DNA of 34,532 nt from Campylobacterota bacterium (lineage in GTDB: Bacteria; Campylobacterota; Campylobacteria; Campylobacterales; SZUA-545): contig PWVP01000020.1 in the NCBI GenBank assembly GCA_003561815.1, forward strand, positions 1 to 34,532. The letters run 5' to 3'. A model generated the notes under the pieces. It saw only the letters and a list, made by a program, of their open reading frames with translations, had not been told where the DNA came from and searched no databases. The translations under genes were made by a program, and so were the position numbers. This document shows, in pieces, positions 1 to 34,532 of this stretch; position 1 is the stretch's first letter; each line of letters begins with the position of its first letter.

Positions 1-47
1 AGTGCGAGGGCAGCTGCAGCTGCTACGCTTAACTTGACTGCTTTCAT
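1..47 (-). CDS. N-terminal start of an exported protein, truncated by the window edge
   Basis: The complement reads an ATG at 47 followed by 15 codons, MKAVKLSVAAAAALA, and then leaves the window. Two lysines followed by an alanine-rich hydrophobic run is the beginning of a Sec signal peptide, so the product is probably periplasmic or outer-membrane. A good Shine-Dalgarno (AAGGAGTC) lies just upstream of the ATG. The gene lies downstream of, and on the same strand as, the TorF-type porin but is separated from it by about 200 bp, so it may have its own promoter. The mature protein is outside the window and its function cannot be named. Confidence 0.72.
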   Translation of the reverse strand, partial: MKAVKLSVAAAAALA

Positions 48-107
48 TCAGACTCCTTAAGGGGTTTGGTTGCTTCAAGTTCCGCATTGAAGCGGCTTGA
101 GACGACC

Positions 108-113
108 ATCATA
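108..113 (-). promoter_or_regulatory. Possible -10 box for the left-edge exported gene
   Basis: On the minus strand this reads TATGAT, about 60 nt before the ATG at 47. It is preceded by T/A-rich sequence (TTTTTGGAAACTTTAAGG), as is common for Campylobacterota sigma-70 promoters, which often lack a clear -35. The rest of the 48-246 gap shows no gene. Confidence 0.3.
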
Positions 114-216
114 GAGGCTGTAACCTTAAAGTTTCCAAAAACAGAGCGGTAAAAATATCAAAACAGCGCAATTTATGGGAAAGTTGAGCGATTTAGGAGG
201 GGTTTATGCAGCGTTT

Positions 217-238
217 GCCGCCGGGGCGATCCGGCGGC
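217..238 (-). terminator. GC-rich hairpin after the TorF-type gene, without a U-tract
   Basis: GCCGCCGG and CCGGCGGC form a perfect 8-bp stem around a 6-nt loop, starting nine bases after the stop codon of the porin gene. No T-run follows on either strand, so it is not a canonical intrinsic terminator. It may act as a Rho-associated or 3'-end-stabilising structure. Confidence 0.35.
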
Positions 239-246
239 GCGTCGCT

Positions 247-912
247 TTAGAGCGAAAAGGTGGTGGTCCAGTAGACAAGTGCTTTCAGATCGTCCTCGTC
301 GTCACCCAGATCTTCGCTGTACTTGCTCAGCGTCAGGCCAAACTCGTGACCTGGCGCGAAGTCGAAGTCCTCTTTGCTGACGGTCACCGCGAAGTCGTTG
401 GCCGTATCGCCGTCATTGTCTGCGTAGCCCAAGTGAAGCCCGAGGTCTACCACATCGAGATCGAAACCGGCACCAAACTCGATATAGGTGTCCTTGTCGT
501 TCTCGTCTGAGGTGATCCCTTTATAGAGGGTGAGGCTGAAATCTTCATAGCTGCCGCCCAGATAGATCTCCTGCATCGGATCGTCACCGGAGACAGTCGT
601 GTGGTAGCTCACCAGGCCCACATCGTAGCCAAACTCCTCGATAGCACCTTCGTACCCGACATAGAGCTCATAGCCTAGCGCAGAGTCGCCATCGTCATCG
701 ATGGTCGAAGCCCAGATGCCGACATAAGCGCCGCTGGCGTGAACGAAATCCAGACCACCCTGTAGGGCGATACCATCATCGCTGGCGCTTAGGCCACGAT
801 CTATATAGTTGCTCACAACGCCCACATTGGCCGTTAGCTCATTTTCGCCAGCCAGTGCGCTGTAGGTGAGTGTAGAGCCCGCCACTGCGGCGGCTACGAG
901 AAGCTTCTTCAT
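247..912 (-). CDS. TorF-family putative outer-membrane porin
   Basis: This 221-aa protein has a clear signal peptide (MKKLLVAAAVAGSTLTYSALA, predicted cleavage after ALA). The mature part is rich in alternating beta-strand segments and acidic residues and ends in an aromatic-hydrophobic strand (WTTTFSL), typical of an outer-membrane beta-barrel. The start of the mature part (ELTANVGVVSNYIDRGLS) and the overall length fit the TorF putative porin family (the 'N-Y-x-x-R-G-x-S' type opening strand). The family's substrate is unknown to me. The ATG at 912 has a strong Shine-Dalgarno (CAGGAGT). It is transcribed divergently from the small membrane protein at 1051. Confidence 0.8.
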   Translation of the reverse strand: MKKLLVAAAVAGSTLTYSALAGENELTANVGVVSNYIDRGLSASDDGIALQGGLDFVHASGAYVGIWASTIDDDGDSALGYELYVGYEGAIEEFGYDVGLVSYHTTVSGDDPMQEIYLGGSYEDFSLTLYKGITSDENDKDTYIEFGAGFDLDVVDLGLHLGYADNDGDTANDFAVTVSKEDFDFAPGHEFGLTLSKYSEDLGDDEDDLKALVYWTTTFSL

Positions 913-959
913 GCATACTCCTGAAAAGAAAAGTTTTGACTCCCTAAGGTCATGGGGGA

Positions 960-965
960 ATTATG
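960..965 (-). promoter_or_regulatory. Possible -10 box for the TorF-type gene
   Basis: The complement reads CATAAT preceded by TG (GTGCATAAT), an extended -10-like element about 48 nt upstream of the ATG at 912. No convincing -35 is visible. Confidence 0.35.
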
Positions 966-1015
966 CACCAAGATGGGGCGTTTGAGGCGGAAGGGGTTGA
1001 TTAAAATTTGGTCAG

Positions 1016-1044
1016 TTGGTCTGTTAGCGACTTTGGGGTACAAT
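1016..1044 (+). promoter_or_regulatory. Promoter abutting the start codon of the 84-aa membrane protein
   Basis: TTGGTC (1016-1021) and TACAAT (1039-1044) are separated by exactly 17 bp. The predicted transcription start, about 7 nt after the -10, falls on the ATG at 1051. No Shine-Dalgarno precedes that ATG, so the transcript may be leaderless. Confidence 0.5.
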
Positions 1045-1050
1045 GGTCGT

Positions 1051-1305
1051 ATGAGCAAAAAAGAGCGCTTGAGCAGAGAGATTGACCTGCTTCGGGAGGG
1101 GTTGGGTCGGCTGTTTTCTGTTATTCTGGCCTTGGCATCTGGTGTTGTGATTGTGATTTACGCTATTGTTTCTGGAGACAAGCCGATCTATTTGCTGATC
1201 ATGGCGGGTCTGGGGGTTGGGCCGCTTGTGCTGTTTGCGTTTCGCTATCGCGAGAATGAGGCGCGCATCTACGAGCTGCTGGATGAACTAGAAAAAGAGG
1301 AGTAA
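1051..1305 (+). CDS. Small two-TM membrane protein, unknown function
   Basis: The 84-aa protein (MSKKERLSREID...) has a charged N-terminal helix, two hydrophobic segments (about residues 20-40 and 46-63) and a charged, coiled-coil-like tail ending ELLDELEKEE, so both termini probably lie in the cytoplasm. The ORF track extends to 952, but the upstream 33 codons have no ribosome site and overlap the promoter. I prefer ATG 1051, which sits six bases after a TACAAT -10 box. I do not recognise the family. It is followed immediately by a 33-aa single-TM protein and then by a diguanylate cyclase, so a membrane-associated accessory role is possible but unproven. Confidence 0.65.
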   Translation: MSKKERLSREIDLLREGLGRLFSVILALASGVVIVIYAIVSGDKPIYLLIMAGLGVGPLVLFAFRYRENEARIYELLDELEKEE

Positions 1306-1308
1306 AAG

Positions 1309-1410
1309 ATGGTAGAGATTGTGGCTTTTTTGATTCTGGTTGTGGCGCTGGGTGCCATCGTTTATGCGCTAGGGGGCAAACACAAGCAGAACCACACAGC
1401 TGCGCACTAA
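1309..1410 (+). CDS. 33-aa single-pass membrane small protein
   Basis: This is too short for the ORF track. The ATG at 1309 opens a frame of 33 codons: a hydrophobic helix (residues 4-22, IVAFLILVVALGAIVYALG) and a hydrophilic tail (GKHKQNHTAAH). It has a strong Shine-Dalgarno (AGAGGAG) overlapping the stop of the preceding gene at a spacing of about six bases, which is the main evidence that it is translated. It lies 3 nt after the 84-aa membrane protein and 9 nt before the diguanylate cyclase. The function is unknown. Confidence 0.6.
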   Translation: MVEIVAFLILVVALGAIVYALGGKHKQNHTAAH

Positions 1411-1419
1411 CCGACCACA

Positions 1420-2652
1420 ATGATTAGACGAACTCTGAGTCTTATCCTGCCTCTGATCCTGATCGCCTCAGCGGCGGCGGCGAGTCTGATGCTGCCTAAA
1501 CCGGCCGGGTTTGAGACGGCGGCGAATTTTGTGGCGTGGGGGCTTCTGGCCGGGGCGGCGTTTCTGGGTGTGCACTTTCACCGGCTGAATGTGCTGCTCG
1601 GGGTGGGGCTGATGGCGATGATCTTTTTTGCACTGGCGCAGCCCTGGGCGATCGCACAGCTGAGCCTACCGGTGCGCGATCTGATCTGGATGACGGCGTG
1701 GTGGCTACTGCCGGTGGGGCTTTTGCTGCTGGCATGGCTGCCGGAGCGAAGCCTCTTTTCCATCGCGATGCTGCTGCGGCTGCTCTTGATCGTCGCGATC
1801 GCGCTGGGGGTGGTCGCTGCGGCACTGGGGGGGCACGATGCGCAGCTGGCCGCCTGGCTAAGTGTGGAGCTGCTCTCTATCGAGCTGCCTTTGATGCTGA
1901 CCGCTATCCCCCAGGGGGGGCTGCTGATGGCGCTTCTGGCCGTGCTGGGACTACTGCTCAAAGCGGCACTCGATCGCCACGGAATCTTGCCGCTGGCGTG
2001 GCTGGGGATGCTGGGTTTTTCGCTCACTGCCCTGCTCTACTGGCCCGATGGCGGTTCGATGGCGCTGCTTTTTGGCGCTGCGGCCCTGGTGATGATCGTC
2101 TCGCTGATGCAGCTGAGCTACCGGCTGGCGTTTTATGATGAGCTCACCGGTATCCCCGGACGGCGTGCGCTCTACGAGGCGATGGGGCGCCTGGGTGGAC
2201 GCTACACCGTCGCAATGAGCGATATCGACTTTTTTAAAAAGTTTAACGACACCCACGGCCACGATGTGGGTGATCAGGTGCTCAAAATGGTCGCCCTCAA
2301 ACTCCAGAGCGTGCGCGGTGGGGGCCGGGTGTTTCGCTATGGGGGCGAGGAGTTTACGATTCTCTTCGATGGAAAAGAGGCGATCGAGGCGCAGCCGTTT
2401 TTAGAGGAGGTGCGGCGCACAGTGGAGGCCAGCCACTTCACCAAACGCGCCGCCAATCGGCCCAAAACCAAGCCCAAAAAGGGCCAAAAAACAGCCAGCG
2501 GCTCAAACGGGACGAAGCTCAAAGTCACCATTAGCCTCGGTGCCGCCTCCAAAGATGAGCGGCGGCCCAACCCCGAGGCGGTGATGAAGGCGGCCGATGA
2601 GGCGCTCTATAAAGCGAAGGAGGCGGGGCGAAACTGCGTGGTGGTGGCCTGA
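1420..2652 (+). CDS. Multi-TM diguanylate cyclase (GGEEF) without a canonical I-site
   Basis: This 410-aa protein would make c-di-GMP from two GTP. Residues 1-232 are almost entirely hydrophobic (about seven or eight TM helices), forming an integral-membrane input region I cannot assign to a named family. Residues 237-410 are the GGDEF domain, with DELTGIPGRRAL, the metal/GTP region SDIDFFKKFNDTHGHDVGD and the active-site loop YGGEEF (308-312). At the position of the inhibitory RxxD site the sequence reads RGGG, so product inhibition through the primary I-site is probably absent. A lysine/arginine-rich insertion (about 342-358) sits inside the domain. No clear Shine-Dalgarno precedes the ATG, which follows the 33-aa gene by 9 nt, so translation may be coupled. 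Confidence 0.88.
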   Translation: MIRRTLSLILPLILIASAAAASLMLPKPAGFETAANFVAWGLLAGAAFLGVHFHRLNVLLGVGLMAMIFFALAQPWAIAQLSLPVRDLIWMTAWWLLPVGLLLLAWLPERSLFSIAMLLRLLLIVAIALGVVAAALGGHDAQLAAWLSVELLSIELPLMLTAIPQGGLLMALLAVLGLLLKAALDRHGILPLAWLGMLGFSLTALLYWPDGGSMALLFGAAALVMIVSLMQLSYRLAFYDELTGIPGRRALYEAMGRLGGRYTVAMSDIDFFKKFNDTHGHDVGDQVLKMVALKLQSVRGGGRVFRYGGEEFTILFDGKEAIEAQPFLEEVRRTVEASHFTKRAANRPKTKPKKGQKTASGSNGTKLKVTISLGAASKDERRPNPEAVMKAADEALYKAKEAGRNCVVVA

Positions 2653-2681
2653 AGCGCCGGTTTTTCGAGCAGTCCGCCCGC

Positions 2682-2710
2682 TTTACGCCCCAAGCTCAAG
2701 CTGCTATAAT
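2682..2710 (+). promoter_or_regulatory. Sigma-70 promoter for the der operon
   Basis: TTTACG (2682-2687), a 17-bp spacer and TATAAT (2705-2710) preceded by TGC (extended -10) lie about 34 nt upstream of the der ATG. This is the best promoter on the plus strand before the tightly packed block ending at 10975. Confidence 0.65.
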
Positions 2711-2743
2711 CCCCTTTACATAATTTAAATCATTAAGGTCTCT

Positions 2744-4144
2744 ATGTACACCATCGCACTGGTTGGCCGGCCCAATGCAGGCAAAAGCACCCTTTTTAAC
2801 CGTCTAAGCCGTAGCCACGAAGCGATTATCAGCGATGTGGCGGGCACCACACGGGATGTGAAGCGCGCCGAGGTGCGTGTGGCGGAGCGCTCGATCCAGA
2901 TTCTCGATACCGGCGGGCTGGAGGATCGCGATGAGCTCTTTAGCTCTGTGCGGCGCCATGCGATCGAGGCGGCGCGTCAGGCCGATGCGGTGATCTTTCT
3001 AGTCGATGGTCAGATGCTGCCAGATGATCAGGATCGCAAGCTCTTTTTCGAGCTGCAGGCGATCAACCCCACCATCTTGCTAGCGCTCAATAAGATCGAT
3101 AACGAAAAGCTAAACGAGCATCTTTATGACTACATGAGCTTCGGCGCTGCCGATCTGATCGCCCTCTCCTGTGCCCACAAGCGGGGGCTGGATAAGCTTG
3201 AGGCGTGGATCGCCACAGTCAGCGCCCCCCAGGAGCCGATCGTGATCGATGAGGCGATCGACCCGGAGGGGTTTCTTGAGGCGTTTGACGCCTCGGGCGA
3301 GCGGCTTGAGGGCGAAGAGGTGCCGATGGAGGGATCGGACTTTGAGGAGGGAGGGCCGATTCGCGTGGCGATCATCGGACGGCCCAATGTGGGCAAAAGC
3401 AGCCTTCTAAACGCGCTTGTGGGCCACGAGCGATCGGTTGTCAGCCCCCAGGCGGGCACCACGATCGATCCGGTCGATGAGGCCATCACCCTAAACGATC
3501 ACCCCTTTTTGTTTGTGGACACGGCGGGCATTCGCCGACGCAGCCGGATTGCCGGGATCGAGAAGTTCGCCTTCGATCGCACCGAAAAGATGCTCGAAAA
3601 GGCGGAGGTGGCACTGATCACCCTTGACTGCAGCGAACCCTTTACCGAGCTGGATGAGCGTATCGCCGGACTGGTGGATAAACACCGTCTGGCGGCGGTC
3701 TTTGTGCTGAACAAATACGATCGGGCCCAGGAGAGCTTCAAGAGTCTGCAAAGCGAGGTGCGCAGGCGGTTTCGGTTTTTAGAGCATGCGCCTTTAATCA
3801 CCGTTTCGGCCCTCTCTAAAAAGCGGACCCATAAGGTGGTGGATCTCATCACCGAAGTGCACGCGAACTACCACCGCCGGCTCCCCACCGCCAAACTCAA
3901 CACCCTGATCACCGAAGCGACGGCGCGCCATAAGATCCCCTCGCTTAAGGGCAAATCGGTGCGGATCTACTACGCCACCCAGTACGGTGTCGCACCGCCA
4001 CGGGTAGCGCTCATCTCCAATCGGCCCGAGGGGCTGCACTTTAGCTATCTGCGCTATCTGGCCAACCGAATGCGCGAAGCGATCGATCTAAGAGGCTCGC
4101 CCCTGATTCTCACCCCACGCCCCAGACGGCAAGAGGAGAGCTAG
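2744..4144 (+). CDS. der: Ribosome biogenesis GTPase Der (EngA)
   Basis: Der is an essential double-GTPase needed for maturation of the 50S subunit. The 466-aa protein has two complete G domains. The first has P-loop GRPNAGKS (8-15), switch DTGG (55-58) and NKID (116-119). The second has GRPNVGKS (212-219), DTAG (259-262) and NKYD (323-326). A basic C-terminal KH-like domain follows. An acidic linker of about 50 residues separates the G domains. The ATG at 2744 follows an AAGG ribosome site. The stop is directly adjacent to the next start (TAGATG), so it is probably cotranscribed with the c-di-GMP genes downstream. The length is normal for the family. Confidence 0.97.
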   Translation: MYTIALVGRPNAGKSTLFNRLSRSHEAIISDVAGTTRDVKRAEVRVAERSIQILDTGGLEDRDELFSSVRRHAIEAARQADAVIFLVDGQMLPDDQDRKLFFELQAINPTILLALNKIDNEKLNEHLYDYMSFGAADLIALSCAHKRGLDKLEAWIATVSAPQEPIVIDEAIDPEGFLEAFDASGERLEGEEVPMEGSDFEEGGPIRVAIIGRPNVGKSSLLNALVGHERSVVSPQAGTTIDPVDEAITLNDHPFLFVDTAGIRRRSRIAGIEKFAFDRTEKMLEKAEVALITLDCSEPFTELDERIAGLVDKHRLAAVFVLNKYDRAQESFKSLQSEVRRRFRFLEHAPLITVSALSKKRTHKVVDLITEVHANYHRRLPTAKLNTLITEATARHKIPSLKGKSVRIYYATQYGVAPPRVALISNRPEGLHFSYLRYLANRMREAIDLRGSPLILTPRPRRQEES

Positions 4145-5917
4145 ATGCCCGGCCAAACGCTGCGCTTTTTACAGAAGATTCGCAGCCGTTTTATCGTCTC
4201 GTTTGTGGCGGTCGTGGCCGTACTGACGGTGACGGTGGTCTCTTTGATCAACAGCGACTATCGCCATCTGATTGACCGCTCTGCGTATACCTCTTTGGAT
4301 GCTCTTAGCGAGTCGATCTTCCAGGCGCTCTGGGTCAGCATGAACTACGGCGACTCGGCGGTGGTGCTCGATGTGCTGCGCGATGCACAGGAGAAGCAGA
4401 TTGTCGATGGGCTGGATCTCTATGTCTCCCAGGAGGTGATTGAGATCTTTCGCCCCGATCTGAGCTACCGCCCCCCCGGCCTGATTGAGGGGGTGTTTCA
4501 AGAGGGCGAAGAGCGGTTTTTAGAGCTAATCGACGATCGGGGTGAGCGGCTGGCGCGCTTTATCAAGCCCCTTAGGGCCGATCAGGGCTGCCTGCAGTGC
4601 CATGTCAATGCCGAGATCGGCACGGTGCTGGGGGTGATGGATCTCACCCTCTCCCTCTCGCAGTACGACGCGCAGGCGGCCCAGTCGATCCAGCGCATCG
4701 TGCTGACCATTCTGGTGCTGGTGGGCATCAGTGCCCTGCTTTTACACCTCATTTCGCAGCGACTCATCTTTACGCCGCTTGATGAGCTGGGCAAAGCCAC
4801 CCGCAAACTCTCTCAGGAGGCGGCGGATTTCGATGTGCGGCTTAAAACCGGCGGGCGAAACGAGTTTGGCGTCGTGGCCCATCAGTTCAACCGCTTTATT
4901 ATGCGGGTGCAGAAGATCAACCAGGAGCTGGCCAAAGAGCAGGCGCGCACCCGGGAGCTGCTGGAGACGCGCGAGGAGGAGATTGAGCGGCGCACCGCCG
5001 AGGTGCGGGAGCTCCACCGCAAGCTCCAATCCTATGTCCGGATTGTCGATCAAAATGTGATCACCTCCCGAACCGATGAGAACGGTATCATCACCTACGC
5101 CAGCGAAGCGTTCTGCCGGGTTTCGGGCTTTTCCAAAGAGGAGCTGATCGGCAAGCCGCACAGCATCGTGCGCCACCCCGACACGCCCGCTAGCCTCTTT
5201 GAGCGGCTCTGGCGCACCCTAAAGGCGGGCAAAAGCTGGGAGGGCGAACTCAAAAACCGCACCAAAAGCGGCCACTTCTACTGGGTCAAAGCGGTCATCT
5301 CCCCGGAGTTTGATGAAGCGGGCAAAATCACCGGCTTCGTAGCTGTCCGGCAGGATGTGACGCTCCAAAAACGGCTGGAAGCGACCCTGGAGGAGCTCAC
5401 CGAGATGACCCGCCGATCCCACACCGATGCTTTGACGGGGCTCTTCAACCGATCGCGCATGAGTGAGCTGCTGGAGATGGAGATTGTCCGGGCAGAGCGC
5501 TACAAAACCCCCTTTAGTGTCGCGCTGATGGATGTGGATCACTTCAAGTCCATCAACGACACCTACGGCCACCTGGAGGGGGATGAGGTGCTCAAAGCGC
5601 TAGCGGAGATTCTGAGAGACAACACCCGCAAGAGTGATATCATCGCCCGGTGGGGGGGTGAGGAGTTCATTATCCTGCTGCCCAACACCGCCGTCGGTTC
5701 CGCCACCCGCAAGGTCGAGCAGCTGCGCAAAGCGGTCGCCGATCACCCCTTTGCGGCCATCGGACAGGTAACTGCGAGCTTTGGTGTCGCCCAGTGGCAG
5801 GCGGGGGATGATGAGGAGAGTCTGGTGGGGCGGGCCGATGTGGCGCTCTACCTGGCTAAAGAGAGTGGCCGAAACCGCGTAGAGGTTGCCCCCGAAGCGA
5901 AGGAGAGTCATGAATAA
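4145..5917 (+). CDS. Heme- and PAS-containing diguanylate cyclase
   Basis: The architecture of this 590-aa protein is clear. There is a TM helix (about 16-36), a periplasmic sensor of about 145 residues with a CLQCH c-type heme motif (149-153) resembling the DUF3365/Tll0287-like fold, and a second TM (about 184-203). A HAMP linker (about 205-258), a coiled coil (260-296), a PAS domain (about 300-405) and a GGDEF domain (about 425-580) follow. The PAS contains IVRHPDTP, W-TLKAGKSW and KNRTKSGHFYWV, strongly resembling the FAD-binding PAS of the aerotaxis receptor Aer. The GGDEF domain has GGEEF at 504-508 and a canonical I-site RKSD (495-498), so it should be active and feedback-inhibited. It follows der without a gap and overlaps the next gene by 8 nt. 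Heme attachment and the signal sensed are inference. Confidence 0.9.
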   Translation: MPGQTLRFLQKIRSRFIVSFVAVVAVLTVTVVSLINSDYRHLIDRSAYTSLDALSESIFQALWVSMNYGDSAVVLDVLRDAQEKQIVDGLDLYVSQEVIEIFRPDLSYRPPGLIEGVFQEGEERFLELIDDRGERLARFIKPLRADQGCLQCHVNAEIGTVLGVMDLTLSLSQYDAQAAQSIQRIVLTILVLVGISALLLHLISQRLIFTPLDELGKATRKLSQEAADFDVRLKTGGRNEFGVVAHQFNRFIMRVQKINQELAKEQARTRELLETREEEIERRTAEVRELHRKLQSYVRIVDQNVITSRTDENGIITYASEAFCRVSGFSKEELIGKPHSIVRHPDTPASLFERLWRTLKAGKSWEGELKNRTKSGHFYWVKAVISPEFDEAGKITGFVAVRQDVTLQKRLEATLEELTEMTRRSHTDALTGLFNRSRMSELLEMEIVRAERYKTPFSVALMDVDHFKSINDTYGHLEGDEVLKALAEILRDNTRKSDIIARWGGEEFIILLPNTAVGSATRKVEQLRKAVADHPFAAIGQVTASFGVAQWQAGDDEESLVGRADVALYLAKESGRNRVEVAPEAKESHE

Positions 5918-7316
5918 GGTCCCCCTCAAACAGCTGATCACTGCCCGCATCCTGAGTGCTTTTCTGGTCTTTTTGGTCGCGATCGTGGCGGTGGTGCTCT
6001 TTCAGTTTCGTCAGTACACCATCGTCAGTATCGAGGAGAAGTCCGAAGCGATCGGGGAGCTGGTGCTGGCCGGACTCACCGCCCATATGCGTAGCGGCAC
6101 CATGGACGATCGCAGCTACTTTTTAAGTGAGATTGCCCAGATGGGCGGCGTGAACGATATCTGGATTGTCCGAAGCCGGGAGCTGGATGCGCAGTTTCCC
6201 CAAGACCAGAGCGATCGCTTCGAGCGGGATGGGGATGGGCTGGATCTGGCCACTTTCCAGAGGGCTGTGAGTCAGTTTGAGATTGATGAGTTTGGCCAGG
6301 GGGTGATGCGCGTGGCGATCCCCTATGTCGCCCGTAGCGACGGTGTGCTCAACTGCCTGCAGTGTCACCATGTGCCCGAAGGCACCGTGCTCGGCGTGCT
6401 CAATGTCGAGAGCTCCATCACCGAAGCGCGGGCGAGTGCGCTGATCTATGGCGGGCTGGTGGCGCTGATGGTGCTGCTCTTTGTCGCAGCGATGATCGCC
6501 GGATCCATGCAGCTGACCAACCGCTTCGTTTTGTTGCCGCTACAGAAGATGGTCTATCTCTTTGAGAAGGCGATCGGCAAAAAGGTGCGTATCGATGAGT
6601 CGCTCTTCCGTACCGAGGAGTTTACCGCTGCGGTTAGCCGCTTTAACCGGGTGGTCGATGAGGTCAACGCTAAAACCCTGGAGCTAAAGGGGCTCAATAA
6701 AGAGATCGAGTCCACCCTAAAAGAGACCATCTTCACCCTCGCGGCGGTGGGTGAACGAAAATGTGAAGAGACCGGTAATCATGTGCGGCGGGTGCAGTAC
6801 TTTAGCGCGCTACTGGCCGAGCTGGCCGAGCTGCCGCCCGATCAGGTCGAGCTGATCAAGATCGCCTCGCCGCTTCACGATATCGGCAAAGTGGGCATCC
6901 CCGAGCGGATTATCCAAAAACCGGGCAAACTGACCGACGCAGAGTATGAGGTGGTGCGCACCCACGCCACGCTGGGCTATGAGATGCTGCGCCACTCCAG
7001 CCGGGATGTGATGCAGGCAGCCGCCACCATCGCCCACGAACACCACGAGCGCTACGATGGCCACGGCTACCCCCGCGGGATCGAAAGGGAGGCTATCCAT
7101 ATCTTTGGTAGAATTACGGCGATTGCCGATGTCTTCGATGCACTGGCCAACGATCGCTTCTACAAGCCCGCCTGGTCGCACGAGGAGATCAAGCGCTACT
7201 TCCACGAGCAGCGGGGCCAACAGTTTGACCCGCACCTGACCGATCTCTTTTTAGGCCACTATGGGGCGTTTGTGGAGATTTTAAACCGATACCGAGACGA
7301 TAAGGAACCGAATTGA
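5910..7316 (+). CDS. Heme-containing HD-GYP c-di-GMP phosphodiesterase
   Basis: I take ATG 5910 (MNKVPLKQ; 468 aa) because AAGGAG lies just upstream; the track's extra eight residues lack support. It has TM1 (about 8-31), a periplasmic region with CLQCH (149-153), TM2 (about 178-198), a short HAMP-like linker and an HD-GYP domain (about 275-465). The catalytic signatures are intact: ETGNHVRR, HDIGKVGIP (323-331) and HHERYDGHGYP (378-388). HD-GYP enzymes hydrolyse c-di-GMP. The sensor half resembles that of the preceding cyclase, including the heme motif at the same residue number, so the pair probably arose by sharing one sensor module. The start overlaps the cyclase stop (ATGAATAA), and its own stop overlaps the TTG of serS. 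Confidence 0.9.
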   Translation: MNKVPLKQLITARILSAFLVFLVAIVAVVLFQFRQYTIVSIEEKSEAIGELVLAGLTAHMRSGTMDDRSYFLSEIAQMGGVNDIWIVRSRELDAQFPQDQSDRFERDGDGLDLATFQRAVSQFEIDEFGQGVMRVAIPYVARSDGVLNCLQCHHVPEGTVLGVLNVESSITEARASALIYGGLVALMVLLFVAAMIAGSMQLTNRFVLLPLQKMVYLFEKAIGKKVRIDESLFRTEEFTAAVSRFNRVVDEVNAKTLELKGLNKEIESTLKETIFTLAAVGERKCEETGNHVRRVQYFSALLAELAELPPDQVELIKIASPLHDIGKVGIPERIIQKPGKLTDAEYEVVRTHATLGYEMLRHSSRDVMQAAATIAHEHHERYDGHGYPRGIEREAIHIFGRITAIADVFDALANDRFYKPAWSHEEIKRYFHEQRGQQFDPHLTDLFLGHYGAFVEILNRYRDDKEPN

Positions 7317-8575
7317 TCGATCTGAAGCTTCTAGAGAGTGAGTTTGAGGCCACCGCCGAGGCGCTGCAGCGGCGGGGAGTGTTGCCCGAGACGATAGCTG
7401 CCCTAAAGGAGGCCTCCAGTGCACTCAAAGCGGCCAAGCAGGAGGCGGAAGCACAGCAGGCGGAGCAGAACCGGCTTAGCCGCCACTTCGGTGAGCTCAA
7501 AAAGAGCGGCCAGCCAGCCGATGAGCTGCAGCAGACGCTTTCAGCGATGAAGCAGACCATCGCCCAGGCACAAGAGCAGGTGCGCACACGCCAGATGGCG
7601 CTGGAGGCGATCGCACTCACCATCCCCAACCTCCCCGATGCGGATCTGCCCGTGGGTGAGAGCGAGGAGCAGAACCTTCTGCTCAAAACCGTCGGCACGC
7701 CGCCTCTTTTTGATTTCGATCCGCTTCCGCACTATGAGCTGGGCAGCCGCTTAGGGTGGCTCGATTTTGAGCGCGGGGCGAAGATTAGCGGTAGCCGCTT
7801 TACGGTGATGTGCGGCCAGGCGGCGCGGCTGGAGCGCGCACTCATTAGCTACATGCTGGACTTTAACCGTGAGCGGGGCTTTGAGGAGGTGTGGGTTCCG
7901 GCACTGATTAATCGCCGTGCGCTGATGGGCACAGGGCAGCTGCCGAAGTTTGAGGAGGATCTCTATCTGGCCGAGTCCAAAGAGGTGGATGAGAACGATC
8001 TCTTCCTCGCCCCCACAGCGGAGGTGCCCCTCATCAACCTCTATCAGGATGAGATCATCCCCGAATCGAAACTGCCGATCAAGCTCACCGCCCACACCCC
8101 CTGCTTTAGAAAAGAGGCGGGCTCGGCCGGGCGGGATACCCGGGGGATGATCCGCCAGCACCAGTTTGACAAGGTGGAGATTATCGCCCTCACTCAGCCG
8201 GAGGCCTCCGATCGCCTCTTTGAGGAGATGGTCCAGTGCGCCTCGGATCTGCTCAGCTCCCTGGAGCTTCCCCACCGGCTGATGCAGCTTTGTACCGGGG
8301 ATATGGGGTTTGCAGCGGCACGGACGGTGGATCTGGAGGTGTGGCTGCCCTCTGAAGGGCGCTACCGCGAGATCAGCTCCGTCTCCAATACCCGCGACTT
8401 TCAACCCCGAAGGGCGCGTATCCGCTATAAGGCGGATAAAAAGAATCGGCTGCTTCACGCGCTCAACGGCTCCTCTTTGGCCGTCGGGCGCACCCTGATC
8501 GCCTTGATGGAGAACGGACAACAAAAAGATGGCCAGATCCGGCTCCCCAAGGTGCTCGATCGCTATCTCAGCTAA
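7313..8575 (+). CDS. serS: Seryl-tRNA synthetase
   Basis: SerS charges tRNA-Ser with serine in the cytoplasm; it is a class II synthetase. The 420-aa sequence starts MIDLKLLESEFE, has the long N-terminal coiled-coil arm (about 25-105), motif 2 (CFRKEAGSAGRDTRGMIRQH) and motif 3 (AVGRTLIALMEN). The only start giving the family's normal N-terminus is TTG 7313, which overlaps the HD-GYP stop in TTGA and has TAAGGAA upstream. It is therefore probably translationally coupled to the phosphodiesterase. Two tRNA-Ser genes lie at the right end of the window, not linked to it. Length and motifs are normal. Confidence 0.96.
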   Translation: MIDLKLLESEFEATAEALQRRGVLPETIAALKEASSALKAAKQEAEAQQAEQNRLSRHFGELKKSGQPADELQQTLSAMKQTIAQAQEQVRTRQMALEAIALTIPNLPDADLPVGESEEQNLLLKTVGTPPLFDFDPLPHYELGSRLGWLDFERGAKISGSRFTVMCGQAARLERALISYMLDFNRERGFEEVWVPALINRRALMGTGQLPKFEEDLYLAESKEVDENDLFLAPTAEVPLINLYQDEIIPESKLPIKLTAHTPCFRKEAGSAGRDTRGMIRQHQFDKVEIIALTQPEASDRLFEEMVQCASDLLSSLELPHRLMQLCTGDMGFAAARTVDLEVWLPSEGRYREISSVSNTRDFQPRRARIRYKADKKNRLLHALNGSSLAVGRTLIALMENGQQKDGQIRLPKVLDRYLS

Positions 8576-8584
8576 GGAGACGCG

Positions 8585-10975
8585 GTGGCCAAAGAAGCCC
8601 ACGAAGATGAAGAGGTGGTGGTCCTTAAGGAGGACGAGGAGGAGCCCTCCGATCGCCCCAATCGCCCAAAACCCAAGCCCTCTTTAAAAGCGCGCGCGCA
8701 AGAGCGCCTGAGTGCGATCAAGGCGGTTTTGTGGCAACGCGCCACCCTCTATCTGCTCGCCGCTGCAGCGGTGATCGGGATCTTTGTGCTGCTCTTTAAC
8801 GCCGTCGATCGCTCCCGTGAGCCGGTCTACACCCCGCCACCGCTTGATGCCCGCGATGCGCTCCCCCCTTCGATGGATGAGCGGACGATGATTGCTGCCA
8901 ATGTCCAGATGAGCAGCCTCGATCGCAAAATCGCCAAAGCGGGGCAGCTCTACGCTGAGGGGGATGTACAGAGCGCACTGGATCTCTACGGCGAAATCTC
9001 CCTCTTTAGCGAGTCGCTCTCTTTATACAATCTCGGCGTCGCCCGGATGCGCCAGGGCGAGATTAAAGGCGCGCTGGAGGCGTTTGAGGCCTCTTTGGAA
9101 CTTGAGGAGCACCGCACTGTCAGTGCGATCAACGGCGCCGTCTGCGCACTCAAGCTGGGCCAAAAAGATCGCTTCAGGCGCCTGATCGCCATCGCCCGGG
9201 AGAGCCTGCCCTCTGAGAGCCGTTCGCCGCTTTTTAGCTACTACTACGCGCTGATTAACTACTACGACGATCGCCCCTTTCACGCCCTGGCCGCCGCCAG
9301 CCTGCCCACGGTGGAGTTTCTAGGAGAAGGGCAGCGGGCGATTGCGGCCAAGATGCATCTCATCTTTGACGATGCGCTGGGTGCCATCGATCAGCTCGAG
9401 GCGCTCAATCGCCAGGAGGATCTCTTCGCACTGGGGCTGCTCTATGCCCGCGCAGGGGAGTACTCCCTGGCCGCCGATCGGCTCCAGCGCGCCATCTCGG
9501 CCAACATTCAGCGCCAAAAGGCGCGCGCGGCGCTTTTGCTGGTCCATCTTAAAAGTGGCTTCTTTCGCGATGCGGGCAATCTAATCGAAGAGATGCGACG
9601 CGATGGGGCCAATCCGCTGCTCTACCCCATCAAGGTCAAGCTCAAAGATCGGCTCTTTGATGTGCGCCTGGCGCAGGGTTACTTTAGTGAGCAGCTGCTT
9701 TTGGATGAGCGGGTCTTTTATCAGGCGCTTTTTCACTTCACCCCCTATCTGATGATTGAGCCCGATCGGGCTATTAGTGAGATCCAAAAGGGGCAGGTTG
9801 CTCTCGATGAGGGGCAGCTTCGAAGCGCAAGCGCCATCCTGGAGGGGAGCCAGGCGCTAGCGAGTACCAACGCGCGCATCTCGCTGGCGGTGAAGCTGGC
9901 TATCAACAACCGGCTTTTAATGGCCAATGACATCCTCAAAGAGGCTGAAGAGCGGTTTCGAAACAACGACATCCTGCAGTACAACCTCGCTCTAAGCTAT
10001 GCACAGCTGGGCAACTTCCCCAAAGCGTACCGCCACTTTCGCCGCGCCTATTTTCTCAACCACAACAACACCCGTGCCGGGGTCTATGCAGCGATGTGTG
10101 CGCCCCTGGCCGGTGCCGATGAGGATCGGCTTGTGGGGGAGCTCAGCCAGATGCTTCAGGGCGAAGAGGAGAGTCCACAAGCGGCCTTCTACCTGGCGCT
10201 GCTGGGATTTTATACCGACAACCTCCCGGCCACCGCCCAGTGGCTGGAGCGGAGTGAGCGCGCCGAGGATGTGCGCCACGATCTGCTCGATCTCTTCGCA
10301 GCCGATCGGATGAACCGTAGCGGTGCGCTCCAGGAGGCGGCCGATCGCTTGCGCGATCGCTATCCGCGGGATCTGCTGGTCAATATGTTTCACCTCTACG
10401 CCGAAAACAGAGATAAACCGATTCGCCGATTCGCCTTCGATGCGCAGAACTTTATGGACTCGCGCCGCTTTGAGTTTGATACCCTCTTTTATGGCGCACC
10501 GGTGGCGCGGGATCTCTACATCCAGCTCGGGCTGATCACCGGCAATCTTCGCCAGGTGCGCACACTCCTGCAGCAGCGGCTCAGTATCGAGCAGGGGGAG
10601 GTGCGCTCTTTAATGCTGGCGCTGGCCTGGACCAACATCTACCTACAAAACCATGAAGAGGCGTTTGTGCTGATTAACGAGCTAATCGATCGCCACGGTA
10701 TGCGCGATAGCGAGACCTTCTTAACCGGTGCGATCGCCGCGATCGGTGCTGGGCATAAAGAGAATGCGATTATTCTGCTGCAGCTGGCCAAGGGGGCAGA
10801 CCCCCGCTTACAGGAGGCGCGCTACGGACTGGGGCTGCTCTATATGGAGGTGGGTAACGCCGAGGGGGCGGCGGTGGAGTTTAACCTGATGCAGCGGGGC
10901 CACTACGAGAGCCGCTACTTCGACTTCGATATCCGCGCCATCGACGACCCGGAGCTTCTGGCTATCACCCCTTAG
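8585..10975 (+). CDS. Membrane-anchored TPR-repeat protein
   Basis: The 796-aa protein starts at GTG 8585, ten bases after serS and behind a good AAGGAGA site. Residues 1-50 are very acidic then basic and cytoplasmic. A single TM (about 54-72) follows, and the rest is helical TPR-like repeats, for example AGQLYAEGDVQSALDLYGEI, LSYAQLGNFPKAYRHFRRAYFLN and YGLGLLYMEVGNAEGAAVEF. The bulk is therefore probably periplasmic and works in protein-protein interactions. I recall a large hypothetical protein next to serS in Helicobacter pylori as well, so the linkage may be conserved. Its specific partner is unknown. Its 3' end overlaps the convergent gene by 4 nt. Confidence 0.8.
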   Translation: MAKEAHEDEEVVVLKEDEEEPSDRPNRPKPKPSLKARAQERLSAIKAVLWQRATLYLLAAAAVIGIFVLLFNAVDRSREPVYTPPPLDARDALPPSMDERTMIAANVQMSSLDRKIAKAGQLYAEGDVQSALDLYGEISLFSESLSLYNLGVARMRQGEIKGALEAFEASLELEEHRTVSAINGAVCALKLGQKDRFRRLIAIARESLPSESRSPLFSYYYALINYYDDRPFHALAAASLPTVEFLGEGQRAIAAKMHLIFDDALGAIDQLEALNRQEDLFALGLLYARAGEYSLAADRLQRAISANIQRQKARAALLLVHLKSGFFRDAGNLIEEMRRDGANPLLYPIKVKLKDRLFDVRLAQGYFSEQLLLDERVFYQALFHFTPYLMIEPDRAISEIQKGQVALDEGQLRSASAILEGSQALASTNARISLAVKLAINNRLLMANDILKEAEERFRNNDILQYNLALSYAQLGNFPKAYRHFRRAYFLNHNNTRAGVYAAMCAPLAGADEDRLVGELSQMLQGEEESPQAAFYLALLGFYTDNLPATAQWLERSERAEDVRHDLLDLFAADRMNRSGALQEAADRLRDRYPRDLLVNMFHLYAENRDKPIRRFAFDAQNFMDSRRFEFDTLFYGAPVARDLYIQLGLITGNLRQVRTLLQQRLSIEQGEVRSLMLALAWTNIYLQNHEEAFVLINELIDRHGMRDSETFLTGAIAAIGAGHKENAIILLQLAKGADPRLQEARYGLGLLYMEVGNAEGAAVEFNLMQRGHYESRYFDFDIRAIDDPELLAITP

Positions 10976-11340
10976 TGGTAAAAAGCAGAGTCGATCTGGA
11001 TGCACATCACCCTAAAGCGGTTGCCTTTCCACTCCACCTGGTGCAGACCGCTTCTAAAGTCGAAGGTGTAGGCACCGTCGATATCAAACTGATCCGAACT
11101 CCAGTAGACATCCAGATGGTAGGGGCGCTCGCCCCGCTCGCCGCGATAGCCGCGGTAGTAGGTGTCTTTCATGGTTCTTAGATCGGGCACATGGGCATCG
11201 AGGCTGCGGCAGTACTCCACCGCCTGATCCCACGCCATCTTCCGTTCGGCCTCATGCAGCCGTATCACATCGCTCTGGGCAGCCAGAAAGAGCGGCAGCG
11301 ATAGCAGCAAAAGCGCTGCGGTGCTCAGGGGCTTTCTCAT
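10972..11340 (-). CDS. Secreted DUF1566 (Lcl C-terminal)-like domain protein
   Basis: From ATG 11340 this is 122 aa. The signal peptide is MRKPLSTAALLLLSLPLFLAAQ, followed by one small domain. The pattern M-W-DQAVEYC, VPDLRTMKD, VYWSSDQF and a terminal RVMCIQ matches DUF1566 domains, where the two cysteines usually pair and WSS is conserved. I rejected the track's 13 extra residues because AAAGGAAACAGG lies directly before ATG 11340. It is the last gene of the long minus-strand run, 19 nt after leuA. Its stop overlaps that of the TPR gene (TTAG read from both strands). The function of the family is unclear; several members are envelope proteins. Confidence 0.7.
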   Translation of the reverse strand: MRKPLSTAALLLLSLPLFLAAQSDVIRLHEAERKMAWDQAVEYCRSLDAHVPDLRTMKDTYYRGYRGERGERPYHLDVYWSSDQFDIDGAYTFDFRSGLHQVEWKGNRFRVMCIQIDSAFYH

Positions 11341-11359
11341 CCTGTTTCCTTTAGGGGTG

Positions 11360-12901
11360 CTAAACCTGCATCCGATCAAACTTCTGCAGCCGATCGCGCA
11401 TCAAGAGATAGCTATTAAGCGCGTGGATATAGGCCTGGGCTGAGGCCATCATGGTGTCCAGATCCAGCCCGTGGCCCATAATGGCGGGCTTCTCCTCATC
11501 AAAGACCACCTTTGTGACCACCTTAGCCAGCGCATCCTTGCCCTCGCTCAGCGCCTCCACTTTATAGTCGATCAAGCGGCCGGAAAAGCCACTGACACGA
11601 TCGATCGCTTTAAAAACAGCATCAATCGTGCCATTTCCGATCGCCGCGTCGGTGATCTCCTCCTCATCTTTGCGAATCGTCACCGCACAGGAGGGCACCC
11701 CGCCGCTACAGTCGGTCAGCTGCATCCGGATCAGCTCATAGATCGCCGGGGCGTTGATCGCCTCGTTGGTCACCAGCATCCGGATATCATCGTCGTAGAT
11801 GGTCTTCTTCTTATCGGCCAGCTGTTTAAACTGTTCAAACGCCTTGGCAAAGGCCGCCTCCTCAAGCACGATCCCCATATCGGCGAGCTTCTGCTTAAAG
11901 GCGTGGCTGCCGGAGAGTTTCCCCAGTGTGAGGGTGTTGCGCTCCAGACCGATATCTTCAGCGCGCATAATCTCATAGGTCTCGCGGTATTTGAGCACCC
12001 CGTCCTGATGGATGCCGCTCTCATGGGCGAAGGCGTTTTTGCCCACGATCGCCTTATTGGGCTGCGGCTCGATACCGCAGATGGTGGCCACCAGGCGACT
12101 GGCCGGATAGATTTCGCGGGTGTTGATACGGGTGTCAGCCCCGCCGAAGAGATCCTTTCGGGTTTTAAGGGTCATCACAATCTCCTCTAGCGCGGCGTTA
12201 CCCGCCCGCTCACCCAGACCATTGACCGTACACTCCACCTGCCCGGCACCCGCGCCGATCGCCGCCAGTGAGTTGGCGGTGGCCAGACCGAGATCGTTGT
12301 GGCAGTGTACCGAGATGACAGCACGCCCGGCGGTAAAATCGACCACCTCTTTGACAAAGCGGGCATAATCGTGCGGCACGGCGTAACCAACCGTATCGGG
12401 CAGGTTGATGGTGCTCGCCCCTGCCTGAATCACCGCATCGATAATCTCGCGCAAAAAACCCATGTCGCTACGGGTGGCATCTTCGCAGCTAAACTCCACA
12501 TCTTTTACGGCACTGTGGGCCATCTTCACCGCCTCCACCGCGCGGGCAATCACCTCATCGGGCTTCATCCGCAGCTTGTACTCCATGTGGATGGCGCTGG
12601 TGGCGATAAAGGTGTGGATCCGCTGAGAGCGTGCCGCCTCAAGGGCTCTGGCCGCCTGCGTGATATCCTTTTCGTGTGCACGGGCCAGCGAGCAGACGGT
12701 GCTCTCAGTGATCTGGGCAGCAATCTGGCTCACCGCATCAAAATCACCGGGGCTGGCCACCGCAAACCCCGCCTCAATCACATCGATCCCCAGCTTTTGA
12801 AGCTGATGAGCGATCTGAATCTTCTCGGCGGTGGTCATGGAGGCGCCCGGAGACTGCTCCCCGTCGCGAAGCGTGGTATCAAAAATTTTAATCGTTTGCA
12901 T
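11360..12901 (-). CDS. leuA: 2-isopropylmalate synthase
   Basis: LeuA condenses acetyl-CoA with 2-oxoisovalerate in the first committed step of leucine synthesis. The 513-aa length is that of the long bacterial form. The N-terminal TIM barrel has [14 protein letters not shown] (metal/substrate site) and [15 protein letters not shown] (catalytic HxH). The C-terminal part (about 390-500) is the leucine-binding regulatory domain, so feedback inhibition is expected. The ATG at 12901 has AAAGG upstream and overlaps the pssA 3' end by 14 nt, indicating cotranscription with phospholipid genes. Confidence 0.96.
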
Positions 12902-13625
12902 TGCTTTTGCCTTTTCGTTGTTTGCGCAGCAGGTGAATCAGGGCGCGGGCCGGGCCGATGAGAAGATAGAGCAGCATCACAATCGGCAAAAACCAGGTGG
13001 GGTAGAGATAGAAGAGCGAAAGCAGCACAATCAGCCCCACCAGTGTTTTGAGGTAGTAGGTCTTGCCAAAGTCCACCTGCTTGAAGCTCGGGTAGCGGAT
13101 ATTGCTCACCATCAGAACCCCCACCAGCGCCACCACCGCTAAAAGCAGCGCCGCACTTGCCCAGGTGGCGATCTCCTGATGCCAAAAAAGCACCCAGCTG
13201 ACCACCAAAAGAGCCGCTGCAGGGATTGGTAGGCCAATAAAGAGGTTCGGCTCGCTATCGCCACTGGTGACATTAAAGCGGGCCAGACGCACCGCACCAA
13301 AGATCACATAGAGTGCCGCCACCAGCACACCCAAACGGCCAAACTCATGGCCCACGGCGAAATAGAAGATAAGCGCGGGCGTGACCCCGAAGGCGACCAC
13401 ATCGGCCAGGGAGTCAAACTCTTTTCCAAACTGGCTGGTGGTTTTGGTCATGCGCGCCACACGGCCATCGAGCGCATCGAAGACTGCTGAGAGGATCACC
13501 AGCCAAAAGGCGCGCTCAAACTGCCCGTTTGAGGCCGCCACAATCGCCAGAAACGCCAGAAAAATACTCCCGGCGGTAAAGAGGTTGGGCAGCAGATAGG
13601 CCATCTTGAATCGACCGCTCTCCAT
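12888..13625 (-). CDS. pssA: CDP-diacylglycerol--serine O-phosphatidyltransferase
   Basis: PssA makes phosphatidylserine from CDP-diacylglycerol and serine in the inner membrane. The 245-aa protein has about seven or eight TM segments and the CDP-alcohol phosphotransferase signature [23 protein letters not shown], in which all the conserved D, G, A and R positions are present. I prefer ATG 13625 (AGGAG nine bases upstream, TGATG overlap with the preceding stop) to the track's GTG one codon earlier. Directly upstream is a decarboxylase-like gene, which would be the next step in phosphatidylethanolamine synthesis if active. Confidence 0.95.
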
Positions 13626-14257
13626 CACTGTCCGCTCCTGATAAAGCCGATCGCACTCTCGCCACCGACCACCCGATCGCCGATCGCCAGCCGCAGCTCC
13701 ACGCTACGCGGCAGCAGCAGTGTGACCCGTCCACCGTGAAAAAAGCCGATGCGCTGGGTCAAAAAGAGCGGCGCGTCGGGCTTAAGGTAGTAGCGCGGCA
13801 GCGCCATCTGCGGCTCAAGCACCATCCGCACCCGCCCTAGCGGCCCCTCACTCTGCAAAACAATCTCCTCGTGGTGGGCAAGCGGACCAAGCGGCCCTTT
13901 GGGCAGACCCGGCAGACCGCCGCGGCGGCGCAGCGAGACAAAGCGGGCGGCGCAGGGGGCGCGGAGCAGATGGGTATCCAGCGGTGTGTTCAGCAGCGTA
14001 ATCGCTACCCCCGACTCCTGCAGAGTCACCGACTCCACCCGGCCATCGATCGGCGCGGTAACGGCGAGCAGATCCCCCTCATCGGCGATCCGCTCCGGGT
14101 TACGAAAATAGAACGCCGCCATAGCGGCGAGCACCAGCACAAAGAGAGCCAGCTTCACCGCACTGAGCAGAAAAAAGAGTACCGCCACAAACCCCAAAGC
14201 GGCCACCCACGGCCACCCCTCGATCGCAACTATCTGTGTGGTGCTCTTCTTATCCAC
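13625..14257 (-). CDS. Phosphatidylserine decarboxylase-like membrane protein lacking the pyruvoyl serine
   Basis: This 210-aa protein aligns by eye with the short phosphatidylserine decarboxylase family: two N-terminal TM segments, FRNPER, APIDGRVESV, the conserved TPLDTHLLRAP histidine region and the C-terminal VTLLLP-x-VELRLAIGDRVVGGES segment. In active enzymes the proenzyme cleaves itself at Gly-Ser in a motif like FGSRVDLYLP and the serine becomes the pyruvoyl cofactor. Here the same place reads HGGRVTLLLP (codons CAC GGT GGA CGG), with no serine. It is probably not self-processing, so the common Psd label may be wrong for its activity. The GTG start has AGGAG six bases upstream. It sits between ftsH and pssA, as in Campylobacter jejuni (Cj1115c, annotated as PSD-related as I recall). 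Confidence 0.8.
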   Translation of the reverse strand: MDKKSTTQIVAIEGWPWVAALGFVAVLFFLLSAVKLALFVLVLAAMAAFYFRNPERIADEGDLLAVTAPIDGRVESVTLQESGVAITLLNTPLDTHLLRAPCAARFVSLRRRGGLPGLPKGPLGPLAHHEEIVLQSEGPLGRVRMVLEPQMALPRYYLKPDAPLFLTQRIGFFHGGRVTLLLPRSVELRLAIGDRVVGGESAIGFIRSGQ

Positions 14258-14260
14258 CCT

Positions 14261-16342
14261 CTACTCCTGCGAATCGGGCTCATCGGGCCCCTCATCGGGC
14301 CGCTGCTCGCCCTCCTCCTCCTGGCGGGGCTTTTTGGGGCTCTTTTTGCGCCGTTTGCGTGCCGGGCGCTCCTCCTCGGGCTCCTCTTCCTCCTCTTCGG
14401 GGGCCAGCCCCTCGATTCCGTTGGCCTCCTCAAAGTCAGCGATCAACTCTACCACGCGCTCGCCGTCGATCACCTCATCGCTTAAGAGCTCAGCGGTCAT
14501 CTCCTCAATCGCCCCACGGTAGAGCTCCAGCTTCGCTTTAACCGCCTCGTACCGCTCCGAGAGGAAGTGGCGGATAAACTCATCGGCCTGTTCGGCCATC
14601 TTCTCGCTGTACTCTTTGCTTTTGCCAAAGCCCGCCGGTGCGCCCAGGAAGCCGGCGTTGTGTTTCTCCATCACCATCAGGCCCGCCACATCGCTCATGC
14701 CGTACATCATCACCATCGCCTTGATGATATCGGTTGCCCGCTCGAGATCGTTGGCCGCGCCGGTGGAGATCTCGCCGATAAAGACCTCCTCGGCCGCTCG
14801 GCCGCCTAGAAGCACATCGATCTCTGCCACCAGCTCATGCTTTTGCATCAGGTACTTGTTCTCCTCGGGGGTGTTGAGGGTGTAGCCCAAAGCGGCCAGA
14901 CCGCGGGGGACGATGGAGACCTTGTTGACCTTTTTGGCGCCACGGGTGGTCTGGGCCACCAGCGCATGGCCACTCTCGTGGTAGGCGACAATCCGCTTCT
15001 CTTTGGGGCTGATGCGGCGCGACTTCTTCTCCAGACCGGCGATGGATCGCTCCACCGCCTCACGCAGATCCGCCTGCTCGACCTTGTCTTTGTTTTTGCG
15101 CCCCGCCAGCAGTGTCGCTTCGTTGACGATATTGGCCAGATCGGCACCGGCCAGACCGGCGGTCATCTTGGCCACATCCTCCAGCCGCACCCGATCGTCA
15201 AGCTCCACATGCTCCACATGCACCTTCAAAATCTCCAGCCGCCCTTTATAGTCAGGCTTATCCACCAGCACCTGTCGATCGAAGCGTCCCGGTCGCAAAA
15301 GGGCCGGATCGAGCACCTCTGGACGGTTGGTGGCCGCCAGAATGATAATGGGCTCGGAGGAGCCAAAGCCATCCATCTCCGCGAGCAGCTGGTTGAGAGT
15401 CTGCTCCCGCTCATCGTTGCCCCCAAAGCCCGAGGCGGCGCGGCTTTTGCCCAGCGCATCGAGTTCGTCGATAAAGATAATCGCCGGCGCCTCTTTTTTA
15501 GACTGCTCAAAGAGATCGCGCACCCTGGCCGCACCGACCCCCACAAACATCTCGATAAAGCTGGAGGCCGAGACAGAGAAGAACGGCACATCCGCCTCGC
15601 CGGCCACCGCTTTGGCCAGCAGGGTTTTACCGGTTCCGGGAGGGCCCACCAGCAAGATCCCCTTGGGAATCTTCGCCCCTAGCCGGATATAGCGCTCGGG
15701 GTTTTGGAGGAAGTCTACGACCTCCTTAACCTCCTCTTTGGCCTCCTCGTTGCCCGCCATGTCGTCAAACTTGATGTTGGGTTTTTCGGAGTTGACCATC
15801 TTTTTGGAGCTGCCCATGCCGAGCATCCCGCCACCCATATTCTTCTGCATCCGACTGGCCAGAAGCAGCCAGATCCCAAAGAAGATCATAATCGGCAACA
15901 CCCAGCCGAGCATCAGATCCGAAAACCAGCTCTCCTCGCTGACACCGGTATAGGCGATCCCCTTCTCCTCCAGAAGCGGCAAAAGCCCCTCATCGGGCAC
16001 GATCCGCTTAATGGTGTAGTTGGTCCGTATGGTGCCATCCATCGTGCTGGCCCGAATGGTGTGGCGGCCAATCTGGGCAAACTCGATCCGACCGGCGCGG
16101 GCGAGCTCTTTAAACTCCGAGTAGGAGAGCTCTTTATGAACCGTCTGTGTCGCCGGAGGGCGATCGGCTGCGGCCGGATCGGTAACCGTGTCGTTTCCGC
16201 CCAGGAAGTTAAAGACCAAAATTGCCGCCACCGCAAAGATCGCAAAGAGCAGCAGTGGGTTCTGGTTAAAAAAGTTGTTCAGGTTATTGCCACCCCCCTC
16301 TGGGGGCTGGTTTTGCGGGTTGTTCTTCGGGTTGGGTGTCAT
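14261..16342 (-). CDS. ftsH: ATP-dependent zinc metalloprotease FtsH
   Basis: FtsH is a membrane-anchored hexameric AAA+ protease that degrades misfolded and regulatory membrane proteins. The 693-aa protein has TM1 (about 30-47), a periplasmic domain, TM2 (about 146-163), Walker A GPPGTGKT (233-240), Walker B IIFIDE (288-293), the second region of homology around [18 protein letters not shown] and the zinc site HESGH (455-459). The C-terminus carries a long low-complexity tail (about 645-693) with runs of Glu then Arg/Lys, more charged and longer than I expect for the family. The start is 6 nt after prmA and the gene is in an operon with it. Confidence 0.97.
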
Positions 16343-16348
16343 CGATTC

Positions 16349-17179
16349 TTAATCCTGTCTGTTTTGAAATAGATAGGCGCACCACTCACCCCGGGTGATG
16401 CGCCGACGGCACTCAAGCGCACTAAAGGCGCTCTCCAGCCGGGCACTGTAACGGGGCAGCACCCCTGAAAGCACCAGATAACCTCCGGGCGCAAGCGCCT
16501 GCAGAAGGGGGGCTTTGATGGCAATCAGCACATCGGTCACAATATTTGCAATCACAACATCATAGCGCGTTGTGGTTTGATCCGCCGATCCTGTCCAGAT
16601 AGACTCCGGCTCTACACCGTTGAGGGCGAGGTGGTTTTTGGCGTCTATTGTAGCAGCTTCGTCGCTATCACACAAGCAGACCTTTGCCCCCCGTTTGGCC
16701 GCAGCGATCCCTAAAATACCGCTGCCGCACCCCACATCCAGCACCCGTCTGCCCTGCAGATCCAGCTCGCCAATGAGCGAGAGGCAGGCACAGGTGGTCT
16801 CGTGGTGGCCGGTTCCAAAGACCAGACCCGGATCGATGATCAGATCGACCGCCTCTTTGGCGGGGGGGTGCCAGGAGGGGCGGACATAGAAGGGGCCGCA
16901 CGAGACCGGCTCGATACTCCTCTGATAGGCCGCAACCCAATCCTCCTGTGTCTGCTTGAGTATCTGCACAGTGGCATTAAATAGGGTATCACACTCACGG
17001 CTGAAGCGCTCTGTCAGCCGATCGATGGCCGCTTTGGCCTCCAGGGGTTCAGACTCAAAAGAGAGGGTGTAGTCGCCCTCGCCGCACACCACGGCGTGAT
17101 CCTCAAAGAGCGCAATCAGCGCCTCCTCAAACCGATCATCATGACGATCGGGCGTCACAATCAGATCGTAGTAGTACAC
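16349..17179 (-). CDS. prmA: Ribosomal protein L11 methyltransferase
   Basis: PrmA trimethylates ribosomal protein L11 using S-adenosylmethionine. The 276-aa protein has an N-terminal substrate-recognition domain, then the diagnostic DPGLVFGTGHHETT, SAM motif VLDVGCGSGILGIAAAKRGA and active-site IANI (NPPY-like position). GTG 17179 (MYYYDLIVTPD) is the start; its ribosome site is weak (TTAAGACG). It lies 8 nt after cheY. The cheY-prmA-ftsH order is the Campylobacter/Helicobacter arrangement as I recall it. Confidence 0.94.
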   Translation of the reverse strand: MYYYDLIVTPDRHDDRFEEALIALFEDHAVVCGEGDYTLSFESEPLEAKAAIDRLTERFSRECDTLFNATVQILKQTQEDWVAAYQRSIEPVSCGPFYVRPSWHPPAKEAVDLIIDPGLVFGTGHHETTCACLSLIGELDLQGRRVLDVGCGSGILGIAAAKRGAKVCLCDSDEAATIDAKNHLALNGVEPESIWTGSADQTTTRYDVVIANIVTDVLIAIKAPLLQALAPGGYLVLSGVLPRYSARLESAFSALECRRRITRGEWCAYLFQNRQD

Positions 17180-17187
17180 CGTCTTAA

Positions 17188-17562
17188 TCAGCTACTGGTG
17201 CCCAGAACCGCTTCAAGCTTCTCTTTTAGTACCTGCGGGGTAAAGGGTTTGACGATGTAGTTGTTCACACCCGCCTTAAGGGCGGTGATCACCTCCCCTT
17301 TGCCCCCTTCGGTGGTGACCATAATGATGGGCATATCGACATACTTCTCTTCAGCACGCACCTTCTGAACCAGCTCCAGGCCGTTCATCTCCGGCATGTT
17401 CCAGTCGGTCACCAGAACATCGATACCCTCATTCTGCTGAAGCACCTCCCACGCCTGAGCGCCGTTCTCCGCCTCGAAGAGGTCCTGATACCCCAGGCGG
17501 TTGAGCGTGTTTTTAATGATTCGCCGCATTGTTGAGCTGTCATCCACGACAAGAATTTTCAA
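17188..17562 (-). CDS. cheY: Chemotaxis response regulator CheY
   Basis: CheY carries the phosphoryl signal from CheA to the flagellar switch. The 124-aa single receiver domain has the acidic pocket VDDSS (D7, D8), phospho-acceptor D53 (VTDWNMPEMNG), the conserved T in MVTTEGG and the lysine of NNYIVKPF. The sequence is nearly the same as Campylobacter/Helicobacter CheY over ITALKAGVNNYIVKPFTPQVLKEKLE. I set the start at TTG 17562 (MKILVVDDSS), which has a perfect AAAGGAG site, rather than the track's 9-residue extension. A -10-like TATGAT and a palindrome lie just upstream, so it may have its own promoter within the hisHA run. Confidence 0.96.
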   Translation of the reverse strand: MKILVVDDSSTMRRIIKNTLNRLGYQDLFEAENGAQAWEVLQQNEGIDVLVTDWNMPEMNGLELVQKVRAEEKYVDMPIIMVTTEGGKGEVITALKAGVNNYIVKPFTPQVLKEKLEAVLGTSS

Positions 17563-17607
17563 TTGTTCTCCTTTGCCGGCGTGTGGCATATCGGTCGGGT
17601 TTGAGCC

Positions 17608-17622
17608 CCTGAATTATTCAGG
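17608..17622. repeat. Perfect 15-bp palindrome between hisA and cheY
   Basis: CCTGAAT-T-ATTCAGG is a perfect inverted repeat in the 61-nt gap. On the minus strand it directly follows TATGAT (17628-17623), i.e. where the transcription start would be if that box is the cheY -10. This is the position of a repressor operator. It could instead be a short hairpin, but there is no T-run after it. Confidence 0.45.
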
Positions 17623-17623
17623 A

Positions 17624-18328
17624 TCATAAGTTAAAAGCCTCTTTAATGTCAAGCCGCCCCTCGTAGAAGGCTTTGCCCACAATCGCACCATCGATCGACC
17701 CGGTGGCCTTGAGCGCCTTTAGATCCGCCAGGTCTTTGACCCCGCCACTGGCGATGGTCGCCCCGCCAAACGCCTCTTTGATCTTCAGGGTAAAATCGAC
17801 ATTGACTCCCGAAAGTGTACCGTCGCGCCCCACATCGGTGGTGATAATCGCCTCTACGCCGCTTCCTTTAAAGCGCGCAGCAAAGGCGGTTGCCGCCTCC
17901 TGGCCCACCTCGGCCCATCCGGCAGTGGCCACTCGACCATCCACCGCATCGATGCCGATCACCACCGGATAGCGTGCGGCCATCTCGATCGCCCAGCGGG
18001 GGTCCTTAGCCGCTGCAGAGCCTAAAATCACCCGATCGATACCCAGATCGAGATAGGCACGGATGGTCTCTTCACTGCGGATCCCGCCCCCTAGCTGGAG
18101 CTTCATGCCGGTGGCTGCGCGGATCGCTTCGATGCTGCTGCGGTTTTTGGGCTCACCGGCAAAGGCGCCATCGAGATCCACAATATGGAGCCACTGTGCA
18201 CCTAGCCTCTCAAAGGCCACCGCCTGATCGGCGGGGCTCTCGGCGTACACTTTAGCGCTGGCCATCTCGCCTTTGGTCAGGCGCACAGCGCGGTTCTCTT
18301 TGAGGTCGATGGCAGGAAAGATGGTCAT
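17624..18328 (-). CDS. hisA: Phosphoribosylformimino-5-aminoimidazole carboxamide ribotide isomerase
   Basis: HisA performs the Amadori isomerisation of ProFAR to PRFAR in histidine synthesis. It is a 234-aa (beta/alpha)8 barrel with the catalytic aspartates in FPAIDLKENRAVRLTKGE (Asp near residue 8) and in TTDVGRDGTLSG. Phosphate-binding glycine loops LGGGIRS and ASGGVKD are present. Its ATG overlaps the hisH stop (ATGA). The next gene is cheY after 61 nt. Length is normal. Confidence 0.96.
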   Translation of the reverse strand: MTIFPAIDLKENRAVRLTKGEMASAKVYAESPADQAVAFERLGAQWLHIVDLDGAFAGEPKNRSSIEAIRAATGMKLQLGGGIRSEETIRAYLDLGIDRVILGSAAAKDPRWAIEMAARYPVVIGIDAVDGRVATAGWAEVGQEAATAFAARFKGSGVEAIITTDVGRDGTLSGVNVDFTLKIKEAFGGATIASGGVKDLADLKALKATGSIDGAIVGKAFYEGRLDIKEAFNL

Positions 18329-18939
18329 TTAAGCTCCGTAAAGTTTTTTAGAATCTGCAGCCCGGCAGTGTGGCTCTTCTCTGGATGGGGCTGGATGCCG
18401 TAGAGGTTTCCTTTGGAGACCGCCGCTACAAAGGGGTAGCCGTAGTCCGCCCGGGCTGAGACGATCGAGTCCGGGCAGCTGATGTGATAGGCGTGGACGA
18501 AGTAGAGCCGCTCACCGGCCTCAACGCAATCAAAAAGCGGCGAGCGTACCTCGCCCGATAGACGGTTCCACCCCATGTGGGGGATCTTGATCGGGTAGGC
18601 CGCCCGTTTAGGATCAAAACGCACCACGCGACCGGGCAGAAGCCCCAGACCCGCCACCCCCGGCGACTCCTCGCTGCTCTCAAAGAGCACCTGAAGCCCC
18701 AAGCAGATCCCCAGCAGATGACCGCCCCTTTCGACATGGGCCAGGATGGCGCGATCCATCCCGCTTTCGCGCAGGTGGCCCACCGCATCCCCAAAGGCGC
18801 CCACGCCAGGCAAAATCAGATGGCTAAAGCGCTCCAGACTCTGCGGGTCGCGCACAATCTCACCACTTGCGCCCACACGCTCTAAAGAGTTGACCAGACT
18901 GGCAAGGTTGCCCATCTGATAGTCGATAATCCCGATCAA
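18325..18939 (-). CDS. hisH: Imidazole glycerol phosphate synthase, glutaminase subunit
   Basis: HisH releases ammonia from glutamine and channels it to HisF, which is not in this window. The 204-aa class I glutamine amidotransferase has GICLGLQVLF (nucleophile Cys) and IQPHPEKSHTAG (His-Glu). The N-terminus MIGIIDYQMGNL is reached only from TTG 18939, preceded by CAGGAGGCG, so a TTG start is well supported. It is the first gene of the minus-strand run down to 10972. Confidence 0.95.
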   Translation of the reverse strand: MIGIIDYQMGNLASLVNSLERVGASGEIVRDPQSLERFSHLILPGVGAFGDAVGHLRESGMDRAILAHVERGGHLLGICLGLQVLFESSEESPGVAGLGLLPGRVVRFDPKRAAYPIKIPHMGWNRLSGEVRSPLFDCVEAGERLYFVHAYHISCPDSIVSARADYGYPFVAAVSKGNLYGIQPHPEKSHTAGLQILKNFTELK

Positions 18940-18969
18940 ATCGCCTCCTGCTGGGGTTTAGCAGCGGCC

Positions 18970-18975
18970 ATTCTA
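18970..18975 (-). promoter_or_regulatory. Likely -10 of the hisH operon promoter
   Basis: The complement reads TGGTAGAAT, an extended -10 about 30 nt upstream of the hisH TTG. The -35 region is poor (AGTGCG at 17 bp), consistent with an extended-10 or Campylobacterota-type promoter. Confidence 0.4.
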
Positions 18976-19023
18976 CCAAAGCCGGGGTAAAGCGCACTCA
19001 CCGCACGGGAAAATTACGATGAA

Positions 19024-19059
19024 AGATTAATCTAAAATCAATACTACCTCCGATAAGAT
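19024..19059 (+). promoter_or_regulatory. A/T-rich rpmE promoter region with a short palindrome
   Basis: The 151-nt gap between divergent hisH and rpmE holds a palindrome AGATTAATCT (19024-19033), then TAAAAT (19033-19038) and TAAGAT (19054-19059) as candidate -10 boxes for rpmE. I cannot decide between them. No gene is visible in the gap. Confidence 0.35.
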
Positions 19060-19090
19060 CGCGGCGTAAATTTAACACAAAGGCCGTGCC

Positions 19091-19291
19091 GTGAAGAAGG
19101 ATCTCCATCCGCAACTAAACGAGTGCACCGTGACCTGCTCTTGTGGCAACACCTTCACCATCCGATCCAGCAAAGAGAAGATCCGTCTGGACATCTGTGA
19201 TAAGTGCCACCCCTTTTACACCGGCTCCGAGAAGAGCATGGATACCACCGGTCGCATCGAAAAGTTCAACAAGAAGTATGGCCTGGCCTAG
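19091..19291 (+). CDS. rpmE: 50S ribosomal protein L31
   Basis: This 66-aa protein starts at GTG 19091 ([11 protein letters not shown]). It has the zinc-ribbon cysteines of the zinc-containing (C+) L31 form, CSC...CDKC, followed by [20 protein letters not shown], the family signature. A zinc-free paralogue used under zinc starvation is not in the window. It heads a plus-strand run and is followed after 3 nt by rsmI. Confidence 0.97.
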
Positions 19292-19294
19292 GGC

Positions 19295-20119
19295 TTGGTA
19301 AGCTTCGTCCCTACGCCGATAGGCAACCTTGAAGACCTCTCCCTTAGGGCGCTACGCGTGCTCTCTGAGGCGGAGGTCTTTTTTTGTGAAGATACCCGCG
19401 TGAGCAAGCGGCTGCTTCATCTGCTCTCTGAGCGCTTCCAGACCCGCTTTCAGCCCGATCCCCACTTTATCAGTCTACACAGCCACAATGAGCGCGATCG
19501 CCTTGAGCAGATCGATGCTGTACTCTTTGAGCGGCCATGCGTCTATCTGAGCGATGCGGGTATGCCCGGCATCAGCGATCCCGGCACAGCCCTAATACGC
19601 CACTGCCAGCAAAACCGGATCGACTACACGGTGCTACCCGGTGCCAATGCGGCTCTGGTGGCGGTGGTTGATAGTGGACTGGGCGAAGGGCGCTTCTTTT
19701 TTGAGGGGTTTTTGCCCCACAAATCCCAGGCGCGTCAAGAGCGGCTTAAGCAGCTGCTCGCCCATACGGAGCCCTTTGTGCTCTATGAGGCGCCCACCCG
19801 CATCCAGATGCTAGCCGGAGAGCTGGGCACACTGGCGCCTCTGGCGCAGGTGGTCTTTCATAAGGAGCTGAGCAAGCAGCATGAGCGGCGCTTTATCGGC
19901 ACGGGAGCCTCCATCGCCCGGCAGCTGGCCGAGGCCAACCTCAAAGGGGAGTGGGTTGCGGTGATCGCCCCGACCCAAAAAGCGCCCGAGGGGTGGCTGA
20001 TAGGGGCGCTGAGAGAGCTCAATGCGCCCAAAAAGCCGCTAGCAAAGATCCTAAGCCGCCTGGATGGCCAGAGCACCGCCTTCTGGTACGATCGACTCAC
20101 CCATAAAGAGAGCCCATGA
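19295..20119 (+). CDS. rsmI: 16S rRNA (cytidine(1402)-2'-O)-methyltransferase
   Basis: RsmI methylates C1402 in the 16S decoding centre. The 274-aa protein begins MVSFVPTPIGNLEDLSLRAL, the diagnostic N-terminus of this tetrapyrrole-methylase-fold family, followed by CEDTRVSKRLL, SDAGMPGISDPG and LPGANAAL. The only start that preserves this N-terminus is TTG 19295, three bases after the rpmE stop with almost no room for a Shine-Dalgarno, so translation is probably coupled to rpmE. Its stop overlaps the next ATG (ATGA). Confidence 0.95.
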   Translation: MVSFVPTPIGNLEDLSLRALRVLSEAEVFFCEDTRVSKRLLHLLSERFQTRFQPDPHFISLHSHNERDRLEQIDAVLFERPCVYLSDAGMPGISDPGTALIRHCQQNRIDYTVLPGANAALVAVVDSGLGEGRFFFEGFLPHKSQARQERLKQLLAHTEPFVLYEAPTRIQMLAGELGTLAPLAQVVFHKELSKQHERRFIGTGASIARQLAEANLKGEWVAVIAPTQKAPEGWLIGALRELNAPKKPLAKILSRLDGQSTAFWYDRLTHKESP

Positions 20120-20796
20120 TTATCTACGGAAAACAGGTGGTCGTCCACGCCGCCACGCACCACCCTGATCGGGTGGAGTGTCTCTATCTGGCCAAAGAGG
20201 TTGAGCCGCCACTCTTTAAGCAGCTTAGCCGGTGCGGCGCGCGTATTGAGCGGGTGGATCCCAAAAAAGCGCAGGCGATGGCCCGCGGCGGCAACCATCA
20301 GGGAATGCTGGCTAAAATCACACAGCTTGAGTTTGCGACGCCCGCTACACTTGAGGAGGCAGCCTTTATCGTGATGACCGTCGGGGTCAGCGATATGGGC
20401 AATCTCGGGGCGATTGTCCGCAGCGCCTGGGCTCTGGGGGCAGAGGCGGTGGCCATCGGCGCGCTCGCCTCGCCCAATCTGGCCGCACTGGTGCGCACCA
20501 GTAGCGGTGCGGCACTGGATATGCCACTGATTAACGCCCACAAGCCGATGGAGCTGATCGGCTGGTTAAAGCAGCGGGGGTTTAGTGTCGTGGGGGCAAC
20601 CCTAAAGGGCCAAAGCCACCGGCAGCTGCGCATCGATGGCAAACGGCTACTGGTACTCGGTGCCGAGGGGGAGGGGCTGCCCGGCCGGATCGAGCGGGCG
20701 CTGGATCAGACGGTGACCATTGAGATGGCACACCGGTTTGATTCACTCAATGTCGCTGCAGCAGCGGCTATCTTGATCGATAGGATGAGACCATGA
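20116..20796 (+). CDS. rlmB: SpoU/TrmH-family rRNA 2'-O-methyltransferase (RlmB-like)
   Basis: The 226-aa protein has an L30e-like N-terminal RNA-binding part (IIYGKQVVVHAAT...) and the SPOUT knot motifs: SDMGNLGAIVRSAWALG (motif 1), LVLGAEGEGL (motif 2) and DSLNVAAAAAILI (motif 3). RlmB methylates G2251 of 23S rRNA; closely related TrmH proteins act on tRNA, so the substrate assignment is by family resemblance. It overlaps neighbours on both sides by 4 nt (ATGA), consistent with translational coupling with rsmI. Confidence 0.87.
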   Translation: MIIYGKQVVVHAATHHPDRVECLYLAKEVEPPLFKQLSRCGARIERVDPKKAQAMARGGNHQGMLAKITQLEFATPATLEEAAFIVMTVGVSDMGNLGAIVRSAWALGAEAVAIGALASPNLAALVRTSSGAALDMPLINAHKPMELIGWLKQRGFSVVGATLKGQSHRQLRIDGKRLLVLGAEGEGLPGRIERALDQTVTIEMAHRFDSLNVAAAAAILIDRMRP

Positions 20797-21578
20797 ACGC
20801 ACTGGAGCGCTTAAGAGAGATTGGTCCACTCACCATCTCCAAACAGACCCACATCTCCGTAGAGGAGATTCAGGCGATTTTAGATGAGCGCTACGATCGC
20901 TTTAACCGCACCAAGGCGGTGGGGTTTATCAAGATCCTGGAGCGGGAGTATGAGGTTAAGCTCGATGAGTGGCTGGAGGCTTTCGACACCTTTAACGGCA
21001 ACCAGAGCGAGAGCGAGGAGATCTTCGTCTATGCCAAGAGCGAAGAGGGGAGCACCCCCCGGATTATCGCCGCGGTGCTGATTTTGCTCTTTGTGGGGGC
21101 GGTGGCCTACTACTTCTGGAGCGATGGCGGATCCGTGCCGGCCACCACAGCCCCTGATCGCACCGATCGGCTGGTGAGTGAAGCCAAAAGCGAGATTGAG
21201 CGCAACACCACCCAGCAAGAGGAGGCGCTCACCCCGGTGGAGACTCAGGCGGGCACCATTGAGCTGGATGAGCCGGCCATGATGGCGTTCTATGTCAAGA
21301 GCGATCGGGAGCTCTGGGTGGGCGTTTACTACAGCGAGAGCGGTCAGCGCGAAGGGCGCATCATCGAGGGGCGCTACGATCTCGATGCCGGTGCCGATCA
21401 GGTGATCACCTTTGGCCACGGCCACTTCACCCTGGTTCATGGCCAGGAGCGTATCTCGCCGGGCAATGATCGACTCCACCGCTTCCGCTACCGCGATGGG
21501 GTGCTCACCCCGATGGCTCCACCCCGTCCAGCACGCCAGAGCCGTGATGAGAACAGCTCCGATGAGGGGAGCGAGTGA
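20793..21578 (+). CDS. RodZ-like single-TM protein with N-terminal helical domain
   Basis: This 261-aa protein has a short helical, HTH-like cytoplasmic domain (1-70, including ISKQTHISVEEIQAILDERYDRF), a TM helix (about 90-108) and a periplasmic C-terminal domain after a Thr/Pro/Gln-rich linker. That layout is reminiscent of the cytoskeletal protein RodZ, but I cannot show homology by eye. In Campylobacter jejuni a 'putative membrane protein' occupies the same place (Cj0152c as I recall). The start overlaps rlmB by 4 nt, and the stop overlaps the next ATG. Confidence 0.65.
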   Translation: MNALERLREIGPLTISKQTHISVEEIQAILDERYDRFNRTKAVGFIKILEREYEVKLDEWLEAFDTFNGNQSESEEIFVYAKSEEGSTPRIIAAVLILLFVGAVAYYFWSDGGSVPATTAPDRTDRLVSEAKSEIERNTTQQEEALTPVETQAGTIELDEPAMMAFYVKSDRELWVGVYYSESGQREGRIIEGRYDLDAGADQVITFGHGHFTLVHGQERISPGNDRLHRFRYRDGVLTPMAPPRPARQSRDENSSDEGSE

Positions 21579-22417
21579 TGCGGCTTCTGCTTGGGGCTTT
21601 GGTGGTCGCACTGCTGGCGCTTACCCTTCAGGCGGGTGCGGTGGACAACAAGGTCCGCAGCCTGGTGGATGAGCAGAACTACCTCACCCATCAGCGCCTC
21701 ATCGATCTGATTTTTCAAGATCGCGACAGCTTCTTTCTCGAAGATGGGCGACTGGATGTGATCAAGGTGGTCAGCACCCTAAAGGAGAACGGTCTTCTGG
21801 ATATCTTTCACCAGGGTGCGCCCCGGGATCTGCAGGCCACCTTCCGAACCGGCCAGAGCCCTACTCTTCTTTTGAAGGTGCTCTCCGATGTGCTCTCGGA
21901 TATGGGGTACAACTTCTATATCCCGGCCCACATGCAGATGGATGCCTACCGGTTTGAGTGGACCATCGCCTACAGGAGCGATCACGCCATCGATCCGGTT
22001 CTGCTCGCCAGACGACTGGCGCGCTACGGCGTCACGATCGATGATATCAACAAAAAGCAGGACACCTGGCTTTATGACCTCTCGGCACTGGATCCCGCAC
22101 TCCCCGATGCGCAGCCACTCATCGCCGATGACGATGAGCCGCTCACCCTGCTAAGCCCCCAGGGGGAGTACTGGGTTGCACTGGATGAGGCGGGGCATAA
22201 GCTGGGGATGCGGCGGCGCACCGGCGCGCTCTGGTTTCCCTATGCCACCTTCTACGATCGCGATCTGCGCATCCTCTCGATCCATATACTCGAACACGGC
22301 GTGCGCACCTTCGCGCCGGAGGTGCCCGAAGGGGCGGCCTACCTGAGATTGACCGATAACTACACCACCGAAAACCTCCGGCACGGCATCGTGCTGTGGT
22401 TGGAAAGCGCTCCTTAA
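21578..22417 (+). CDS. Conserved periplasmic protein, unknown function
   Basis: This 279-aa protein has a signal peptide (MRLLLGALVVALLALTLQAGA). I prefer ATG 21578 (TGATG overlap, AGGGGAG upstream) to the track's GTG one codon earlier. The mature part is hydrophilic and mixed alpha/beta, with a recognisable C-terminal segment rich in aromatic strands (GALWFPYATFYDRDLRILSIHILEHG). I do not recognise the fold. Its place between a RodZ-like protein and an aminotransferase matches the Campylobacter gene order as I recall it. A cell-envelope role is plausible. The stop overlaps the next start (TAATG). Confidence 0.65.
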   Translation: MRLLLGALVVALLALTLQAGAVDNKVRSLVDEQNYLTHQRLIDLIFQDRDSFFLEDGRLDVIKVVSTLKENGLLDIFHQGAPRDLQATFRTGQSPTLLLKVLSDVLSDMGYNFYIPAHMQMDAYRFEWTIAYRSDHAIDPVLLARRLARYGVTIDDINKKQDTWLYDLSALDPALPDAQPLIADDDEPLTLLSPQGEYWVALDEAGHKLGMRRRTGALWFPYATFYDRDLRILSIHILEHGVRTFAPEVPEGAAYLRLTDNYTTENLRHGIVLWLESAP

Positions 22418-23649
22418 TGTTTGATGAGATTGAGTTTGATAAGATTAAGCGACTGCCCAAATATGTCTTCGCAGCGGTCAACGAGCTGAAGATGAGCGAA
22501 CGGCGCGCCGGGGCCGATGTGATCGACTTCTCGATGGGCAACCCCGATGGCCCCACCCCGGAGCACATCATCGAGAAGCTCATCGAGAGTGCGCGCAAGC
22601 CCAAAACCCACGGCTACTCGGTCTCTAAGGGGATCTACAAGCTCCGCCTGGCCGCCTGCGACTGGTATCAACGAAAGTACGGCGTGAAGCTCGATCCCGA
22701 GACGGAGGTGGTGGCTACGCTGGGCTCTAAGGAGGGCTACTCCCACCTGGTTCACGCCATCACCAACGCAGGTGATGTGGCGATGGTGCCCGATCCCTGC
22801 TACCCGATCCACTCACAGGCGTTTATCCTCGCCGGGGGCAACGCGATTCGCTTTGGCCTGAAGCAGCAGCCGGATCTAAGCCTGGACGAGGAGAGCTTCT
22901 TTGAGAATATCGAGCGGGCCCTTCGGGAGTCCTCGCCACGACCAAAGTATCTGGTGGTCAACTTCCCCAACAACCCCACCGCCGCAACGGTTGAGCGCCC
23001 CTTTTATGAGCGACTGGTCGCCCTCGCGCGCAAAGAGCGCTTCTATATCATCAGCGATATCGCCTATGCCGAGCTCACCTACGACGGATACGAGACCCCC
23101 TCGATTCTGGAGATCCCCGGTGCTAAAGATGTAGCAGTAGAGAGCTACACCCTCTCTAAGACCTACAATATGGCCGGCTGGCGGGTGGGCTTCGTGGTGG
23201 GCAACCCGAAGCTGGTGGGGGCCCTGATTAAGATTAAGAGCTGGCTGGATTACGGGATGTTTACCCCCATCCAGGTGGCGGGCACTATCGCGCTTAACGA
23301 AGATCAATCCTGCGTCGAGGAGATCCGCGAAAACTACCGCAGGCGGCGCGATGTGCTCATCGAGAGCTTTGCCAATGCCGGCTGGCAGATGCCCACGCCC
23401 AAGGCGAGCATGTTCACCTGGGCGCGCATCCCCGAGCCCTTTCGCCAGATGGGCAGCCTGGAGTTTAGTAAGCGGCTCTTGATTGATGCCCATGTAGCGG
23501 TCAGCCCCGGCATCGGGTTTGGGCCGCAGGGGGATGAGTATGTGCGCATTGCGCTGATCGAGAACGAAAACCGCATCCGGCAAGCGGCGCGCAATATCAA
23601 GCGGTTTTTTAAGGGGCATCTGCCCCAGTCGGCCGATCCGATTCAGTAG
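22417..23649 (+). CDS. Class I/II PLP-dependent aminotransferase (AlaC-like)
   Basis: From ATG 22417 this is 410 aa (MFDEIEFDKIKRLPKYVF). The family marks are SMGNPDGPTP, NFPNNPTAAT, SDIAYAELTYDGY and the PLP-lysine segment SYTLSKTYNMAGWRVGF. The best match in memory is the AlaC/YfdZ branch (glutamate-pyruvate transaminase), but related enzymes include LL-diaminopimelate aminotransferase, so the substrate is open. In Campylobacter the neighbour is homoserine dehydrogenase; here tyrA follows on the opposite strand. The track's 7 extra residues are unsupported. The last 41 nt overlap the 3' end of tyrA. Confidence 0.88.
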   Translation: MFDEIEFDKIKRLPKYVFAAVNELKMSERRAGADVIDFSMGNPDGPTPEHIIEKLIESARKPKTHGYSVSKGIYKLRLAACDWYQRKYGVKLDPETEVVATLGSKEGYSHLVHAITNAGDVAMVPDPCYPIHSQAFILAGGNAIRFGLKQQPDLSLDEESFFENIERALRESSPRPKYLVVNFPNNPTAATVERPFYERLVALARKERFYIISDIAYAELTYDGYETPSILEIPGAKDVAVESYTLSKTYNMAGWRVGFVVGNPKLVGALIKIKSWLDYGMFTPIQVAGTIALNEDQSCVEEIRENYRRRRDVLIESFANAGWQMPTPKASMFTWARIPEPFRQMGSLEFSKRLLIDAHVAVSPGIGFGPQGDEYVRIALIENENRIRQAARNIKRFFKGHLPQSADPIQ

Positions 23650-24499
23650 CGCCGGTTTTGGGGTGGGGCTTAAAGATGCTGTGCAGCGTGTTGGCGCTGG
23701 ACATCCACTCTTTAAGCTCCTGCCACGACTCGCGCTCGATAAGCTGCACCACCTGGGCAAACTGCCGCTCAAAGATGTGCAGTGAGTCCAGAATCGGATC
23801 GCGGTTTTGCTTGAAGATATCGATCCACATCCCCGCTGAACTCTTTGCCAGACGGCTCATATCCTCAAAACCCCCCGCCGCCAGTGTCAGAATGTTCTGC
23901 TTATCCTCCTGACTGAGCACCGAGTTGGCCAGCGCATAACTGATCGCATGGGGCAGATGGCTGATAAAAGCGGCGTGGCGATCGTGCTCTTTAGCCCCCA
24001 TCAGCACCGCCTGCATTCCCACACCCCCAAAGAGCGATCGCGCCGCCTGGAGCGTCTGTGGGGTGTTCGCCTCCGTATCACAGAGCACCACGATCCGATC
24101 ACGATAGAGCGTCTTAAAGGCCGCCGCCGGACCGGAGTACTCCGTACCGGCCATCGGGTGGGCAGCGACAAAGCGGGCGCGCACCTGGGGCGGGATGCTC
24201 TCGATGATGCGGGTTTTGGTGCTACCCAGGTCACAGATGGTGGCGTTTTGGCGTGTCTGCACCAGATCGGGCATGAGCGCCACGATCGCCTCCACCGGGA
24301 TGGCAAGCACCACCATATCCGCCGTGGCCAGCAGCCGATCCAGCGGCATCAGGCCATCGATCAGCTTCCGCTCAATCGCCTCCTGGGCGTGCTCAGTGTT
24401 GCGATCATAGCCGACCACCAGGTCATACAGACCCGCCTCTTTTGCCGCCAATGCCAGCGACCCGCCCATCAGGCCAAGCCCCACCACACCAAGCACCAT
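23609..24499 (-). CDS. tyrA: Prephenate dehydrogenase
   Basis: TyrA oxidatively decarboxylates prephenate to 4-hydroxyphenylpyruvate in tyrosine synthesis. The 296-aa monofunctional protein has the NAD(P) motif GVVGLGLMGGSLALAAK, the CDLGSTKTRI strand and the AAHPMAGTEYSGPAAA substrate region with HLPHAISYAL. The ATG at 24499 follows AAGGAGGA. The last ~14 residues (GATESDRPTGADAP) are read antisense to the aminotransferase coding end and look like an extension beyond the fold. It is divergent from bamA across a 109-nt gap. Confidence 0.94.
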   Translation of the reverse strand: MVLGVVGLGLMGGSLALAAKEAGLYDLVVGYDRNTEHAQEAIERKLIDGLMPLDRLLATADMVVLAIPVEAIVALMPDLVQTRQNATICDLGSTKTRIIESIPPQVRARFVAAHPMAGTEYSGPAAAFKTLYRDRIVVLCDTEANTPQTLQAARSLFGGVGMQAVLMGAKEHDRHAAFISHLPHAISYALANSVLSQEDKQNILTLAAGGFEDMSRLAKSSAGMWIDIFKQNRDPILDSLHIFERQFAQVVQLIERESWQELKEWMSSANTLHSIFKPHPKTGATESDRPTGADAP

Positions 24500-24531
24500 G
24501 GCGCATCCTCCTTCGTTGCTTTTCGGCTTGG

Positions 24532-24582
24532 ATTGTAGCCGATTTTGGCCTAATCGGCTTTAAACCCCAAAGCGGATAAAAT
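24532..24582. promoter_or_regulatory. Divergent tyrA/bamA promoter region with inverted repeat
   Basis: TACAAT on the minus strand (24537-24532) is the likely tyrA -10. TAAAAT (24577-24582) on the plus strand is the likely bamA -10. Between them AGCCGATT (24537-24544) and AATCGGCT (24552-24559) form a perfect 8-bp inverted repeat with a 7-nt spacer, placed where it could affect both promoters. Confidence 0.45.
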
Positions 24583-24608
24583 CGCGCAAACTTAAGGAAT
24601 ACTCACGA

Positions 24609-26867
24609 ATGCGCCAACTGATACTGTTCGCCCTTCTGCTGGGGGGGCTTTACGCTAAAAGCTATCACACTATTGAGTACGAGGGGCTTTTGCGCCTTTC
24701 GGATATGAGTGCCACCGAGCTGGTGGGTTTCGGCCCCGGTGATACGGTGAGCCAGGAGCGGATCAATGCCGCTTTGTTGCGGCTCTTTGATCAGGGGTAT
24801 TTCGCCGACATCGTCGTCAGCGAGCCCTCTGAAGGGGTGCTGCGCTTTAGCTTCACCGAAAAGCCCGCCATCACCCGTCTGGAGCTAGAGGGGGTCAGCG
24901 ACAACGAGCGCGACGAGAAATATATGCCCGCTTTAGGGATCAGGCGTGGCGAGATCTACGATGCGCGGCGCGTCGAGCGGGCGCAGGAGCGGCTCATGGA
25001 GATCGCCCGAGCCGAGGGGTTTTACGATACGGTGGTAGAGGTGGAGCTCGAGCCTGCTGGCGAAGGGGTGGCGCTTACTTTTCATTTTCATAAGGGCGAA
25101 CGCATCACCATCACCCAGACCCGTTTTCACGGTCTGGAGGCCTTCGATCGTAAAGAGCTGCACGGTCAGATGGGCAACCGCCAGGCACAGAGCTTTAGCT
25201 GGTTTCCCGGACGCAACAACGGCCGTCTGCGGCTACTGGAGCTCCCCCACGAGAGTGCACGGATCCAGGAGTACTATCTGCAGCACGGCTACCTGGATGT
25301 GGAGGTGGCCGATCCCTTCTTGATGGCCGACTTTAGCAGCTACACCGCGACGCTGGATTTTCAGATCGAAGAGGGCAAGCCCTATGCGGTCTCTGAGGTG
25401 GCCATCACCACCACCGATCGCCCCGATGAGGATCTGGATGCGCTTCTGGCCGATCTGAGACTCCAGCCGATGCGCATCTTCAATGTCGATCATATGCGCC
25501 GCGATATGGACAGGATTCGAGAGCATGTGGCCGATCAGGGGTACGCCTTTGTCCGTGTGGAGCCCGATATCCGTCCCGATCCCGATCGCCAGCTGGCCGC
25601 ACTCACCTTCCGCGTCACCTATGGCCAGAAGGTCCATATTCGCGATGTGGTGATCGGCGGAAACAGTCGCACCCTCGATCGGGTGGTGCGCCGCGAGGTG
25701 TTTTTGGCCCCCGGCGATCTCTATAGCCTAAGCGAGCTGCGCCAGTCGCGCAATGCGCTCAACCGGCTGGGCTACTTCGAGCGTGTCGAGATTGAGGAGC
25801 GGCGGGTGAGCGAGAGCGAGATGGATCTGATCATCACCACTAAAGAGACCCCCACGGGCAACCTGATGATCGGCGGGGGGTATAGCAGCTATGATGGCTT
25901 TATCTTCAACGCTTCGGTCACCGATCGCAATGTCTTTGGTAGCGGTATCTCGCTCGGGTTTGAGCTGGACACCTCCTCGCGTACCCGCCGCACCGAGCTG
26001 AGCCTGACCAACCCCCGGGTGCGCGATAGCGTCTACTCGCTGGGCTTTAGCATCTTCCAGACCCGCTACAGGAGCGATGACTACACCCGCGAATCCGAGG
26101 GGCTGAGCACCACCGTAGGGCGCCGCTTCGATCGCCACTGGCGGGGCAGCCTGACTGGCAGCTGGTCGCGCAACGATAATAGCTACCGTGATGCCGATGT
26201 TCACCCGCTACTGATCGATGGAGAGACCACTAAAATCTCCCTGACCCCTACGGTGCGCTTTAACAACACCGATGACTTCTTTGTCCCTCGAGAGGGGATG
26301 ACCTTTAGCCAATCTCTGGAGTACACCGGCTTTAGCGGGGATGAGTCCTATACGAAGAGCACCACCAGCCTCGCCCTCTTTAAAGGACTCGAGCCTTTGA
26401 TTGAGTACGATCTGATTCTGCGCTATCGCGCCCGCTTGCAGCTGGCCGATGCGGATGCGGATGATGTGCGCAGCTATCCGCTGGGTAGCCGCCTCTACCT
26501 GGGTGGCAGCCGGAGTCTTCGCGGCTACCGCTCAGGCAGCGTCGCACCGGTGCTTAAAGACGATGATGGCGAGATGGTTACGGACCAGTATGGCGACGCC
26601 CGCTATATGGGGGGCACCTACGCCTTTAACCAGTCGATCGAGGCGAGCCTGCCACTAATCCCCGATGCCAATATGCGTATGGCGCTCTTTTATGACTACG
26701 GCGCGATCGGGCTGGATGATTTCGATGTGCAGCGCAGCAGTTACGGCGTAGCGCTAGAGTGGTTCTCGCCGATGGGGCCGCTGCAGTTTATCTGGGCCTG
26801 GCCTATCGACAAGGAGCCACACGATCGCACCTCCACCTTTGAGTTTACCCTCGGGCAGCGGTTTTAG
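24609..26867 (+). CDS. bamA: Outer-membrane protein assembly factor BamA
   Basis: BamA inserts beta-barrel proteins into the outer membrane. The 752-aa protein has a signal peptide (MRQLILFALLLGGLYA), a run of POTRA domains (about residues 20-400; FDQGYFADIVVSE, GFYDTVVEVEL, HGYLDVEVADP, QGYAFVRVEPD, RNALNRLGYFERVEI are the strand-turn signatures of five repeats) and a C-terminal barrel with GGYSSYDGF, RNVFGSGISLG and the L6 loop LRGY (VRGF-type). It ends in the outer-membrane C-terminal Phe (TLGQRF). The ATG follows AAGGAAT. Its stop overlaps the convergent ppx stop by 4 nt. Confidence 0.96.
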   Translation: MRQLILFALLLGGLYAKSYHTIEYEGLLRLSDMSATELVGFGPGDTVSQERINAALLRLFDQGYFADIVVSEPSEGVLRFSFTEKPAITRLELEGVSDNERDEKYMPALGIRRGEIYDARRVERAQERLMEIARAEGFYDTVVEVELEPAGEGVALTFHFHKGERITITQTRFHGLEAFDRKELHGQMGNRQAQSFSWFPGRNNGRLRLLELPHESARIQEYYLQHGYLDVEVADPFLMADFSSYTATLDFQIEEGKPYAVSEVAITTTDRPDEDLDALLADLRLQPMRIFNVDHMRRDMDRIREHVADQGYAFVRVEPDIRPDPDRQLAALTFRVTYGQKVHIRDVVIGGNSRTLDRVVRREVFLAPGDLYSLSELRQSRNALNRLGYFERVEIEERRVSESEMDLIITTKETPTGNLMIGGGYSSYDGFIFNASVTDRNVFGSGISLGFELDTSSRTRRTELSLTNPRVRDSVYSLGFSIFQTRYRSDDYTRESEGLSTTVGRRFDRHWRGSLTGSWSRNDNSYRDADVHPLLIDGETTKISLTPTVRFNNTDDFFVPREGMTFSQSLEYTGFSGDESYTKSTTSLALFKGLEPLIEYDLILRYRARLQLADADADDVRSYPLGSRLYLGGSRSLRGYRSGSVAPVLKDDDGEMVTDQYGDARYMGGTYAFNQSIEASLPLIPDANMRMALFYDYGAIGLDDFDVQRSSYGVALEWFSPMGPLQFIWAWPIDKEPHDRTSTFEFTLGQRF

Positions 26868-28336
26868 CGCACAAGCTTCAAGCGAAGACCAAAGGGGGGC
26901 TTGATCCCCTCTAGGCTCGCCTCTGTAATGCTGCCCACCTCCTGGGGCAGATGGATGTGTAGCGTGCGGCCGATGAGCTCAAAACGAACCGACGGGCGGC
27001 TTCGGCAGGTGTTAAGGGTGTTGGCCAGGTAGATGCAGAGGGCCAGCCAGCGCAGCGTCACCGAGGAGGGGAGCAGCCGGGCCATCTTCGGGTGGGGGAT
27101 AAAGCTACTCAGCGCCTTCTTCTGCTGGGCACGAATCAAAGTGGCGATCAAGATCCGATCGCCATGCTCATACCCGTAAGCCAGACCGCCTAGGGTGATC
27201 ATATAGCCGTTTCGCGCACGCTCGTAGTGGTTAAGGTAGTCCCCCACCGTCAAAAGGCGCGCGGCGTGGGCCAATGGATAGCGGTAGGCCGGATCGATCC
27301 GGTGCATCGGCGCAAGCGTCTCGAAGAGATCGACGGCTGTATGCGCCAGCCAGCGCGCAAGCGGGGGGTGAACCCCGAAACGATCCTGAAGGCTCTCAAG
27401 GCTCGGTTGCGTGCCCGGCGGGAGGCGTAGCCCCGCACCGCGCAGCAGCTGCTGCAGGTAGAGCCCTTCGCGCACCCCCACCCCGCTGGTGATAGTGCAG
27501 CCCGAGCCGAGCTTGCGCGCCACCCGTGTGAGAATCAAAACCCCCTCGCGAATCACATCCAGCCGCTCGGCCTTAAAGCCGATCTGTTTCAGTCGGGTCG
27601 GGTTGGCGCGGATGATGTCGGCCAGGAAGTGGCGCTGATCGGCTAGATTGAAGCGGTAGGCGTGGAGCACCTCAAAGGGGTAGTTCTCCTTTTTCATCAG
27701 CACATTGGCCAGTGCGCGCAGCGTGCCCCCCACCCCGATAAGCGGTTTGCCGCGAAAGTTCTCAGGCAGGTCTTGAAGCGTGCGGCTCACATAGCGAAGG
27801 GCCCCTTTGACATCGGGGGTGCCGTCGAAAAAGAGCTCCTTTAAGCGAACGGTGCCCAGTGGATAGGAGAGGCAGTCGCGCACCTGCCCATTCTCTATCA
27901 GCGCCAGCTCCGTTGAGCCACCACCGATATCGATACTCACCCCCTCACGCACCGGAAGCAGATTGGCTGCTGCCAGACCTCCCAGGCGCGCCTCCTCCTG
28001 GCCTTCGATCACCCGTACTTGCAGACCGCAGCGCTGCTTCACGCGGCGCAAAAACAGCTCACGATTGGGCGCATCGCGCACGGCAGAGGTGGCCACAGCC
28101 AGCACACGGCGGGCTTTAAAGGCCTGAGCGATCTGGACAAAATCGGCAAGCGCCTCCTGGGCGCGCTGCATCGCCGCCTCCTGAAGCTCACCGCCGTTTT
28201 TCCAGGCGTTCTCACTGATGCGAACCCGCGCCTTGGCTTCACGCAGAAGGTGAAAGCCGTAGCGGCTGGTTCGCTCAAACACCGCCATGCGAACCGAGTT
28301 GGACCCGATATCGATTACGGCGGTGACCTTGGCCAT
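26864..28336 (-). CDS. ppx: Ppx/GppA-type exopolyphosphatase
   Basis: Members hydrolyse polyphosphate and/or pppGpp. From ATG 28336 it is 490 aa; I drop the track's nine N-terminal residues because this ATG gives the usual start (MAKVTAVIDIGSNSVRMAVFE) one base after the ferredoxin stop. The actin-like ATPase fold shows IDIGSNS (phosphate 1) and SIDIGGGSTEL (phosphate 2). The C-terminal third is the HD-like domain (HTAVDLFETLAP, LAHAARLLTVGDYLNHYERARNGYM). The gene is last in the minus-strand run from plsY and matches the Campylobacter order ppx-fdx-cosR as I recall it. Whether it prefers polyphosphate or pppGpp cannot be read from sequence. Confidence 0.9.
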   Translation of the reverse strand: MAKVTAVIDIGSNSVRMAVFERTSRYGFHLLREAKARVRISENAWKNGGELQEAAMQRAQEALADFVQIAQAFKARRVLAVATSAVRDAPNRELFLRRVKQRCGLQVRVIEGQEEARLGGLAAANLLPVREGVSIDIGGGSTELALIENGQVRDCLSYPLGTVRLKELFFDGTPDVKGALRYVSRTLQDLPENFRGKPLIGVGGTLRALANVLMKKENYPFEVLHAYRFNLADQRHFLADIIRANPTRLKQIGFKAERLDVIREGVLILTRVARKLGSGCTITSGVGVREGLYLQQLLRGAGLRLPPGTQPSLESLQDRFGVHPPLARWLAHTAVDLFETLAPMHRIDPAYRYPLAHAARLLTVGDYLNHYERARNGYMITLGGLAYGYEHGDRILIATLIRAQQKKALSSFIPHPKMARLLPSSVTLRWLALCIYLANTLNTCRSRPSVRFELIGRTLHIHLPQEVGSITEASLEGIKPPFGLRLKLVR

Positions 28337-28337
28337 G

Positions 28338-28589
28338 CTACTGCTCTTTTTGTAGCTGCTCAAACTTGAGCGTCAGCTCCTCTGCACTCTCCACATTATC
28401 CGGATCGGGGACGATACAGTCTACCGGGCAGACCGCCACGCAGGCGGGCTCGTCGTAGTGACCCACGCACTCGGTGCAGCGATCGGGATCGATCAGGTAG
28501 ACCGGATCCCCCTCCTCAATCGCCTCATTAGGGCACTCATCGAGGCAGGCGTCGCAGGCGATACACTCTTCGTTGATTATCAGTGACAT
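28338..28589 (-). CDS. 2[4Fe-4S] ferredoxin, Alvin/YfhL type
   Basis: This 83-aa electron carrier has cluster ligands CIACDACLDECP and CTECVGHYDEPACVAVCP. The second motif has the eight-residue spacing (CxxCx8CxxxC) that defines the Allochromatium/YfhL type with low-potential clusters. A charged C-terminal helix follows. ATG 28589 has AAGGACAGCA upstream. The gene is separated from the histidine kinase by 60 nt and from ppx by 1 nt. The redox partner is not indicated by context. Confidence 0.93.
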   Translation of the reverse strand: MSLIINEECIACDACLDECPNEAIEEGDPVYLIDPDRCTECVGHYDEPACVAVCPVDCIVPDPDNVESAEELTLKFEQLQKEQ

Positions 28590-28649
28590 TGCTGTCCTTA
28601 TCTATGGCCTTGGTTTGGGTGTGCGGTTTTTACACCAATGCCGCTTAAT

Positions 28650-29954
28650 CTAATCTTTTTTCCCCGGTGGCGTGTACTCTAAAAGAAGTGTCGCGATGGT
28701 GCCCTGTGTATCGATACGGTTTTGGAGGCTCAGGCTCCCGCCTAGCGCCTCAGCTGCACTCTTGGCCAGATAGAGCCCCAGACCGGCCCCTTTATGTTCG
28801 CCTTTGCCCACAAAGGGGGCGAAGATATCCACCCCTTGATCGAGCCCCCTACCCTCATCGATCACCTCAACAATCAGCTGCCGATCGAGCAGACGGGCGC
28901 GAAGGGTGATCTGTTTGCCTTCGGGGGTGAACTTAATCGCATTGCCCACGAGGTTTTGGAGGATGTGGCTAATCAGTGTCGGCTGGGTCTTCATCATCAA
29001 CGACTCGGGGGCGATCTCCCCCTTAAGCACCCGCCCCTGCTCGTGGGCGAGCAGCTGGAAATCCGCCACCTTTCGTCTTAGAAACTCACTGATGTTGACC
29101 GGCTCGGGGGGATCAAACTGGGCATACCCCGCCCGCCCGATCTCTAAGATGGTGCCGGTCATCTTGTTCATCTCATCGATCACCTTATTGGTGTGGCGCA
29201 GCACCTCCTGATACTTTTCGGGGGTGCGCTCCTTAAGCAGCGTGACATCGTTTTTGGCCTTGATCACCGCCAGGGGGGTTTTGAGCTCATGGGCGATACC
29301 GATAAAGAGCTCGCGTTGATAACCGATGTGCCCCTGCAGACGCCGCAAAAGGGTGTTAAGGGTATGGGCCAGGGGTCGAAACTCCTGGGGAAGACGGCGC
29401 TGATTGACCGGGCTGAGCGACTGCTCGTTCATGCTCGCCAGCTCGTGGCTGAGGTTGCGCACCGGACGGGCCAGAAGGGCCGAGTAGAGGTAGGAAAAGA
29501 GCGGGATAAAGATAATCGCCAGCAGGTTGAGAAAGAGAATGATATTTCGAATCCGCTCTAGTAGCGCCACGCTGCTGGTGATGTTGCGCGTCACCTTCAG
29601 GTAGTGGCCGCTGCTATAATCATAGGGGTAGTAGAGGTGCTTGAGATGGTTGGTGCCGATGCGCTCCTGCTCGAAGTAGGCGCCGCTGCGATCCTCTTTG
29701 GTGTCGAGATCGATCTCGATGGAGATCAGCTGCGCCTGACAGCCGTAGGGGGCCTCTATGCGCACCCCCTCTTGCTGCTCCTGAGCCTCGGAGAGCACCT
29801 CCTGGGCCGCTTTGTGCATCTCGGCACGCACCTCCTCATAGATGCTGTGCTTAATGAGGCTGTAGACCACATAGGAGAAGACAAAGACCAGCGCCGCAAT
29901 GGCTGGCAGCAGCTTAGCGGCGAACTCCCCCCTTACGCTTTTGAAGGGTAGCAA
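28650..29954 (-). CDS. Sensor histidine kinase paired with the CosR/HsrA-type regulator
   Basis: The 434-aa kinase has TM1 (about 14-33), a periplasmic sensor of about 100 residues (34-132) with no recognised fold, TM2 (about 137-160), a short HAMP-like linker, the H-box AHELKTPLAVI (phospho-acceptor His222), the N-box QNLVGNAIKF and the G-box GKGEHKGAGLGLYLAK, so the catalytic core is intact. The start appears to be TTG 29954, 22 nt inside the regulator gene, with only a weak ribosome site; an alternative start is not obvious. The overlap implies coupled expression with the response regulator. In Campylobacter and Helicobacter the corresponding regulator has no adjacent kinase. Confidence 0.88.
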   Translation of the reverse strand: MLPFKSVRGEFAAKLLPAIAALVFVFSYVVYSLIKHSIYEEVRAEMHKAAQEVLSEAQEQQEGVRIEAPYGCQAQLISIEIDLDTKEDRSGAYFEQERIGTNHLKHLYYPYDYSSGHYLKVTRNITSSVALLERIRNIILFLNLLAIIFIPLFSYLYSALLARPVRNLSHELASMNEQSLSPVNQRRLPQEFRPLAHTLNTLLRRLQGHIGYQRELFIGIAHELKTPLAVIKAKNDVTLLKERTPEKYQEVLRHTNKVIDEMNKMTGTILEIGRAGYAQFDPPEPVNISEFLRRKVADFQLLAHEQGRVLKGEIAPESLMMKTQPTLISHILQNLVGNAIKFTPEGKQITLRARLLDRQLIVEVIDEGRGLDQGVDIFAPFVGKGEHKGAGLGLYLAKSAAEALGGSLSLQNRIDTQGTIATLLLEYTPPGKKD

Positions 29955-30604
29955 AAGCGATAACCCCGCCGCCGGACCGTCTCGATGGTGTCGATCTTGA
30001 GCGGCTTATCGATCTTTTGACGAATCTGATTGATCGCCACCTCGATCACATTAGGCGTGACCAGCTCGGGCTCCTCCCAGATGGCATCGAGAAGCTGCTC
30101 TTTACTCACGATCTGATCGCGGTGACGCGCGAGATGGGTGAGCACCTCAAAGGGCTTGCCTTTGAGCTCGATCTCGTTGGACTTAAAGTAGATCTTCTCC
30201 TCGTCGGGGTCGATTCGAAGATCCTCAATCTCGAGCACATTGGTGCCGCCAAAGCGCAGCCGCGCCTCGATGCGCGAGACCAGCACATCAAACTCAAAAG
30301 GCTTTCGGATATAGTCATCGGCCCCCATGCGCAGCGCCTCGATCTCGCTCTCGCGATCGTCGCGGGCAGAGATGACCACGCAGGCGGTTCTTTGGGACTT
30401 CTTTTTGACCTCGGGAATCAGATCCAGACCATCCCCATCGGGCAGCATCCAGTCGGTCAACACCAGATCGTAGTTACGGATTCCGATAAAATACTGGGCA
30501 TCTTTAAGGCTCTCCGCCTCATCGGTCTGAAAACCCAATTCGCGCAACCCTTCTGAGAGGGTTTTGTTGAGCGTGCTCTCATCCTCCACGATCAAAATAC
30601 GCAT
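29933..30604 (-). CDS. OmpR-family response regulator, CosR/HsrA type with intact receiver
   Basis: From ATG 30604 it is 223 aa (MRILIVEDEST). The DNA-binding half (about 120-223), with KGKPFEVLTHLARHRDQIVS, PNVIEVAINQIRQK and TVETVRRRGYRFCYP-like text, is nearly identical to Helicobacter HsrA (HP1043) and Campylobacter CosR as I remember them. Those proteins are essential orphan regulators with degenerate receivers. Here the receiver keeps the acid pair E7/D8, phospho-acceptor D51 (LTDWMLPDGDG), S79 and K101, so phosphorylation by the adjacent kinase is expected. The track's three extra residues (GTG start) are unsupported; AAAAGG lies before ATG 30604. Confidence 0.92.
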   Translation of the reverse strand: MRILIVEDESTLNKTLSEGLRELGFQTDEAESLKDAQYFIGIRNYDLVLTDWMLPDGDGLDLIPEVKKKSQRTACVVISARDDRESEIEALRMGADDYIRKPFEFDVLVSRIEARLRFGGTNVLEIEDLRIDPDEEKIYFKSNEIELKGKPFEVLTHLARHRDQIVSKEQLLDAIWEEPELVTPNVIEVAINQIRQKIDKPLKIDTIETVRRRGYRFCYPSKA

Positions 30605-30638
30605 CGATATCACCTTTTATTGCGGGTTGAAGAGCGCG

Positions 30639-30667
30639 ATTATAGCACAACCTAAGGAAATTTTAAA
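30639..30667 (-). promoter_or_regulatory. Promoter of the response regulator-kinase genes
   Basis: On the minus strand TTTAAA (30667-30662), a 17-bp spacer and TATAAT (30644-30639) preceded by TGC form a strong extended -10 promoter about 35 nt before the regulator ATG. The gap to folB (30605-30705) also holds TTTAAACTTT (30662-30671) and TTTAAGTTT (30705-30713) on the plus strand, possible regulator sites. Confidence 0.62.
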
Positions 30668-30705
30668 CTTTCAGAGGGGGAGTGGATTTTCTGTTTTGGT
30701 AAGGT

Positions 30706-31041
30706 TTAAGTTTGTCGTTTGAGGGTGTGGGTGACAGAGACCGCCGCGTGGGGGAAGATATCGGGCTTTTCGATGCTAAGCACCACCTGCTGCACCCGAT
30801 CGCTTAGGGCCATCAAACCCGCCGCAATCTCACACAGCGCCGTCTCGATCAGGCCATACTGCCCCTCTTTAAGCATCTTCTCAATCCGCTCGATCGCCAT
30901 GGCGTAATCGACATACTCCCCCTCCTGGCTGTAGTCATAGTCGATGCTCGCATTGATATGGAGCCGCTGGGGGGCGTTTCGCTCATGGGGCAGAATGCCG
31001 ATCACCGCCCGAATGCCGAGATTGTGGATACCGATTGTCAT
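30706..31041 (-). CDS. folB: Dihydroneopterin aldolase
   Basis: FolB splits 7,8-dihydroneopterin to 6-hydroxymethyl-dihydropterin in folate synthesis. The 111-aa protein has the family N-terminus MTIGIHNLGIRAVIGILPHE, DYAMAIERIEKM, the conserved Glu in YGLIETALCEIA and the catalytic Lys in SIEKPDIFPHAAVSV. The ATG overlaps the plsY stop (ATGA). The gap before the response regulator holds a separate promoter. Confidence 0.92.
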   Translation of the reverse strand: MTIGIHNLGIRAVIGILPHERNAPQRLHINASIDYDYSQEGEYVDYAMAIERIEKMLKEGQYGLIETALCEIAAGLMALSDRVQQVVLSIEKPDIFPHAAVSVTHTLKRQT

Positions 31042-31667
31042 GAGACGGTCGCCTCCTGGCCCCTAAAGAGCCGTATCAGATTCGGGATGTGTTTATAGAT
31101 AATAATAATCGCCATAAGGATCAAAGGCGCATGGCTGCCAATCCCCGGCAGGCCGCCGTAGTGGATCACGAAGCTGGCCAGAACCGCCGCAAGCAGGCCG
31201 GCTAGCGAGGAGACCGAGGAGATTCTAAGCCAGCGCCCCACCGCAAACCAGACCGCAAGCCCCACTAAAGCAGAGAGCGGGGAGAGCACGAGCAGCACGC
31301 CCACGCCGGTGGCCACCCCTTTGCCCCCCTCAAACTTCAAAAAGGGGCTAAAGCAGTGGCCGATCACCGCCAGAATCGCCACGCTCCACTGCACATGGGA
31401 ATCCAACCCCGCCGCCATCGCAGCCAGCACCAGCGCGGCCCCCTTGATGGCATCCAGCCCCAGCGTCGCAGCGGCGAGCTTTTTAGCCAGGGCGGGGTTC
31501 TGCTCTTTTAGTACACGCAACACATTGGTTGCACCGATGCTGCCACTGCCGTGTGCGCGAATATCCACTTTACCGAAACTCCTGGCCAGCAGCAGACCAA
31601 AGGGGATCGCTCCGATCAGGTAGGCGGCGAGATAAAACTGCACATTGATATTAAATAAAAAGTCCAT
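31038..31667 (-). CDS. plsY: Glycerol-3-phosphate acyltransferase PlsY
   Basis: PlsY transfers an acyl group from acyl-phosphate to glycerol-3-phosphate, the first step of phospholipid synthesis. The 209-aa inner-membrane protein has about five TM helices and the three family motifs: GSGSIGATNVLR, GHCFSPFLKFEGGKGVATG and the LRISSVSSL loop. It is the first gene of the minus-strand run and shares a divergent A/T-rich promoter region with nadA. Together with pssA in this window it covers two membrane lipid steps. Confidence 0.95.
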   Translation of the reverse strand: MDFLFNINVQFYLAAYLIGAIPFGLLLARSFGKVDIRAHGSGSIGATNVLRVLKEQNPALAKKLAAATLGLDAIKGAALVLAAMAAGLDSHVQWSVAILAVIGHCFSPFLKFEGGKGVATGVGVLLVLSPLSALVGLAVWFAVGRWLRISSVSSLAGLLAAVLASFVIHYGGLPGIGSHAPLILMAIIIIYKHIPNLIRLFRGQEATVS

Positions 31668-31671
31668 CCGC

Positions 31672-31708
31672 TAAACTCCCACTTCTGCTTTCGTTATAAT
31701 GATAATAA
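31672..31708. promoter_or_regulatory. Divergent promoter region of nadA and plsY
   Basis: TATAAT (31695-31700) with TAAACT 17 bp upstream (31672-31677) is the likely nadA promoter, giving a leader of about 40 nt. The minus strand of the same A/T block reads TATTATCATTATAA, offering a plsY -10 (TATTAT, 31708-31703). The promoters would overlap. Confidence 0.48.
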
Positions 31709-31746
31709 CCGAGCGGCCCTAAGGGGGTCGTAAAAGAGGAGAGGTT

Positions 31747-32751
31747 TTGGAAAAAGAGACACTCAAAGCGGCCATTTTGGAGCAAAAAAAACGCCTGGGC
31801 GTCACGATCGCAGCGCACTTTTATCAGCGCGACGAGGTGGTGGAGGTTGCCGATCTGGTGGGTGATAGTCTGGAGCTCTCCAAAAGAGCCCGTGATGATG
31901 AGGCGCCCTATCTGCTCTTCTGCGGGGTGGGGTTTATGGCGCAGGGGGTGAAGATCCTGGCACCCAATAAGCGGGTCTTTATGCCCCGCATCGCCTGCTG
32001 CTCCATGGCGCGGATGATCGATGCGAGCTACTTTAATGCCAGCGTCGAGGCGATGATCTCTGCTGGGATTGCACGGGAGAACATCTATCCTGTCACCTAT
32101 ATCAACGCCAGCGCAGAGGTCAAAGCCGAGGTGGGCAAGATGGGCGGCATGGTCTGCACCAGCTCCAATGCCGCAGTGATTATGGAGCACGCCCTTAAGA
32201 GTGGTAAAAAGATCCTCTTTGTGCCCGATCGCTGCCTGGGGGAGAATCTGGCGATCAAGATGGGGCTCAAATCCGCCGTAATCGGGCGCGAGAGCCCTGA
32301 AGAGATGGCCAGGGCCGATGTGATCTGCTTTGATGGCTTCTGTTCGGTGCATCAGCTCTTTACGCCCGAGGATATTGACTTTTACCGCGAACGCTACCCC
32401 GACATCCTCATCGCCGTGCATCCGGAGTGCGATCCGAAGGTGGTGGCCAAAGCGGACTTTAGCGGCTCAACCAGTCAGATTATCCGCTGGGTGGCCGAGC
32501 AGCCGATCGAGCAGAAGATCGCCGTGGGCACGGAGTTTAATCTGGTCAACCGTCTACGCGAAAAGAACACCTTCGTCCTCTCGGCCACCAAACCGGAATG
32601 TCCGACGATGAACGAGACCACACTTGAAGAGGTCAAGGCGGTACTCGACTCGATCGAAGCGGGCACCTTTATCAACGAGATGACGATCGATGATGAGACC
32701 CGCGAGTGGGCGGCGATCGCGCTCAACCGGATGCTGGATCTCAGCCGCTAG
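31747..32751 (+). CDS. nadA: Quinolinate synthase
   Basis: NadA condenses iminoaspartate with dihydroxyacetone phosphate to quinolinate in NAD synthesis and carries an oxygen-sensitive [4Fe-4S] cluster. The 334-aa protein starts at TTG 31747 (MEKETLKAAILEQKK) behind AGAGGAGAGG. The three cluster cysteines are visible in FCGVGFMAQ, VCTSSNAA and PECPTM, along with AHFYQRDEV, VHPECDP and GTEFNLV. nadB and nadC are not in the window. Its last 11 nt overlap the convergent unknown gene. Confidence 0.96.
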   Translation: MEKETLKAAILEQKKRLGVTIAAHFYQRDEVVEVADLVGDSLELSKRARDDEAPYLLFCGVGFMAQGVKILAPNKRVFMPRIACCSMARMIDASYFNASVEAMISAGIARENIYPVTYINASAEVKAEVGKMGGMVCTSSNAAVIMEHALKSGKKILFVPDRCLGENLAIKMGLKSAVIGRESPEEMARADVICFDGFCSVHQLFTPEDIDFYRERYPDILIAVHPECDPKVVAKADFSGSTSQIIRWVAEQPIEQKIAVGTEFNLVNRLREKNTFVLSATKPECPTMNETTLEEVKAVLDSIEAGTFINEMTIDDETREWAAIALNRMLDLSR

Positions 32752-33388
32752 TGCGGGTGGCGTACTTTTTGATGGTCTTGGGCGCCATGCCGGTGGTGCG
32801 GGCTATGAGAGCGGGGGTGGGCTTCATCCCCAGCACCTCTAAAACCGTCACGGCGGTCTCGTAGCGCACCTGCGCATCACGGCTGCGCATCAAAGAGGCG
32901 TTTTGGGTCTGCTTTTTGCGCTTGGCCCGCACCGCTTTCGGCTCCACTTCACTCGCGCGACTATCAAGATGACTCGCCGCCAGAAGGGCCAACCACGGCA
33001 GCGCCAGCCGATCGGACTCGGTGATGGGGGTGCGCCTCTTCTCTTGAGCATTCAAACGGTGGCGCGCCGCCCTTTCAAGCCGATCGATCGTCTGCTCTAA
33101 AAGCGGCAGCAAGAGCGGCTCAAGCAGACGGCGGGATCGAGGCTCGATTGGTGCGCCCTTAGGCCAGCAGCCCGTATGCACCACCCAGTGCAAAAACCCC
33201 AACCCCGAAAGCAGCTCTTTAGGCAGTAGACCGTGCTGCTTCTCAAGCCGCCTATAGAGCGCTTCATAGGATTGCCGACAGCGCGCGGCGCGATCGAGCA
33301 GCTCGACCAGATCGAGATCGGTCCGCGCAAAACACCACCGAGAGCCCCCCTCATACGAGCGGGGATGAAAACACCACTCCGGATTCAT
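32741..33388 (-). CDS. Unknown protein with C-terminal HTH-like segment
   Basis: I do not recognise this 215-aa protein. The N-terminal two thirds are helical, with several Trp and Cys (NPEWCFHPRSYEGGSRWCF, GFLHWVVHTGCW). A basic linker (about 150-168, VRAKRKKQTQ) leads to a C-terminal segment, LGMKPTPALIARTTGMAPKTIKKYATR, that looks like a helix-turn-helix with a recognition helix. DNA binding is therefore plausible. No Shine-Dalgarno precedes the ATG at 33388, but TAAAAT sits exactly six bases upstream, so it may be translated from a leaderless mRNA. Base composition resembles the neighbours. Confidence 0.68.
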   Translation of the reverse strand: MNPEWCFHPRSYEGGSRWCFARTDLDLVELLDRAARCRQSYEALYRRLEKQHGLLPKELLSGLGFLHWVVHTGCWPKGAPIEPRSRRLLEPLLLPLLEQTIDRLERAARHRLNAQEKRRTPITESDRLALPWLALLAASHLDSRASEVEPKAVRAKRKKQTQNASLMRSRDAQVRYETAVTVLEVLGMKPTPALIARTTGMAPKTIKKYATRTSG

Positions 33389-33394
33389 GGGGCT

Positions 33395-33400
33395 ATTTTA
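33395..33400 (-). promoter_or_regulatory. -10-like box directly before the ATG of the unknown HTH gene
   Basis: The complement reads TAAAAT, then six bases, then ATG. The predicted transcription start coincides with the start codon. No clear -35 is visible. Confidence 0.35.
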
Positions 33401-33413
33401 CCCAATTGGCACC

Positions 33414-33938
33414 TCAAAAGCGGTAGGCCATACCGACAAGAAAGATGTCAATCCCCTGATTGGGGCTTTTAAGGCCGGCATTGGAGTAGTGCATGTAGCG
33501 AAAGTGAAGATCGATAGCATCACTCCGCATCCCAACCCCAACGCGATCCTCAAACTGAAAGTGTGATGACATATCTCTGCTGTCTATTAGCTTTTTAGTA
33601 ATCAAAGAGATGCCCACCCCAAGCTCCAGATAGGGAGTGAAGGCGCCTGGGCGGTAGAAGTTGACCGTAAAAACCGGCGAGTAGGCGATCGCTGAAAGGC
33701 GATCGTGTCGGCCATCCCACTGATTAATCGAGAGCTCGTGATAGCCGCTTAGATAGAGCCGATCGGAGGAGTCGCACAGTGGTTGCAAAAAGAGGCGCTG
33801 AAGACCTAAGCGATAGATCTTGATCCCGTCTTTGCTCTCGCCAATATCCGCCGAACCCCAGATGCGCGGCGTATCCGCCATAGCCGAGAGACCCAGAACC
33901 CCAGAAAGCGCTATCGTCACCAAAAATCGAAAAACCAA
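33414..33938 (-). CDS. PagL-like lipid A 3-O-deacylase (acyloxyacyl hydrolase family)
   Basis: PagL is an outer-membrane beta-barrel that removes the 3-O-acyl chain of lipid A. The protein has a signal peptide (LVTIALSGVLGLSAMA), short beta-strands throughout, the family segment FQFEDRVGVGMR and the catalytic motif MHYSNAGLKSPNQGID, where His and Ser (HxS) match the known catalytic pair. The third catalytic residue, Glu 14 positions after the His in Pseudomonas PagL as I recall, would be Asp here. It ends AYRF, a barrel C-terminus. I choose TTG 33938 (174 aa) after GGGGGAGG; the track's GTG 33965 adds nine residues with no ribosome site. Confidence 0.78.
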   Translation of the reverse strand: MVFRFLVTIALSGVLGLSAMADTPRIWGSADIGESKDGIKIYRLGLQRLFLQPLCDSSDRLYLSGYHELSINQWDGRHDRLSAIAYSPVFTVNFYRPGAFTPYLELGVGISLITKKLIDSRDMSSHFQFEDRVGVGMRSDAIDLHFRYMHYSNAGLKSPNQGIDIFLVGMAYRF

Positions 33939-34050
33939 AAGCCTCCCCCTATACACAAACAGCACAAATCAAACTAAATGTATTTTGGCACGGTTTGCTT
34001 AAAATTAAAGGGTTAAATAATCAAATAAAGATGAGGATAATTTATAAAAA

Positions 34051-34138
34051 TGGCGGACAGGGTGGGATTCGAACCCACGGTGAGTTGCCCCACACACGCG
34101 TTCCAGGCGTGCGCCTTCGACCACTCGGCCACCTGCCC
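34051..34138 (-). tRNA. tRNA-Ser (anticodon GGA)
   Basis: The complement folds as a class II tRNA with acceptor GGGCAGG/CCTGTCC (one G-U pair), anticodon loop CTGGAAC with GGA, a long variable arm, T-arm GTGGGTTCGAATCCCAC and an encoded CCA end. The 88-nt length is normal for tRNA-Ser. It is last in the cluster. Confidence 0.95.
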
Positions 34139-34168
34139 GTAAGCTGATAAATCGGAGAAGAGAACCCG

Positions 34169-34256
34169 TGGCGGGCAGGGTGGGATTCGAACCCACGGAG
34201 GTTTGACCCTCGCCGGTTTTCAAGACCGGTGCTTTTAACCACTCAGCCACCTACCC
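34169..34256 (-). tRNA. tRNA-Ser (anticodon TGA)
   Basis: Acceptor GGGTAGG/CCTGCCC (one G-U pair), anticodon stem CCGGT/ACCGG with loop CTTGAAA (TGA), a variable arm of the serine type, T-arm GTGGGTTCGAATCCCAC and an encoded CCA. It lies 30 nt upstream, in transcription order, of tRNA-Ser(GGA) and shares the same T-arm. Confidence 0.95.
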
Positions 34257-34270
34257 AGTCGGATACATTT

Positions 34271-34344
34271 TGGAGGCGGCACCCGGATTCGAACCGGGGA
34301 TCAGAGCTTTGCAGGCTCCTGCCTTACCACTTGGCTATGCCGCC
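34271..34344 (-). tRNA. tRNA-Cys (anticodon GCA)
   Basis: Acceptor GGCGGCA/TGCCGCC with discriminator U, anticodon stem GGAGC/GCTCT with loop CTGCAAA (GCA), T-arm CCCGGTTCGAATCCGGG and an encoded CCA. The 74-nt length is normal. Confidence 0.95.
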
Positions 34345-34370
34345 CTAACACACGGGGCTTAAAACCCTCA

Positions 34371-34457
34371 TGGTGCCCGAGGCCGGACTCGAACCGGCAC
34401 GGACGAACCGTCCTCAGGATTTTAAGTCCTGTGTGTCTACCATTCCACCACTCGGGC
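34371..34457 (-). tRNA. tRNA-Leu (anticodon TAA)
   Basis: Acceptor GCCCGAG/CTCGGGC with discriminator A, anticodon stem CAGGA/TCCTG with loop CTTAAAA (TAA), a long variable arm (GAGGACGGTTCGTCCGT), T-arm GCCGGTTCGAGTCCGGC and an encoded CCA. 87 nt, class II. Confidence 0.95.
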
Positions 34458-34467
34458 GCAAAAAATC

Positions 34468-34532
34468 TGGAGCGGGAAACGAGATTCGAACTCGCGACCC
34501 CAACCTTGGCAAGGTTGTGCTCTACCCCTGAG
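34468..34532 (-). tRNA. tRNA-Gly (anticodon GCC), 5' end outside the window
   Basis: The D-arm onwards is present: anticodon stem CAACC/GGTTG with loop TTGCCAA (GCC), T-arm GCGAGTTCGAATCTCGT, 3' acceptor TTCCCGC with discriminator T and CCA. About ten 5' bases are cut off by the window edge. It is the most upstream tRNA of the visible cluster, 10 nt before tRNA-Leu. Confidence 0.92.

Follow-up and report, generated by a model that had tools for sequence, protein, structure and literature searches.

Overlapping genes for a diguanylate cyclase and an HD-GYP phosphodiesterase with predicted heme-c sensors from two separate clades in a Campylobacterota genome

The window that we analyzed is a stretch of 34,532 nucleotides from the draft genome of a Campylobacterota bacterium (contig PWVP01000020.1), and the locus of interest comprises two genes for enzymes of c-di-GMP metabolism that lie between two flanking genes which we take, from sequence knowledge, to be der (EngA-like GTPase) and serS:

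2744..4144, + strand: der (EngA-like GTPase), upstream flank of the der-X-serS junction in relatives
4145..5917, + strand: membrane diguanylate cyclase of 590 aa, with the order TM, periplasmic c-heme sCache-type sensor (predicted), TM, HAMP, Aer-like PAS and GGEEF
5910..7316, + strand: membrane HD-GYP phosphodiesterase of 468 aa, with the order TM, periplasmic c-heme sensor (predicted), TM, linker and HD-GYP
7313..8575, + strand: serS, downstream flank, with a TTG start and 4 nt shared with the HD-GYP stop

An earlier note on this DNA had described a GGEEF cyclase and an HD-GYP phosphodiesterase that overlap by 8 nt, and the coordinates of the reading frames confirm this arrangement. The second frame begins at an upstream TTG (5886) in the list of open reading frames, and we took the ATG at 5910 as its start because it agrees with the start of the orthologues. 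Since the ATG of the cyclase (4145) immediately follows the der stop (which ends at 4144) and the serS start (7313) lies 4 nt inside the end of the HD-GYP gene, all four genes are tightly packed. The surroundings also hold a third c-di-GMP gene, encoding a multi-TM GGDEF protein 5' of der (window 1420-2652), a position that it also occupies in several relatives, and a large TPR protein downstream of serS (window 8585-10975) that is conserved in most of the family.

Both proteins had been described as a periplasmic domain with CLQCH at residues 149-153 between two TM segments, which the reading frames bear out: hydrophobic stretches flank the motif at about 11-39 and 178-210 in the cyclase and at about 4-41 and 173-204 in the HD-GYP protein. 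The remaining domains are as follows:

4253..4675, + strand: cyclase periplasmic sensor, residues about 37-177 (AlphaFold2 pLDDT 79; Foldseek matches 3b42 and 3b47)
4760..4912, + strand: cyclase HAMP, residues 206-256 (Pfam 34.2 bits, cut-off 25)
5069..5359, + strand: cyclase cytoplasmic PAS of the Aer/MmoS/NifL FAD type, residues 309-405
5417..5878, + strand: cyclase GGDEF domain, residues 425-578, with GGEEF at 504
6759..7238, + strand: HD-GYP catalytic domain, residues 284-443, with HDIGK at 323, HHERYDG at 378 and GYP at 386

Judged from their sequences, the catalytic motifs of both enzymes are intact. The GGDEF domain of the cyclase (158.7 bits in Pfam; signature RKSDIIARWGGEEF) carries an RKSD I-site five residues ahead of GGEEF and thus shows both the GG(D/E)EF signature and the RxxD I-site of diguanylate cyclases. 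In the HD-GYP protein, Pfam finds HD_5/HD (HD_5 at 114 bits). Among solved structures its catalytic domain is closest to PmGH (4mcw, E 3e-57), with which the metal-binding motifs HD and HHExxDGxGYP, characteristic of HD-GYP domains, align.

The cytoplasmic PAS domain of the cyclase has its best solved matches in MmoS (3ewk), Aer (8dik) and NifL (2gj3), all of them FAD redox PAS domains. It is 44% identical to the PAS of Aer, of which His53, Arg57, Asn85 and Arg115 lie at or near FAD (PMC9668731), and keeps these residues as H339, R343, N371 and R402. The cyclase therefore probably carries a second, flavin-based redox sensor inside the cell, which resembles Aer, MmoS PAS-A and the NifL PAS in its FAD-contact residues but, unlike them, follows a predicted periplasmic heme sensor and precedes a GGDEF domain. 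Pfam finds no counterpart of the HAMP and Aer-like PAS in the HD-GYP protein. The pair is therefore not symmetric, and to speak of "matched" sensors on synthase and hydrolase overstates the likeness.

Sequence comparisons indicate that the two periplasmic sensors are homologous and distantly related, given that the N-terminal halves of the proteins align over 262 aa with 26% identity (BLASTP, E=5e-10) and the two sensor-family alignments match in hhalign with E 4.9e-21 over 243 columns. AlphaFold2 models of the sensors, computed as heme-free monomers with a pTM of about 0.6, reach a pLDDT of 79 each and have the same order of elements. Searched with Foldseek, the cyclase sensor model matched GSU0935 (3b42, E 1e-6) and GSU0582 (3b47, E 2e-4), and the HD-GYP sensor model matched the sCache domains of WalK (E 4e-4) and, weakly, 3b47 (E 0.022); superpositions of whole models were poor (rmsd >10 A for 3b42). 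Both sensors are thus modeled as single-Cache folds like the crystallized c-heme sensors GSU0935 and GSU0582, and neither the models nor the profile comparison point to the unrelated folds that would have spoken against a common sensor type. The models show elongated, helical monomers; swapped dimers were seen in the crystals of the Geobacter domains (PMC3460858).

The resemblance to DUF3365/Tll0287-like sensors that the earlier note had proposed held in part. Both sensors are extracytoplasmic Cache domains with a strictly conserved CxxCH, as in the sCache_heme family, but the cyclase stays below the cut-off of PF11845 (Tll0287-like; 18.6 vs 24.1 bits) and the sensors of GSU0935 and GSU0582 match better. 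The cyclase also stays below the cut-off of PF21563 (Mcp40H-20 sensor, the Pfam model related to the GSU0935 and GSU0582 sensors; 15.9 vs 27 bits), which a chemoreceptor (MCP) of the same sensor clade exceeds (30.8 vs 27 bits), and the HD-GYP protein has no match to any Pfam sensor family. A phmmer search of the HD-GYP sensor against the PDB gave chance matches only, and a single-sequence scan of genome contigs with the cyclase sensor gave no match.

The putative heme sites of the two sensors comprise the following residues:

4589..4603, + strand: CLQCH heme-c motif of the cyclase, residues 149-153
4340..4342, + strand: Met66 of the cyclase, predicted distal heme ligand and counterpart of GSU0935 Met60
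6354..6368, + strand: CLQCH heme-c motif of the HD-GYP protein, residues 149-153
6087..6089, + strand: Met60 of the HD-GYP protein, predicted distal heme ligand

Only 2 of 166 non-redundant relatives lack CxxCH, a count that is mildly biased because the search profiles contain the motif; these two are a fragment at a contig end and a weak off-family match. Conservation counts among proteins preselected for CxxCH were set aside as circular. We gave preference to a set of 121 aligned sensors from HD-GYP, GGDEF, MCP and other proteins, because the scan patterns used to find some homologues contain the Met region and the DGC-type and GGDEF parts of this set come mainly from whole-sequence similarity searches. 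Four residues are invariant in all 121, namely the two Cys, the His and a Met that corresponds to Met66 of the cyclase and Met60 of the HD-GYP protein, so the cysteines of CLQCH, whose loss in orthologues would have counted against heme binding, are conserved. In a local alignment of the cyclase sensor to 3b42, which is weak (E 0.88) and numbered from CQSCH (140-144), Met66 pairs with GSU0935 Met60, the reported axial heme ligand (PMC8396549). Met66/Met60 and CLQCH would therefore be equivalent to Met60 and residues 140-144 of GSU0935 by a weak local alignment of family-invariant residues. Taken together, the invariant Cys/Cys/His/Met set and the match to GSU0935 Met60 make a c-type heme with His/Met ligation likely in both predicted sensors.

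That the CxxCH sites would instead be a metal site, a disulfide or chance occurrences is very unlikely, as the motif is found in a fold whose solved members bind heme c, is invariant along with the distal Met in the 121 aligned sensors, and occurs in a genome that encodes a 1085-aa CcsBA-like protein, a kind of protein needed for heme-c maturation. The shared residue number of the two motifs carries little weight and was rejected as a sign of matched sensors: The motif clusters at positions 145-150 in HD-GYP orthologues and at 138-165 in DGC-type sensors, and from these two empirical distributions an exact match is expected by chance in about 4% of cases, so that position 149 reflects the geometry of the family.

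In a tree of the sensors, the HD-GYP sensor of the window groups with HD-GYP proteins (support 1.0) in a clade that spans such proteins of many phyla and is related to order-wide 615-aa GGDEF proteins, while the cyclase sensor groups with other cyclases of the der-serS junction and with chemoreceptors (support 1.0). The pair was thus assembled from two old sensor lineages, and of the proposal that both enzymes share the same sensor, the homology of heme-c-type sensors stands while their sameness does not. A scenario in which one sensor was duplicated locally and its output domain then exchanged could have accounted for the identical motif, its identical residue number and the adjacency of the genes. 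This scenario is rejected by the tree and extremely improbable, because the sensors fall into separate, strongly supported clades, are only 26% identical, and the cyclase of sister genera and its neighbor sensor match the cyclase sensor of the window at 39-50%.

The der-serS junction itself is variable among the 15 genomes of the family. In four of them (G001, G002, G003 and G006) nothing lies between der and serS, in one genus (G004, G007 and G009) there is a single heme DGC, and in another genus (G005, G008 and G010-G014; der was not recognized beside the junction genes in G008) a sensor-HAMP-PAS protein of 434-454 aa that lacks GGDEF precedes a heme DGC and serS. This GGDEF-less protein may serve the cyclase as a partner without catalytic activity; it lies directly before the DGC, for example, at L070 6018-7334, L071 6258-7574, L073 5822-7138, L074 7004-8308 and L076 4365-5729, and in its PAS the RHPD of Aer and the DGC is replaced by RHPTTP or RHPSTP. 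Only the genome of the window combines a DGC and an HD-GYP gene at the junction. Judged by motif and by the length of the frame, about a dozen of the order's 399 genomes carry heme-sensor HD-GYP genes, which also occur in Gammaproteobacteria, Nitrospirota and Desulfobacterota, and at about 70 such loci elsewhere no heme-sensor GGDEF gene was found beside them (flanks of up to 8 kb or to contig ends). With the linkage seen in a single genome, neither selection for a balanced switch nor co-regulation beyond the gene overlap finds support. The genome of the window holds about a dozen heme-c-sensor-like genes, and the pair therefore belongs to a larger sensory repertoire.

As a working model, we propose that each enzyme would be a one-component receptor spanning the membrane and would bind a single c-type heme covalently in its periplasmic single-Cache domain, with proximal ligand His153 and distal ligand Met66 (cyclase) or Met60 (HD-GYP), as suggested by conservation and the GSU0935 alignment. 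Oxidation of the heme or binding of NO would release or replace the Met, and this change would move the long helices that lead into the second TM and thereby alter output activity, a ligand-switch step that we infer from GSU0582/GSU0935 and the sCache_heme literature. The FAD-type PAS of the cyclase would read the cytoplasmic redox state, so that signals on either side of the membrane would control synthesis and only periplasmic ones would control hydrolysis; on balance, the periplasmic redox potential and/or NO would set c-di-GMP. Redox or NO control of c-di-GMP is probably the function of the pair, and we moderately favor the specific version with two heme receptors and an additionally FAD-gated cyclase. 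Of the redox- or gas-controlled balanced switch suggested earlier, support extends to homologous periplasmic sensors of the heme-c type on two opposing enzymes whose catalytic motifs are intact, and the balance, for which we found no support, is a hypothesis.

Which signal the hemes would answer to depends on the precedent chosen. In GSU0582 and GSU0935, which have been proposed as redox sensors, the reduced heme holds the axial Met and oxidation frees it, and their potentials are -156 mV and -251 mV, respectively (PMC8396549), which by analogy makes different thresholds in the cyclase and HD-GYP sensors plausible. This redox reading competes with an NO-sensor behavior inferred by analogy from a signaling-fused sCache_heme domain of P. 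azotoformans, which has a tight grip on NO but does not bind O2 in a stable complex (PMC12889525). If both hemes responded mainly to NO, c-di-GMP would be tuned to nitrosative conditions, and the NO would have to come from neighbors or other nitrogen metabolism; denitrification was rejected as its source because searches of the draft genome for NapA, NirS and NosZ gave none of the three. As this genome is about 90% complete, their absence is weak evidence, for which we prefer redox only slightly; with the closest solved relatives being proposed redox sensors, a switch devoted to NO seems rather unlikely to us. A somewhat better case can be made for two separately acquired signaling genes that share an mRNA, serve their own pathways and form no common switch, as the linkage is confined to one genome, the sensors come from different clades, the many heme HD-GYP loci elsewhere have no heme-DGC neighbor and the junction varies among relatives. 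The 8-nt and 4-nt overlaps suggest co-translation, however, and the two homologous sensors control outputs that make or degrade one and the same diffusible messenger, so that we regard such independence as possible yet still less probable than redox and/or NO control through the pair. More speculative, and in our view quite unlikely, is a two-compartment detector of a redox window in which the cyclase would be on only if periplasmic heme and cytoplasmic FAD agree and the phosphodiesterase would clear c-di-GMP outside this window; its heme would then have a different potential and c-di-GMP would peak in a narrow redox band.

The nearest structural precedent of the pair are GSU0935 and GSU0582, Geobacter chemoreceptors (PDB 3B42 and 3B47) that likewise have a PAS/single-Cache-like fold with CxxCH between two TMs, with the distal Met of GSU0935 on the N-terminal helix as predicted here. 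They, too, are two related sensors of different potentials in one organism, but their output is chemotaxis instead of GGDEF and HD-GYP. By analogy, the nearest functional precedent is E. coli DosC-DosP, a heme-controlled couple of cyclase and phosphodiesterase that senses O2 with cytoplasmic heme b on each enzyme. The sensors of DosC-DosP have unrelated folds (globin vs PAS) and its hydrolase is an EAL protein, whereas both sensors here are periplasmic and Cache-type and the hydrolase is HD-GYP, which places the pair outside the DosC-DosP type. The sCache_heme family (DUF3365/Tll0287; Deshpande et al. 2026) comprises CxxCH-defined Cache domains, with GSU0582/0935 among its members, is enriched in Campylobacterota and occurs in fusions to GGDEF/EAL, kinases and MCPs (PMC12889525). 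Both proteins share its CxxCH-defined Cache domain, but neither exceeds the Tll0287-like Pfam cut-off. The sensor type is already known, and its pairing on a DGC and an HD-GYP protein was found in one genome only among those examined.

HD-GYP does not appear in the text of the sCache_heme paper (PMC12889525), a 2022 census of c-di-GMP sensors does not mention "c-type", and the literature searched, with partial coverage, contained no mention of a heme-c-sensor HD-GYP architecture. A redox-sensing role has been proposed for Bhr-HD-GYP, whose sensor is a hemerythrin with non-heme iron (PMC8846402), as opposed to the predicted periplasmic heme-c Cache domain here. Our comparisons thus point to a family of heme-c sensors on HD-GYP phosphodiesterases of Campylobacterota, Gammaproteobacteria, Nitrospirota and Desulfobacterota, and name a single invariant Met as its likely switch ligand. 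The cyclase, with a predicted heme outside and a predicted flavin inside the cell, would offer a test case for whether a single c-di-GMP enzyme integrates redox information across the membrane.

Sensors of the HD-GYP type also occur on other outputs. Matches to this sensor occur in 156 of the 399 genomes of the order, across which a GGDEF protein of 600-640 aa with such a sensor recurs (e.g., L086 3647-5491), several times directly downstream of a gene for a protein of roughly 600 aa. The HD-GYP sensor of the window also groups weakly (support 0.72) with the sensors of longer proteins of magnetotactic Nitrospirota relatives (L172 8001-10049 and L157), one of which has GGDEF and EAL-like motifs.
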